Shown here in pieces: positions 1 to 51,401 of a stretch of 51,401 nt of DNA. The notes under the pieces are model-generated. The model was given only the letters and a program-made list of their open reading frames with translations. It was not told where the DNA came from and made no database searches. This stretch comes from Rhodoferax sp. (lineage in GTDB: Bacteria > Pseudomonadota > Gammaproteobacteria > Burkholderiales > Burkholderiaceae_C): NCBI GenBank assembly GCA_016790475.1, contig JAEUOX010000167.1, positions 1-51,401 of the forward strand, given 5' to 3'. The translations under genes were made by a program, and so were the position numbers. How positions within the stretch are numbered: position 1 is the first letter of the stretch; the number at the start of each line of letters is the position of its first letter.

Positions 1-264
1 CGCCAGGCCGTCGAAGGCCGCCTGCAGCTCCGCCTGCCCGACCTCCAGTGCCGCGACCGACGGCGCCTGGAGCCGGTCGAAGCGGCGGGTGTACTCCAGC
101 ACCGCGGCATCGCCACGGGCCTGCACATCGGCCAGGATCTCCTGCACCCGCTGCTCGATCGCGGCGTCGGTATCGCCCGACCAGAACAGCCGGCGCGCGA
201 ATGCGGACTCGAAATCCGCGTCGGCGGTGTTCAGCCGCAGGGGCGATGCGCGCAGCGTGTCCAT
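1..264 (-). CDS. hisD: Histidinol dehydrogenase, N-terminal part (cut by window edge)
   Basis: Only the first 88 codons lie in the window; the gene runs off the left edge. The protein starts MDTLRASPLRLNTADADF and continues with a segment (FARRLFWS, then VLEYTRRFD) that fits the N-terminus of HisD, the zinc-dependent NAD enzyme that oxidises L-histidinol to L-histidine in two steps. The ATG lies 13 bases after the hisG stop, so it should be the distal gene of the same transcript. The catalytic residues and zinc ligands fall outside the window and cannot be checked. Confidence 0.85.
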   Translation of the reverse strand, partial: MDTLRASPLRLNTADADFESAFARRLFWSGDTDAAIEQRVQEILADVQARGDAAVLEYTRRFDRLQAPSVAALEVGQAELQAAFDGLA

Positions 265-277
265 GGGGCCTCCGGTA

Positions 278-925
278 TCAGGCTGCGCGCGGCCGCACGG
301 CACTGGCGAACGCGTCGATGATGCGCCGGATCGGCGCCTGCTTGAGCTTCAACGCCGCCTGGTTGACGACCAGGCGCGAGCTGATGTCCATGATGTGCTC
401 CACCTCCACCAGGCGGTTGGCCCGCAGCGTGCTGCCGGTGGAGACCAGATCGACGATCGCGTCGGCCATGCCGGTGAGCGGCGCCAGTTCCATGCTGCCA
501 TACAGCTTGATCAGATCTACATGCACGCCCTTGGTCGCGAAGAACTCGCGGGCGATCGCGACATACTTCGTGGCGACCGTCAGGCGCGAGCCCTGGCGTA
601 CCGCCGAGGCGTAGTCGAAACCCTCCCGTACCGCGACGCTGATGCGGCAACGCGCGATCTGCAGGTCCAGCGGCTGGTACAGCCCGTCCGTGCCATGCTC
701 CAGCAACGTGTCGCGCCCGGTGATGCCCAGGTCGGCGCCACCGTATTGCACATAGGTCGGGACATCCGTCGCGCGCACCAGCAACACGCGCACGTCGGGC
801 TGGTTGGTGTCCAGGATCAGCTTGCGCGAGGTCTCCGGGTCGTCCAGCACGGTGATGCCGGCGGCGCCCAGCAGCGGCAACGCCTCGTCGAAGATGCGCC
901 CTTTCGAGAGCGCCAGCGTGATCAT
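278..925 (-). CDS. hisG: ATP phosphoribosyltransferase, short form
   Basis: HisG catalyses the first step of histidine synthesis, joining ATP and PRPP. The 215-residue protein opens [19 protein letters not shown] and carries the family segments [14 protein letters not shown] and [19 protein letters not shown], the latter being the PRPP-binding region. At 215 residues it is the short form without the C-terminal regulatory domain; in the family this form works with HisZ, which is not in this window. It follows the BolA-family gene by 30 bases and precedes hisD, as part of the long minus-strand run from mlaF. In many Burkholderiales murA lies between the BolA gene and hisG; here it is absent. 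Confidence 0.95.
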
Positions 926-955
926 GGCAGGGCGCGCAGGCTCGGGCCTGCGGAT

Positions 956-1204
956 TCAGGCAGCCTGGCCATCGGCGCTCCATTCCTGCGGGGTCAGCGT
1001 CTTCATCGACAACGCGTGCACCTCGTCGGTGTGCATGCGGGCCCCCAGCGTCGCGTAGACCATCTGGTGCCGCTGGATCGGGCGCTTGCCCTGGAAGGCG
1101 GCGGAGACGATCGTCGCATACCAGTGGCGCCCGTCACCTTCCAGCGTGCAGTGGTCGCAGGGCAACCCGGCGACGATCAGGCTGCGCAGTTCTTCAGCGG
1201 TCAT
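956..1204 (-). CDS. BolA family protein (IbaG/YrbA-like)
   Basis: This 82-residue protein has the BolA-like fold. Recognisable segments are the N-terminal LRSLIVAGLPCDHCTLEGDG, the central HWYATIVSAAFQGKRPIQRHQMV and the helix with DEVHALSMKTLTP. BolA/IbaG proteins pair with monothiol glutaredoxins and bind an Fe-S cluster through a conserved His and Cys; the His near the C-terminus (in DEVHALSM) and Cys residues in the first loop are present. The position next to the mla and ABC exporter genes is usual for ibaG in Beta- and Gammaproteobacteria. It lies 15 bases after the permease stop. Its exact cellular role is not established from sequence. Confidence 0.88.
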   Translation of the reverse strand: MTAEELRSLIVAGLPCDHCTLEGDGRHWYATIVSAAFQGKRPIQRHQMVYATLGARMHTDEVHALSMKTLTPQEWSADGQAA

Positions 1205-1219
1205 CGGCTTTCATCCGGT

Positions 1220-1975
1220 TCAGCTGCGGATCTTGTAGCCGATCCGCAGCAGGTGCACCGCCACCGCGCCCGACACGGCGAGGGCGGCACCCACGATGCC
1301 CAGGCTCAGCCAGGGCGAGGCGTCACTGACGCCGAAAAAGCCGTACCGGAAACCGTCGATCATGTAGAAGAACGGATTGATATGGCTCACCTTCTGCCAG
1401 AACGGCGGCAGCGACCCGATCGAATAGAACACGCCGCTGAGGAAGGTCATCGGCATGATGATGAAGTTCTGGAACGCGGCGAGCTGGTCGAACTTCTCGG
1501 CCCACAGCCCGGCGATCAGGCCCAGCGTGCCAAGCAGCGCCGCGCCGAGCAGCGCGAACACCAGGATCCAGTGCGGTGCCACCATCGGCGGGATCGTGAA
1601 GAACGCTGTCACCAGCAGCACGCCGAGGCCCACCACCAGCCCGCGCACGACCGAAGACGCGACATACGCGAAGAACCAGCTCCAGTGCGACAGCGGCGTC
1701 AGCAGCAGGAACACCAGGTTGCCCATGATCTTGCTCTGGATCAGCGAGGACGAGCTGTTCGCGAACGCGTTCTGCAGCACGCTCATCATCACCAGGCCCG
1801 GCACCAGGAAGGCGGTGTAGGACAGCGTGTTGTAGACCTTGACGTGGTCCTCCAGCACATGGCCGAAGATCAGCAGGTACAAAATGGCCGTGAGGACCGG
1901 CGCCGCGACCGTCTGGAAGCCGACCTTCCAGAAGCGCAGGATCTCCTTGTAGAAGAGCGTCTGCCAGCCGTTCAT
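1220..1975 (-). CDS. ABC-2 type transporter permease (YadH-like)
   Basis: A 251-residue integral membrane protein starting MNGWQTLFYKEILRFWKVG, a typical short cytoplasmic start of ABC-2 permeases, followed by about six hydrophobic segments (for example AAPVLTAILYLLIFGHVL and WILVFALLGAALLGTLGLIAG). The conserved ABC-2 segment around FQNFIIMPMTFLSGVFYS is present. The start ATG overlaps the stop of the upstream ATPase gene by four bases (ATGA), so the two should be translationally coupled and form one exporter. The pair matches the YadG/YadH arrangement; the substrate is unknown, and its place beside mla genes suggests an envelope component. Confidence 0.9.
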   Translation of the reverse strand: MNGWQTLFYKEILRFWKVGFQTVAAPVLTAILYLLIFGHVLEDHVKVYNTLSYTAFLVPGLVMMSVLQNAFANSSSSLIQSKIMGNLVFLLLTPLSHWSWFFAYVASSVVRGLVVGLGVLLVTAFFTIPPMVAPHWILVFALLGAALLGTLGLIAGLWAEKFDQLAAFQNFIIMPMTFLSGVFYSIGSLPPFWQKVSHINPFFYMIDGFRYGFFGVSDASPWLSLGIVGAALAVSGAVAVHLLRIGYKIRS

Positions 1976-2904
1976 GCAGCAACTGCCTCCCGGTGCTGCG
2001 TCATCACGTCCAGGAACACATCCTCCAGATCGGCCTTGCGGATCTCGATGTCTTCCGCGTGCAACCCGGCTTCGCGCACCGCGGCCAGGTAGCGCTCGAT
2101 CTCCAGCGCATCATGGGCCGGCAGCTGCACGATGCGGCCGGTCACGCGCGCCTGGGCGGCCAGCGCCGGCGGCAGATCGGCGTCGACCTTGAAGCGCAAC
2201 ACATTGCCCGACGCCGCCTTGAGCAGCGCACTGGTGTGGTCCAGCGCCACCACCCGGCCCGTCTGGAGCATCGCGATGCGCCCGCACAGGGCCTCGGCCT
2301 CCTCCAGGTAGTGGGTGGTCAGCAGCACCGTATGGCCTTCCTTGTTGAGCCGGGCAATGAAATGCCACAGCGTCTGGCGCAGTTCCACGTCCACGCCGGC
2401 GGTGGGCTCGTCGAGCACGATCACCGGCGGGCGATGCACCAGGGCCTGCGCCACCAGCATGCGCCGCTTCATGCCACCGGAGAGCTGGCGCATGTTGGAG
2501 CCGGCCTTGTCCGCCAGCCCCAGGCTCTGCAGCAGCTCATCGATCCAGGCGTCGTTGTTGCGCACACCGAAATAGCCCGACTGGAAGCGCAGCGCCTCGC
2601 GCACATTGAAGAAGGGGTCGAAGACCAGCTCCTGCGGCACCACCCCGAGCTTGCGGCGGGCCTGCGCGTAGTCGGCCTGCACGTCGCTGCCCAGCACCGC
2701 AACGCGGCCGCTGGTGGCACGGGTCAGACCGGCCAGGATGCTGATCAGCGTGGTCTTGCCGGCACCGTTGGGCCCGAGCAGCCCGAAGAACTCGCCCTGC
2801 TGGATGTCGAAGGACACGCCGTCAAGCGCCTTGAAGCTGCCGTTGGAGGGCCCGCGTGCGGAAGGATAGGTCTTGGTGACCGACTGGAACGAGATCGCGG
2901 GCAT
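1972..2904 (-). CDS. ABC transporter ATP-binding protein (YadG-like)
   Basis: A 310-residue ABC ATPase. Walker A GPNGAGKTT is at about residues 44-52, the signature LSGGMKRRMLVAQAL lies in the middle, Walker B with the catalytic Glu reads VIVLDEPTAGVD, and the H-loop is TTHYLEEAE. A C-terminal extension of about 80 residues after the ATPase core is usual for the drug/lipid exporter class paired with ABC-2 permeases. It overlaps the permease gene by four bases and lies 27 bases downstream of the STAS-domain gene mlaB. Function is inferred as the energising subunit of a YadGH-type exporter of unknown substrate. Confidence 0.92.
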   Translation of the reverse strand: MPAISFQSVTKTYPSARGPSNGSFKALDGVSFDIQQGEFFGLLGPNGAGKTTLISILAGLTRATSGRVAVLGSDVQADYAQARRKLGVVPQELVFDPFFNVREALRFQSGYFGVRNNDAWIDELLQSLGLADKAGSNMRQLSGGMKRRMLVAQALVHRPPVIVLDEPTAGVDVELRQTLWHFIARLNKEGHTVLLTTHYLEEAEALCGRIAMLQTGRVVALDHTSALLKAASGNVLRFKVDADLPPALAAQARVTGRIVQLPAHDALEIERYLAAVREAGLHAEDIEIRKADLEDVFLDVMTQHREAVAA

Positions 2905-2931
2905 GGGAGCCGCCGATTTTAGCCGCGGAGC

Positions 2932-3201
2932 TCAGGCCGCCGGCAGCAGCTCCGCGATGCCGTAGAGGCCGGCCAGATCCCGCAGCCCCTGCGGCATCGC
3001 CCGGATGGCGACCCTCTTGCCCAGGTGCAGGCCCTCGCGGCGGCATTCGAGCAGCACGGCGAGTGCGGCGGAATCAAAGCGATTGAGTGCGGTGGCATCG
3101 ACCACGACGACCGGCCCGGGCTCGGACTGCAGGCCCTGCAGCAGCATCTTCAGGCAGGCGTTCGCCTGGTTGCGCGTCAGGTCGACGGGCAGCACAAGCA
3201 T
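2932..3201 (-). CDS. mlaB: STAS-domain protein MlaB
   Basis: An 89-residue STAS domain, the cytoplasmic regulator that binds the MlaF ATPase in the MlaFEDB inner-membrane complex. The sequence LVLPVDLTRNQANACLKML leads to the core strand-helix VVVDATALNRFDSAALAVLLECRREG, which fits the STAS phosphorylation-site loop (the D-S-A region) found in MlaB and SpoIIAA-like proteins. The gene begins three bases after the mlaC stop. It is the last mla gene of the operon; next comes the YadGH-type exporter. Confidence 0.88.
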   Translation of the reverse strand: MLVLPVDLTRNQANACLKMLLQGLQSEPGPVVVVDATALNRFDSAALAVLLECRREGLHLGKRVAIRAMPQGLRDLAGLYGIAELLPAA

Positions 3202-3203
3202 GC

Positions 3204-3842
3204 TCAGCCCTTCCTGGCGTTGCTCTTGTTGCGCTCGGACAGCGTCGTGATGAGACCGTCGAGGCCCTTTGCGTTGATCTCCTGGCTGAACTGGCTGCGG
3301 TAGGTTTCGACCAGCCAGACGCCCAGCACGTTGAGATTGAAGATCTGCCAGCCTGCGCCCTGCCCCGGGGTACGCTCCAGTCGGTAGTCGAGCTGGATCG
3401 GGTCGCCGCGGCCCTTGACTTCGGTGCGCACGACCACTTCCTTGTCGTCGGCCGCCGCGCGCAGCGGCTTGACCAGGATGGTCTGGTCGCTAACCTGCGA
3501 CAGGGCGCCGGCATAGGTCCGCACCAGCAGTGTCTTGAACTCCTCCTGGAGGCGCTTCTGCTGGTCCGGGGTGGCCTGCCGCCAGGCCGGGCCCACGGCC
3601 GACGCGGTCATGCGCTGGAAGTTCAGATTGGGCAGGATCTTCTGGTCGACCAGCGCGATGATGCGCGACATGTCGCCATTCTGGATGTTCTTGTCCGCCT
3701 TGATGCTGTCGAGCACCTCGGTGGACAGGCGCTTGATCATCGCGTCCGGCGCCTCATCGGCCGCACGGGCCGGCAGGACGGAAAGCAGGAGCGCACCCGC
3801 CAGCCCCAGGGCGGCGGCGATATTCAGGCTACGACGTTGCAT
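3204..3842 (-). CDS. mlaC: Periplasmic phospholipid-binding protein MlaC
   Basis: A 212-residue protein with a signal peptide (MQRRSLNIAAALGLAGALLL, cleavage probably after PARA), placing it in the periplasm. The mature part begins DEAPDAMIKRLSTEVLDSIK and contains the MlaC-typical segments NGDMSRIIALVDQKILPNLNFQRMTASAVG and QEEFKTLLVRTYAGAL. MlaC ferries phospholipids between the outer-membrane MlaA and the inner-membrane MlaFEDB complex (also called Ttg2D or toluene-tolerance protein). It lies between mlaA and mlaB, 95 bases downstream of mlaA; that gap holds GC-rich inverted stretches but nothing I can name. Confidence 0.94.
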   Translation of the reverse strand: MQRRSLNIAAALGLAGALLLSVLPARAADEAPDAMIKRLSTEVLDSIKADKNIQNGDMSRIIALVDQKILPNLNFQRMTASAVGPAWRQATPDQQKRLQEEFKTLLVRTYAGALSQVSDQTILVKPLRAAADDKEVVVRTEVKGRGDPIQLDYRLERTPGQGAGWQIFNLNVLGVWLVETYRSQFSQEINAKGLDGLITTLSERNKSNARKG

Positions 3843-3937
3843 CTCGGGTCATCCAGTGGCAGAGAAATCGGAGGGGACAGGAACTCAACGCACGAGCGGG
3901 CCTGGCGGCCGACGGCCACCCGGCGCCCGCCCGGGCC

Positions 3938-4678
3938 TCAGCGGCGGGGTTCGGCGGACTCGTCCGGCGGATCGCCGTCGTACACCGCACTGCGCCGGCG
4001 CTGCAGGAAGGCATCCCGCGTGAAACTGTACTTGTCCAGCGCGGCCTCTTCGAGGGTGTCGCCGGCACGCAGCAGCGCCGCGCGGGTGTCCAGCAGGTCC
4101 ACCACCTTGGCGGCGTTGCGCGTGGGCACATGATCGATGTTGCTGATGAGGTCGGCCGCCATGTCCACCGGCAGGCCCACCGTGTCGCGCACGGTCGAGG
4201 GCCCGAGGAAGGGCAGCACCAGATACGGGCCACTGGGCACGCCCCAGACGCCCAGGGTCTGGCCGAAATCCTCGCGCTGGCGGTCGATCCGCGCCTCGCT
4301 GGCGATGTCCAGCACGCCACCCAGCCCGAGAAAGGTGTTGACGTTGAAACGCACGAAGGTCTGCGCGGCCGCCTGCGGCTTGCCTTGCAGCAGGCTGTTG
4401 ACGAAGGACCAGACGTCCTCCAGGTTGCCGAGGAAATTGCTGACGCCGGTGCGTACCGGGGCAGGCGTGACGGCACGGTACATCGTGGCGGCCGGCTTGA
4501 AGATCGCCCGGTCGACACCGTCGTTGAACGCGAACATGCCGCGGTTGTAGTTCTCGAAGGGGTCGCGGGGATTGCCGTCAGGCCGGGTCGCGCAGCCGAC
4601 GCAGGCGAGCGCCACCGCGACGGCGAGGGCCGATCGCCACGGCAACCCGGACCGGCCGGTGATCAGGTGAGTGCTCAT
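3938..4678 (-). CDS. mlaA: Outer-membrane lipoprotein MlaA (VacJ)
   Basis: A 246-residue lipoprotein: the signal segment ends in the lipobox LACVGC with Cys29 as the lipidated residue. The mature protein has the VacJ hallmarks DPFENYNRGMFAFND, then VTPAPVRTGVSNFLGNLEDVWSFVN, and FVRFNVNTFLGLGGVLDIASEA, and the central PYLVLPFLGPSTVRDTVG. MlaA removes misplaced phospholipids from the outer leaflet and passes them to MlaC. The start ATG overlaps the mlaD stop by four bases. In E. coli mlaA is unlinked; inclusion inside the mla operon is the arrangement known from Burkholderia. Confidence 0.94.
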   Translation of the reverse strand: MSTHLITGRSGLPWRSALAVAVALACVGCATRPDGNPRDPFENYNRGMFAFNDGVDRAIFKPAATMYRAVTPAPVRTGVSNFLGNLEDVWSFVNSLLQGKPQAAAQTFVRFNVNTFLGLGGVLDIASEARIDRQREDFGQTLGVWGVPSGPYLVLPFLGPSTVRDTVGLPVDMAADLISNIDHVPTRNAAKVVDLLDTRAALLRAGDTLEEAALDKYSFTRDAFLQRRRSAVYDGDPPDESAEPRR

Positions 4679-5163
4679 TTCTTGTCCTTGCTTCCCTGCG
4701 CATCCCCGCCTTCGGCGGCCTTGCTGTAGAGGAACTGGCTGATCAGGTTCTCCAGGACGACGGCCGACTGCGTGCTGGAAATGGTATCACCTGCGGCCAG
4801 GTTGCGGGTGTCGGCCCCCGGCTCCAGGCCAATGTACTGCTCGCCCAGCAGCCCGCTGGTCAGGATCTTCAGCGAGCTGTCCTTCGGAAACCCATAGCGC
4901 GTCTCCATCGCGATCGACACCCGGGCCTGGAAGGACTTGTCATCGAACGTGATCGACTCGACCCGCCCCACCAGCACGCCGGCGCTGCGCACGGCGGCCT
5001 TGGGCTTGAGGCCGCCGACGTTGTCGAACTTCGCCTCGACCCGGTAGGTCTTCTGGAAATTGAGGTTCAGCAGGTTCGCCGCCTGCAGGGCCAGGAACAG
5101 GATGGCGGCAAAGCCCACCAGCACGAACAGCCCCACCCACACATCATTCTTCGACTTTTGCAT
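4675..5163 (-). CDS. mlaD: MCE-domain protein MlaD
   Basis: A 162-residue protein with one N-terminal transmembrane helix (VWVGLFVLVGFAAILFLALQ) and one MCE domain: YRVEAKFDNVGGLKPKAAVRSAGV followed by GRVESITFD and the C-terminal LTSGLLGEQYIGLEPG. MlaD forms the hexameric periplasmic ring on the MlaFEB complex through which phospholipids pass. The gene follows mlaE by 15 bases and overlaps mlaA by four. Length and layout match the family; no oddities. Confidence 0.94.
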   Translation of the reverse strand: MQKSKNDVWVGLFVLVGFAAILFLALQAANLLNLNFQKTYRVEAKFDNVGGLKPKAAVRSAGVLVGRVESITFDDKSFQARVSIAMETRYGFPKDSSLKILTSGLLGEQYIGLEPGADTRNLAAGDTISSTQSAVVLENLISQFLYSKAAEGGDAQGSKDKK

Positions 5164-5178
5164 GCTGCACTCCCACGC

Positions 5179-5961
5179 TCACAAACTGAACATCATGGCC
5201 GTCAGGATGAAATCCAGCCCCAGCACCGACAGCGACGCGACGACAACGGTGCGGGTGGTGGCCTTGGAGACCCCCTCCGGCGTGGCCTGCGCCTCGTAGC
5301 CCTGGCGCAGCGCGATGAAGGTCACGGTGATGCCGAACACCAGGCTCTTGAGCAGCCCGTTGCCGACGTCCCGCCACACATCCACGCCGCCCTGGATCTG
5401 GCTCCAGAACGATCCGGCATCCACCCCGATCAGCAACACCCCGACGACCCAGCCGCCGATGATGCCCATGGCGCTGAACACCGCACACAGCAGCGGCATC
5501 ACGATCACACCGGCCCAGAAACGCGGCGCCAGGATGCGCTGGACCGGATCCACCGCCATCATTTCCAGCACGCTGATCTGCTCGCCAGCCTTCATCAGGC
5601 CGATCTCGGCGGTCAGCGAGGTGCCGGCCCGGCCGGCAAACAAAAGCGCGGTGACCACCGGCCCGAGTTCGCGCACCAGCGTGAGTGTGACCAGCAGACC
5701 GAGTGCCTCGGCAGACCCATAACGTTGCAAGGTGTAATAACCCTGCAATCCGAATACAAAGCCGACAAACAGGCCGGAGACCGCGATGATCGCCAGCGAG
5801 TAGTTGCCCAGGAAATGCATCTGGTCCCGCACCAGGCCGAACCGCCGCAGGCTCGGGCCGGCCAGCAGCAGCAGCCGCAGGAACAGCCGTGCCCCCTGGC
5901 CAAGCTGCGCCAGACCGACGCGCACGGCCAGGCCGACGTTCGAGGGGCGGTACCAGCTCAA
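5179..5961 (-). CDS. mlaE: Phospholipid ABC transporter permease MlaE
   Basis: A 260-residue membrane protein of the MlaE/YrbE permease family. The diagnostic stretch LVTLTLVRELGPVVTALLFAGRAG, then LTAEIGLMKAGEQISVLEMMAVDP, is intact, with hydrophobic helices before and after it. The most likely start is a TTG at 5959-5961 that overlaps the TGA stop of mlaF by one shared TGA (TTGA), which fits translational coupling; the next in-frame ATG, at the MHFLG segment, is about 48 codons in and would remove the N-terminal amphipathic helix. It forms the membrane core of MlaFEDB. Confidence 0.9.
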   Translation of the reverse strand: MSWYRPSNVGLAVRVGLAQLGQGARLFLRLLLLAGPSLRRFGLVRDQMHFLGNYSLAIIAVSGLFVGFVFGLQGYYTLQRYGSAEALGLLVTLTLVRELGPVVTALLFAGRAGTSLTAEIGLMKAGEQISVLEMMAVDPVQRILAPRFWAGVIVMPLLCAVFSAMGIIGGWVVGVLLIGVDAGSFWSQIQGGVDVWRDVGNGLLKSLVFGITVTFIALRQGYEAQATPEGVSKATTRTVVVASLSVLGLDFILTAMMFSL

Positions 5962-6812
5962 TGCACACGCTCCTTGCGCTGCGGCACATCCGGGGCCGAA
6001 CCGTAGTCCTGCTCCAGGCTCGGCCCGGGGTAATGGAACCGGACCGGGCCGTCCGCCAGGGCATTCACATATTGTTTGACAAGCGGGTCGGTGCTCTGGC
6101 GCACATGCTCGGGGGTGCCTTCGGTGGCGACCCGCCCGTTGGCAAGGATCACCACATGGTCGGCGATCGTGAAGGTCTGCTCCAGCTCGTGCGACACGAA
6201 GATGCTGGTCAGGCCCATCGCGTCGTTCAGCTGGCGGATCAGCTGCGCTGCGGTGCCGGTGGAGATCGGATCCAGACCGGTCAAGGGCTCGTCGTACATG
6301 ACCAGCTCCGGATCCAGCGCGATCGCGCGGGCCAGCGCGGCCCGGCGCGCCATGCCGCCAGACACCTGGCTGGGCATCAGCGCACGCGCACCGCGCAGAC
6401 CGACGGCATTGAGTTTCATGAGGACGATGTCACGGATCAGGCTCTCCGGCAGGTCGGTGTGCTCGCGCAACGGGAAGGCCACATTGTCAAACAGGTCCAT
6501 GTCCGGGAACAGCGCGCCGAACTGGAACAGCATGCCCATGCGCCGGCGCGCGGCATACAGGGCGGCGGCATCGAGCCTCCCCACGTCCTGGAAGCCGTCC
6601 TCCCCGTACAGACGCAGCTCGCCCTGCTGCGCGCGGTACTGGCCACCAATCAGCCGCAGGATCGTGGTCTTGCCGCCGCCGGACGCACCCATCAGGGCCG
6701 TGACCTTGCCGCGCGGGATCGACAGCGACACACCATCGAGAATGACGCGCGCACCGTAGCCGAAGCGCAGTGCACGAAACTCGACGAGGGCGGAAGACAA
6801 GGGCTCTGGCAT
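5958..6812 (-). CDS. mlaF: Phospholipid ABC transporter ATPase MlaF
   Basis: A 284-residue ATPase beginning MPEPLSSALVEFRALRFGYG. Walker A GASGGGKTT is at residues 42-50, the signature reads VSGGMARRAALARAIALDPE, Walker B is LVMYDEPLTGLDP, and the H-loop is FVSHELEQ. The C-terminal extension with VKQYVNALADGP is MlaF-like. I chose the ATG at 6812 because the reading frame upstream of it has no family resemblance and overlaps gltD antisense-frame sequence. There is no purine-rich ribosome site: the bases just before the ATG are the U-rich tail of the gltBD terminator hairpin. First gene of the mla operon. Confidence 0.93.
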   Translation of the reverse strand: MPEPLSSALVEFRALRFGYGARVILDGVSLSIPRGKVTALMGASGGGKTTILRLIGGQYRAQQGELRLYGEDGFQDVGRLDAAALYAARRRMGMLFQFGALFPDMDLFDNVAFPLREHTDLPESLIRDIVLMKLNAVGLRGARALMPSQVSGGMARRAALARAIALDPELVMYDEPLTGLDPISTGTAAQLIRQLNDAMGLTSIFVSHELEQTFTIADHVVILANGRVATEGTPEHVRQSTDPLVKQYVNALADGPVRFHYPGPSLEQDYGSAPDVPQRKERVH

Positions 6813-6845
6813 GCAAAAAACAAACGCCGGACACAGGCCGGCGTT
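6813..6845 (-). terminator. Intrinsic terminator after gltD
   Basis: On the minus strand, aacgccgg (plus positions 6838-6845) and its perfect complement ccggcgtt (6823-6830) form an 8-bp stem with a 7-base loop, followed by a T-rich run (TTGTTTTTTG, 6813-6822). This is a textbook rho-independent terminator for gltBD, which ends at 6896. The T run stops one base before the mlaF ATG. A possible -10 (TATCAT, complement of 6849-6854) lies just before the hairpin; if it is the mla promoter, the hairpin would also be the mlaF leader. Confidence 0.85.
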
Positions 6846-6895
6846 GGCATGATAAGGGATACGCCCGCAGCACGCGGGGCTGCGGTGCCCCGTGG

Positions 6896-8362
<1,467 letters not shown>

Positions 8363-8400
8363 GATGCTGTTGATCCTGTGTTTGGCGGGTTCGGGGCGAT

Positions 8401-13122
<4,722 letters not shown>

Positions 13123-13184
13123 GGCGGATCCTTCGGGTTGACAGCCGCAACGGACGGATTCCATCGGCGGCTCACAGACAAAAA

Positions 13185-13216
13185 TGCAGTGTAGTGCACT
13201 GCAACAATGATGCCAA
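13185..13216 (-). promoter_or_regulatory. Candidate gltB promoter with overlapping palindrome
   Basis: Read on the minus strand: TTGGCA (complement of 13211-13216), a 17-base spacer, and TACACT (complement of 13188-13193), a good match to a sigma70-type promoter, with the start of transcription expected near 13181, about 60 bases before the gltB ATG. The -10 is inside a perfect interrupted palindrome, tgcagtg-tagtg-cactgca, at 13185-13203. A protein binding it would block the promoter. The regulator is not identifiable from the sequence. Confidence 0.55.
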
Positions 13217-13227
13217 GCCAAACAAAT

Positions 13228-14057
13228 GGGGTCAGATGCCTATTGAAGTCATTACATGGACGCCAGAAATCAATTGGGGACACATTAAATGCGCCCAGCC
13301 GGACCGAAGCGGCACGTCACCCCGTGCGGGGTGGCCGGCCCGGCCGCCCGCGCGTCAGGCGCCGCTGCGTCGACTGCTGCAGCTGCGCCAGGAACTCCGG
13401 CGTACCGAGCGCCCAGCCGGCCAGCGCCGACCGGGTCAGCGCCGCCTGCTGCTCCGCCGTCGGCCCCTGCGCGACCATCGCCCGGTAGCGGGACTCGCGG
13501 TCGAATGGGGTGTTGCCCAGCTGCCACACCAGCGGGTGCGGGGTCAGCCAGCGGTCCACCCGCAAGCCGGCATAGTGGGCATGGCTGGACCAGGGCCATT
13601 CCTGCGGCTGCAGCACCAGCCCGTGGCGGACCGGGTTCAGGTCCAGGTAGGCCATGCAGGGCAACAGGTAGGCCTCCGGCTGCAGCAGCGCGGCGCGGTA
13701 GCGGCCTTCCCACAACGTGCCGGAGCGACCATGGGACCGGTTGACATGGCGCACGTAGCTGCGGCCCAGCGCCTGCATGCAACGCGACAGCGCTCCGTCA
13801 ACCGACGGCGTCAGCAGCAGATGGAAATGGTTGTCCATCAGCACATAGGCATGGACGACAACGCCCTCCCCGGCAGCGCTGTCGCGCAGCAGGTCCAGGA
13901 AGACCTGGCGGTCCGGTTCGCTCAGGAAAACCGGCTGCCGGTTGTTGCCCCGCTGGATGACATGGTGCGGGTACCCGGGAATGGAAAGGCGGGGCAGGCG
14001 GGCCATCGGTGGTGCGGGTCGGGAGGCCCCATCATAAACATGCTCTGACCCCTTTTT
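13228..14057. mobile_element. Solitary RAYT element with short inverted flanks
   Basis: A single REP-associated tyrosine transposase gene is bounded by the motif ggggtcaga in inverted orientation: plus strand at 13228-13236 and minus strand at 14044-14052. On the left a second related motif, aattggggacacatt, is at 13272-13286. Such ggggtcaga and ggggaca flanks are familiar around solitary IS200-like transposases of Beta- and Gammaproteobacteria. The right boundary touches the stop codon of the neighbouring methyltransferase gene (14057-14059), and the left boundary is 12 bases upstream of the gltB -35. No target duplication is visible, as expected for this class. Confidence 0.65.
13317..14006 (-). 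CDS. REP-associated tyrosine transposase (RAYT, Y1 family)
   Basis: A 229-residue Y1/HUH nuclease related to IS200/IS605 transposases. The HUH motif is H60-F-H62 in VLMDNHFHLLLTP, and the probable catalytic tyrosine is Tyr84 in LGRSYVRHVNR. The start MARLPRLSIPGYPHHVIQRGNNR and the segment GTLWEGRYRAALLQPEAYLLPCMAYLDLNPVRHG are class hallmarks. RAYTs are single-copy, domesticated-looking genes associated with REP palindromes that they cut and join. A TATGAT -10 (complement of 14031-14036) lies just upstream, with a weak TGAAAA -35 partly inside the inverted flank. The frame appears intact. Confidence 0.88.
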   Translation of the reverse strand: MARLPRLSIPGYPHHVIQRGNNRQPVFLSEPDRQVFLDLLRDSAAGEGVVVHAYVLMDNHFHLLLTPSVDGALSRCMQALGRSYVRHVNRSHGRSGTLWEGRYRAALLQPEAYLLPCMAYLDLNPVRHGLVLQPQEWPWSSHAHYAGLRVDRWLTPHPLVWQLGNTPFDRESRYRAMVAQGPTAEQQAALTRSALAGWALGTPEFLAQLQQSTQRRLTRGRPGRPPRTG

Positions 14058-15013
14058 CAGATCTCCGGTGTCTGCGGGCCCCCTGGCACCGGCTGCACCA
14101 GATCGGGGACGTCGTCCGACGCGGTGCCCACCGCCTGGGCAGCGCCTGCCGGCTCCGGCGGCAGCACGAAACGGTTCTGCAGCAGCGACGTCAGGCCGAA
14201 CTCCTCCAGCACGGCCCGCAGGCGGCGCGCGGCGGAGGGGCGCTGCCGGCCGGTCTGCCGGGCCAGGATCAGCTCGTTCTTCAGGCTGTGCTCCCAGCCG
14301 ACCAGTTCCGTGACCGTGACCTGGTAGCCCCAGGCCTCCAGGTACAGGCAGCGCAGCACATTGCTGAGCTGGCTGCCGAGTTCACGGGTGTGCAGCGGGT
14401 GGCGCCAGAGCTCCGCCAGCGGCGTGCGCCGCAGGCTCAGGGCCTTGTTCGCGTTCAGAAGCCGGGCCAACTCCGCCTGGCAGCAGGGCACCAGCACCAT
14501 GCAGCGGGCCTGCTTCTGCAGCCCGAAGCGGATCGCGTCGTCGGTGGCGGTGTCGCAGGCGTGCAGCGCGGTGACCATGTCGATGCGCGCCGGCAGGTCG
14601 GCCGACCCGGCCGCCTCGGCGACGCGCATCGGCAGGAACTGCATGCGCGCAAAGCCGAGCCGGGCGGACAGCTCCCGGGAACGTGTGACCAGTTCCTCGC
14701 GCGCCTCGATGCCATGCACCCAGCCGTCGGCACGATGCCGGAAGAACAGGTCGTACAGGATGAAGCCCAGGTAGGACTTGCCGGCGCCATGGTCCGCCAC
14801 CTGGATGCCGTCTCCCAGCTCCTGGAGCAGCGGCTCGATGAACTGGAACAGGTGATGCACCTGCTTGAGCTTGCGCCGCGAGTCCTGGTTCAGGCGGCCG
14901 TCCCGCGTCAGGATGTGCAGCTCCTTCAGCAGCTCGACCGATTGACCGGGCCGCAGGCCCTCCAGGGGCGCCACCGGCGGCGGCAAGGGACCCGACGGTC
15001 TGCGTGTCTTCAT
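14057..15013 (-). CDS. SAM-dependent methyltransferase domain protein
   Basis: A 318-residue protein with a class I methyltransferase core of the Methyltransf_32 type. The SAM-binding motif I reads IQVADHGAGKSYLGFILYDL, followed by the acidic end of strand 2 in VHGIEAREEL and DMVTALHACDTATDDAI. A conserved CCQAEL segment follows. The substrate is unknown; related proteins are often described as rRNA or tRNA modifying without proof. The ATG at 15013 overlaps the stop of the DUF1415 gene by four bases and has a GGGGAGGG ribosome site. The stop directly abuts the RAYT flank. Confidence 0.8.
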   Translation of the reverse strand: MKTRRPSGPLPPPVAPLEGLRPGQSVELLKELHILTRDGRLNQDSRRKLKQVHHLFQFIEPLLQELGDGIQVADHGAGKSYLGFILYDLFFRHRADGWVHGIEAREELVTRSRELSARLGFARMQFLPMRVAEAAGSADLPARIDMVTALHACDTATDDAIRFGLQKQARCMVLVPCCQAELARLLNANKALSLRRTPLAELWRHPLHTRELGSQLSNVLRCLYLEAWGYQVTVTELVGWEHSLKNELILARQTGRQRPSAARRLRAVLEEFGLTSLLQNRFVLPPEPAGAAQAVGTASDDVPDLVQPVPGGPQTPEI

Positions 15014-15603
15014 GGGCCCTCCCCGGCCGGCGGCTTCGACCGCCCGACTCCCAGCGCCTGCCAGCCGGCGGCGCCGAGGCGCTCGAGCGTCCGGATATTG
15101 TTGCCGTAGATCGCCTCCGCATCCGGGAAGGCCTGCACGGCCCGGTCGATGCTGGCCTCGCGCAACAGATGCAGCGTCGGATACGGTGCCCGGTTGGTGC
15201 AGTGGCTCAGCGCGTCCGGGGGCGCGTCCGCGAACTGGAAATCCGGGTGGAAGCTCGCCAACTGCAGCACGCCCTCCCAGCCGTGGCGCTGCAGCAGCCG
15301 CTCGGCATCGCGCACGAAATGGTGGAACAGGAAGAAGTCGTCCAGCAGGCCCTGCGACACGACCAGCAGCGTCGTGTCGCGCACCGCCGGGTCGGCTGCG
15401 GCCAGCGCCTCCAGTTCGTGCAGCAGTTCGTCCTCCAGGGCCACCGTGTCGGCCGCAGTGCTGACAACCCAGTGGATCTGGCCCCGCACATGCACCGCCT
15501 TCGCGAACGGGCACAGGTTCAGCCCGATCACGGCCCGCTCCAGCCAGCGGTGCATGTCGGCCAGCACCCGGTCCGCCGCCGCGAAGGTCCGCAGACGGCT
15601 CAT
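15010..15603 (-). CDS. DUF1415 family protein
   Basis: A 197-residue protein of the uncharacterised DUF1415 family. The segments WLERAVIGLNLCPFAKAVHV near the start and LASFHPDFQFADAPPDALSHCTNRAPYPTLHLLRE in the middle are the family hallmarks. No catalytic motif of known function is visible; the Cys in NLCPFA and the H/D residues around SFHPDFQF could be functional. Start and stop both overlap neighbours by four bases (ATGA), so it is translationally tied to the MFS transporter upstream and the methyltransferase downstream. Cytoplasmic; no function is assigned. Confidence 0.85.
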   Translation of the reverse strand: MSRLRTFAAADRVLADMHRWLERAVIGLNLCPFAKAVHVRGQIHWVVSTAADTVALEDELLHELEALAAADPAVRDTTLLVVSQGLLDDFFLFHHFVRDAERLLQRHGWEGVLQLASFHPDFQFADAPPDALSHCTNRAPYPTLHLLREASIDRAVQAFPDAEAIYGNNIRTLERLGAAGWQALGVGRSKPPAGEGP

Positions 15604-16826
15604 CGCCGCAGCTCCCGGCGCAGCCCGAAGGCCAGCCCGATGCCGGCCAGTGCGCACGCGCCGGTCACGAGCCAGGTCCAGCGCCAATCCCCCGCGAGCC
15701 CGGCCACCCAGCCGACCAGCGGCGGGCCGGCAAACTGCCCGATCGACGACCACTGCTGCATCCAGCCAACCGTCGTCGACACGCACGATGGATCCGGCGC
15801 GACGGCGCCTGCCAGCGTGAACAGGGTACCCGGCACCATGCCGCCAACCAGCGAGAACATCAGCACACCTGCATAGCGCCAGGCCAGGGGCAACGGGCTG
15901 GCCTCCGGCCCGGGCAGCACGGCGAAGGCCAGCATCGCCCCCAGCGCCATCGTCGCGTAGCCGGCCGACAGCAGCCAGTGGGGCGGGACGCCCCGCTGCA
16001 GCAGGCGTCCGGAGGCGATGTTGCCGATCATGTTCACGGCCGCCACCAGCGCCAGCGGCGCCGCGGCCAGCAGCCCCGGCGCCGACGTGCTGGCGAACAC
16101 CGTCGGCAGGAAGCCGATCACGGCCAGCCACTGGCCCGCGTAGACCGCGAAGGCCAGGGCGACCAGCCAGGGGCCGCGGGCGCCCAACGTCCGGCGCAGC
16201 CGCTGCATCCAGCCACCATCCAACTCCGGCTGCCGGACGGACGTCGCCGGTGGGGCGGGATCCGCAGGAATGCGGTGCCAGGCCCAGGCCGCCATCAGCA
16301 GCGTGAACCCGGCCAGCAGCCACCACCAGGCCGGCCACCCGAGACGAGCCACCATGACCGGGCCCAGCAGCAACGCGAGCGCGGTTCCGGTGGGCATGTA
16401 GGCGCCCCACAGGCCCATGGCGGCGCTCCGCCGGGACGCCGGGACCAGGCGCATGATCAGGCCCGGCGCCGGCACGGTGACCAGCAGGAAGCCCAGGCCC
16501 TCCACCGCACGCAGTACCAGCAGGGCGCCTGCATCCGGCGCCCAGCCGCCAGCCGCCCCGGCCACGGACAGCAGCACCAGCCCGGCGAGGAAACTGCGCC
16601 GCAGGCCCAGCGTGTCGGCACCCCCGCCGAGCAGGATGCCCAGCAGCATGCCGCCCAGCTGCACCATCGACAGCAGGAAACCGGCCTGTAGCAGGCTGAT
16701 CTGCAGCGCATCGCGGAGCACCGGCAACGCCGGCGACAGCTTGGCCACATGCAGCGCCGCGCTGACGCCGGCCAGCACGACCACCAGCTCCGGCCCGAAA
16801 CGGGCGGCCGCCGCACCGGTACTCAC
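15600..16826 (-). CDS. MFS transporter
   Basis: A 408-residue major facilitator protein with about 12 hydrophobic segments. The loop 2-3 motif appears as GGGADTLGLRRSFLAG, and WGAYMPTGTALALLLGPVMVARLGW lies in the middle of the N-terminal half. General look is that of the CynX/NimT-like anion and small-molecule class, but the substrate cannot be told from sequence. The ATG overlaps the dgt stop by four bases and the stop overlaps the DUF1415 start by four. Confidence 0.85.
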   Translation of the reverse strand: MSTGAAAARFGPELVVVLAGVSAALHVAKLSPALPVLRDALQISLLQAGFLLSMVQLGGMLLGILLGGGADTLGLRRSFLAGLVLLSVAGAAGGWAPDAGALLVLRAVEGLGFLLVTVPAPGLIMRLVPASRRSAAMGLWGAYMPTGTALALLLGPVMVARLGWPAWWWLLAGFTLLMAAWAWHRIPADPAPPATSVRQPELDGGWMQRLRRTLGARGPWLVALAFAVYAGQWLAVIGFLPTVFASTSAPGLLAAAPLALVAAVNMIGNIASGRLLQRGVPPHWLLSAGYATMALGAMLAFAVLPGPEASPLPLAWRYAGVLMFSLVGGMVPGTLFTLAGAVAPDPSCVSTTVGWMQQWSSIGQFAGPPLVGWVAGLAGDWRWTWLVTGACALAGIGLAFGLRRELRR

Positions 16827-18064
16827 GGGCTTACCGCCAGCAGCCGCTGCCCCGTCAGCCGGACATGCTCGCGGGCCGCGAAACGGTCGGTCATGCCGGC
16901 GATGTAGTCCGCCACGACGCGCGCGGCGGCACCCGGCCGCTCGGCCTGCGCGGCGCGCCGCGCAAAGTGCGGCTGCATTTCGCCAGGGGCCTGCCGGTAG
17001 GCCGCGAACAGGTCGGCCACCACCTGCTTGGCCTGGCGGGTCGTGTCCATCACCTGCGGGTGGCGATAGAGGTTGCGCAGCAGAAACTGCTTGAGCTCGC
17101 CGGACTGCGCGGCCATCTCCGGCCGGAAACAGATCAGCGGCGGGCTCCTCCGGACCGCCTGCACACTGTCCGGCCCGGCGCGGTGGATCGCACCGCGGCT
17201 GGCGTCGATGATGTCGTAGACCTGCGCGCTGAGCATCTGCCGGATCGTCTCGTACAGCAGCCGGCGCCCCTGGTCTGCGCCGGCGAGGTACGGGTGCCGC
17301 TGCAGCGTCTGGCGCAGGTGCGCGCCCACCAGCGCGAGCTGCTCCAGCTGGTCGATCCGGATCAGGCCGGAGCGCACGCCATCGTCGATGTCATGGGCGT
17401 TGTAGGCCACCTCGTCGGCCAGGTTGCACAGCTGCGCCTCCAGGCTGGGTTGTGTGCGGTTCAGGAAGCGCTGCCCGACGCCGCCCTGCCCGTCGGCATG
17501 AGCCGGCTCTGCGGCCTCCAGTCGCTGCGCATTGCGCAGCGAGCAGTGCTTGAGCACCCCCTCCCGCGCCTCGAAGCTCAGGTTCAGACCGTCGAAGGTC
17601 GGGTAGCGCTGCTCCAGCCGGTCCACCACCCGCAGGCTCTGCAGGTTGTGCTCGAAGCCGCCGGCATCGGCCATGCAGGCATGCAGGGCGTCCTGCCCGG
17701 CATGGCCGAACGGGGTGTGTCCCAGGTCATGCGCGAGCGCGATCGCCTCGACCAGATCCTCGTTGAGCCGCAGCGAGCGGGCCATCGACCTCCCGAGCTG
17801 TGCCACCTCCAGCGAGTGCGTCAGACGGGTGCGGAACAGATCCCCCTCGTGGTTCAGGAAGACCTGGGTCTTGTAGACGAGGCGCCGGAAGGCCGAGCTG
17901 TGGATGACGCGGTCCCGGTCGCGCTGGAACTCGGTGCGACCCGGTGCGGGCGGCTCGGCATGGCGCCGGCCGCGCGACCGGGCCGGGTCGCAGGCATAGG
18001 GAGCCAGCGCCTGCGGCGCCGCAGCGGGCTGCGGCGCCACCGGCATCGAAAGGTCGGGCGCCAT
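16823..18064 (-). CDS. dgt: Deoxyguanosinetriphosphate triphosphohydrolase-like protein
   Basis: A 413-residue HD-domain dNTPase, which removes triphosphate from dGTP or other dNTPs. The metal motif H...HD...D is visible in FRTRLTHSLEVAQLGRSMARSL and IALAHDLGHTPFGHAGQDAL, and the later EVAYNAHDIDDGVRSGLI fits the final Asp region. The initial 35 residues are proline/alanine-rich and of low conservation, so an internal start such as Met7 is possible. It begins three bases after the aroB stop, as is common in Burkholderiales. Confidence 0.9.
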   Translation of the reverse strand: MAPDLSMPVAPQPAAAPQALAPYACDPARSRGRRHAEPPAPGRTEFQRDRDRVIHSSAFRRLVYKTQVFLNHEGDLFRTRLTHSLEVAQLGRSMARSLRLNEDLVEAIALAHDLGHTPFGHAGQDALHACMADAGGFEHNLQSLRVVDRLEQRYPTFDGLNLSFEAREGVLKHCSLRNAQRLEAAEPAHADGQGGVGQRFLNRTQPSLEAQLCNLADEVAYNAHDIDDGVRSGLIRIDQLEQLALVGAHLRQTLQRHPYLAGADQGRRLLYETIRQMLSAQVYDIIDASRGAIHRAGPDSVQAVRRSPPLICFRPEMAAQSGELKQFLLRNLYRHPQVMDTTRQAKQVVADLFAAYRQAPGEMQPHFARRAAQAERPGAAARVVADYIAGMTDRFAAREHVRLTGQRLLAVSP

Positions 18065-18067
18065 GGC

Positions 18068-19195
18068 TCAGCGGCAGCAGGCGTCGATCACCTGTCGCAC
18101 CAGGGCGTCGGGCGCGCTGCGGACCACCGCGCGACCCGGCCCGTCGATCAGCACGAAGCGGATGTCACCATCCTGCGCCTTCTTGTCGACGCGCATCAGT
18201 GCCAGATAGCGCTCCGCGTTGTCGGCCGCCGGCCCGCCCTGCGGCGCAGGCAGCACCGGCCCCACGACCGGCAGTCCCGCCGCCGCCACCAGGCGCACCA
18301 GCCGGTCGGCGAACGCCGCGTCCACCAGCCCCAGCGCCTGGGACAGTCGCGTCGCCATCACCATGCCGCAGCCGACCGCCTCGCCATGGAGCCACTGCCC
18401 ATAACCCATGCCGGCTTCGATGGCATGGCCGAAGGTGTGGCCGAAGTTGAGGATCGCGCGCAAGCCGGTCTCGCGCTCGTCCTGGCCCACTACTGAGGCC
18501 TTGATCTCGCAACTGCGCCGCACCGCGTGCGCCAGCGCGGCGGGCTCGCAGGCGCGCAGCGCCGGCAGGTGGGCCTCGATCCAGTCCAGGAAGGCCATGT
18601 CGGCGATCGGCCCGTACTTGATGACCTCCGCCAGCCCGGCACTGAGTTCGCGCGCCGGCAGGCTCTGCAGCGTCTGCAGATCGCAGACCACCTTCAGCGG
18701 CTGGTAGAACGCGCCGATCATGTTCTTGCCCAGCGGGTGGTTGATGGCAGTCTTGCCACCGACCGAGGAGTCGACCTGGGCCAGCAGTGTCGTGGGCACC
18801 TGCACGAAGGGCACACCCCGCATGAAGGACGCCGCAGCGAAGCCCGTCATGTCACCGACCACGCCGCCGCCCAGTGCGAACAGCACCGTGCGCCGGTCGC
18901 AGCCCCGGCCCAGCAGTTCGTCGAAGATCCGGTTCAGCGTCTCCCAGGTCTTGAAGGCCTCGCCGTCCGGCAGCACGACGGTGTGCACCTGCCGGTAGCG
19001 CCCGGCAAGGGCCGCCTGCAGACGGGCCGCGTACAGCGGCGCCACCGTGACGTTGGTGACGATCAGCGCCGCGCCGGCCGCCGGCAGGTCGTCCCACACC
19101 GCGGCATCGCCCAGCAGCCCGGAAGCGATCAGGATCGGGTAGCTGCGCTCCGCCAGCGCAATGGAGACGGTCTCGACGGCAGGGGACAGTGGCAT
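18068..19195 (-). CDS. aroB: 3-dehydroquinate synthase
   Basis: A 375-residue NAD- and metal-dependent enzyme, step two of the shikimate pathway (DAHP to 3-dehydroquinate). The NAD site [19 protein letters not shown], the substrate loop [31 protein letters not shown], and the metal ligands in LAEVIKYG (Glu) and [11 protein letters not shown] (His, His) are all present. Normal length. In related genomes aroB follows aroK directly; here a 3.1-kb cyclase/ATPase gene separates them. Confidence 0.96.
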
Positions 19196-19234
19196 AGCCG
19201 TCGAGTTTAGAGGAACCCCGCCCGGCGGCCCTGT

Positions 19235-22200
19235 TCAGACGCGGGACAGCGCCGCGTCCAGCGCTGGCAGCCAGGGACGCAGACCCCAGCCCTGGCCTTG
19301 CGCGCGCACGGCCAGCAACTGGCGACGAACACCCTCCTCCCGCAATCCCTGGCCGGCCTGCGCCAGCACGCGACCGCGCGCGATCAGGAAGTCCGTCAGC
19401 TCCAGCGGCTCTTCGGCGGTGTAGTGCTGCAGCAGTTGGCAATGGTGCAGCGCCGCGTCCCAGTCGCCGCGCTCCAGGGCACCGTCGATGGCGTGGTTGT
19501 GGTACTCCAGGTGGCAATGGCTGACCGCACCGGCCGCCAGCAGGGCCTGCGCGTCGGCATGCAACCCGGCGCGGCGCCGCGGATCGTCCTCGAGCCGGGC
19601 CACCAGCCCCAGCGCCACCGGGCCGAAGAAGGCCATCGCATGGAGGCGGCAGAAGTCGAGGGCCTGCGCTGCCAGCTGCCGAGCCAGTTCACGGTCCCCC
19701 GCGCGGAGTGCAAACTGCGCAAGATACACCTGCCCCTGCGCCTCGAAGCGGCGCGCACCGAGGGTCTGCGCCAGCGTGAGGCAGGCCCGGATGCCGCGCT
19801 GGCCGGCCTCCAGGTCCCCCAGCATCCAGCCACCGACATAGCCGGCGAGGGCCAGGCTGATCATCTCCACACGCCGGTGCGCCACCTCGCGGGCAAGCTC
19901 CAGGCAGCGGGTCGCGGTATCCAGGGCCTCGTCGAACCGGCACAGCGCATGGGCGGTCCAGCCGACCATGTGCAGATTGGCCACCTCGATGCGGCCGAAT
20001 CCGCCCTGGTGGGCCAGTGCCACGCAGCGGCCGAACTGCTGGTGGGCGGACCGCAGGCGGCCGCGCAGGTACAGCGCATCCCCCAATCCCCCCAGCGCCT
20101 GGGCCTGCGCCTCGTCGGAGCGCGCGGTGATCGCCGCCGCCAGCGCGGCGTCATGCGCCCGCAGGCAGTCGTCGATGCGCCCCAGCGCAAAGCACAGGTT
20201 GCCCCGCAAGTGCTGCAGTCGGGAGCACTCCAGCGCCATGGCCGGCTCCTGCGCCCACGGCTCTGCCTGCGCCAAGGCCTCCAGGCCTTCGGTGGTCCGA
20301 TCGAGCAGACGCAGCCCGGCCGCGATGCCGATATGCGACCGGCAGCGTGCGCGCACATCCGGGGCGGTGGCAAGAGCCTCCCGCCAGGCCACGATGGCCT
20401 CCTCAGCCCGGTTTGCGTCCAGCAGGGCTTGCCCGCGGGCTGCCAGCAGGTGGTGCCGGTCCCGTCCCTCCTGGGCCAGTGGCAACCCGCGGGCAATCAG
20501 TGCCAGCGCCTGGTCGTGGTGGAAGCGCCGCGCCTGCGCCTGCGCGGCCTCCAGGTAGGCCACAGCGGCGGCGGGATCCTCGGCGCGCTCGAGATGCTCG
20601 GCCGCCAGCGCCGGGTCGCGCGCGCGAAACCACTGCGCAGCCCGGGCGTGCAACTGGCGACGGCGCGCCTTGAGCAGTGCGGCATAGGCACCGTCCCGGA
20701 TCAGCGCATGCCAGAACAGCAGGCTGTCGCCATCCGGCCGCAGCAGGAAGTGGTCCAGCAGGCCGCGGCAGTCCTGGGCCGGGTCGTCCAGCATCCAGCG
20801 CAGGGCGTCCAGCGTGAACCGTTGGCCCAGCACCGACGCGGCCTGCAAGGCGGCGCGGTCCGCCGCCGCCAGGTGATCCATGCGCGCCAGCACCAGACCC
20901 TGGATCGACCCTGGCAGCTCCTGCCGTACCCCATCACCGGCATGCAGCAGCAATTGCTCCAGAAACAGCGGGTTGCCCTCGGCGCGCGCGATCATCTCGG
21001 TGGCCGCCGGCGCAGGAACCATGTCGAACGCAGCCGCAAAGCGGGCCATGGCGCCGGGCTCCAGCGGCGCGAGATCCAGCACCTGCAGGCCGCTGCATTC
21101 CGCGAAATGCGGTGCCACATCGCCATCGCGCCGTGTCGTGCCCAGCAGCAGCAACGCGTGGCCTCGGGCCTGCTGCGCAAGGTCCGCCAGGACGTCCAGC
21201 ACGGTGGCATCGGCCCAGTGCAGGTCCTCGACCAGCAGCAGCTGCGGCTGCCGGGCCGCTGCCGCTGCGGCCAAAGCGCGCAGGGCGGTTCGCATGCCCA
21301 GCCGACGCACGGAATCGGGCATCGCACTGGCCAGGCGCCGGGCATCGTCGTCCAGGGCTTCGTCCAGCAGGCTGGCCAGGAAAACGCGCTGCTCCCGGCC
21401 GGCCGGGACCGGGGCCGTGTGGGCCGCGAGGCTGCGGGCCAGCGCGTGCACCGCCTCGGTGCCGCGACCGGTGCTGAAGTCCAGCACCAGCGCCCGGTGG
21501 GTCGCGAAGCCATCGCTGGCGGCCTGGCGCAGGCATTCCTCGGCCAGGCGGCTCTTGCCGATGCCGGGGTCCCCCCGCAGCAGCAGCAGACCGCCGGCGC
21601 CAGGCGCGCGGCCCGCCCGGACCCAGGCAGCACAGCGCGCCAGCTCCGCGTCGCGCCCGACGATCGGCCGCAGCCCCGGTCCGGCATGCGCATGCTCCCC
21701 CAGGATCTGCCAGGGCCGCAAGGGATGCTCCTTGCCCTTGACCTCGGTCGCCGACCTCGCAACACCCTCAAAGCGGCCCTGCAGCGCACGCCAGGTTTCC
21801 TGGCCCACGACAATCTCGCCGGCACCGGCGAGCTGGAGCAGCCGCGCGGCCGTGTTGACCGTGTCACCGGTCAGCTGGAAGCGGCCGGAGCGGCCATCGC
21901 TGGCGCGCGCAATGACCAGGCCGGTGTTGATGCCCGTGTGCATGGCCACGGCGGCGACCGCCGGACACGGCAGAGCCACGGACAGGGCCTGGACGGCCGC
22001 GTGAAGGTCCATGGCGGCGCGCACTGCGCGCTGCGCGTCGTCGCGCCGCGCCACCGGGATGCCGAACAGCGCCATGACCTCGTCGCCAACGAACTGGTTC
22101 ACGGTCCCGCCGTGGCGCTCCACCGCCTGCTGCGCGGCGGCCTTGACGCGGCCCATGATGTCCTCGACCTCCTCCGGATCCAGGCGTTCGCCCAGCGCGG

Positions 22201-22342
22201 TGTAGCCGCACAGATCGGAGAAGACGATGGTTGCGTGGCGCCGCTCACCCTCATCCGGCGCCGAGCGCGCCAGCGCGGCACCACAATGCGCACAGAAGCG
22301 CGCGTCAGCGCCGACAGCCGAACCACATTGGCTGCAGAACAT
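19235..22342 (-). CDS. Class III cyclase domain - AAA/STAND ATPase - helical repeat regulator
   Basis: A 1035-residue multidomain protein. Residues 1-21 form a zinc ribbon (Cys3, Cys6, Cys17, Cys20). Residues about 34-200 form a class III nucleotide cyclase domain: metal Asp43 (FSDLCGYT) and Asp87 (GGTVNQFVGDEVMALFG), and the transition-state Asn and Arg in GDTVNTAARLL. The position usually holding the base-selecting Lys (N-K-F-x-G-D) is Gln83. An ATPase follows with Walker A GDPGIGKS and Walker B LLLVEDLHWAD, then about 450 residues of TPR-like helices. A start at 22342 has GGGAG upstream and a possible -10 (TACGAT, complement of 22367-22372). The gene sits between aroK and aroB, where related genomes have nothing. 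Its signal and product are unknown. Confidence 0.88.
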   Translation of the reverse strand: MFCSQCGSAVGADARFCAHCGAALARSAPDEGERRHATIVFSDLCGYTALGERLDPEEVEDIMGRVKAAAQQAVERHGGTVNQFVGDEVMALFGIPVARRDDAQRAVRAAMDLHAAVQALSVALPCPAVAAVAMHTGINTGLVIARASDGRSGRFQLTGDTVNTAARLLQLAGAGEIVVGQETWRALQGRFEGVARSATEVKGKEHPLRPWQILGEHAHAGPGLRPIVGRDAELARCAAWVRAGRAPGAGGLLLLRGDPGIGKSRLAEECLRQAASDGFATHRALVLDFSTGRGTEAVHALARSLAAHTAPVPAGREQRVFLASLLDEALDDDARRLASAMPDSVRRLGMRTALRALAAAAAARQPQLLLVEDLHWADATVLDVLADLAQQARGHALLLLGTTRRDGDVAPHFAECSGLQVLDLAPLEPGAMARFAAAFDMVPAPAATEMIARAEGNPLFLEQLLLHAGDGVRQELPGSIQGLVLARMDHLAAADRAALQAASVLGQRFTLDALRWMLDDPAQDCRGLLDHFLLRPDGDSLLFWHALIRDGAYAALLKARRRQLHARAAQWFRARDPALAAEHLERAEDPAAAVAYLEAAQAQARRFHHDQALALIARGLPLAQEGRDRHHLLAARGQALLDANRAEEAIVAWREALATAPDVRARCRSHIGIAAGLRLLDRTTEGLEALAQAEPWAQEPAMALECSRLQHLRGNLCFALGRIDDCLRAHDAALAAAITARSDEAQAQALGGLGDALYLRGRLRSAHQQFGRCVALAHQGGFGRIEVANLHMVGWTAHALCRFDEALDTATRCLELAREVAHRRVEMISLALAGYVGGWMLGDLEAGQRGIRACLTLAQTLGARRFEAQGQVYLAQFALRAGDRELARQLAAQALDFCRLHAMAFFGPVALGLVARLEDDPRRRAGLHADAQALLAAGAVSHCHLEYHNHAIDGALERGDWDAALHHCQLLQHYTAEEPLELTDFLIARGRVLAQAGQGLREEGVRRQLLAVRAQGQGWGLRPWLPALDAALSRV

Positions 22343-22411
22343 GGGGTGCTCCCGGAGTCCGGCCGCATCGTAGCGCGCATGGGCGCCGGGCGCCAGTGGT
22401 GCCGCCTGGGC

Positions 22412-22954
22412 TCAGTGGGACGGCCAGACGCCGGCGAGTTCGAGCTGCATCACGATCATGTTGACCAGCGTCGCCACCGAGGGGCGACCGGTCTCGATCG
22501 TGAAATGGGCGGTCTCCCGGTAGAGCGGATCGCGGATCGCGTACAGGTCCCGCAGGCGGGCCAGCGGATCGGCCACCTGCAGCAGCGGGCGGTTGCGGTC
22601 ATGCCGCAGGCGACGAAACAGTTCGTCCGGCGTGGACTTGAGGTAGACCACCTGGCTGCGCTCATGGAGCCGGCGCCGGCTGCCCGGCCGCAATACCGCG
22701 CCTCCGCCGGTGGACAGCACGGCACGGTCGGCCCGGCTGAGGTCGTCGATGACCGCCTCCTCGACATCGCGGAAGCTTTCCTCGCCCTCCTGCTCGAAGT
22801 ACTGCCGGATCGGGCAGCCCAGCCGCTGCTCGATGACATGGTCCGAGTCGACGAAGGGCATTGCCAGCCGGCGCGCGAGGTGGCGCCCGACCGTGGACTT
22901 GCCGGACCCGGGCAGGCCGATGAGACTGAGTATCACGGTGTCGATCCGGGCCAC
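22412..22954 (-). CDS. aroK: Shikimate kinase
   Basis: A 180-residue P-loop kinase that phosphorylates shikimate at O3. Walker A GLPGSGKS is at residues 13-20; the DSDHVIE segment supplies the magnesium/substrate Asp pair; FRDVEE holds the shikimate-binding Arg; the GGG motif is LSTGGGAVLRPGSR; the lid has FRRLRHDRNRPLL. Length is normal. It follows pilQ by 24 bases, the standard pil-aro arrangement, and ends 69 bases before the cyclase gene. Confidence 0.95.
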   Translation of the reverse strand: MARIDTVILSLIGLPGSGKSTVGRHLARRLAMPFVDSDHVIEQRLGCPIRQYFEQEGEESFRDVEEAVIDDLSRADRAVLSTGGGAVLRPGSRRRLHERSQVVYLKSTPDELFRRLRHDRNRPLLQVADPLARLRDLYAIRDPLYRETAHFTIETGRPSVATLVNMIVMQLELAGVWPSH

Positions 22955-22978
22955 CGTGGCAGGTGGCCGGATTCCCGG

Positions 22979-25096
22979 CTAGCGGCCCGCAGCGCGGTCC
23001 ACGATGGTCTTGGGCGTGATGAAGACCAGCATTTCCTGCTTGTTGGCGAGCCGCGACCGGGTCTTGAACAGGTTGCCGACCGCCGGCAGGTCGCCCAGCA
23101 CCGGAACCTTGGTCTCGCTGTCGGTCTCGGTGAGCTCGAAGATGCCGCCGATGACGACCGTGCCGCCGTTCTCGACCAGCACCTGGGTCTTGATGTGCTT
23201 CGTGTTGATCGCAAAGCCGGCTGCGGTCGATTGACCGACCGTGTCCTTGTTGACATCCAGATCGAGAATGATGTTGCCCTCGGGGGTGATCTGCGGCGTC
23301 ACTTCCAGTTTCAGGTTCGCCTTGCGGAAGGCGATCGACGTCGCGCCGCTGGACGTGGCCACCTGGTAGGGCAGCTCCGTGCCCTGCTCGATCAGCGCCT
23401 TGATCTGGTCGGCCGTCACGACGCGCGGGCTCGACACCACCTTGCCCTTGCCATCAGCCTCCAGGGCCTGCAGTTCCAGCGTCAGGAAGCGGTTCGCCGC
23501 GGAATTGAAGATCGACACCGCGAAGCTCGCCGGGCTGTAGCCCCCCTGCCCGACCGCCGGCAGGTTCACGAAGTTGTTCGACGTGGTGGCCGCGGCACCC
23601 TGGGTGTAGGTGCTGCCGAACGATGCATTCAGCGGGCTGCCATTGGCGCTGATCAGCTTGACGCCGCCCGCCGGATTGATGCCGCCGCCCAGCTTCACGC
23701 CCAGCGATTTGCCGAAGGTGTCGGACGCCTCGACGATCCGCGCCTCGATCAGCACCTGGCGCACCGGGATGTCGAGCTTGGCAATCAGCTGCTGCACCTG
23801 CTCCAGCTTGCTCGGGATGTCGGTGACGAACAACTGGTTGGTACGGTTCTCGGCGATCACACTGCCACGGGCGCTCAGGATCCGGCTGTTGGCGCCGCCG
23901 GGGCCGGCGCCGGACGCCGTCAGGTTGGCCGCGATTTCCGCCGCCTTGGTGTAGTTCATCTGGAACGACTGCGTGCGCAGCGGCTCCAGGTTCTGCAGCG
24001 CGGCTGCAGATTCCAGCTCCAGCTTCTCCTTGGCGTTGATCTCGTCCCGCGGCGCGATCCACAGCACGTTGCCGGTCTTGCGCATGCCGAGGCCCTTGGC
24101 CTGCAGGATGATGTCCAGCGCCTGGTCCCACGGGACATCCTGCAGGCGCAGCGTCACGGCGCCGGTGACCGAGTCGGAGGTGATGATGTTGAAGTTCGTG
24201 AAGTCGGCAATCACCTGCAGCAGCGAACGGACCTCGATGTTCTGGAAGTTCAGCGAGAGCTTCTGGCCGGTATAGCCGGGGCCCTGGGTCAGCTTGGTCG
24301 GGTCCACCTTCAGCGGCTTGATCTCGACGACGAACTGCTCGTCGCTCTGGTAGGCGCTGTGCACCCACTGGCCACGCGGCTCGATGACCATGCGCACCCG
24401 GTCACCGGTCTGGAAGGTGGTGACGGTCTGGACCGGCGTGCCGAAGTCCGACACGTCCAGCCGCCGCCGCAGCCCCTCGGGCAGTGCGGACTTCAGGAAC
24501 TCGACCACGACGTTCTGGCCCTGCACGCGCACATCGACGCCCACCTGGTTGCTGGGCAAAGCGACCACGATGCGACCGGCACCCTCCGCACCACGGCGGA
24601 AATCCAGATCCTTGATCGGCAGCGTATCGCGGTTGCGGCTTTCGGCGAAGGTCGGTGCGGCAGCGGCGGCCGGCGTGGTGGCCTGGGCCAACACCGCGTC
24701 CAGCACCACCAGCAGGGACTTGCCCTGCAACTGCGCCTTGTAGGCGGTGGGCTGCTTGAGGTTCAGCACGACCCGCGTGCGGTCGCCGGCCTGCACGACA
24801 CTGACGGAACGCAGATTGCCCTGGTTGATGTCGATCGTCGACCGGCCCATGCCGTTGGAGATGCCAGGGAAGTCGAGCGCGATGCGCGCCGGCGACTGGA
24901 TCGCGAAACCGGAGGGAACCGCCGTCAGCGGCTGCGAGAGATCGATGCGAATGACTTCGGAGCCGCCTTGCACCGAACCCGACACCGCTTCAATGGCCGT
25001 CTGCGCATGCGCCCAGACCGTGGCAACCGCCAGTGCCAGCCCCAGGAACAACTTCTTCCAGGGCGCTCGCGCCGACTCCATGCTCTGATATTTCAT
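22979..25096 (-). CDS. pilQ: Type IV pilus secretin PilQ
   Basis: A 705-residue outer-membrane secretin through which the type IV pilus exits. A signal peptide (KKLFLGLALAVATVWAHA) is followed by two AMIN-type beta domains (about 35-270), an N0/STN domain with LSLNFQNIEVRSLLQVIADFT and VTLRLQDVPWDQALDIIL, and the secretin core with VRQVLIEARIVEASDTFGKSLG, FLTLELQALEADGKGKVVSSPRVVTAD and the C-terminal VENGGTVVIGGIFE. The ATG overlaps the pilP stop by four bases. All expected domains are present. Confidence 0.96.
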   Translation of the reverse strand: MKYQSMESARAPWKKLFLGLALAVATVWAHAQTAIEAVSGSVQGGSEVIRIDLSQPLTAVPSGFAIQSPARIALDFPGISNGMGRSTIDINQGNLRSVSVVQAGDRTRVVLNLKQPTAYKAQLQGKSLLVVLDAVLAQATTPAAAAAPTFAESRNRDTLPIKDLDFRRGAEGAGRIVVALPSNQVGVDVRVQGQNVVVEFLKSALPEGLRRRLDVSDFGTPVQTVTTFQTGDRVRMVIEPRGQWVHSAYQSDEQFVVEIKPLKVDPTKLTQGPGYTGQKLSLNFQNIEVRSLLQVIADFTNFNIITSDSVTGAVTLRLQDVPWDQALDIILQAKGLGMRKTGNVLWIAPRDEINAKEKLELESAAALQNLEPLRTQSFQMNYTKAAEIAANLTASGAGPGGANSRILSARGSVIAENRTNQLFVTDIPSKLEQVQQLIAKLDIPVRQVLIEARIVEASDTFGKSLGVKLGGGINPAGGVKLISANGSPLNASFGSTYTQGAAATTSNNFVNLPAVGQGGYSPASFAVSIFNSAANRFLTLELQALEADGKGKVVSSPRVVTADQIKALIEQGTELPYQVATSSGATSIAFRKANLKLEVTPQITPEGNIILDLDVNKDTVGQSTAAGFAINTKHIKTQVLVENGGTVVIGGIFELTETDSETKVPVLGDLPAVGNLFKTRSRLANKQEMLVFITPKTIVDRAAGR

Positions 25097-25635
25097 TTCG
25101 ACCTCTCTTGAAGTTGCAGTGAAGCTGTGCGTTCAATCCACTCGCCCACAGCGTCTTGCACGATTTCTCGCAGGGCAACCTCTGTCTCGCTGATTTTTGT
25201 AACGCGTCCAAAATTCTGGCCCAGGTAGTCCCCCGGGCGCACCTGGTAGAGCAGGTTGTTGACACGCACCAGAGCCACCGGCTTGCCGGCCTGGTTCATG
25301 CTGCCGACCAGGGCCATTGCATCCAGCGGGAAGGCCTCCAGTGGCTGCTTGCGCCGCGCCAGCTCCGGGGCCACCAGCGCGGCATTGGACACTGCCTGCA
25401 CGCCGTCGCGCTTGAGCGCCACGGCCAGCTTTTCCTTGTTGAAGGGTTCCAGCGCATCTGTCAGGCCATAGGCCACGGGCTTGAACACCTTGGGCTCCGG
25501 GATTGGCACCACTTTGGGCCGGGTCATCCCCCGCTGCGAAGCCATCCACTGCTGCAGTTCGTCGCTGTTGGAGCCGCCGCAGGCCGCCAGGGAGGCTGCA
25601 ACCAGCAGCAGCGCGGCGAGTCGAAGGCCGGTCAT
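25093..25635 (-). CDS. pilP: Type IV pilus lipoprotein PilP
   Basis: A 180-residue inner-membrane lipoprotein: signal sequence with lipobox LAAC, Cys19 lipidated, followed by DELQQWMASQRGMTRPKV, the usual PilP start. The C-terminal HMA-like domain includes FPLDAMALVGSMNQAGKPVALVRV and YLGQNFGRVTKISETEVALREIVQD. PilP bridges the PilNO dimer to PilQ. Both ends overlap neighbours by four bases (pilO upstream, pilQ downstream). Confidence 0.94.
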   Translation of the reverse strand: MTGLRLAALLLVAASLAACGGSNSDELQQWMASQRGMTRPKVVPIPEPKVFKPVAYGLTDALEPFNKEKLAVALKRDGVQAVSNAALVAPELARRKQPLEAFPLDAMALVGSMNQAGKPVALVRVNNLLYQVRPGDYLGQNFGRVTKISETEVALREIVQDAVGEWIERTASLQLQERSK

Positions 25636-26300
25636 TTCTTCGCTCCTGTGGTGACCTTGCGTTGCGCGGCGACTTCCTGGCTGTCCAGGTAGCGGAAGGT
25701 CTTGGCGGTCGCGTCCATCGTCAGCGTACCGTCGGCACGCGGCACGATCGTCAGGTTGTTCAGCGTGACGATGCGCGACAGGTTCGCGATGTCCGACGCA
25801 AAGGAGCCGATGTCGTGGTACTTGCCGGCGACACGCAAGGTGATCGGCAGTTCGGCGTAGTAGTCCCGCACCGCGATCTGGCCCGGCCGGAACAGGTCAA
25901 ACTGCAGGCTACGGCCCAGGCCGGCCTGGTTGATGTCGGACAGAAGCGCGTCCATCTCCGCCTTGCTGGGCAGCTGCTTCTCCAGCTGCGTGACGTACTG
26001 CAGCACCTGTTCGCGCTGCTTCTTGAGCACATCGAGATTCACCGCCTTGACGAGCTTGGCAGAGTAGTCGGCGCGCAAAGTCACCTCCTTGGCCCGCTCG
26101 GCCTCCAGCTCGTCCTGCGAGGAGCTCAGCCAGGCAAACCACAGGCCTGCGACCACGGCGACGGTGATCGCCAGCAGAAAGGTGTAGCGCGGCACGGCCG
26201 GCCACACCGAGGGGTCTTTCGGGTCCAGGTTGCGGAACTGACCGACCAGCCGGGCCTGCAGCGCCGGGAAGTCGATGGACATCTTGGGTTTGGTTGCCAT
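25632..26300 (-). CDS. pilO: Type IV pilus assembly protein PilO
   Basis: A 222-residue inner-membrane protein with one N-terminal transmembrane helix (YTFLLAITVAVVAGLWFAWL), a coiled coil and a ferredoxin-like C-terminal domain. The start segment ALQARLVGQFRNLDPKDPSVWPAVPRY and FDLFRPGQIAVRDYYAELPITLRVAGKYHDIGSFASDIANLSRIVTL are typical of PilO. It pairs with PilN as the periplasmic alignment scaffold. It begins 12 bases after pilN. Confidence 0.95.
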   Translation of the reverse strand: MATKPKMSIDFPALQARLVGQFRNLDPKDPSVWPAVPRYTFLLAITVAVVAGLWFAWLSSSQDELEAERAKEVTLRADYSAKLVKAVNLDVLKKQREQVLQYVTQLEKQLPSKAEMDALLSDINQAGLGRSLQFDLFRPGQIAVRDYYAELPITLRVAGKYHDIGSFASDIANLSRIVTLNNLTIVPRADGTLTMDATAKTFRYLDSQEVAAQRKVTTGAKK

Positions 26301-26312
26301 GTCGACTGCCTG

Positions 26313-27026
26313 CTATTTCTTGACGGGTACCACCGGCGCCGCACCCGCGGAGACCGCCACCGCCGCTGGCACTGCCGCCACCGCAACGGCCGCCGGGGCC
26401 GGTGCGGCCGCTGCCGCGCTGGCCGCGCCCGCCGGCGGGCGGGCAGCCGCAGCCTTTTCTGCCTCGCTGGCACGCATCAGCTGGAAGCGCATCGTGAAGT
26501 TCGACACCCGACGCGACTCCCGGGGGTTCAGCGCCACGGCGCCCGCGACGATCTCGACCAGCTCCGGACGGGAAAACCAGGGGGTCCCGGAGGACAGGTT
26601 GCGCAGCAGGTCCGACACCCGGTCGTTGGACTGGGCGACGCCCTGGATCGTCACGACCTGGTTGAGCTGGCGCATGCTCTGGATATAGACACCGTCCGGC
26701 AACTGGCGCGACATCTCGGTCAGCAGATGGACCGGCACGTTGCGGTCGGCCTGCAGGTCCTCGACCGCCTGCTGGCGCGCCCGCAGCCCGGCAATCTCGG
26801 ACTCCAGGCTGGCGATGTCCTTGATCTGGCTCTCGAGTTTCGTGATCTCGGACTTCAGCAGCTGGTTGCGGCCCTGCTGCTCGGAAATGCGGGCCTGGTA
26901 CCACAGGAACACGGCACCGGCGATGAGGCCACCCAGCAGGAAGGCCAGGCCCATGCTCACATTGAACAGGTCCCGCCGCTGCTTGCGGGCGGCTTCCCGG
27001 TGGGGAAGTAGATTGATCAGGATCAC
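26313..27026 (-). CDS. pilN: Type IV pilus assembly protein PilN
   Basis: A 237-residue inner-membrane protein. The cytoplasmic start ILINLLPHREAARKQRR is the conserved INLLP motif that binds PilM; one transmembrane helix follows, then a coiled coil and a ferredoxin-like domain ending near FTMRFQLMRA. The last 45 or so residues are an alanine-, valine- and proline-rich tail (from about AAARPPAG to the end), making the protein longer than most PilN. The ATG overlaps the pilM stop by four bases. Confidence 0.95.
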   Translation of the reverse strand: MILINLLPHREAARKQRRDLFNVSMGLAFLLGGLIAGAVFLWYQARISEQQGRNQLLKSEITKLESQIKDIASLESEIAGLRARQQAVEDLQADRNVPVHLLTEMSRQLPDGVYIQSMRQLNQVVTIQGVAQSNDRVSDLLRNLSSGTPWFSRPELVEIVAGAVALNPRESRRVSNFTMRFQLMRASEAEKAAAARPPAGAASAAAAAPAPAAVAVAAVPAAVAVSAGAAPVVPVKK

Positions 27027-28102
27027 GGCTGGAACCTCCGCAAGGCCAGGCCGCAGGACGTCAGGTAGGACGGTGCCTCACGGGTCATCTTCTTGAGGCG
27101 CACGCCGTCGCCGATCTCCATGCCGTCGAACGGGTTCACCAGGCTGCAGCTGAAGGAGGTCTGCTTGGTCACCGCGGCCGTGAGACCCGGCAGGGCCGCC
27201 GAGCCGCCGGCCAGCATGATGTGGTCGACCTTGTTGTGCGGCGTGCTGGTGAAGAAGAACTGCAGCGCACGCGCGATTTCCTGCACCATGCTGTCGACAA
27301 AGGGGCGCAGCACGCTGGATTCATAGTCGTCCGGGAGCTCGCCACTGCGCTTCTTGCTCTCGGCTTCCTCGCTCGAGAAGCCGTACTGGCGCACGATCAG
27401 CTGGGTCAGCTGGGCCCCGCCGAACGCCTGGTCCCGGTCGTAGAGCACTTCGTCGTCGCGGATGACCTGCATGCTGGTCGTCAGCGCGCCGACCTCGAAC
27501 AGCGCCACGATGGTGCCCACGCCCTTGTTCGGCAGGCTCTGGATCAGCCGCGACGTGGCGAGGCGGGATGCATAGGACTCGACATCCACGACGACCGGCT
27601 TCAGGCCGGCCGCCTCGGCCAGGCCCTGGATGTCCTGGACCTTCTCGCGGCGGGAGGCGGCGATCAGGACGTCCAGGTCCCCCACGGAGGCGGTACTGGG
27701 GCCAACGACGCAGAAATCCAGGCTGACCTCGTCCAGCGGAAACGGGATGTACTGGTTTGCTTCCGCCTCGACCTGGACCTCGAGTTCCTGGTCACTCAGC
27801 CCGCCTGGCAACACGATGCGTTTGGTAATCACCGCCGAGGGCGGCAGTGCCATGGCCACATTGCGGGTCTTGGTGCCGCTCTTCTTGACCAGGCGCCGTA
27901 CGGCTTCGGCGACCTCGTCAAACTTCTCGACATTGCCATCGGTGATCCAGCCTCGCTCCAGGGGCTCGATCGCGCAGCGCTCAAGCACCAGGTTGCCTGC
28001 TTTGTCCCGTCCCAATTCGACCAGCTTGACACTGGACGAACTGACGTCCAGACCCAGCAAGGGCGCAGGCTGACGACTAAACAACGACCCCAAAGAGATC
28101 AA
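27023..28102 (-). CDS. pilM: Type IV pilus assembly ATPase-like protein PilM
   Basis: A 359-residue actin/FtsA-like cytoplasmic protein. The nucleotide-binding segments are LLGLDVSSSSVKLVELG near the start and VDHIMLAGGSAALPGL near the end; YIPFPLDEVSLDF is the PilM signature. The start is a TTG at 28102, chosen because the SD-like AGGGGA is six bases upstream and the protein then begins MISLGSLFSRQ as in relatives; no in-frame ATG exists before the next upstream stop. First gene of the pilMNOPQ run; divergent from PBP1A. Confidence 0.94.
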   Translation of the reverse strand: MISLGSLFSRQPAPLLGLDVSSSSVKLVELGRDKAGNLVLERCAIEPLERGWITDGNVEKFDEVAEAVRRLVKKSGTKTRNVAMALPPSAVITKRIVLPGGLSDQELEVQVEAEANQYIPFPLDEVSLDFCVVGPSTASVGDLDVLIAASRREKVQDIQGLAEAAGLKPVVVDVESYASRLATSRLIQSLPNKGVGTIVALFEVGALTTSMQVIRDDEVLYDRDQAFGGAQLTQLIVRQYGFSSEEAESKKRSGELPDDYESSVLRPFVDSMVQEIARALQFFFTSTPHNKVDHIMLAGGSAALPGLTAAVTKQTSFSCSLVNPFDGMEIGDGVRLKKMTREAPSYLTSCGLALRRFQP

Positions 28103-28371
28103 GGCAATCCCCTGAAACAGGCCGATACAAGACCGGCATAACTTAAGAATTCACTTGAATGCTATCAGTAAGCTCCTTGTCCCGCATAGGTTTTTCCCCA
28201 TTTTGCGAGTTCCGAGCGTTGCCAAAAGCAGACATTCGATGGTGCAGAACCAAGGCTAGCAGGAAAACGGCGGGCCGGCCACATCGCTACCATTGCGCTA
28301 CCCGTCTGCCGGTTTGACTATTTGGCGAAGTCGGCATTTTTATACTTCCGGCCCGCCTGCGACCCACCACC
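28103..28371. promoter_or_regulatory. Divergent pilM/ponA intergenic region with candidate PBP1A promoter
   Basis: This 269-base region is more AT-rich than its surroundings. For the plus-strand gene, TTGACT (28314-28319) lies upstream of TATACT (28341-28346) and of TTTTTA (28337-28342, spacing 17); one of these is likely the -10. No clear ribosome site precedes the ATG at 28372. For pilM only the AGGGGA ribosome site (28108-28113, minus strand) is clear; its promoter could not be fixed. Confidence 0.4.
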
Positions 28372-30786
28372 ATGCCCCGAAATTCACCGCCGTCCGGCTC
28401 CGCTGACTCGCCCGGCGGCACCGGAGAGCGCCCGCCCGCGCGCCGCAGCCCCTGGTGGCTGCGGGCCCTCTACGCCACGCTGGGCCTGGCCGTTGCCGGT
28501 GCGCTGTCGCTGGCCATGGTGATCGGCATTGCGCTGGCGATGGCCTTCCCCAACCTGCCGGACATCTCCGACCTGTCGGATTACAGACCCATCCTGCCGC
28601 TGCGCGTGTTCTCTGCCGACGGCGTGCTGATCGGCGAGTTCGGCGAGGAACGCCGCAACCTGACCCGGCTCAAGGACATCCCGAAGGCCATGACCGACGC
28701 GGTGCTGGCCGGCGAGGATGCCCGCTTCTACGAGCACGGGGGCGTCGACTACAAGGGCATGGTGCGCGCCGGCCTGGCCAATCTGGGCAATGTCAAGAGC
28801 CAGGGCGGCTCGACCATCACGATGCAGGTCGCCCGGAATGTGTACCTGTCTTCCGAGAAGACCTACACGCGCAAGATCTACGAGGTGCTGCTGACCTTCA
28901 AGATGGAGCACCTGCTGACGAAGGACCAGATCCTCGAGATCTACATGAACCAGATCTTCCTGGGGCAGCGGGCCTACGGCTTCGCGGCCGCCAGCGAGGC
29001 CTATTTCGACAAGCCGCTCAAGAACATCACGATCGCCGAGGCGGCCATGCTGGCCGGCCTGCCCAAGGCGCCGGGCACCAACAACCCGATCCGCAATCCG
29101 AAGCGGGCGCGCGCGCGCCAGCTCTATATCCTGGACCGGATGGAGGAGAACGGCTTCATCACCGCCGCCCAGGCCCAGGCGGCCCGGGACGAGAAGCTCA
29201 AACTGCGTGGCAGCACCGACACCCAGCGCACCCACGCCGAATATGTGGCGGAGACGGTGCGCCAGCTGATGTTTGCCCAGTATGGCAACGAGACCTACAC
29301 CCGCGGCCTGAATGTCTACACCACGGTCAAGGCTGCCGACCAGGAGGCCGCCTACCGGGCCCTGCGCCGCGGCATCATGGATTTCGAGCGCCGCCAGATC
29401 TACCGCGGCCCCGAGAAGTTCATCACGCTGCCGACCACGCAACCGGAGATGGATGACGCGATCGACGCGGTACTCGACGAGCACCCGGACAACGGCGATG
29501 TCCTGTCCGCCGTCGTGCTGGAGGCCGACGCCCGAATGATCCGCGCGGTCCGGCAGAACGCCGAAGTGGTCGAAATCACCGGCGAGGGGCTCAAGGCGGC
29601 GCAATCCGGGCTCAGCGACAAGGCCCAGCCGAACATCCGCATCCGGCCTGGCGCGGTGATCCGGGTCGCCCGCACCCCCAAGGGCACCTGGGAGATCACG
29701 CAGTTGCCGGAGGTCGAGGGCGCCTTTGTCGCGATCGACCCGGGCACCGGTGCGATCCGGGCGATGGTCGGCGGCTTCGACTACGACAAGAACAAGTTCA
29801 ACCATGTGACGCAGGCCTGGCGGCAGCCGGGCTCCAGCTTCAAGCCCTTCATCTATTCCGCGGCGCTGGAGAAGGGATTCACGCCGGCCACGGTGGTCAA
29901 CGATGCGCCGCTGTTCTTCGATGCCGGGGTGACCGGCGGTCAGCCCTGGGAGCCGAAGAACTACGACGGCAAGTTCGACGGGCCGATGACGCTGCGCACC
30001 GGCCTGGCGCGCTCGAAGAACATGGTGTCGATCCGCATCCTGCAGGCGATCGGCCCGCAGTACGCGCGCGAGTGGGCCACCCGCTTCGGCTTCGACGAGG
30101 AAAAGCATCTGCCCTACCTCACGATGGCGCTGGGCGCCGGATCGGTCACGCCGATGCAGATGGCCACCGCCTATGCGGTGTTCGCCAACGGCGGCTACCG
30201 CGTCAATCCCTGGGTCATCGCGCGTGTCACCGAGCAGTCCGGCCGCACGCTGCTGGAAACCCGGCCGCAGCCGCTGGACGAGTCGATGCGGGCGATCGAT
30301 GCCCGCAATGCCTTCGTGATGAACAGCCTGCTGCAGGAGGTCACCCGCTCCGGCACGGCCGCACGCGCGCAGGGCACGCTCAAGCGCAGCGACCTGTTCG
30401 GCAAGACCGGCACGACCAACGATGCGATGGACGCCTGGTTCGCCGGCTTCCAGCCCGGGCTGGCGGCAGTCACCTGGATCGGCTATGACACGCCCCGCAA
30501 GATGGGCAGCAGCGCCCAGGAGACCGGTGGCGGCCTGAGCCTGCCGGTGTGGATCAGCTACATGGAGCATGCCCTGAAGGGCGTGCCGGTGGTGCAGTAC
30601 ACGCCGCCGGAGGGCGTCGTCAACATCGGTGGCGAGTGGTACTACGACGAGTTTGCGCGGGGAGGCGGCGTCAGCAGCGTCGGCATGGACGACAACGGCC
30701 ACCCGGGCAAGACCACACCGGCAGACCCGTCCGTGCTGCCGCCGGGCGACGAGAAGCGCCGGATCCTCGACCTGTTCCGGAACTGA
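28372..30786 (+). CDS. mrcA: Penicillin-binding protein 1A, bifunctional
   Basis: An 804-residue class A PBP that polymerises glycan strands and cross-links peptides in the periplasm. After a cytoplasmic tail there is one transmembrane helix (about residues 31-60). The glycosyltransferase 51 domain has catalytic Glu115 in LAGEDARFYEHGGVDY and QGGSTITMQVARN. An OB-like insert precedes the transpeptidase, which has S488-x-x-K491 (QPGSSFKPF), SKN at 548-550 and KTG at 678-680 (FGKTGTTNDAMDAW). It is divergent from pilM, the standard neighbour, and ends four bases from the cyaY stop. Sometimes named ponA. Confidence 0.96.
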   Translation: MPRNSPPSGSADSPGGTGERPPARRSPWWLRALYATLGLAVAGALSLAMVIGIALAMAFPNLPDISDLSDYRPILPLRVFSADGVLIGEFGEERRNLTRLKDIPKAMTDAVLAGEDARFYEHGGVDYKGMVRAGLANLGNVKSQGGSTITMQVARNVYLSSEKTYTRKIYEVLLTFKMEHLLTKDQILEIYMNQIFLGQRAYGFAAASEAYFDKPLKNITIAEAAMLAGLPKAPGTNNPIRNPKRARARQLYILDRMEENGFITAAQAQAARDEKLKLRGSTDTQRTHAEYVAETVRQLMFAQYGNETYTRGLNVYTTVKAADQEAAYRALRRGIMDFERRQIYRGPEKFITLPTTQPEMDDAIDAVLDEHPDNGDVLSAVVLEADARMIRAVRQNAEVVEITGEGLKAAQSGLSDKAQPNIRIRPGAVIRVARTPKGTWEITQLPEVEGAFVAIDPGTGAIRAMVGGFDYDKNKFNHVTQAWRQPGSSFKPFIYSAALEKGFTPATVVNDAPLFFDAGVTGGQPWEPKNYDGKFDGPMTLRTGLARSKNMVSIRILQAIGPQYAREWATRFGFDEEKHLPYLTMALGAGSVTPMQMATAYAVFANGGYRVNPWVIARVTEQSGRTLLETRPQPLDESMRAIDARNAFVMNSLLQEVTRSGTAARAQGTLKRSDLFGKTGTTNDAMDAWFAGFQPGLAAVTWIGYDTPRKMGSSAQETGGGLSLPVWISYMEHALKGVPVVQYTPPEGVVNIGGEWYYDEFARGGGVSSVGMDDNGHPGKTTPADPSVLPPGDEKRRILDLFRN

Positions 30787-30790
30787 CGCG

Positions 30791-31120
30791 TCAGCCGGCG
30801 AAACGCAAGGGCTGGCCGGCCTGCGTGCTGGCCTCGCCGGACAGCCGCTCGTAGAACTCGCCCTGGCCCTTGGTATCGACCCATTGCCGGCCGTCATGGC
30901 GGAAATGGAACCCGCCTGCCCGGGAGGCCAGCCAGATCTCGTGCAGCGGCTTCTGCAGGTTGACGACGATCTGGCTGCGGTTTGCAAAGACCAGCGTCAC
31001 CATGCCGCCGACACGCTGGTTGTCGATGTCGGCATCGGTCTGCTCGTTGATCTGGTCGCAACAGCGTTCGATCGATCGAAGCACCGCCTCCGCCTGGTCC
31101 ATGAATTCAAGGTCGGTCAT
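30791..31120 (-). CDS. cyaY: Frataxin-like iron donor CyaY
   Basis: A 109-residue frataxin homologue. The acidic first helix ([24 protein letters not shown]) and the sheet segments [27 protein letters not shown] and [15 protein letters not shown] match CyaY, which binds iron and regulates Fe-S cluster assembly. The ATG at 31120 was chosen as the family start; an upstream in-frame Met would run through the lptM start. A minus-strand TAGAAT (complement of 31154-31159) with GCGACA 17 bases upstream, both inside lptM, is a likely promoter. Confidence 0.93.
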
Positions 31121-31159
31121 TACAATTTCACCATGTCGATCGCGCCATTCCAAATTCTA
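31121..31159. promoter_or_regulatory. Overlapping divergent promoters for cyaY and lptM-lysA
   Basis: Only 12 bases separate the two start codons. On the plus strand TACAAT (31121-31126) places the expected transcription start at about 31133, the A of the lptM ATG, so the lptM-lysA message could be leaderless; the -35 is weak. On the minus strand TAGAAT (complement of 31154-31159) with GCGACA 17 bases before it would give a cyaY leader of about 27 bases that begins inside lptM. Confidence 0.4.
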
Positions 31160-31339
31160 GTCAGGGCCATTGTCCTTGTCGCCAGTGCGGCGGCCCTGCT
31201 CGGCTGCGGCCAGAAGGGCGCGCTGGTGCTGCCCACCGAGCCGGCCGCGGCGCAGCGCGCCACGCTGCAGCAAAGCATGCAGCCGGGCGGCATGGCAGCG
31301 CCTCCGGCTGCGGCCGCCTCCGCTGGGCACCGCCCATGA
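31133..31339 (+). CDS. lptM: Small lipoprotein LptM (YifL-like)
   Basis: A 68-residue lipoprotein. The signal sequence ends in LLGC with Cys25 as the lipidation site, followed by the family motif [11 protein letters not shown]. The tail is Gln/Ala/Pro-rich and unconserved. LptM assists disulfide maturation of the LptDE translocon in the outer membrane. The conserved position between cyaY and lysA supports the call. Its stop overlaps the lysA start by four bases (ATGA). No ribosome-binding site is visible, consistent with a leaderless message. Confidence 0.85.
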
Positions 31340-32658
31340 GCGCGCCGTCGTCCACCCCGGCCCCCCTCCCATCCGCGCCCTCGGCGCTGCCGGGTGCACC
31401 GCACCTGCATTACCGCGGCGGGGCGCTGCATGTGGAGGATCGGCCGCTCGCCGAACTGGCCCGGGAGTTCGGCACACCGCTGTTCGTCTACTCGCAGGCC
31501 TCGATCCTGGCGGCCCTCGCGGCCTACCAGCGTGGCCTGCAGGGGCGCCGTTCCCTGATCTGCTACGCGATGAAGGCCAACTCCTCGCTGGGCATCCTGC
31601 GTCTGCTGGCCCAGGCGGGCTGCGGCTTCGACATCGTCTCGGGCGGCGAGTTGCAGCGCGTGCTGGCCGCCGGCGGAGACCCGCAGCGCACGATCTTCTC
31701 GGGTGTCGGCAAGACGCGCGACGAGATGCGCATGGCGCTGGACGCGGGCATCGCCTGCTTCAATGTCGAGAGCGAGGCCGAACTGGACGTGCTCGACGCG
31801 GTGGCGCAGGCCCACGGCACGCGCGCGCCAGTCAGCATCCGGGTGAATCCGAACGTCGACCCGAAGACCCACCCCTACATCTCCACCGGTCTGAAGGGCA
31901 ACAAGTTCGGCATCGCCCATGAACGCACGCTGGACACCTACCGCCGGGCCGCAGCCATGCCCGGCCTGCGCGTGGTCGGCATCGATTGCCATATCGGCTC
32001 CCAGATCACCCAGGAGGCGCCCTACATGGACGCCATGGACCGCATGCTGGATCTGGTGGATGCGATCGAGGCTGCGGGAATCACTTTGCACCACATCGAC
32101 TTCGGCGGTGGACTGGGCATCAACTACAACGGCGACCAGCCGCCGCAGGCGGACACCCTGTGGCCCAAGCTGCTGGCCAAGCTGGATGCCCGTGGCTACG
32201 GACAGCGCACGGTGCTGATCGAACCCGGGCGCTCGCTCGTCGGCAATGCGGGCGTCTGCGTGACCGAGGTGCTGTACCTCAAGCCCGGCGAACAGAAGAA
32301 CTTCTGCATCGTGGATGCGGCAATGAACGACCTGCCCCGGCCGGCGATGTACCAGGCCCACCACGGCATCGTGCCGGTCCAGCCGCGCAGCGGCGAAGCC
32401 CCGACCACCTGGGAGGTGGTCGGCCCGGTGTGCGAAAGTGGCGACTGGCTCGGGCATGACCGGGCGCTGGCCGTGCAGGGCGGCGACCTGCTGGCCGTCC
32501 TGTCCGCAGGGGCCTACTGCATGAGCATGGCCAGCAACTACAACGCCCGCGGACGGGCCGCCGAGGTGCTGGTGGACGGCGGCCGCGCCCGTCTGATCCG
32601 CGCCCGCGAAACGCTGCAGGACCAGCTGCGCAGCGAACTCGGCCTGGACGCCGCGTAA
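31336..32658 (+). CDS. lysA: Diaminopimelate decarboxylase
   Basis: A 440-residue fold-III PLP enzyme that converts meso-diaminopimelate to L-lysine. PLP-binding Lys80 lies in CYAMKANSSLGILRLL; the phosphate-binding and substrate segments are HIGSQITQ, DFGGGLGINY, EPGRSLVGNAG and the active-site CESGDWLG, with the C-terminal GAYCMSMASNYNARGR. A proline-rich stretch of about 20 residues precedes the core. Normal length. Confidence 0.97.
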   Translation: MSAPSSTPAPLPSAPSALPGAPHLHYRGGALHVEDRPLAELAREFGTPLFVYSQASILAALAAYQRGLQGRRSLICYAMKANSSLGILRLLAQAGCGFDIVSGGELQRVLAAGGDPQRTIFSGVGKTRDEMRMALDAGIACFNVESEAELDVLDAVAQAHGTRAPVSIRVNPNVDPKTHPYISTGLKGNKFGIAHERTLDTYRRAAAMPGLRVVGIDCHIGSQITQEAPYMDAMDRMLDLVDAIEAAGITLHHIDFGGGLGINYNGDQPPQADTLWPKLLAKLDARGYGQRTVLIEPGRSLVGNAGVCVTEVLYLKPGEQKNFCIVDAAMNDLPRPAMYQAHHGIVPVQPRSGEAPTTWEVVGPVCESGDWLGHDRALAVQGGDLLAVLSAGAYCMSMASNYNARGRAAEVLVDGGRARLIRARETLQDQLRSELGLDAA

Positions 32659-32673
32659 GCCCGGCGCCGCGCC

Positions 32674-33390
32674 TCAGTCGCGGGCTGCCTGGCGCCGCCG
32701 CCAGGCGTGCCACAGGCGCCAGCCGAGCAGCGCGCCGATCACCAGCCCGTACACCGCGACCTCCGCCTGGTTGTTCTTGCCGGCGCGCATCCAGAAGAAG
32801 TGCAGCAAGGCCAGCGCAGCCACGGCATAGACCAGCCGATGCAGCCGCTGCCAGCGGCGGGCGCCCAGCGCACGGATCGCGCGGTTGAAGGAGGTCAGCG
32901 CGAGCGGCGTCAGCAGCAGCAGCGCCGCGGTGCCGACCAGGATGAAGGGCCGCTTCGCGATATCGCGCAGGATGTCCGCCAGTTCGAACCCCATGTCGAA
33001 CCAGGCGTAGCACAGCGCGTGCAGCACCACATAGAAGTACACAAACAGGCCCACCATGCGCCGGAACCGGAGCCAGGCCGGCCAGCCGGTCCAGGCCCGC
33101 AACGGTGTGACCAGCAGCACCAGGCACAGCATCCGCAGGGTCCATTCACCGGTCGCGCGCACCAGAGCCTCTGCGGGGTTGGCACCCAGCGTGTCGGTGA
33201 AGATGCCCACCACCAGGCTGGCGAACGGCAGCAGGCAGACCAGGAAGACCGCCGGCTTGGCCAGCGGGTGCAGCAGCCAGCGCTGCCAGCCGGCGCGCGG
33301 GACGGCGGCGGATGTCGACCGGGCAACCACGGACCGCTTTGCCGCCGCAACCGGCCGATCAGTAGAACTTCTTGAGGTCCATGCCGGCAT
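32674..33390 (-). CDS. msrQ: Heme-binding membrane subunit MsrQ
   Basis: A 238-residue ferric-reductase-like membrane protein (former YedZ) with about six helices and His residues in [18 protein letters not shown] and [19 protein letters not shown] that fit heme ligands. It passes electrons from the quinone pool to MsrP for repair of methionine sulfoxide in the periplasm. The ATG at 33390 overlaps the msrP end by 32 bases; a GTG further in (before [13 protein letters not shown]) is an alternative, so the first 20 or so residues are uncertain. Confidence 0.9.
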
Positions 33391-34354
33391 AGAGCTGGCC
33401 GACCTGTGCCTCGTAGCCGTTGAACATCAGCGTCTTGCGGCGCTTGGACAGCAGGCCATCCTCGCCAATGCGGCGCTCGGTCGCCTGGCTCCAGCGCGGA
33501 TGGTCGACGTTCGGGTTGACGTTGGAATAGAAGCCGTATTCGTTGGCCGCCGCGACGTTCCAGGCGGTGGCCGGCTGCTTCTCGGTGAAGCGGATCTTGA
33601 CGATGCTCTTGGCGTTCTTGAATCCGTACTTCCACGGCACGACCAGCCGCACCGGCGCGCCGTTCTGGTTGGGCAGCACCTCGCCGTACATGCCGAAGGA
33701 CAACAGCGTCAGCGGATGCATCGCCTCGTCCAGGCGCAAGCCCTCCGCGTAGGGCCACTCCAGGATGCGCGAGCCGACGAAAGGCATGGTCTTCGGGTCG
33801 GCCAGGGTCAGGAATTCCACGTACTTGGCGCTGCCCAGCGGCTCGACCTTGCGGATCAGTTCCGCCAGCGAGTAGCCGACCCAGGGAATCACCATGGACC
33901 AGCCCTCGACGCAGCGCATCCGGTAGACACGCTCCTCCTGGGCACTCAGCTTCAGGAGATTCTCGATCGCGTACTTGGCCGGCTTCTTGACCAGGCCCTC
34001 GACCTCGACCGTCCAGGGGCTGGTCTTGAGGGTGTGCGCGTTCTTGGCCGGATCGGCCTTGTCGGTGCCGAACTCGTAGTAGTTGTTGTAGGTGGAAGCG
34101 TCCTTGTATTCGGTCCACTTCTCCATCGTCGACGCGCCGGCCACGGCGGAGCGCGCACCCGGCAGCGGGGCCAGCTTGCCCGGGCGGGCCGTCTGCGCCC
34201 TGGCCTGGCGCGAGGCCCAGGACGCCAGGGCGGCCCCCGCCACCCCGGTGGCCAGGTGCTGCATCACCGCACGCCGCTGCAGGTACACGCCCGCGGGCGT
34301 GATCTCGCTGGGCCGGTCGTGGTGGAATCCGTCGCGCTGGGTCTTGATGAGCAT
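33359..34354 (-). CDS. msrP: Methionine sulfoxide reductase catalytic subunit MsrP
   Basis: A 331-residue molybdopterin protein exported by Tat: the twin arginines are Arg27-Arg28 (LQRRAVMQ) followed by a hydrophobic stretch and RARA. The molybdenum ligand is Cys148 in [37 protein letters not shown] and [18 protein letters not shown] are further hallmarks. It repairs oxidised methionine in periplasmic proteins with MsrQ. I chose the ATG at 34354 because GAGGA lies upstream and the family begins [10 protein letters not shown]; an upstream in-frame Met has no support. Confidence 0.95.
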
Positions 34355-34430
34355 GGTGCAGTCCTCGTCGTGGGCGGTCTTCGTAGGAACCGCCCCATTC
34401 TCACAAAGTTCCGGCAACCTTGAATGCACC

Positions 34431-34463
34431 AAGGGCGAGCCACGTTGCCGTGGGCTCGCCCTT
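34431..34463 (-). terminator. Strong hairpin between cytochrome c4 and msrP
   Basis: An 11-bp perfect inverted repeat, aagggcgagcc (34431-34441) and ggctcgccctt (34453-34463), with inner bases that can extend the stem. It lies 24 bases after the cytochrome gene stop on the minus strand and upstream of msrP. There is no T run on the minus strand, so it may be a terminator of weak type or an RNA-stabilising hairpin. Confidence 0.45.
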
Positions 34464-34487
34464 GCAGGATCAGCGCCGGGAAAAGAC

Positions 34488-35114
34488 TCAGCGCAGGCCG
34501 GCGATGTAATCGGCCACCGCGCGGATCTCGCGGTCGTTGAGCTTGGCAGCGACCTGGGTCATCTGCGCGTTGTTCTGGCGTACGCCGTCCCGGAAGGCCG
34601 TCAGCTGGGCGATCGTGTAGTCGGGATGCTGGCCGCTCAGGCGCGGGTACTGGGCCGGGATGCCGGCGCCGTTCGGGCTGTGGCAGCCGGCGCAGGCGGC
34701 GATCTGGCGGTCCGCGATGCCGCCGCGGTAGATCTTCTCGCCCAGCCGGACCAGGTCCTTGTCCTTCGCGAAGCCGGCCTTGCCCGGCTTGCTGGCCAGC
34801 CAGGCCGCGATGTTCTGCATGTCGGCATCCGACAGCGCCGTGGCGAAGGGCTTCATGACCGCGTTGTTGCGCTTGCCGGACTTGAACTCCTGCAATTGCT
34901 TGACGACGTACTGGGGATGCTGCTGCGCAAGCTTCGGGAAGGTCGGGGTGGTCGAGTTGCCGTCTGCGCCGTGGCAGGCGACGCAGGCCGCAAAACTTGC
35001 TTCACCCTTGGCCGGATCCGGTTTGGCCGGCGCCGCCTTGGCGTCCTGGGCGAAGGCACTCGCGGCCGAGGCGGTCAGCGCCATGGCCAGCATCAGATGG
35101 GAAATCAACTTCAT
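34488..35114 (-). CDS. Diheme cytochrome c4
   Basis: A 208-residue periplasmic cytochrome with a signal peptide ([20 protein letters not shown], then FAQD) and two heme sites, Cys44-V-A-Cys47-His48 and CAGCH in the second half. Methionine ligands are likely in NNAVMKPFA and [10 protein letters not shown]. The two halves are internally similar, as in cytochrome c4, an electron carrier to terminal oxidases. The start at 35114 matches the signal peptide; the further upstream Met is out of the family. The gene is divergent from engB. Confidence 0.93.
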
Positions 35115-35145
35115 GGGGATGGGTGTCCGGTGGGCAAAACGGTGC

Positions 35146-35157
35146 GATTCTACAATG
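35146..35157. promoter_or_regulatory. Shared divergent -10 region of engB and cytochrome c4
   Basis: Plus-strand TACAAT (35151-35156) and minus-strand TAGAAT (complement of 35147-35152) overlap by two bases in the 71-base gap between the two start codons. The expected starts give leaders of roughly 22 bases (engB) and 27 bases (cytochrome). The -35 boxes are weak on both sides. If both are used, the two polymerases would compete for the site. Confidence 0.35.
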
Positions 35158-35185
35158 CGACCCCGGGACCACACCCCCCCACTCC

Positions 35186-35917
35186 ATGACCACTTCCCCC
35201 CCGCGTGCAGGCGTCGCCCGCCCGACGACCCCGACGCACGCGCCCGCCGCGCCCCACCCGGCCGCCGGATGGCTGCACACCGCCCGCTTCCTGACCTCCG
35301 CGCCGGAGCTGCATTTCCTGCCTGCGCTCGACCTGCCGGAGATCGCCTTCGTCGGCCGATCGAATGCCGGCAAGTCCACCTGCATCAACACGCTGACGCA
35401 GCAGAAGCAGCTTGCGTTCGCCTCGCGCAAGCCGGGCCGCACGCAGCACATCAACCTGTTCGCGGTCGGCCGCCAGGGCGCCACGGACGCGATCCTGGCC
35501 GACCTGCCCGGCTACGGCTATGCCGCCGTGCCGCGCCAGGCCAAGATCCGCTGGCAGCAGGTGATGGCGAACTATCTGGTGACGCGCAAGAACCTGCGCG
35601 CGGTCGTGCTGCTGTGTGATCCACGGTTGGGCCTCACCGAACTCGACGAGATCCTGCTGGACGTCATCCGGCCCCGGGTGGAGCAGGGTCTGCAGTTCCT
35701 GATCGTGCTGACCAAGGCCGACAAGCTCACACGCACCGAGAGCGCGGCGGCACTGTCCGTGGCACGGCTGCAGGCCGGCGGCGGCGACGCGATGCTGTTT
35801 TCGGCCCCCAAGCGCATCGGCATCGACGCGGTGTCTGCTCGGATCTGGGACTGGGTCCACCGCGCGCCACCCCCCACAGCCACGCCTGCCGACGCGCCGG
35901 CCGCCGATCAGCCGTAG
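35186..35917 (+). CDS. engB: Ribosome biogenesis GTPase EngB (YihA/YsxC)
   Basis: A 243-residue GTPase needed for large-subunit assembly. G1 GRSNAGKS is at residues 57-64, G2 Thr in KPGRTQHINLF, G3 DLPGYGYA, G4 LTKADKL and G5 FSAPKRIG. The N-terminal 30 residues are a proline/alanine-rich extension. The final 10 bases overlap the end of the convergent acyltransferase gene. The ATG at 35186 gives the usual start before the GTPase core; no strong ribosome site is visible. Confidence 0.94.
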   Translation: MTTSPPRAGVARPTTPTHAPAAPHPAAGWLHTARFLTSAPELHFLPALDLPEIAFVGRSNAGKSTCINTLTQQKQLAFASRKPGRTQHINLFAVGRQGATDAILADLPGYGYAAVPRQAKIRWQQVMANYLVTRKNLRAVVLLCDPRLGLTELDEILLDVIRPRVEQGLQFLIVLTKADKLTRTESAAALSVARLQAGGGDAMLFSAPKRIGIDAVSARIWDWVHRAPPPTATPADAPAADQP

Positions 35918-36777
35918 ACCGGCGGCTCGCCGGGCGGGCGCACCTTGAAGCGCTTGTGCACCCAGTAGTACTGGGTCGGCATGGTGTCGATGTAGGTCTG
36001 CAGCAGCCCGTTCATCGTGGCCGCGTCGGCGGTGAGGTCCCCGGACGGAAATCCCTCCCAGGCCGGCAGCACCTCAACCGCATAGCCCGAGCCGGTCATG
36101 CGGGTGATCACCGGCACGACCCGCGCGCGGCCCAGGCTGGCAAAGCGCGCCAGCGAGGTCAGCGTCGCGGTGGGCACCCCGTAGAACGGCACGAACACCG
36201 ACTCTTGGCGCGTGATGTTCATGTCGGGCAACAGGTAGAGCGGCTGCCCGGCGCGCAGCGCCTGCACGATCGGCTTGAGCCCGTCATCGCGGCCGAACAG
36301 ACGGGGGCTGCCGAAGCGCTTGCGCCCGGCAAGGATCCAGGCGTCCAGGTCGGCATCGACCTGGTTCGAGTAGATCGTCGTGAAGCCCCGCGCAAAGCGG
36401 CTGGTCAGGCAGGTCCAGCCGGCATCCAGCCCGACGAAGTGCGGCGCGAAGATGACGGTCGGCGCCGTGCCTTCGAGCTCCGCGACGGCGCCTTGCAGCA
36501 CGAGCCGGCGCTGCAATACCGCCAGCGGGCTGTTCCACAGCCAGCCGCGGTCCAGCCAGGCCTGCGCGAAGTGCACGAACGTCTCCCGGGCCGCCGCACG
36601 GCGTTGCGCCGCGCTCCAGTGCGGGAAGCACAGCTGCAGGTTCACCTGCACCACGCGCCGGCGCGACAAAGCCAGCGCGTACAGCAGCACCCCCAGCCCG
36701 TGGCCGAGCGCTCGGACCAGCGGCAGCGGCAGCGGCGCCAGCAGGCGCATCAGCAGGATGCCCAGGCGGGTCAGCAT
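35908..36777 (-). CDS. LpxL/HtrB-family lipid A acyltransferase (HX4D)
   Basis: A 289-residue inner-membrane acyltransferase with an N-terminal hydrophobic anchor (LGILLMRLLAPLPLPLVRAL). The catalytic H-x4-D motif is APHFVGLDAGW. Other hallmarks are YSNQVDADLDAWI and LLPDMNITRQESVFVPFYG, and the C-terminal TQYYWVHKRFKVRP. The family moves secondary acyl chains onto lipid A. It follows a second LpxL-like gene by 13 bases. Which acyl chain each adds cannot be told. Confidence 0.9.
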   Translation of the reverse strand: MLTRLGILLMRLLAPLPLPLVRALGHGLGVLLYALALSRRRVVQVNLQLCFPHWSAAQRRAAARETFVHFAQAWLDRGWLWNSPLAVLQRRLVLQGAVAELEGTAPTVIFAPHFVGLDAGWTCLTSRFARGFTTIYSNQVDADLDAWILAGRKRFGSPRLFGRDDGLKPIVQALRAGQPLYLLPDMNITRQESVFVPFYGVPTATLTSLARFASLGRARVVPVITRMTGSGYAVEVLPAWEGFPSGDLTADAATMNGLLQTYIDTMPTQYYWVHKRFKVRPPGEPPVYG

Positions 36778-36790
36778 CGCCAGCCTTGCC

Positions 36791-37624
36791 TCATGCGGCC
36801 TCGCCCCGCGGACGCTTGTAGCGCGCGTAGCCCCACAGGTACTGGCCCGGACACTCGCGCACCAGGCGCTCCATCTCCTGGTTGACCTGGCGTACGGCAG
36901 CGTCGAGGTCGGCCGCCAGCGGCTGCTGCAGTTCGCGGAAGTGCAGGCGATACCCTCTTCCCCAGCGCAGCCGCTCGCCCCACAGCAGCAGCACCGTGGC
37001 ACCGGTCTGCTGGACCAGCCGCGCCGACAGCGTCATCGTGTAGGCATCCTTGCCGAAGAAGGGCGCCCACTGGCCCATGCCGTCCGGCGGCACCTGGTCG
37101 GGCAGCAGGCCGACGGCCTGCCCGCTGCGCAAGGCCCGGATCATCTGGCGTACACCGGCCAGCGAGGTCGGCGCCGTCTGCAGACCAGGGCGGTTGCGGG
37201 CCTGGGCCATCAGGTCGGCCAGCCAGGGCTGGCGGGCCGGCCGGTACAGCACGGTCAGCGGGCCGAATCGGGCCGCATAACGGTGCGCCAGCCCCTGGGC
37301 GGTGATCTCGAAGCAGCCCAGGTGCGGCGTCAGGAAGACCACGCCGCGGCCGGCCTCGTAGGCCCGGTCGACGCAGGCCTCATTGACCCATTCGTAGCGT
37401 GGCGGCGCGCCCAGCCAGAGCCGCGGGAGTTCGGCCACCATCTGGCCGGCGCTGGCCACCGCCTGACGCACCGCGGTGAAGCCGTAGCCGGCGATCCGTG
37501 CGTTGGCCAGGAAGCGCTGGCGGTAACGGGCCGACGCCAGGAAGGCCACCCAGCCCAGCACGGCCCCCAGCAGGTGCAGCAGACCCAGGGGCCAGCCGGA
37601 GAACAGTCGAAAAAGCGTGGCCAT
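36791..37624 (-). CDS. LpxL/HtrB-family lipid A acyltransferase (HX4E)
   Basis: A 277-residue acyltransferase, the first of a tandem pair. An N-terminal hydrophobic segment (WPLGLLHLLGAVLGWVAFLA) precedes the catalytic H-x4-E motif TPHLGCFEITAQ. LLPDQVPPDGMGQWAPFFG matches the family's conserved loop and YLWGYARYKRPRG its end. The start at 37624 begins MATLFRLFSGW; earlier in-frame Met codons run into the metK promoter. The pair is divergent from metK. The two paralogues differ in the acid of the catalytic dyad. Confidence 0.9.
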   Translation of the reverse strand: MATLFRLFSGWPLGLLHLLGAVLGWVAFLASARYRQRFLANARIAGYGFTAVRQAVASAGQMVAELPRLWLGAPPRYEWVNEACVDRAYEAGRGVVFLTPHLGCFEITAQGLAHRYAARFGPLTVLYRPARQPWLADLMAQARNRPGLQTAPTSLAGVRQMIRALRSGQAVGLLPDQVPPDGMGQWAPFFGKDAYTMTLSARLVQQTGATVLLLWGERLRWGRGYRLHFRELQQPLAADLDAAVRQVNQEMERLVRECPGQYLWGYARYKRPRGEAA

Positions 37625-37632
37625 CGGTAGGC

Positions 37633-37638
37633 TAGAAT
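37633..37638 (+). promoter_or_regulatory. Candidate metK -10 box
   Basis: TAGAAT in the context GCTAGAATGC, a common housekeeping -10 in Burkholderiales. The expected transcription start is near 37645, giving a leader of about 147 bases for metK. A good -35 is not visible. Confidence 0.45.
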
Positions 37639-37644
37639 GCGCGC

Positions 37645-37801
37645 GTCGCTGAGTTACGGAACTACTTGCAGGGCGACACACAAGCGCCGGTGCCCGACAC
37701 CGCGATTGTGCCTTGTGAATCTGCTAAAGCGTTCGCCATGGCCCGGTGCCCGGCAACGCGACCCTTGTGTTGTTGATGGAGCATGCACCCTATGGCGAAC
37801 G
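37645..37801 (+). promoter_or_regulatory. Structured metK leader, candidate start-masking regulatory RNA
   Basis: Three features stand out. (1) A perfect 10-base inverted repeat, cgttcgccat (37730-37739) with atggcgaacg (37792-37801), pairs the leader with the metK start codon and codons 2-4; ggtgc (37745-37749) and gcacc (37785-37789) extend the helix. (2) A 19-base direct repeat with two differences (37687-37705 and 37743-37761). (3) cacaag (37679-37684) can pair with either of two cttgtg copies (37712-37717 or 37764-37769). This looks like a switch that hides the ribosome site GGAG (37778-37781) and ATG. I do not recognise it as a SAM-I to SAM-VI or SAH riboswitch. Confidence 0.55.
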
Positions 37802-38970
37802 ATTTCCTCTTTACCTCCGAATCCGTCTCTGAAGGCCACCCCGACAAGGTGTCCGACCAGATCTCGGACGCGATCCTCGACGCGATCTTCAAGCAGGACC
37901 CGAAGTCCCGTGTGGCCGCGGAGACCCTGTGCAACACCGGCCTGGTGGTGCTGGCCGGCGAGATCACCACCAACGCGCACGTCGACTACATCCAGGTCGC
38001 ACGCGACACGATCAAGCGCATCGGCTACGACAACACCGAGTACGGCATCGACTACAAGGGCTGCGCAGTGCTGGTCGCCTACGACAAGCAGAGCAACGAC
38101 ATCGCCCAGGGTGTGGACCACGCCAGCGACGACCACCTGAACACCGGTGCCGGCGACCAGGGCCTCATGTTCGGCTACGCCTGCAACGAGACCCCCGAGC
38201 TGATGCCGGCGCCGATCTACTACGCGCACCGGCTGGTCGAGCGCCAGTCGCAGCTGCGCAAGGACGGCCGCCTGCCCTTCCTGCGGCCGGACGCCAAGAG
38301 CCAGGTCACGATGCGTTATGTCGACGGCAAGCCGCACAGCATCGACACCGTCGTGCTGTCGAGCCAGCATGCCCCGGAGATGAGCGACGGCGCGAAGATG
38401 AAGCCGGCCTTCATCGAGGCGGTCATCGAGGAGATCATCAAGCCGGTGCTGCCGAAGGAATGGCTCAAGGACACCAAGTACCTCGTCAACCCGACCGGGC
38501 GCTTCGTGATCGGCGGCCCGCAGGGTGACTGCGGCCTGACCGGCCGCAAGATCATCGTCGACACCTACGGCGGCGCCTGCCCGCACGGCGGTGGCGCCTT
38601 CAGCGGCAAGGATCCGACGAAGGTCGATCGCTCCGCCGCCTACGCCGCACGTTATGTGGCCAAGAACATCGTGGCCGCTGGCCTGGCCCGGCAGTGCCAG
38701 ATCCAGGTGGCCTACGCGATCGGCGTGGCCCGGCCGATGAACGTGACGATCTACACCGAAGGCACCGGCGTGCTGCCCGACGACAAGATCGCCGAGCTGG
38801 TGAACGCCCATTTCGACCTGCGGCCCAAGGGCATCATCCAGATGCTCGACCTGCTGCGCCCGATCTACGAGAAGACGGCCGCCTACGGCCACTTCGGCCG
38901 CGAGGAGCCGGAGTTCTCCTGGGAGCGCACCGACAAGGCCCAGGCACTGCGGGCCGCCGCCGGGCTCTGA
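37792..38970 (+). CDS. metK: S-adenosylmethionine synthetase
   Basis: A 392-residue enzyme making SAM from methionine and ATP. The N-terminal [24 protein letters not shown] includes active-site His16; further hallmarks are [47 protein letters not shown] and [23 protein letters not shown]. The ATG at 37792 is preferred to one nine bases earlier, as GGAG at 37778-37781 is the right distance away and relatives begin MANDF. Its start codon is inside a long inverted repeat with the leader. Confidence 0.96.
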
Positions 38971-38978
38971 GCGAGAGA

Positions 38979-38996
38979 ACGGGGCGCAGGCCCCGT
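38979..38996. terminator. Hairpin between convergent metK and VTT-protein genes
   Basis: Perfect 7-bp stem acggggc / gccccgt with loop gcag, lying nine bases after the metK stop and touching the stop codon of the convergent gene. It could act in both directions, but no T run follows on either strand. Confidence 0.45.
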
Positions 38997-39730
38997 CACG
39001 CGCCGCTCCGCAGCCAGCGGCGCAACCCCCAGGCACCCAGCAGGAGCAACCCCAGCGTCAGCCCGGCCAGCGCGAAGGTCGCGGGCGAGGGGCTGCGCAG
39101 CGCCTGCTGGATCTGCTCCAGAAACACCGCCACCCCCAGCGTGCCGGGCAGGATGCCGATCGCCGTGCCCAGCAGCAGGTCGCGCAACCGGAGGTGGCTG
39201 GCCCCCGCCACCATGTTCACGACCGCGAAAGGCGCCACCGGCACCAGGCGGACCGCCAGCACCGCCAGCAGCCCGCGCCGGGCCAGCCGGTGGCTCAGCA
39301 GGTTGACGCGCGGTCCGGCCAGGCGTTCGAGCACCTCGCGGCCGAGATAGCGCCCGGTGGCATAACTCGCGCCCGCGGCCAGCAGCGCGCCGACAAACAC
39401 GCAGGCCGATCCCAGCACCGGCCCGTAGGCCGCCACGGCCACCACGGTCAGGAACATCAGCGGCACGGCAAACACCAGCGCGACCGTCAAAGCCGCCAGG
39501 GCTGCCAACGGCCCGAAGGAGCGCCCGGCCGCGCGCACGGCGCCCACCAGCGCGTCGACATCCAGCCAGGCGCGCAGCGGCGACCAGCTCCAGGCCACCG
39601 CCAGCCCGGCCACCAGCAGCAGTGCCAGCACCAGCAGCACCAGCTTGCGCCGCAGTGCCGCGTTCGCTGGAGTACCTTCGCGCTGCGCGCTGCGGTGCTG
39701 AGCACCCTGGGGCGGCCCGGCGGCGCTCAT
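38996..39730 (-). CDS. TVP38/TMEM64 (VTT/DedA-like) membrane protein
   Basis: A 244-residue membrane protein with several hydrophobic helices. The VTT-domain core is FAVPLMFLTVVAVAAYGPVLGSACVFVGALLAAGASYATGRYLGR and the later VRLVPVAPFAVVNMVAGAS, which matches the conserved proline-rich re-entrant motif. Eukaryotic VTT proteins scramble lipids, and bacterial DedA relatives flip lipid carriers. Its ATG overlaps the NRPS stop by four bases, so it belongs to the same operon and could move the NRPS product or a lipid substrate across the membrane. Confidence 0.85.
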   Translation of the reverse strand: MSAAGPPQGAQHRSAQREGTPANAALRRKLVLLVLALLLVAGLAVAWSWSPLRAWLDVDALVGAVRAAGRSFGPLAALAALTVALVFAVPLMFLTVVAVAAYGPVLGSACVFVGALLAAGASYATGRYLGREVLERLAGPRVNLLSHRLARRGLLAVLAVRLVPVAPFAVVNMVAGASHLRLRDLLLGTAIGILPGTLGVAVFLEQIQQALRSPSPATFALAGLTLGLLLLGAWGLRRWLRSGA

Positions 39731-42700
39731 GGCGTTCCCCGCTGGATGTCGGCCAGCAGCGCGGCCAGCGCCCGCACGCTGCCGGCCTCGAAGATCGACC
39801 CGTGCAGGCCGGCGATGTACCGCTCGCTGTAGCGCGCTCCCATGCGCTGGCGCCAGCTCCCGAACAGCATCCGGTGCCAGCGCGCCAGGCCGGTCGTCTT
39901 GATCAGCACCAGCGGCGCGGCCACCGGCGTGACGCGGTAGCCGGTCATCGCCATGACCTGGCCGGACAGCCCGGTGTCGTTGACCATCGCCCCGAGGCGC
40001 CGGCCGTTCAGGCTCAGCTGCCCGATGCGCAACCAGCGCACCAGCGCCGCGAAGATGCGCCAGTAGAAGCTGCCCCCCCAGACCGCCTTCGGGAACACGG
40101 TGTCGATCAGGATCAGCCCGCGCACCGGTACGCCGCGCTGCTCCAGCAGGCGCACCGTCTCCAGGGCCGCCACACCACCGATCGAGAAGCCCGCGACGAA
40201 GCCGGCCGGCAGGCCCAGGGCCTGGATCGCGTCCGCATAACGCGCCGCCAGGTCGCCAATCCGCCGGTAGGGTTCGCCGACCGGCGGCTGCAGCATGCGC
40301 ACATCGCAGCGCCCGGCCAGGGCCTCGGCCAAGTTCTGGAAGCGCATCAGGTCCCCATGGCCGGAAGCGGCCATGAACAGCGGCGCCTGCCCCGGCGCCA
40401 TGCCGAACCCGACCAGCACGCCCGGAAGCGGGTCCTCGCGGCCGACAGCCAGCGCGAACTGTTCCACCGTCGGATGCTCGGTCAGCAGATACAGCGGCAA
40501 CGGCCGCCCCAGCCGGCGTTCGGTGGCGGTGAGCAGGCCGACGGCGGACAGGGAATCCCCTCCGGCATCGAAGAAGTTGTCCTGCACCGTCAGGTCGGGC
40601 CGGCCCAGGGCCTCCTGCCAGATGGCCAGCAGATCCTGCTCCAGGGCGCCGGCCGGCGCCCGATGGGCCGGGGCCGGCGCCGGCTCGGGGATCGGGGGCA
40701 GCGCGGCATAGTCGATCTTGCCGGTACTGCTGCAGGGCAGCTCCGGCAGGACCGCCAGGCGCGCCGGCACCATGTAGTCCGGCAGGCGCAGGCGCAGCAA
40801 GCGCAGCAGGCTCTCCGGCGCCGGCGCACCGGCACCGCCGACCCAGGCGTGCAGCGCCAGCCGGCCGTCGGACTGCACCGGCTGCACGGCCGCCTGCGTG
40901 ACGCCTTCGGCGGCCAGCAGCGCCGACTCGATTTCGCCGAGCTCGACCCGGTAACCCCGCAGCTTGACTTGGCGGTCCAGCCGCCCGCTGAAATGCAGTT
41001 GACCGTCCGGTGTGAGCCAGCCGCGGTCACCGGTGCGGTACAGGCGCTCTCCGGGCCGGTGGGGGTCGTCGACGAACGCGGCGGCGGTCAGCGCCGGCTG
41101 GTTCAGGTAACCGCGCGCCAGGCCGGCGCCGCCGATGCAGATCTCCCCCGGCACCCCCCAGGGCAGCAGGCGCAGTGCGTCGTCCAGCACGCGCACCACG
41201 GTGCCGTCGACCGGCGTTCCGATCGGCAGGGCCTGTCTGCCAGGCTGGGGGGTGCAGGCCCAGGCCGTCGCGAAGATGCAGGCCTCGGTCGGACCGTAGA
41301 CATTGAACAGGCGGGCCGCGGTCCCGGCCTGGTAGCGGGCCATGAGCTCGGGCGACAGCACCTCGCCGCCGCAACAGGCCACGCGCAGGCGCAAGGCGGG
41401 CCGGCCCGCCGCCGCATCCAGGAAGCCGCTCAGCGTCGAGGGCACGAAGGCCATGATCGTGACCGCGTGGCGCATCGCGAACTCCGCGACCGATTCCGGA
41501 TGCAGGCGACCGGGCGGCGCCAGCGCGACGCTGGCACCGTTGACCAGCGGCAGGTACAGCTCGATCAGCGACGGGTCGAACGTGGCCTGGGTCGCCAGCG
41601 CCGAGCGGTCCTGCGGCACGACACCGTAGGTCCGCGTCAGCCAGGCCATGCGCTGCGCCAGCGCGGCATGCTCGACCATCACGCCCTTGGGCCGCCCGGT
41701 GGATCCGGACGTGAACAGCACATAGGCCAGGTCCGCGGCCTGCGGCGTCGCCGGCGGAGCCATCGCGGTGTGGTCGGCCAGCGTGGGCTCCCAGCCGGTG
41801 ACGACGGCGCGCGGATGCAGCGCACCGAGCCGGTCCAGCGCGTCCTCCTGCAGCAGCAGCGCCAGCGCACCGCTGTCCTGCAGGATGCCTGCCAGGCGGG
41901 CCACCGGCGCGTCCGGATCCAGCGGCAGGCAGGCCGCGCCGGCCTTGGCGATCGCCAGCACCGCGACCACCAGATCCGCCGAGCGTGGCAGCGCGACCGC
42001 CACAACGCCGTCCCGGCCGGCACCCAGCGCCACCAGGCGATGCGCCAGCCGGTTGGCACGCGCATCCAGCGTGCCGTAGTCCATGCTGCCACCGTCCCAG
42101 ACCAGGGCCAGCGCATCCGGGCGCGCGGCAGCATGGCGCTCGAAGCTGCGGATGCAGGTCTCCACCACCGGTGCGGCCGGGGCGGCCTGTGCCAGCAGCG
42201 CGGCCTGCTCCTCCGGCGGCAGCAGCGGCAGGTCCCCGACCAGCCGCTGCGGCTCGGCAGCCAGCAGCTGGGCCAGATGCCACAGGCGCCGTGCCAGGGG
42301 GCCGACCTCCTCGCCGGCGAAACAGTCGGCGCTGGCCTCCAGCACCAGCTCCAGGTCCTGCTCGGGGTGAAACTCGCAGACCGTGACACCCAGCGGGTAG
42401 CGCGCCACGCCGGAGAAGAATTGCCGCGAATCGACGCGCCGCGCGGCGCCGAAATGCACGGCGTAGTCCTGCTGCTCGAACGACAGGATCAGGTCGAAAA
42501 GGCTGTCCCGGCCGCTGCGCAGGATCTGCAGGGAACGCGCGAGTTCGCTCAGCGGGTAGCGGGGCCGGCGCAGCGCCGCGCGCATCGCTGCCGCCGCGCC
42601 GGCGACGAGCTCGCCCGCGCTTTGCCCCGGGGCCACGTCGATGCCGAGTGCGAGCACACCGACGAACATGCCCGGCGTCGCGCGGAAGCGGCGCCCGCCG

Positions 42701-43581
42701 CGGTTGAGCGTCGGCACGCCGACCAGCACCTGCGACCGGCCGGCCAGGCGACCGAAGTACAGCGCCAGCGCTGCCAGGAAGAAGACGAACGGGCTCTGCT
42801 CGCGGGCGGCGGCCTGCCGGACGAGCTCCTGGTAGGCGCCCCGTGGCAGGGCCCAGGTCGCCAGATGCGCGGCCGGCAGGCCGGCGTGCCGCTGCGCATC
42901 CGGCCGGCGTTCGAGCAGCGGCTCCGGCAGCTGCGTGATCTGGCCGTTCCAGTGCTGCGCGTCCCGCGTGAAGCTCTCGGAGCCCAGGTAGGCCAGGGAA
43001 TCGGCGATGAACTCCGCATAGGGCGCTGCCGCGGGTGGCGCGACGGCACCGCCATCGAGCTGGTTGTACAGCGCGCTCCAGCGCGCCATCACCTGCGATG
43101 TGCCCCAGCCGTCCATCACGACATGGTGGAACTGCATCGCCAGGCCATGCAGTGTCGGGTGGACCCGCAGCAGCGCAAAGCGCCATGGCGGCGTACCGTC
43201 GAATGCAAAGGGCCGCGCCAGCGCCGCCTGCCACCAGTCCTGCATCGCGGCACAGGGCTCGACACCGGTGGGCACCTCCACCAGCTCCAGCGTCGGCTCC
43301 CAGCGGGCGAGCAGCCGCTGCGTGCCGTCCGGCAGCGGGGCCAGCCGCAGCGCGTCGCATTCCTGCACGAGCAGCTGCAGCGCCGCGACGCAGCGCTGCA
43401 CGTCCAGCGGACCGTCGAGGAAGCCCCCGCCGCCGATCATCAGGTGCGGGCTGTCGGGCCAGGCGGCGCGGTCCCGCCAGACCTCGCGCTGGCTCAGCGA
43501 CAGCGGCAAGGACGCGCCGGCCGGCGCGTCCGGCGGCGCGCCCGCGGCGCGGCTCAGGAGGCCATCTTCGAGCGATCCCAC
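39727..43581 (-). CDS. Single-module non-ribosomal peptide synthetase (C-A-PCP-TE)
   Basis: A 1284-residue NRPS with one module. Condensation domain about 25-450 with the active H152-H-x3-D-G motif (MQFHHVVMDGWG). Adenylation domain about 470-960 with LFTSGSTGRPKG, the aspartate-bearing FDPSLIELY (typical of alpha-amino acids), NVYGPTEA, YRTGDRGW and the A10 lysine in SSTGKIDY. The carrier Ser1010 is in DAGGDSLSAVG. The thioesterase has Ser1133 in GFSIGG. The start is assigned to a GTG at 43581, inside the end of the patatin gene, preceded by AAAGAGA; no in-frame ATG is nearby. An N-terminal condensation domain suggests an acyl or other carrier-bound donor. The product is unknown. Confidence 0.88.
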   Translation of the reverse strand: MGSLEDGLLSRAAGAPPDAPAGASLPLSLSQREVWRDRAAWPDSPHLMIGGGGFLDGPLDVQRCVAALQLLVQECDALRLAPLPDGTQRLLARWEPTLELVEVPTGVEPCAAMQDWWQAALARPFAFDGTPPWRFALLRVHPTLHGLAMQFHHVVMDGWGTSQVMARWSALYNQLDGGAVAPPAAAPYAEFIADSLAYLGSESFTRDAQHWNGQITQLPEPLLERRPDAQRHAGLPAAHLATWALPRGAYQELVRQAAAREQSPFVFFLAALALYFGRLAGRSQVLVGVPTLNRGGRRFRATPGMFVGVLALGIDVAPGQSAGELVAGAAAAMRAALRRPRYPLSELARSLQILRSGRDSLFDLILSFEQQDYAVHFGAARRVDSRQFFSGVARYPLGVTVCEFHPEQDLELVLEASADCFAGEEVGPLARRLWHLAQLLAAEPQRLVGDLPLLPPEEQAALLAQAAPAAPVVETCIRSFERHAAARPDALALVWDGGSMDYGTLDARANRLAHRLVALGAGRDGVVAVALPRSADLVVAVLAIAKAGAACLPLDPDAPVARLAGILQDSGALALLLQEDALDRLGALHPRAVVTGWEPTLADHTAMAPPATPQAADLAYVLFTSGSTGRPKGVMVEHAALAQRMAWLTRTYGVVPQDRSALATQATFDPSLIELYLPLVNGASVALAPPGRLHPESVAEFAMRHAVTIMAFVPSTLSGFLDAAAGRPALRLRVACCGGEVLSPELMARYQAGTAARLFNVYGPTEACIFATAWACTPQPGRQALPIGTPVDGTVVRVLDDALRLLPWGVPGEICIGGAGLARGYLNQPALTAAAFVDDPHRPGERLYRTGDRGWLTPDGQLHFSGRLDRQVKLRGYRVELGEIESALLAAEGVTQAAVQPVQSDGRLALHAWVGGAGAPAPESLLRLLRLRLPDYMVPARLAVLPELPCSSTGKIDYAALPPIPEPAPAPAHRAPAGALEQDLLAIWQEALGRPDLTVQDNFFDAGGDSLSAVGLLTATERRLGRPLPLYLLTEHPTVEQFALAVGREDPLPGVLVGFGMAPGQAPLFMAASGHGDLMRFQNLAEALAGRCDVRMLQPPVGEPYRRIGDLAARYADAIQALGLPAGFVAGFSIGGVAALETVRLLEQRGVPVRGLILIDTVFPKAVWGGSFYWRIFAALVRWLRIGQLSLNGRRLGAMVNDTGLSGQVMAMTGYRVTPVAAPLVLIKTTGLARWHRMLFGSWRQRMGARYSERYIAGLHGSIFEAGSVRALAALLADIQRGTP

Positions 43582-45383
43582 TGCTCGATCTCTTTCATCG
43601 CATGCCGGAAGCCGACCTCGGCGATCTCTGCCGCCTGGCGATAGGCCATCAGCGCGAAGGCGCCGACCGGCGGCTCCATGTACAGGTCGGACTGCGCGAT
43701 CGTGCGGCCGCGCTGGTTCAGGCCGCCGATGTGCCCGGCGCGGTACAGGATGTCGCCGATGCCGGGGGAAGCCGCCGCACCGGGCGTCAGGTAGGACTTG
43801 AGCTTGCGCCAGGCCGACAGACGGGTCAGGTTCTGGTCCACGCCCATGTAGTCCTGCACGTCCACGTCGATCGCGATGATGGTTCCGTTGCCCCGGCGCT
43901 TCTCGGCCCGGGTGCCCAGGCGCATGCGCATCGCCTCGACCGGCACGTTCTCCAGGATGGCGCCGTCCACCAGCAGATCGCCGTTGTGCACGACTGGCGG
44001 GAACAGCCCGACCGGCGAGTTGCTGGCCAGCACCGCGCGCCACAGCGGGCCGCTGTCCTGCACTGTCGTGCAGGCGCGACTCAGGTTGCAGGCCGCGGCG
44101 AAGAAGGGCCGCCACAGCGCGTCGACCGACCGGTCGCCGAACATGCGCTGCAGATCGCGCTGCACCCGCTTGCCGGACACCAGCGAGATCACCGGCACGG
44201 TGGGCCGCTCACCCCCGCGGGCGAAGCGCATCGTCTGCTCGCGGATCGCGTCCAGCGGCAGTCCGCAGGCATATTGCGCGCCGAGCAACGCGCCCATGCT
44301 GTTGCCGCCGATCAGGTCCACCGGGATCCGGCATTGCTCCAGCGCGCGCAGCACACCCAGGTGCGCGAAACCGCGCGCGCCACCGCCGCCCAGCACGACA
44401 CCGGTGGCCTTGCCGGTCAGGAAGCGTGCCAGCCGCGCGAAGTCGCTGGCCTCCCCGTGGCGCACCGGGTAGATGCGCTCCAGGTCGCGCTGTGCGCGCC
44501 AGGGTGCGATCTCCTGCGGCTGCCCGGCGCCTTCCGGATGCAGCAGCACCAGGTGCCGGCGCTTCATCTCGAAGCCGGGCTCCTCGCGCAGCCGCAGCTC
44601 CAGCGGGCCGGGTGCGGTCGGGGCGTCCGGCGGGGCAACGAACACCACCTGGTCGGCCTGCCGGAACGCACGGCGGGCCCAGGAGGATCCGTCATCGTCC
44701 GCCTCGTAGATCAGGAAGTCGTACTGCTTCTCCAGTTGGTCGTAGCGGTCCAGCGCAACCCAGCCGGACGTGGCATCCGGATGCAGGTCGCGCTCGGTCT
44801 CCGGGCCGACATGCTGCGCCCGGCCGATCTGGGCCAGGGCCCGCGACAGGCCCTGGGCGACCCGGCGGCAGGCGTTGCCTGGCGCAAGCGGCACCAGCAC
44901 GAAGATCTGCGCCTGGCGCCGCCGCACGACCTGCGAGGTGTGCCGCAGATGGTTGTAGATGGCCTGCGCGAAGACCCTATTCAGCGCCAGCGCATGGCGC
45001 ACCATCAGCCGGTCGAACTCCGCACGCGTCAGCAGCGCCAGCGTGGAATCGCGCAGCGCGGTGATGTCGGCGGCGCGCGGCTGCTGGAGGATCAGGCCGG
45101 CCTCACCGACGCTTTCGCCGGGCAGGATCTCGTTGTAGAGCTGCAGCGCGCCGGTTCGGTCCCGCCGCGACACCCGCAGGCGGCCACTGACCAGGAAGAA
45201 CATCGTGTGCGCCTGCTCCCCCTCGCGGTAGACGATGTCCCCACCGGCGACGAACTGCAGCTGCAGCGTGGCTGCCAGATCCCGCAGCACCTCGTCCGGC
45301 AGGCCGCCGAATACCCCGCTGGCGCGGAGTACGTCCAGCACACGGCTCGGGTCCGGATCCGGGGTCGGGTGGGCGGTCGCCAT
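43554..45383 (-). CDS. Cyclic-nucleotide-binding patatin-like phospholipase
   Basis: A 609-residue protein. Residues about 12-140 form a cNMP-binding domain (LPDEVLRDLAATLQLQFVAGGDIVYREGE, then PGESVGEAGL and the helix after it). A linker domain follows, then the patatin domain from about 320: oxyanion-loop GGGGARGFAHLG, nucleophile Ser362 in GGNSMGAL, and catalytic Asp473 in VDGAILENVPVEA. The NTE/RssA-like family deacylates phospholipids or lysophospholipids. Its end overlaps the NRPS start by 28 bases. It begins 27 bases after the HD-GYP gene. No signal peptide, so cytoplasmic or peripheral. Confidence 0.9.
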   Translation of the reverse strand: MATAHPTPDPDPSRVLDVLRASGVFGGLPDEVLRDLAATLQLQFVAGGDIVYREGEQAHTMFFLVSGRLRVSRRDRTGALQLYNEILPGESVGEAGLILQQPRAADITALRDSTLALLTRAEFDRLMVRHALALNRVFAQAIYNHLRHTSQVVRRRQAQIFVLVPLAPGNACRRVAQGLSRALAQIGRAQHVGPETERDLHPDATSGWVALDRYDQLEKQYDFLIYEADDDGSSWARRAFRQADQVVFVAPPDAPTAPGPLELRLREEPGFEMKRRHLVLLHPEGAGQPQEIAPWRAQRDLERIYPVRHGEASDFARLARFLTGKATGVVLGGGGARGFAHLGVLRALEQCRIPVDLIGGNSMGALLGAQYACGLPLDAIREQTMRFARGGERPTVPVISLVSGKRVQRDLQRMFGDRSVDALWRPFFAAACNLSRACTTVQDSGPLWRAVLASNSPVGLFPPVVHNGDLLVDGAILENVPVEAMRMRLGTRAEKRRGNGTIIAIDVDVQDYMGVDQNLTRLSAWRKLKSYLTPGAAASPGIGDILYRAGHIGGLNQRGRTIAQSDLYMEPPVGAFALMAYRQAAEIAEVGFRHAMKEIEQWDRSKMAS

Positions 45384-45410
45384 CGATGCAGTCTGTGGGC
45401 GCCGGCGGGC

Positions 45411-46658
45411 TCAGCGGGCCAGACTGGCCCACAGGGGGGCCAGTTCGGCCTGGTCGTCGGCATCCAGCGCCGCCACGTGCCACAGGCAATTGCGCTCGAG
45501 CCGGCCGAGGCGGTAGTGCAGTTCCTCGTCGGCCATAGCCACCTCCAGCAGGTTGACGCCTTCCACCGATGCACCGGCCCACAGGCCCATGTCGTTCCAG
45601 CCGGCGCGCAGGCGCTCCAGCAGCCGCGCGGCCGCCTCGGCGGCATCGCGCACGCGGGGCCGGCTGCTGGCCGACAGCGCGCGCGCCAGCGCCAGCGCAG
45701 CCTGCATGCGCCGGCCGGCGTCGGCCAGCCCGGCCCAGGCCTGGTCCCGGGCGGCGATGTCCACCTGTTCGCCGCCGCGGGCCGCATCCGCCGCCGCGCC
45801 AGCCACCAGACCGAGCAGGTGCGCATCGAACTCGCCGGGAATCACCCGCAGCGCGAAGCTGGCGCGGATCCAACCGGTGCCGGGCAGCGCGAGCATGCCC
45901 AGTGTGGCTTCGACGATGCACAGCAGGCGCCCCAGCGGCGACAGCTTGTCGCCGGTCAGCCGGGCCGGGTAGCCGCTGCCGTCGAGCCGCTCATGGTGCT
46001 CCCCGATCGCGCGCGTCAAGGCGCCCGGGTAGTGGCCCAGGCTGGCCAGCAGCTGCTCGCCGCGCTGCGGGTGCACCGCCATCTGCGCGAAACGCGGCAG
46101 GTCCAGCACGTCACCGGCGCCGATCAGGGCAGGATCCAGGTAGAGCTCGCCGATGTCGTGCAGCAGGCCGGCCAGCATGGCCAGGCGCACGTCGCCCGGA
46201 TTGCCGCGCGCGCGCAGCGCCATCGCACCGGCCAGCGCCATCGCCTGGATCGCATGGTCGAAGGCCTGCGGGCTGTTGGCCTGCACGGTGGACAGCAGGA
46301 AATGCCCGACCGGATCCAGCGGCAGGCTGGTGATCTGCGCGTCGATGTCGCGCGCCCAGCTGCGCAGCGGCGCCACCAGCGCATGGCCGGAATCCATCAG
46401 CTTGGCAAAGGCCCGGCGCAGCTGGTTCTTGTCCGGGCCAGCCTCGAAGCGCAGGCTGGTCTCCAGCGGGTGCTTCAGCGGCATCGACAGCAGCCGCTGC
46501 TGCAGCACGGGCGTGATCGGCATGTGGTGCGCCAGCAGCTTGATGCCACGCTCATCGAAGATGTCACGCGATGCCACGATCGCCCGACCCTGCGCGGCAT
46601 CGAGAATGGCATTCAACACATGCGTGTTGACGTGGTTCAGCGGTTGTTTGTCATCCAC
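45411..46658 (-). CDS. HD-GYP domain protein
   Basis: A 415-residue protein with an HD-GYP domain, the family that degrades cyclic di-GMP. His167-Asp168 (LLHDIGELY), His196 (VHPQRGEQLL), His221-His222 and GYP at 229-231 (EHHERLDGSGYP) are all present, so the metal site is likely complete. About 130 N-terminal residues and 170 C-terminal residues do not resemble a known receiver domain to me. The start is a GTG at 46658 with AGGA eight bases upstream; no ATG fits. First gene of the patatin-NRPS run. A possible TACCAT -10 is at 46709-46714 (minus). Confidence 0.82.
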   Translation of the reverse strand: MDDKQPLNHVNTHVLNAILDAAQGRAIVASRDIFDERGIKLLAHHMPITPVLQQRLLSMPLKHPLETSLRFEAGPDKNQLRRAFAKLMDSGHALVAPLRSWARDIDAQITSLPLDPVGHFLLSTVQANSPQAFDHAIQAMALAGAMALRARGNPGDVRLAMLAGLLHDIGELYLDPALIGAGDVLDLPRFAQMAVHPQRGEQLLASLGHYPGALTRAIGEHHERLDGSGYPARLTGDKLSPLGRLLCIVEATLGMLALPGTGWIRASFALRVIPGEFDAHLLGLVAGAAADAARGGEQVDIAARDQAWAGLADAGRRMQAALALARALSASSRPRVRDAAEAAARLLERLRAGWNDMGLWAGASVEGVNLLEVAMADEELHYRLGRLERNCLWHVAALDADDQAELAPLWASLAR

Positions 46659-46793
46659 GGTGGATCCTGCGTTCCGGCGGTTGCGCCGCGCTGCATTGAC
46701 AGCCTTCAATGGTAACCGGCGGCGGCGGCCTGCGAGCAACCGCTAACATCAGCGCCTCGCATTTCCGTCCTGACTCTGGAGCCCCGTCCGCCC

Positions 46794-48308
46794 ATGCCCA
46801 CGTCCACCCCCCACATCCTGTTCATCATGGCCGACCAGATGGCCGCGCCACTGCTGCCGCTGCATGACAGCCGCTCACCGATCCGCATGCCGCATCTGGC
46901 GCGCCTGGCCGCCGAAGGCGTGCAGTTCGATTCGGCCTACTGCAACAGCCCGCTGTGCGCGCCGTCGCGCTTTGCGCTGGTCAGCGGGCAGCTGCCGTCG
47001 AAGATCGGGGCCTACGACAACGCCGCCGAGTTCCCGGCCGACGTGCCGACCTACGCGCACTACCTGCGCCGGCTGGGCTACCGCACCGCGCTGTCGGGCA
47101 AGATGCACTTCTGCGGCCCGGACCAGCTGCACGGCTACGAGGAGCGCCTCACCAGCGACATCTACCCGGCCGATTACGGCTGGGCCGTCAACTGGGACGC
47201 GCCGGATGTGCGCCCGAGCTGGTACCACAACATGTCCTCGGTGCTGCAGGCCGGCACCTGCGTGCGCACCAACCAGCTGGACTTCGACGAGGAGGTGGTG
47301 TTCCGGGCCGAGCAGTACCTCTACGACCATGTGCGCAACACGCCGGACAAGCCCTTCTGCCTGACGGTGTCGATGACGCACCCGCACGACCCCTACACCA
47401 TCCCCGAGAAATACTGGAACCTGTACCGCGAAGAGGACATCCCGATGCCGCGCGTGGACATCCCGCAGGATGCCCAGGATCCGCATGCCCAGCGCCTGCT
47501 GAAGGTCATCGACCTGTGGGGCAAGCCGATGCCCGAGGAGGCGATCCGCTGCGCGCGGCGCGCCTACTTCGGCGCCTGCAGCTACATCGACCACAACATC
47601 GGCCGGCTGCTGCAGACGCTGCAGGACTGCGGGCTGGCCAAGGACACGATCGTCGTGTTCTCCGGCGACCATGGCGACATGCTGGGCGAGCGTGGGCTCT
47701 GGTACAAGATGCACTGGTTCGAGGGGGCGGCACGGGTGCCGATGGTGGTGCATGCGCCCGGTCGCTTTGCGCCGCGCCGCGTGGCGTCCTCGGTGTCCAC
47801 GATCGACCTGCTGCCGACCTTCGTCGCGCTGGCCGGCGGCTCGCTCGACGGCGGCCTGCCGCTGGACGGCCGTTCGCTGCTGCCGCACCTGCAGGGCAGC
47901 GGCGGCCATGACGAGGTCATCGGCGAATACATGGCCGAGGGCACGAACGCCCCGCTGGTGATGATCCGCCGAGGGCGCTTCAAGTTCATCTATTCCCCGA
48001 AGGACCCGAGCCTGCTGTTCGACCTGCAGGCCGACCCGGACGAGTTGCACAACCTGGCGCAGGCGCCGGAGCACCGTGCGCTGGTGGCCTCGCTGCTGGA
48101 GGAAGTCGGCCGGCGCTGGGACATGCCGGCGCTGCATGCGCAGGTGCTGGCGAGCCAGCGGCGGCGGCGCTTCGTCTACGACGCGCTCACCCAGGGCACC
48201 TTGAAGAGCTGGGACCACCAGCCGATGGTGGACGCCAGCCAGCAGTACATGCGCAACCACATCGATCTGGACGACCTGGAGCGCCGGGCCCGCTTCCCGC
48301 GGCCCTGA
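46794..48308 (+). CDS. betC: Choline-sulfatase-like sulfatase
   Basis: A 504-residue type I sulfatase. Cys55 in NSPLCAPSRFALVSG is the formylglycine precursor; Asp14 (IMADQM) and the later SGDHGDMLGERGLWYK supply metal ligands. The C-terminal tail WDHQPMVDASQQYMRNHIDLDDLERRARFP is the choline-sulfatase signature, so I call it BetC-like: choline-O-sulfate to choline and sulfate. No signal peptide, as in BetC. A TAACAT box (46744-46749) may be its -10. The neighbours are not the usual betABI or sulfate genes. Confidence 0.88.
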   Translation: MPTSTPHILFIMADQMAAPLLPLHDSRSPIRMPHLARLAAEGVQFDSAYCNSPLCAPSRFALVSGQLPSKIGAYDNAAEFPADVPTYAHYLRRLGYRTALSGKMHFCGPDQLHGYEERLTSDIYPADYGWAVNWDAPDVRPSWYHNMSSVLQAGTCVRTNQLDFDEEVVFRAEQYLYDHVRNTPDKPFCLTVSMTHPHDPYTIPEKYWNLYREEDIPMPRVDIPQDAQDPHAQRLLKVIDLWGKPMPEEAIRCARRAYFGACSYIDHNIGRLLQTLQDCGLAKDTIVVFSGDHGDMLGERGLWYKMHWFEGAARVPMVVHAPGRFAPRRVASSVSTIDLLPTFVALAGGSLDGGLPLDGRSLLPHLQGSGGHDEVIGEYMAEGTNAPLVMIRRGRFKFIYSPKDPSLLFDLQADPDELHNLAQAPEHRALVASLLEEVGRRWDMPALHAQVLASQRRRRFVYDALTQGTLKSWDHQPMVDASQQYMRNHIDLDDLERRARFPRP

Positions 48309-48314
48309 CCGATC

Positions 48315-48926
48315 TCAGTGCGTCTTGGCCGGCGCCTGCGTGACCCAGGCGTCCGGGCCCCAGGGCGTCACCGGCGCATCGCCGCTGGTCTGGAAGCGTT
48401 CGGGCAGGTCCTCCACCATGTTCCAGGTGGCGGACAGGCGGCCGAAGCCGATGCACACGGCGCACCAGGAGCCAAGCTCGACCAGCTCTTTCTCGGAGAA
48501 GTGCTCGGCCAGCTCCGCGTACAGCGCGTCACCGATCGCCAGATGGTTGGTCGCCAGCAGGTCGGCATAACGCAGCGCCACGCGCTCGGCCGCCGTCAGG
48601 TCCGGCGCCTCATGCGGCTTCTCCAGAGAGCAGACCAGGTCTTCGGTGACGCCGTCGGCCACCGCGTCGGCGTAACGCATCGCCATGCAGCTGCGGCACT
48701 GGTTATGGAACGCGATGCGCAGACGCAGCAGCTCGCGCAGCCGCTCCGACAGCACCGCATGCTGCTTGACAGCGCCCATGAACCGGACATAGGCCTTGGC
48801 CAGCTCCGGGTGGTGCGCGCGCACGCTGGTCGGACGCATCTCGCGCTCGCTCTTCTGGTCGGCCTTCAGCATGGCGCGCAGTTCGGGGTCGAATTCGTCG
48901 AGGTGCAGGGAACGCAGGCGGGGCAT
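48315..48926 (-). CDS. Carboxymuconolactone decarboxylase (AhpD-like) family protein
   Basis: A 203-residue protein of the CMD/AhpD-like fold. The motif HNQCRSCMAMRYADAV has Cys77 and Cys80; four residues after the second Cys is Arg84 where AhpD has His. Pairs of nearby helices (LRELLRLRIAFHNQCR; YADLLATNHLAIG) and a second WCAVCIGFGRLSATWN segment (also C-x2-C) fit the alpha-helical disulfide family. Starts at 48926 with AAGGAG ahead. It follows the NTF2-like gene by 32 bases and converges on betC. Reaction unknown; redox role or decarboxylation are both possible. Confidence 0.75.
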   Translation of the reverse strand: MPRLRSLHLDEFDPELRAMLKADQKSEREMRPTSVRAHHPELAKAYVRFMGAVKQHAVLSERLRELLRLRIAFHNQCRSCMAMRYADAVADGVTEDLVCSLEKPHEAPDLTAAERVALRYADLLATNHLAIGDALYAELAEHFSEKELVELGSWCAVCIGFGRLSATWNMVEDLPERFQTSGDAPVTPWGPDAWVTQAPAKTH

Positions 48927-48958
48927 GGTGACTCCTTGGGGGTGCGACGCGGCGTGCG

Positions 48959-49549
48959 TCAGGATTGGGGCGGCTGCGAGGATTGGGGCGGCTGCGCCGC
49001 AGCCACCGGCACACGGCGGCTGTCGATGTAGGTCTGCAGCTGGTCCGGCAGGTCGGCGGGCTGCGGCGTGGTGCCGGGCCAGCGCACCCGCAGCGGGTCG
49101 TCCAGGCCGTCGGCCACCTGGTCGAACGGCAACACATAGCGGAACTTCAGCACCCGCTGCTGGAACACCCAGCCCTCGGGGCTGCGCACATAACGATCCA
49201 GGTAACGCAGGGCCAGGCGCACCGTCTTGCCACCGATGCACAGCTCCGCATGCGCGTTGACCACGCCACTGGCATGGTCATCGTCCTGGAAGTCGAAATG
49301 CCAGGTCAGCGCATAGTGCGAGCTGGTGCTGAAGGTGGAGGTGCGTGCGCGGTAGAAGTCGACGATCTGCTGGCGGCCGCGCACGCCGTGGAACTCGCCA
49401 TCGGGGGCGAACAGGCGGCCAATCGCGTCGAAATCGCGGTCATCGACCGCCATGCCGTAGCGCGACATCAGCTCGCCGAGTTGCTGGCGGTCGTCGACGC
49501 GGCGCACCATGCGCAGCAGGGCCTGCAGGTCGGTGGTGGGGGCTTCCAT
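48959..49549 (-). CDS. SnoaL/NTF2-like fold protein
   Basis: A 196-residue NTF2-like protein. The helix ELMSRYGMAVDDRDFDAIGRLFAPDGEFHG is the SnoaL-like start, and strands such as ALTWHFDFQDDDHASGVVNAHAELCIGG, then LRYLDRYVRSPEGWVFQQRVLKF follow. Members are often dehydratases, isomerases or hydrolases with a pocket His/Asp; a specific reaction cannot be given. The C-terminus ends in a repeated QPPQS created by a tandem 18-base repeat. It is divergent from the BKACE gene and first in a two-gene operon with the CMD-like gene. Confidence 0.75.
   Translation of the reverse strand: MEAPTTDLQALLRMVRRVDDRQQLGELMSRYGMAVDDRDFDAIGRLFAPDGEFHGVRGRQQIVDFYRARTSTFSTSSHYALTWHFDFQDDDHASGVVNAHAELCIGGKTVRLALRYLDRYVRSPEGWVFQQRVLKFRYVLPFDQVADGLDDPLRVRWPGTTPQPADLPDQLQTYIDSRRVPVAAAQPPQSSQPPQS
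48961..48996. repeat. Perfect 18-bp tandem duplication at the 3' end of the NTF2-like gene
   Basis: Two exact copies of an 18-base unit beginning aggattgggg (48961-48978 and 48979-48996). The length is a multiple of three, so the frame is kept and only the C-terminal tail is affected. Likely a slippage-prone site. Confidence 0.9.
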
Positions 49550-49595
49550 GCGGTCTCCGAAGGTGTGTGATGCACCAGTGTAGAACGGGCTGGGC

Positions 49596-49632
49596 TAAGA
49601 TTAAATCAGTTTCGATGCATTTACTCCAGGAG
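49596..49632 (+). promoter_or_regulatory. BKACE promoter candidate and ribosome site
   Basis: TAAGAT at 49596-49601 could be the -10 for the BKACE gene, within an AT-rich patch that also includes the near-palindrome GATTAAATC (49599-49607). AGGAG (49628-49632) is a strong ribosome site eight bases before the ATG. The 91-base gap to the divergent NTF2-like gene likely holds both promoters. Confidence 0.35.
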
Positions 49633-49640
49633 ACGCTGTC

Positions 49641-50576
49641 ATGGCCATGGCCCCCATCATCATCGAAGTCGCCATCAACGGCGGCGTCACACCCGATCGC
49701 AACCCGCACGTGCCGCTGAAGGCGGCCGACATCACCGCCGACTGCCTGCGCTGCTACGACGCCGGCGCGACCGTGATCCATGCCCACAACCACGACATCC
49801 GGCTCAACCACCAGGCCGGTGCCGAGGCCTACCTGGAGGCCTGGCGGCCGATCCTGGCCCAGCGGCCGGACGCGATCTGGTACCCGACGCTGTCGGTGAA
49901 CCAGTCCGACGGCGCAAACCTGGAGCCGGTGCAGGACCGCTTCTCGCACTACCCCTACATCGCCGCCGAACTGCCGATGCCGATCGGCGTCGTCGACCCG
50001 GGCTGCACCAACCTCGGTTACCCCGGCCCCGACGGGCTGCCGCGCGGCTTCAGCTACGTGAACAGCTATGCCGACATCGCCTGGGCCTTTGCGCTGGCGG
50101 AGAAGCTGTGCTTCGCGCCGTCGCTCGCGATCTACGAGCCCGGCTTCCTGCAGACGGTGCTGACCTGGTATCGCGCCGGCCGGCTGCCGAAGGGCACGCA
50201 CGCCAAGCTGTACTTCGGCGGCGAGTGGGGCCTGACGGCGCGCGGGCGCGGCGTCACGTTCGGGTTGCCGCCGACGCGCAATGCGCTGCTGGCCTACCTG
50301 GACATGCTGGAGGGCACGACGATCCCCTGGTCGGTGTCGGTCTGGGGCGGCGACCTGATGCAGACGCCGGTCGCGCGCATGGCGGTCGAGATGGGTGGCC
50401 ACCTGCACGTGGGCATCGAGGAGCACTACGACCCGCAGCGCACCCCCACGAATCTGGAACTGATCGAAGAGGCCAAGGCGCTGTGTGCCGCGGTCGGCCG
50501 GCCACTGGCGACCACGGCCGAGACGCGCCAGATCCTGAACCTGCCGGAGCCGCTGACGCCGGTGCGCCGCGCCTGA
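49641..50576 (+). CDS. Beta-keto acid cleavage enzyme (BKACE, DUF849)
   Basis: A 311-residue TIM-barrel BKACE. The zinc-binding HxH lies in GATVIHAHNHD, followed by Tyr/Pro-rich loops; the C-terminal segment GGHLHVGIEEHYD holds the conserved Glu. Family enzymes join a beta-keto acid and acetyl-CoA to give acetoacetyl-CoA and a shorter acyl-derived product; characterised members act on 3-keto-5-aminohexanoate or dehydrocarnitine. The HNHD replaces the usual HVR, so the substrate may differ. It converges with the TIM-barrel gene, whose stop is four bases away. Confidence 0.88.
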   Translation: MAMAPIIIEVAINGGVTPDRNPHVPLKAADITADCLRCYDAGATVIHAHNHDIRLNHQAGAEAYLEAWRPILAQRPDAIWYPTLSVNQSDGANLEPVQDRFSHYPYIAAELPMPIGVVDPGCTNLGYPGPDGLPRGFSYVNSYADIAWAFALAEKLCFAPSLAIYEPGFLQTVLTWYRAGRLPKGTHAKLYFGGEWGLTARGRGVTFGLPPTRNALLAYLDMLEGTTIPWSVSVWGGDLMQTPVARMAVEMGGHLHVGIEEHYDPQRTPTNLELIEEAKALCAAVGRPLATTAETRQILNLPEPLTPVRRA

Positions 50577-50580
50577 GCGC

Positions 50581-51372
50581 TCAGCGCCGCTGCGCGGCCT
50601 GCAGTGCGGCCACCGTGGTGGCGTGCAGCAGCTGCGCCACCTGGAGCGCGGGCAACCGGTCCAGGTCCTCGCTGATCACTTCCACATTGACCGGCGTATC
50701 GGCCGGCAGCCGCTGCAGGAAGCCGTGCAGGTCGAACTGCCCTGCGCCGCAGGGCTGCCGGAAACGGATGCAGTCGTCGATGTAGTCCGGCACCGTGGGC
50801 TGCAGCGGGCCGTCGTTGATCTGGATCGCGAACACGCGGCGCGGGTCCAGCCCGTCCAGCGAGGCCAGCCCGCCGCCGCGGAACACATGCCAGCTGTCGA
50901 CGCACAGGCCCAGGTTGGGCGCGCCACCGGCCTGCGCGATCAGTTGCAGCGCGGCCGGCGCATCCGGCACGGCGGTCGGTGGCAGGAACTCGATCGCGAA
51001 CTGCACCTGCGGCAGCCGCGCGGCGGCGGCGCCCAGCCAGCGTGCCGCGGCAGCCAGGTCCAGCGGCGACCCGTCGATCGGCGGCGTCACCTGCACCCGG
51101 GGCACGCCCAGGCCCGGCGCCATCTCCGCCACCGCATCCAGCAGGTCATCGCGCAGCAGGCGCAGCGGCTCGATCTCGCTGACGCGCTGGCCGTGTTCGT
51201 CCAGCAGCGCCCGGATGCGTGGCAGTGTCCAGCCTTCCCGCAGCGCGTCAGCCCAGCGGTCGGCCCGCAGAGCGATGCCGTCGAAGCCGGCCTGCGCCGC
51301 CACGGCCACCCGCTCGCGCAGCGACGCATGGCGGATGCTCATGAAGCCCAGGTTGATCTCGCGTCCTGTCAT
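50581..51372 (-). CDS. Sugar phosphate isomerase/epimerase-like TIM-barrel protein
   Basis: A 263-residue protein of the xylose-isomerase-like TIM-barrel family. MTGREINLGFMSIRHASLRERVAVAAQAGFDGIALRADRW is the usual first strand and helix, and VQFAIEFLPPTAVP, NLGLCVDSWHVFRGG, VFAIQINDGPL and VNVEVISEDLDRL give the Glu/Asp/His metal ligands at the barrel mouth. Function may be an epimerase, isomerase or dehydratase such as a dehydroshikimate dehydratase; no choice is possible here. The start near the right edge is an ATG. Its upstream neighbour is beyond the window. Confidence 0.85.
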   Translation of the reverse strand: MTGREINLGFMSIRHASLRERVAVAAQAGFDGIALRADRWADALREGWTLPRIRALLDEHGQRVSEIEPLRLLRDDLLDAVAEMAPGLGVPRVQVTPPIDGSPLDLAAAARWLGAAAARLPQVQFAIEFLPPTAVPDAPAALQLIAQAGGAPNLGLCVDSWHVFRGGGLASLDGLDPRRVFAIQINDGPLQPTVPDYIDDCIRFRQPCGAGQFDLHGFLQRLPADTPVNVEVISEDLDRLPALQVAQLLHATTVAALQAAQRR

Positions 51373-51401
51373 CGGGGGGTGCTCCTCGCTGCGTTGTCCA
51401 A

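Follow-up and report, generated by a model that had tools for sequence, protein, structure and literature searches.

SAM-II riboswitches (Rfam family SAM_alpha, RF00521) are described as mostly transcriptional (PMC6061858). The bases listed for their pocket are U11, U12, U20, U21, G22, C23, G42, C43, U44 and A45-A47; the bulged U44 reads the adenine of SAM, and the U at position 10 is termed completely conserved (PMC3764141, from which the pocket roles used below are taken). Tandem arrangements are also on record, 44 having been reported, some with mixed terminator and ribosome-binding-site platforms (PMC9481103), and the family named SAM-II long loops (RF01726) is known from Bacteroidetes and marine data (PMC2864571). 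According to the account of Leyn 2014 (PMC4239095), SAM_alpha occurred only in Rhizobiales and Rhodobacterales, metK of beta-proteobacteria was without a known methionine regulator, the authors' search for one failed, and SAM/SAH (RF01727) and SAM-III riboswitches control metK in other bacteria. Barrick and Breaker (2007) expected gaps to be filled by structural variants missed in homology searches (PMC2258182). The open-licence papers searched describe no SAM-II-type RNA ahead of metK in Burkholderiales; it may have been mentioned elsewhere, e.g. in supplementary alignments.

The metK gene and its leader

The window, i.e. the whole stretch of 51,401 nucleotides from Rhodoferax sp. (assembly GCA_016790475.1, contig JAEUOX010000167.1), carries a metK gene up to 96% identical to those of relatives, with a complete SAM synthetase as product and a lipid A acyltransferase gene as its neighbour in divergent orientation. 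Elsewhere in the window, a 1462-aa ORF (39727-44115, - strand) resembles, by eye, the condensation and adenylation parts of a nonribosomal peptide synthetase. The promoter and start features of metK are:

37633 to 37638, + strand, -10 promoter hexamer TAGAAT (TA[TAG]A[AC]T within 24 nt before stem P1 in 97 of 113 unique leaders)
37778 to 37781, + strand, Shine-Dalgarno sequence GGAG (108 of 113 leaders share a GGAG just upstream of the start)
37792 to 38970, + strand, metK, S-adenosylmethionine synthetase (Pfam PF00438, PF02772 and PF02773)

The true start of metK is, judging from its homologues, very probably the ATG at 37792 rather than the ORF finder's 37783, because most homologues begin their alignment at residue 4 (MANDF) and because the spacing of GGAG suits that ATG only (10 nt, compared with 1 nt to 37783). 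Start codons of relatives, and gene calls around metX and SAM-II-like loci, were assigned by script.

Comparison with relatives marks the leader (37645-37791) as a conserved cis-regulatory RNA. It is conserved among the metK loci of 80 named contigs (Rhodoferax, Ramlibacter, Roseateles, Undibacterium and others) and of genomes from the window's family, which we take to be Burkholderiaceae of the order Burkholderiales in the GTDB sense, and the window's copy folds more stably than its shuffles (z -2.61, 2 of 200 equally good). The consensus reads, 5′ to 3′, RUCGCYGAGUUA..ACUUGCRGGGCGAY, a variable stretch, YYGCUAAAGCGUUCGCC, a loop, GGCAACGC or a variant, and GGAG; GGCAACGC or a listed variant (B motif) was present in 101 of the 113 unique leaders. 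These came from 125 loci, out of 130, that could be parsed by pattern. Among the five that failed (L002, L041, L062, L084 and L093), L062 is truncated, L084 has U at position 10 and L093 has a compensated change in stem P2b (see below). Locus L002 is labelled as a metagenome-assembled genome of Akkermansia muciniphila; its metK is 95% identical to that of the window, and the bin is therefore probably mixed.

In 73 of the 97 hexamer-bearing leaders (113 unique leaders examined), the -10 hexamer lies exactly 6 nt before P1. With the hexamer so placed in most leaders, the element probably starts at the 5′ end of the transcript; in the window, the transcript would probably begin roughly where the aptamer does.

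Pseudoknot and binding pocket

The aptamer half of the leader consists of the following elements, on which the SAM-II numbering was fitted by us:

37645 to 37649, + strand, P1 5′ strand GUCGC (changes on both sides at all 5 pairs, 96.1% of cells paired in 72 metK leaders)
37651 to 37656, + strand, third strand GAGUUA in loop L1 (SAM-II G8 A9 N10 U11 U12 A13, N10 being G here)
37666 to 37671, + strand, 5′ strand UUGCAG of pseudoknot stem P2b, pairing with 37721-37727
37673 to 37677, + strand, P1 3′ strand GCGAC, paired according to the alignment
37678 to 37720, + strand, loop L3, 43 nt, hairpin-forming, containing copy 1 of a direct repeat, CACAAG and the first CTTGTG
37721 to 37728, + strand, P2b 3′ strand CUGC-U-AAA, in which the U at 37725 is bulged (U44 of SAM-II) and AAA is A45-A47

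Two covariance models were built. R1 included the window's own leader, so that the window's score of 67.2 bits is partly by construction; R2 was made from 28 short-insert metK leaders, with the window excluded. In an initial alignment of 41 rows, 99.8% of the P1 and P2b cells were paired. Among 72 metK leaders from many families the figure was 98.2%, with 8 of 11 pairs changed on both sides; this was matched by 0 of 500 shuffles, a control that ignores relatedness, and slid controls reached at most 57.0%. For P2b, all cells with letters on both sides were paired (100%), and compensatory changes were found in 3 of 6 pairs.

Ten pocket positions (U11, U12, U20, U21, G22, C43, U44, A45, A46 and A47) were invariant in 72/72 leaders, as was G8 of L1; since all 72 had been selected because R1 matched them ahead of metK (9 being training rows, and sources matched for 72/72), this conservation is somewhat favoured by selection. 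U44 and A47 lie outside the P2b pairs. C23 and G42 were kept in 71 of the 72 leaders, the sole exception, L093, having a compensated U-A pair.

Of 113 leaders, 62 had a short loop L3 (9-12 nt, median 11) and 42 a long one (45-106 nt), compared with 43 nt in the window. In short-insert leaders it appeared A-rich by eye, the A-minor contacts A36 and A37 of SAM-II being considered. Long-L3 leaders (window 37678-37720; L004, L008, L016 and L053) have in common ATTGTGCC, followed mostly by YTGTC, a conserved sub-element.

Relation to SAM-II

Searched against Rfam, the window leader had no match at the gathering score and chance matches only, none of them to SAM-II, at E<=10; the aptamer is probably missed because of its long L3. 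In 20 metK leaders of relatives, the sole family found at E<=10 was RF00521, in 8 of 20 with 14.7-22.0 bits. Neither the window leader nor any of the 20 relatives matched SAM/SAH, SAM-III, SAM-VI or SAM-II long loops (RF01726) at E<=10. SAM-VI, too, controls metK in other bacteria, and the folds of SAM/SAH, SAM-III and SAM-VI differ from the SAM-II-like fold. When 13 relatives were searched whole, the only Rfam match was a SAH riboswitch (RF01057, 62.6 bits) at L021:5713-5811, approximately 1.5 kb downstream of metK.

The Rfam cut-off of 36 bits was reached by no metK leader checked, the best scoring 26.8 bits (G031). In genomes of the family, RF00521 exceeded the cut-off in 24 of 100, never at metK, and matched at E<=1 in 86 of 100; at this lax threshold 7 of 14 control genomes also matched, none over the cut-off. 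The eight best RF00521 loci of the family are metX leaders, with terminator-like hairpins seen downstream by eye, and two of the eight metX genes were confirmed as MetX by NCBIfam over its cut-off. Model R2 found the window with 42.2 bits (E 2.3e-9) and also all 8 RF00521-positive metX leaders (E 7.9e-7 to 8.7e-4).

The aptamer half of the metK leader is homologous to SAM-II. The layout had originally been thought unlike any familiar class and possibly a new RNA, and a new RNA class is ruled out by this homology (RF00521 matches in relatives; R2 on the window and on metX leaders), even though the window itself has no Rfam hit. The element should not be filed as plain RF00521, because of its position 10 and of scores below the cut-off; it is a variant of the known SAM-II fold and not a separate class.

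Distribution and genomic contexts

R1 matched (E<=0.001) in 60/60 family genomes, each of a separate genus, with the window's own among them and at least 7 having supplied an R1 training row. All 60 genera have a match directly ahead of metK (positions compared by eye), that of G026 covering model positions 3-35 only. Across the order, 167 of 250 genomes matched at E<=0.01, and in a sample of the class 34 of 185 at E<=0.001. From among the order-wide R1 matches listed, 80 further regions were taken. By tblastn, 137 loci (L131-L267) were assigned to metK (65), metZ (25), a MATE transporter (18), metX (8), metH (3) or none of these (18); as these loci were picked among the better-scoring matches, their proportions are no census. 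The best NCBIfam matches of the metZ and metH queries were O-succinylhomoserine sulfhydrylase and methionine synthase, both queries being fragments that scored below the cut-off.

Tandem SAM-II-like aptamers were seen in L149, L154, L159, L160, L162, L166, L198, L250 and L252. Their first copies mostly have U10, with a terminator seen by eye in L149, L154, L250 and L252; the second copies have U10 in L250 and L252 and G10 in the other seven (L149, L154, L159, L160, L162, L166 and L198). A small ORF (MYDC/MFDC...) follows SAM-II-like leaders in L159, L160, L162, L166, L183, L195, L196, L200, L213 and L221; a Pfam search with that of L166 and of L200 gave no match. The loci with this ORF or the MATE transporter possibly represent a SAM-linked export operon. 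SAM-II-like leaders were also found ahead of an apparent MoxR-type AAA ATPase, an unexpected target, in L152, L155, L156 and L252, a reading based on Pfam for L252 only and, for L155 and L156, on N-terminal likeness to L152.

Masking of the start codon

Downstream of the pseudoknot, the following segments were recognized:

37729 to 37739, + strand, masking arm GCGUUCGCCAU, adjoining the pseudoknot (its region co-evolves with that of the start)
37745 to 37749, + strand, second masking segment GGUGC, pairing with 37785-37789
37752 to 37759, + strand, GGCAACGC, alternative partner of the arm in hairpin P3 (8 pairs, one bulged C; the B motif of the consensus)
37792 to 37801, + strand, masked start, AUG and first metK codons, perfect complement of 37730-37739

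The predicted 10-nt inverted repeat is exact, 37730-37739 being the perfect reverse complement of 37792-37801, a match length reached in 7 of 2000 mononucleotide-shuffled leaders. Its proposed extension is likewise in place, with GGTGC (37745-37749) the reverse complement of GCACC (37785-37789). The loop of this second segment contains CUCC, complementary to the Shine-Dalgarno sequence, in 57 of 113 leaders (GCUCC in 37). The original prediction of a metK cis-regulatory RNA able to hide the ribosome site and the start codon is supported; the RNA is conserved in relatives, and its arms covary.

The other repeats fared differently. The 19-base direct repeat exists in two copies, which are inexact (17/19 identical, 89%) and apparently incidental: copy 1 lies in the length-variable L3, copy 2 combines a variable loop with the conserved GGCAACGC, and the core CCGGTGCCCG occurs only in the window's among 113 unique leaders, which speaks against a part in the switch. 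CACAAG and CTTGTG are both where they had been placed; their succession was likewise found only in the window's leader of the 113, which argues against the switching role given to them, and CACAA is better paired within a local L3 hairpin when the window is folded. The idea of two competing partners is plausible for the arm 37729-37739, which could pair with GGCAACGC (37752-37759) or with the start (37792-37801); it does not hold for the hexamers or the direct repeat.

Co-evolution of arm and start was examined in 35 of 37 divergent representatives (L224 and L150 left out). The pairing energy averaged -22.2 kcal/mol for matched and -16.5 kcal/mol for swapped partners, with 0 of 20000 permutations as good; neither this permutation test nor that of P3 corrects for the tree. 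P1 and P2b covary as well. Three control pairings, each judged by 5000 permutations, yielded 225 (arm with aptamer), 4327 (start with aptamer) and 807 (arm with the start region reversed). Compared with its own dinucleotide shuffles, the arm had a mean z of -2.0, with 28 of 35 leaders below 0 and 24 below -1; in the 7 with z>=0 the mask is weak or absent. In 145 of 168 leaders the longest arm/start helix comprised 7 pairs or more; the helix overlapped the start codon in 121 and GGA in 38. Shifted but retained helices include UGCUCAUGG:CCAUGAGCG in L157, UGCUCAUGA:UCAUGAGCA in L173, CGUCGCAGG:CCUGCGAUG in L013, and one of 15 pairs over the Shine-Dalgarno sequence in L179. In L067, L070, L092 and L175 the mask is weak or lost.

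For P3, formed by the arm and GGCAACGC, the swap test gave 0/5000; its support is moderate, because the reversed-sequence composition control gave 72/5000. That P3 is a second state of the masking arm is plausible. Predicted duplexes of the arm with the P1/P2b strands of the aptamer reached -9 to -20 kcal/mol in ten leaders, and co-evolution was absent for this pairing (959/5000); an arm held by the aptamer strands that it resembles is a possibility for the SAM-free state.

Proposed mechanism

The P1/P2b pseudoknot, the SAM-II homology, the co-evolving mask and the association with metK, all established by computation, most likely make up a SAM-responsive OFF switch, of which we infer the ligand, the direction and the coupling. 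The transcript would begin at the aptamer, and SAM, as the conserved pocket suggests, would be held in the major-groove triplex of the P1/P2b pseudoknot. With SAM bound, the arm just 3′ of the pseudoknot would pair with the Shine-Dalgarno/AUG region and block initiation; at low SAM, the arm would be captured by P3 (GGCAACGC) or by the aptamer strands resembling it, leaving the start free. We hold with good confidence that a SAM-II-like riboswitch governs metK translation in this way, with the start masked when SAM is bound and free when SAM is low. The OFF direction is chosen because of feedback logic, metK making SAM, and of the behaviour described for SAM-II and SAM-V (PMC9373788, PMC6061858).

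Position 10 bears on the identity of the ligand. It was G in 60/72 metK leaders, including the window's, and U in 12/72, compared with U in 8/8 metX leaders of the same family; the 72-leader count is used here, the G10 found in 113/113 parsed leaders being biased by the parsing pattern. In SAM-V, the U that we ourselves equate with position 10 hydrogen-bonds the U reading the SAM adenine (PMC6061858), so that G10 would touch the pocket, and SAM-I variants are described as having become spermidine sensors through pocket changes (PMC10853860). The same RNA might accordingly sense another ligand, such as SAH, methionine or a derivative of SAM, or have a retuned affinity, and it might act as an ON switch. 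We consider this improbable, because the remaining contact bases are retained, including two uridines near the sulfonium, U10 occurs in 12 of 72 leaders of this same gene, and the regulated gene makes SAM itself.

Folding of the window gave -62.8 kcal/mol for the masked state and -50.1 for P3; when the aptamer was formed, these values were -58.4 and -41.4. Opening the start region cost 14.5 kcal/mol with or without the aptamer, i.e. at equilibrium it is predicted to be masked both ways. In the 35 representatives, the mean opening cost rose from 9.1 to 10.7 kcal/mol with the aptamer formed (24 up, 5 down), and among 132 other leaders 55 went up and 11 down. The rise did not differ significantly from that with shuffled aptamers (1.50 compared with 0.81 kcal/mol, 22/35, p 0.11), and mean accessibility of the start codon in these predictions was unchanged (0.34 and 0.34). 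Since shuffled aptamers largely reproduce the rise, folding does not prove the direction of the switch. A dominant mask irrespective of the aptamer, together with a switching test that failed its control, would fit an RNA with no ligand, which damps translation constitutively or senses temperature and in which the pseudoknot is a mere stability element. This is very improbable, given the ten invariant pocket positions, two of which (U44 and A47) lie outside the P2b pairs, and the homology to SAM-II metX leaders. That the arm/start complementarity reflects conserved metK codons plus chance is hardly credible: the first codons are conserved, L067 with its MSQDY N-terminus lacks the mask, and helices of at least 7 pairs, found in 26 of 35 own pairings, also form in 44% of swapped ones, length alone thus being a weak sign, yet matched arms outperformed swapped ones in all 20000 permutations and the helix moves and persists, as in L179 and L013.

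Beyond the SAM-responsive OFF switch, a bolder proposal would make the G10 RNAs a distinct translational SAM-II subclass with retuned affinity or ligand, a general and unrecognised control of metK in the family, whose arm exchanges between aptamer, P3 and start codon; as a whole, this appears doubtful.

Comparison with known systems

An element that lies upstream of metK in 60/60 genera of the family and scores below the Rfam cut-off makes the gap in metK regulation of beta-proteobacteria a testable question. With SAM-II, it shares the H-type pseudoknot of P1 and P2b, the bulged U in GCUAAA, the L1 uridines and an association with methionine/SAM genes, and each of the two profiles finds some members of the other. 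It differs in G10, the 43-nt L3, the sub-gathering score, metK as target and the arm that masks the start codon. The long L3 recalls SAM-II long loops (RF01726), by name long-looped relatives of SAM-II.

The metXZ element of beta-proteobacteria, as described by Leyn 2014 (PMC4239095), is likewise a pseudoknot element of related bacteria; unlike that of the window, it lies upstream of metX/metZ and is accompanied by a terminator. From the sequences compared here it is probably SAM-II, with the metX leaders L131-L138 as its members, because metX leaders in our set exceed the RF00521 cut-off and have terminator-like hairpins by eye.

SAM-V, a proposed translational OFF switch, shares the pseudoknot type and the SAM site, and is described as hiding its Shine-Dalgarno sequence in the pseudoknot stem P2a (PMC6061858). 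In the window this trait is absent, GGAG at 37778 lying approximately 50 nt past the pseudoknot, and the metK leader would use a downstream arm instead.

Follow-up and report, generated by a model that had tools for sequence, protein, structure and literature searches.

A divergent SAM-II-like element upstream of metK in Burkholderiales

The SAM-II riboswitch (RF00521) is an H-type pseudoknot of helices P1 and P2, with a third strand in loop L1 and a distal helix, P2a. Thirteen of its pocket bases have been described as completely conserved, U10 among them as an invariant base (PMC3764141). U11 and U21 are assigned to the sulfonium of the ligand, U44 to the adenine and A47 to the aminoacyl group (PMC3764141, PMC6061858), and a homopurine pair, A-A or G-G, has been reported in the loop between P1 and P2 (PMC2258182). 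The pocket of SAM-V (RF01826) is described as superimposable on that of SAM-II, and in SAM-V the base that aligns with U10 serves as hydrogen-bond donor to the uracil paired with the SAM adenine (PMC6061858).

Comparing about 200 genomes of proteobacteria, Leyn et al. (2014, PMC4239095) placed SAM_alpha only in Rhizobiales and Rhodobacterales and described a new metXZ element in the beta-proteobacteria; the portion of that text available here draws no link to SAM-II. According to the same source, metK of the beta-proteobacteria lacked a known methionine regulator, and attempts to find one had failed. SAM-II elements with terminators had already been mentioned in this group by Barrick and Breaker (2007, PMC2258182). 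A tandem of SAM-II and SAM-V, with potential control of both transcription and translation, is described from Pelagibacter (PMC11508383).

Here, we describe the metK leader in a stretch of 51,401 nucleotides from Rhodoferax sp. (GenBank assembly GCA_016790475.1, contig JAEUOX010000167.1, forward strand), which is referred to below as the window. The original prediction took this leader for a cis-regulatory RNA of Burkholderiales, and this is borne out by its conservation before metK and by the covariation of several aptamer pairs. The layout was also thought to belong to no familiar class, and here the prediction was mistaken, since the architecture is of a known type, the H-type pseudoknot of SAM-II and SAM-V. 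As judged from sequence comparison, the metK element is a real, conserved and so far unlisted divergent relative of SAM-II. Searches of a library of openly licensed papers found no description of it.

The metK leader and its architecture

The metK gene, encoding methionine adenosyltransferase (NCBIfam TIGR01034, 585 bits), occupies positions 37792..38970 on the + strand, which also carries all the promoter and leader features described below. The start is likelier at 37792 (MANDF) than in a longer reading frame from 37783; most relatives' MetK begins at MAND or an equivalent, with no counterpart of the longer frame. A Shine-Dalgarno sequence, GGAG, lies at 37778..37781, and similar ones are found in relatives. 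Further upstream, a -10-like hexamer, TAGAAT (37633..37638), begins 12 nt before P1. Of the 117 leaders used (out of 121 metK leaders), 94 have a hexamer within the 16 nt preceding P1 that matches TATAAT at five or six of its six positions, with a peak at -12/-13, against 5/380 control windows. The aptamer therefore probably forms the extreme 5' end of the transcript, and the metK mRNA of the window is predicted to start at P1. A divergent, putatively lipid A acyltransferase-like gene lies at 36791-37624. Provided that its start is the ATG at 37624, it begins 8 nt away from the hexamer, and the divergent promoter region would be very tight.

By its predicted pairing, the leader is a compact H-type pseudoknot of SAM-II type with P1, P2 and P2a. 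P1 is formed by GUCGCU (37645..37650) and GGCGAC (37672..37677). Between these strands lie the L1 third strand, or pocket strand, GAGUUA (37651..37656), corresponding to SAM-II nucleotides 8-13 (G8 A9 G10 U11 U12 A13), the 5' strand of P2a, GAAC (37659..37662), and the 5' strand of the P2 pseudoknot, UUGCAG (37666..37671; U20 U21 G22 C23 and two more). The roles assigned to the L1 bases are those of the SAM-II and SAM-V literature (PMC3764141, PMC6061858). The 3' strand of P2, together with the rest of the pocket, is CUGCUAAA (37721..37728; G42 C43 U44 A45 A46 A47), and P2a is completed by GUUC (37731..37734), which lies within the switching arm. All three helices covary in relatives, P2a with a change from GAAC/GUUC to GAC/GUC.

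In relatives, the parts follow one another as P1, GAGUUA, a few bases resembling GAAC, ACUUGC, the 3' strand of P1, a variable loop and CUGCUAAAGCG. The variable loop, L3, is short in 42 of the 80 relatives examined and elsewhere reaches about 120 nt with inserts, as in the window, whose predicted insert (37679..37710, from folding) is a hairpin, CACAA/UUGUG with an inner CGGUG/CACCG, that is missing from the 42 short-loop leaders. Two kinds of insert were seen. The first, ATTGTGCC together with a hairpin, occurs in 20 of 37 long loops (loci L002-L081), the window among them; the second, recognized by eye in several of the remaining long loops, has the pattern CCGGGC...GCTC-ACAAA.

The original prediction built much of its layout on repeats in this region. 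A 19-base direct repeat was placed at 37687..37705 and 37743..37761, where it does occur, although the copies are identical at 17/19 positions (89%) and not exact. Copy 1 is part of the variable L3 hairpin, while copy 2 overlaps, and mostly consists of, the conserved competitor GGCAACGC discussed below. Read by eye, relatives' leaders do not contain the direct repeat, and a new layout built on it was rejected. Similarly, CACAAG (37679-37684) can be found together with two copies of CTTGTG (37712-37717 and 37764-37769), but a nearer ATTGTG (37705-37710) had gone unmentioned. The CACAA/UUGUG pairing is conserved in part of the clade and was discarded as support, since it does not co-vary: own partners scored -4.75 versus -4.62 for permuted ones, with 1342/5000 permutations as good.

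Conservation and kinship with SAM-II

A search of public genomes gave 594 matches to metK, and conservation was assessed upstream of the 80 best of these, which are therefore close kin. Both GCUAAAGCG and GCTAAAGCG (window 37723-37731) are present in 80/80 of these loci, and G(A/G)GTTA followed by (C/A)TTGC in all 79 that retain the 5' half; L063, in which the contig begins inside the element, was dropped, and L042 begins at GAGTTA, so that P1 is cut. Pseudoknot covariation was measured in the 42 short-L3 leaders, 38 of them distinct. P1, P2 and P2a together have 98.4% of their cells paired, compared with 33-45% for slid partners, and the covariation score of 0.201 (0.127 in shuffled alignments) was reached in 0/500 shuffles. 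Changes on both sides were found in five pairs, distributed over P1, P2 and P2a (shuffles: mean 2.9, 33/500 reaching 5). The number of further pair types, on the other hand, was no better than in shuffled versions of these 42 leaders (385/500).

Over all 80 leaders, P2 appears as GCAG/CUGC (46), GCGG/CCGC (19), GCGG/CUGC (9), GCGA/UCGC (5) and GCGA/CCGC (1), and P2a as GAAC, GAGC or GGAC with GUUC (70), AGAC/GUCG (7) and AAGC/GUUC (3). The outermost P2a pair is lost in the last two groups, 10/80 leaders, a point against the riboswitch reading given below. Traced on a metK tree, the P2 base changes 12 times, and so does its partner. The A-U/G-C link in P2 gave three independent pairs on well-supported branches, of which 2.6 went the same way and 0 the opposite way (p 0.25); the tree-based tests of this link and of the codon link below are underpowered. 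Alignment of relatives' upstream regions, suggested by the original prediction as a check, thus yielded covarying P1, P2 and P2a and, further downstream, a mask arm co-evolving with the ribosome-binding site (RBS).

The same prediction had proposed a scan with the Rfam SAM and SAH families. The full Rfam collection found nothing in the window at cut-off, with two matches up to E 10, both at E > 8, and RF00521 did not match the window leader. Nor was there any Rfam match at cut-off in 20 of the best 80 metK loci. Below its gathering cut-off of 36 bits, at permissive E-values, RF00521 landed exactly on the element in one relative, L065 (19.6 bits, E 0.018), and in 6/16 further loci (20.0-24.6 bits, E 0.24-4.2). 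RF01826 gave no match up to E 10 in the window leader and 17 of the 80 loci, and the other Rfam SAM and SAH families, including SAM-II with long loops, likewise gave none up to E 10.

A model, R1, was made from the 42 short-loop leaders, with the window excluded. R1 finds the window element at 40 bits (E 3.6e-10) as the sole match up to E 0.1 in its own genome. It also finds canonical GAUUUG SAM-II copies elsewhere in Burkholderiales; when 19 selected loci were scanned, four of these copies exceeded the cut-off set by Rfam for SAM-II.

The kinship extends to the pocket. Twelve of the 13 SAM-II pocket bases are kept in the window, namely U11 U12 U20 U21 G22 C23 G42 C43 U44 A45 A46 A47, and the same twelve are kept in all 79 complete loci of the 80 and in the 42 aligned leaders, in which unpaired and pocket bases are conserved beyond what pairing needs. 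(In the order-wide set of 138 leaders described below, the pocket bases belong to the search motif and therefore prove nothing.) No change is seen in the bases responsible for sensing the sulfonium and the amino-acid end. Nucleotides 13 and 18 are also linked as in SAM-II: they are A/A in 114 and G/G in 4 of the 118 metK leaders that could be parsed (3 of 121 could not), and 52 homopurine and 6 mixed in 58 other R1 hits (59 of 61 were typed, one lacking TTGC). These would be the same two positions as the published homopurine pair (PMC2258182).

The remaining pocket base, U10, is replaced by G in the window and in 109/118 parsed metK leaders (GAGUUA 106, GUGUUA 2, GGGUUA 1), while 9/118 have U. 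The element is not filed under RF00521 because of this base and because its scores in relatives, 19.6-24.6 bits, lie below 36. A change at an otherwise invariant base might mark a class that senses a compound other than SAM, and there is precedent in spermidine-sensing variants of SAM-I, which include one that belongs to a metK gene (PMC10853860). We consider such a change of ligand decidedly unlikely in the metK element, as U11, U21, U44 and A47 are all retained, U10 still occurs in the nine leaders, and the L119 copy, which precedes an O-succinylhomoserine sulfhydrylase gene, has G10 too. Moreover, by our own alignment of the numbering between the two classes, G10 could stand in for U10 as hydrogen-bond donor to U44. 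The presumptive ligand is SAM, by analogy with SAM-II and from gene context: the element precedes the SAM synthetase gene, and the same aptamer type the sulfhydrylase gene of L119.

Occurrence before metK and at other loci

In an even sample of the order, 139/140 genomes had metK, and 138 leaders could be read (G006 begins at the gene). A motif search found the element in 41 of these 138, with the pocket strands GAGTTA (30), GATTTA (4), GATTTG (4), GTGTTA (2) and GGTTTA (1). Divergent copies can escape this search, and some of the 41 parses are uncertain, namely those of L215, L156 and L221, the last with GATTTG. By the same search, 97/138 leaders have no such element, which therefore is not a general control of metK. 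At E 0.1, R1 has matches in 313/399 genomes of the order, a count to which canonical copies in front of other genes contribute. In a class-wide sample, the strict GAGTTA pattern was found in 4/369 genomes, three from the window's order and one among the 365 others.

Copies at other loci come in several arrangements. SAM-II-type copies precede genes for enzymes of the Cys/Met-metabolism type in L119, L121, L123, L125 and L127; that of L119 is an O-succinylhomoserine sulfhydrylase by NCBIfam, and the other four genes were judged by eye. The GAUUUG copies followed by a T run at L121, L123, L125 and L127 are probably the metXZ element of Leyn et al., as is, probably, the SAM-II-type copy of L119. 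The metXZ and metK elements share a pseudoknot before met genes in the same bacterial group; the former, however, is described as transcriptional, with a consensus of six conserved regions and a terminator, and is named for metX and metZ (PMC4239095). Terminators before the other genes were read by eye. The 'TTTTT' flag used here also fired on 8 metK leaders and is no terminator test.

Six loci (L112-L117) carry tandem aptamers, in which a SAM-II-type copy (GAUUUG; GAGUUG in L114) is followed by a hairpin and T run and then, about 90-150 nt further on, by a second copy of the variant type, degenerate in L116. They recall the SAM-II/SAM-V tandem of Pelagibacter as tandem SAM aptamers (PMC11508383) but differ from it in having a SAM-II-type copy with a T run and then a variant copy, before genes other than metK. 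What follows these tandems, and a single copy in L131, is a small protein, about 100 aa long, with MYDC as its first residues; Pfam gave no family for the two MYDC proteins tested, nor for the first genes of L093 and L124. A MATE-like transporter follows in L112-L114, L116 and L131, of which that of L114 alone was tested (PF01554). Tandem SAM-II-type copies occur in L122, before a 347-aa protein with a divergent second metK beginning about 1.4 kb downstream, and in L126, whose genome has a second, 58% identical metK nearby. In L129, a weak second R1 match (271-324, 13.1 bits, E 0.079) lies behind a canonical copy and before a 222-aa protein.

The switching arm and the start of metK

The predicted switch is built from one arm, GCGUUCGCC after CUAAA, with three possible partners. 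The arm, A (GCGUUCGCCAU, 37729..37739), can contribute to P2a, pair with a competitor, B (GGCAACGC, 37752..37759), in a hairpin, P4, or pair with the start codon and first codons of metK (37792..37801), which form the 3' strand of the start-masking helix. The original prediction of a two-state switch over the RBS and ATG thus survives as regards competing pairings and a co-evolving mask arm; the alternatives it invoked, the direct repeat and the cacaag/cttgtg pairings, do not. The 10-base perfect inverted repeat that it reported between 37730-37739 and 37792-37801 is present and extends to 14 nt at 93%, as is the GGTGC/GCACC extension (37745-37749 and 37785-37789).

A perfect inverted repeat of at least 10 also arose in 8/1000 dinucleotide-preserving shuffles of 37645-37810 (166 nt), so that the repeat is suggestive alone and no proof. 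The folding of the same leader has a z of -2.43, with 3/200 shuffles as good. Platform energies were calculated for 120 of the 121 leaders (one was omitted for its start distance). The anti-RBS arm pairs with its own RBS at -19.8 kcal/mol on average, compared with -15.7 (sd 0.28) for permuted partners (0/5000, n=120, kinship ignored). The difference persists in the 52 leaders without GUUCGCC (-16.6 vs -12.8, 0/5000 permutations, kinship ignored), where the arm differs and the complement moves along with it; in the Undibacterium type, for instance (L014 and its kin), CCUGCGA precedes the start. From these comparisons, the start-masking helix is seen to co-evolve with the ribosome site.

The competitor behaves similarly. 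The arm pairs with the downstream region holding B at -15.4 versus -13.9 (0/5000 permutations) and, in the 52 leaders without GUUCGCC, at -14.5 versus -12.5 (0/5000), kinship being ignored in both. GGC(A/G)(A/G)CG competitors are found in 66 leaders, and their flanks can self-close (-5.7 vs -4.7, 0/5000, kinship again ignored).

The codons of metK add a further association. Where Ala-Asn codons 2-3 face the arm GUUCGCC, Ala2 is GCG in 53/57 cases, compared with 29% elsewhere in the same genes and 4/17 with other arms. On the tree, the codon-arm link is not significant (six independent pairs, 3.5 the same way, 1.1 opposite, median p 0.375). This lack of significance, the protein constraint on the MAND codons and the shuffled repeats could all be taken to mean that the helix is a chance inverted repeat under codon constraint. 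That explanation is hardly credible in view of the pseudoknot covariation, the arm-RBS co-evolution and the R1 match to the window. Could the mask then act by itself, without a metabolite, as in a thermosensor or protein autoregulation? It is stable alone and co-evolves with the RBS. However, plain masking would not account for the covariation of P2 and P2a, or for unpaired and pocket bases whose conservation exceeds what pairing demands and which agree with SAM-II at each base, and we regard it as very unlikely.

We therefore return to an aptamer-controlled switch, whose direction was considered from folding energies. In these calculations, an ensemble whose RBS must stay unpaired is set against the unconstrained one, so that they do not test one named helix. 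In GUUC-type leaders, the RBS-closed and RBS-open ensembles lie at -29.8 and -15.5 kcal/mol when free and at -21.7 and -11.5 with P2a held, so that at equilibrium the RBS stays closed on average with or without P2a. Holding P2a nevertheless makes RBS opening cheaper by >1 kcal/mol in 66/77 GUUC-type leaders (ddG +4.1 on average and +9.0 in the window, vs -0.6 in 43 GUC-type leaders). On average, the RBS is unpaired with a probability of 0.43 in the free state and of 0.45 when P2a is held, i.e., no closer masking was seen; with P2a held, equilibrium accessibility is lower in 14/120 leaders, higher in 39/120 and the same in 67/120. In the nascent leader, before the RBS has been made, arm A pairs downstream in 104/120 leaders, but in 45/120 with P2a held.

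Equilibrium energies alone thus point to an ON switch in the window's clade, in which the ligand would pull GUUC off the start mask and turn metK translation on. Arm bases 37731-37734 are common to P2a and the mask, and P2a cheapens RBS opening by the 4.1 and 9.0 kcal/mol given above, as such a switch would predict. We nonetheless consider this sign unlikely: the RBS-closed ensemble is far more stable even with P2a held, the GUC-type leaders lack the bias, and the co-evolving competitor region would be left without a clear role. In addition, the expected feedback is repression of metK by SAM, and the OFF direction is the one described for both SAM-II and SAM-V (PMC9373788, PMC6061858). Also unlikely, if slightly less so, is that the G10 form makes up a riboswitch class of its own, derived from SAM-II and differing in ligand preference or sign, by which Burkholderiales set metK translation.

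In our judgement, the metK leader is probably a riboswitch that controls translation through a divergent member of the SAM-II/SAM-V aptamer superfamily and acts as a SAM feedback OFF switch. The OFF direction is retained on account of the gene logic, the family precedent and the competitor hairpin. It needs a kinetic argument, since RBS opening is cheaper with P2a in GUUC-type leaders, and a kinetic OFF switch is preferred because the RBS-closed ensemble wins on average at equilibrium with or without P2a. At low SAM, P4 would form between arm A and B during RNA synthesis and keep the arm off the start; with P4 formed first, ribosomes would gain time, and metK would be translated. At high SAM, the aptamer would hold P2a, and P4 could not form. 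The freed rest of the arm, together with neighbouring anti-Shine-Dalgarno bases, would then mask the ribosome site.

This design would set the metK element apart from its closest relatives. Unlike SAM-II, it is found before metK in Burkholderiales, with a hairpin insert in L3 in the window, and its predicted platform is translational, the P2a strand leading into an anti-RBS arm with a competitor hairpin. Translational control through a P2a next to the ribosome site would be shared with SAM-V, but in the metK element the Shine-Dalgarno sequence lies outside P2a, which includes a portion of a distinct anti-RBS arm.

The element offers a likely answer to how metK, which encodes the essential SAM synthetase, is regulated in a good part of Burkholderiales. 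It would fill, for part of this order, the regulator gap described for the beta-proteobacteria (PMC4239095) and would probably tie the metXZ element of that study to SAM-II. The Rfam model of SAM-II misses a branch of the family. This branch provides a compact natural experiment, in which pocket nucleotide 10 is swapped between U and G while the other pocket bases are unchanged, and the sign of a switching arm with three partners becomes directly testable.
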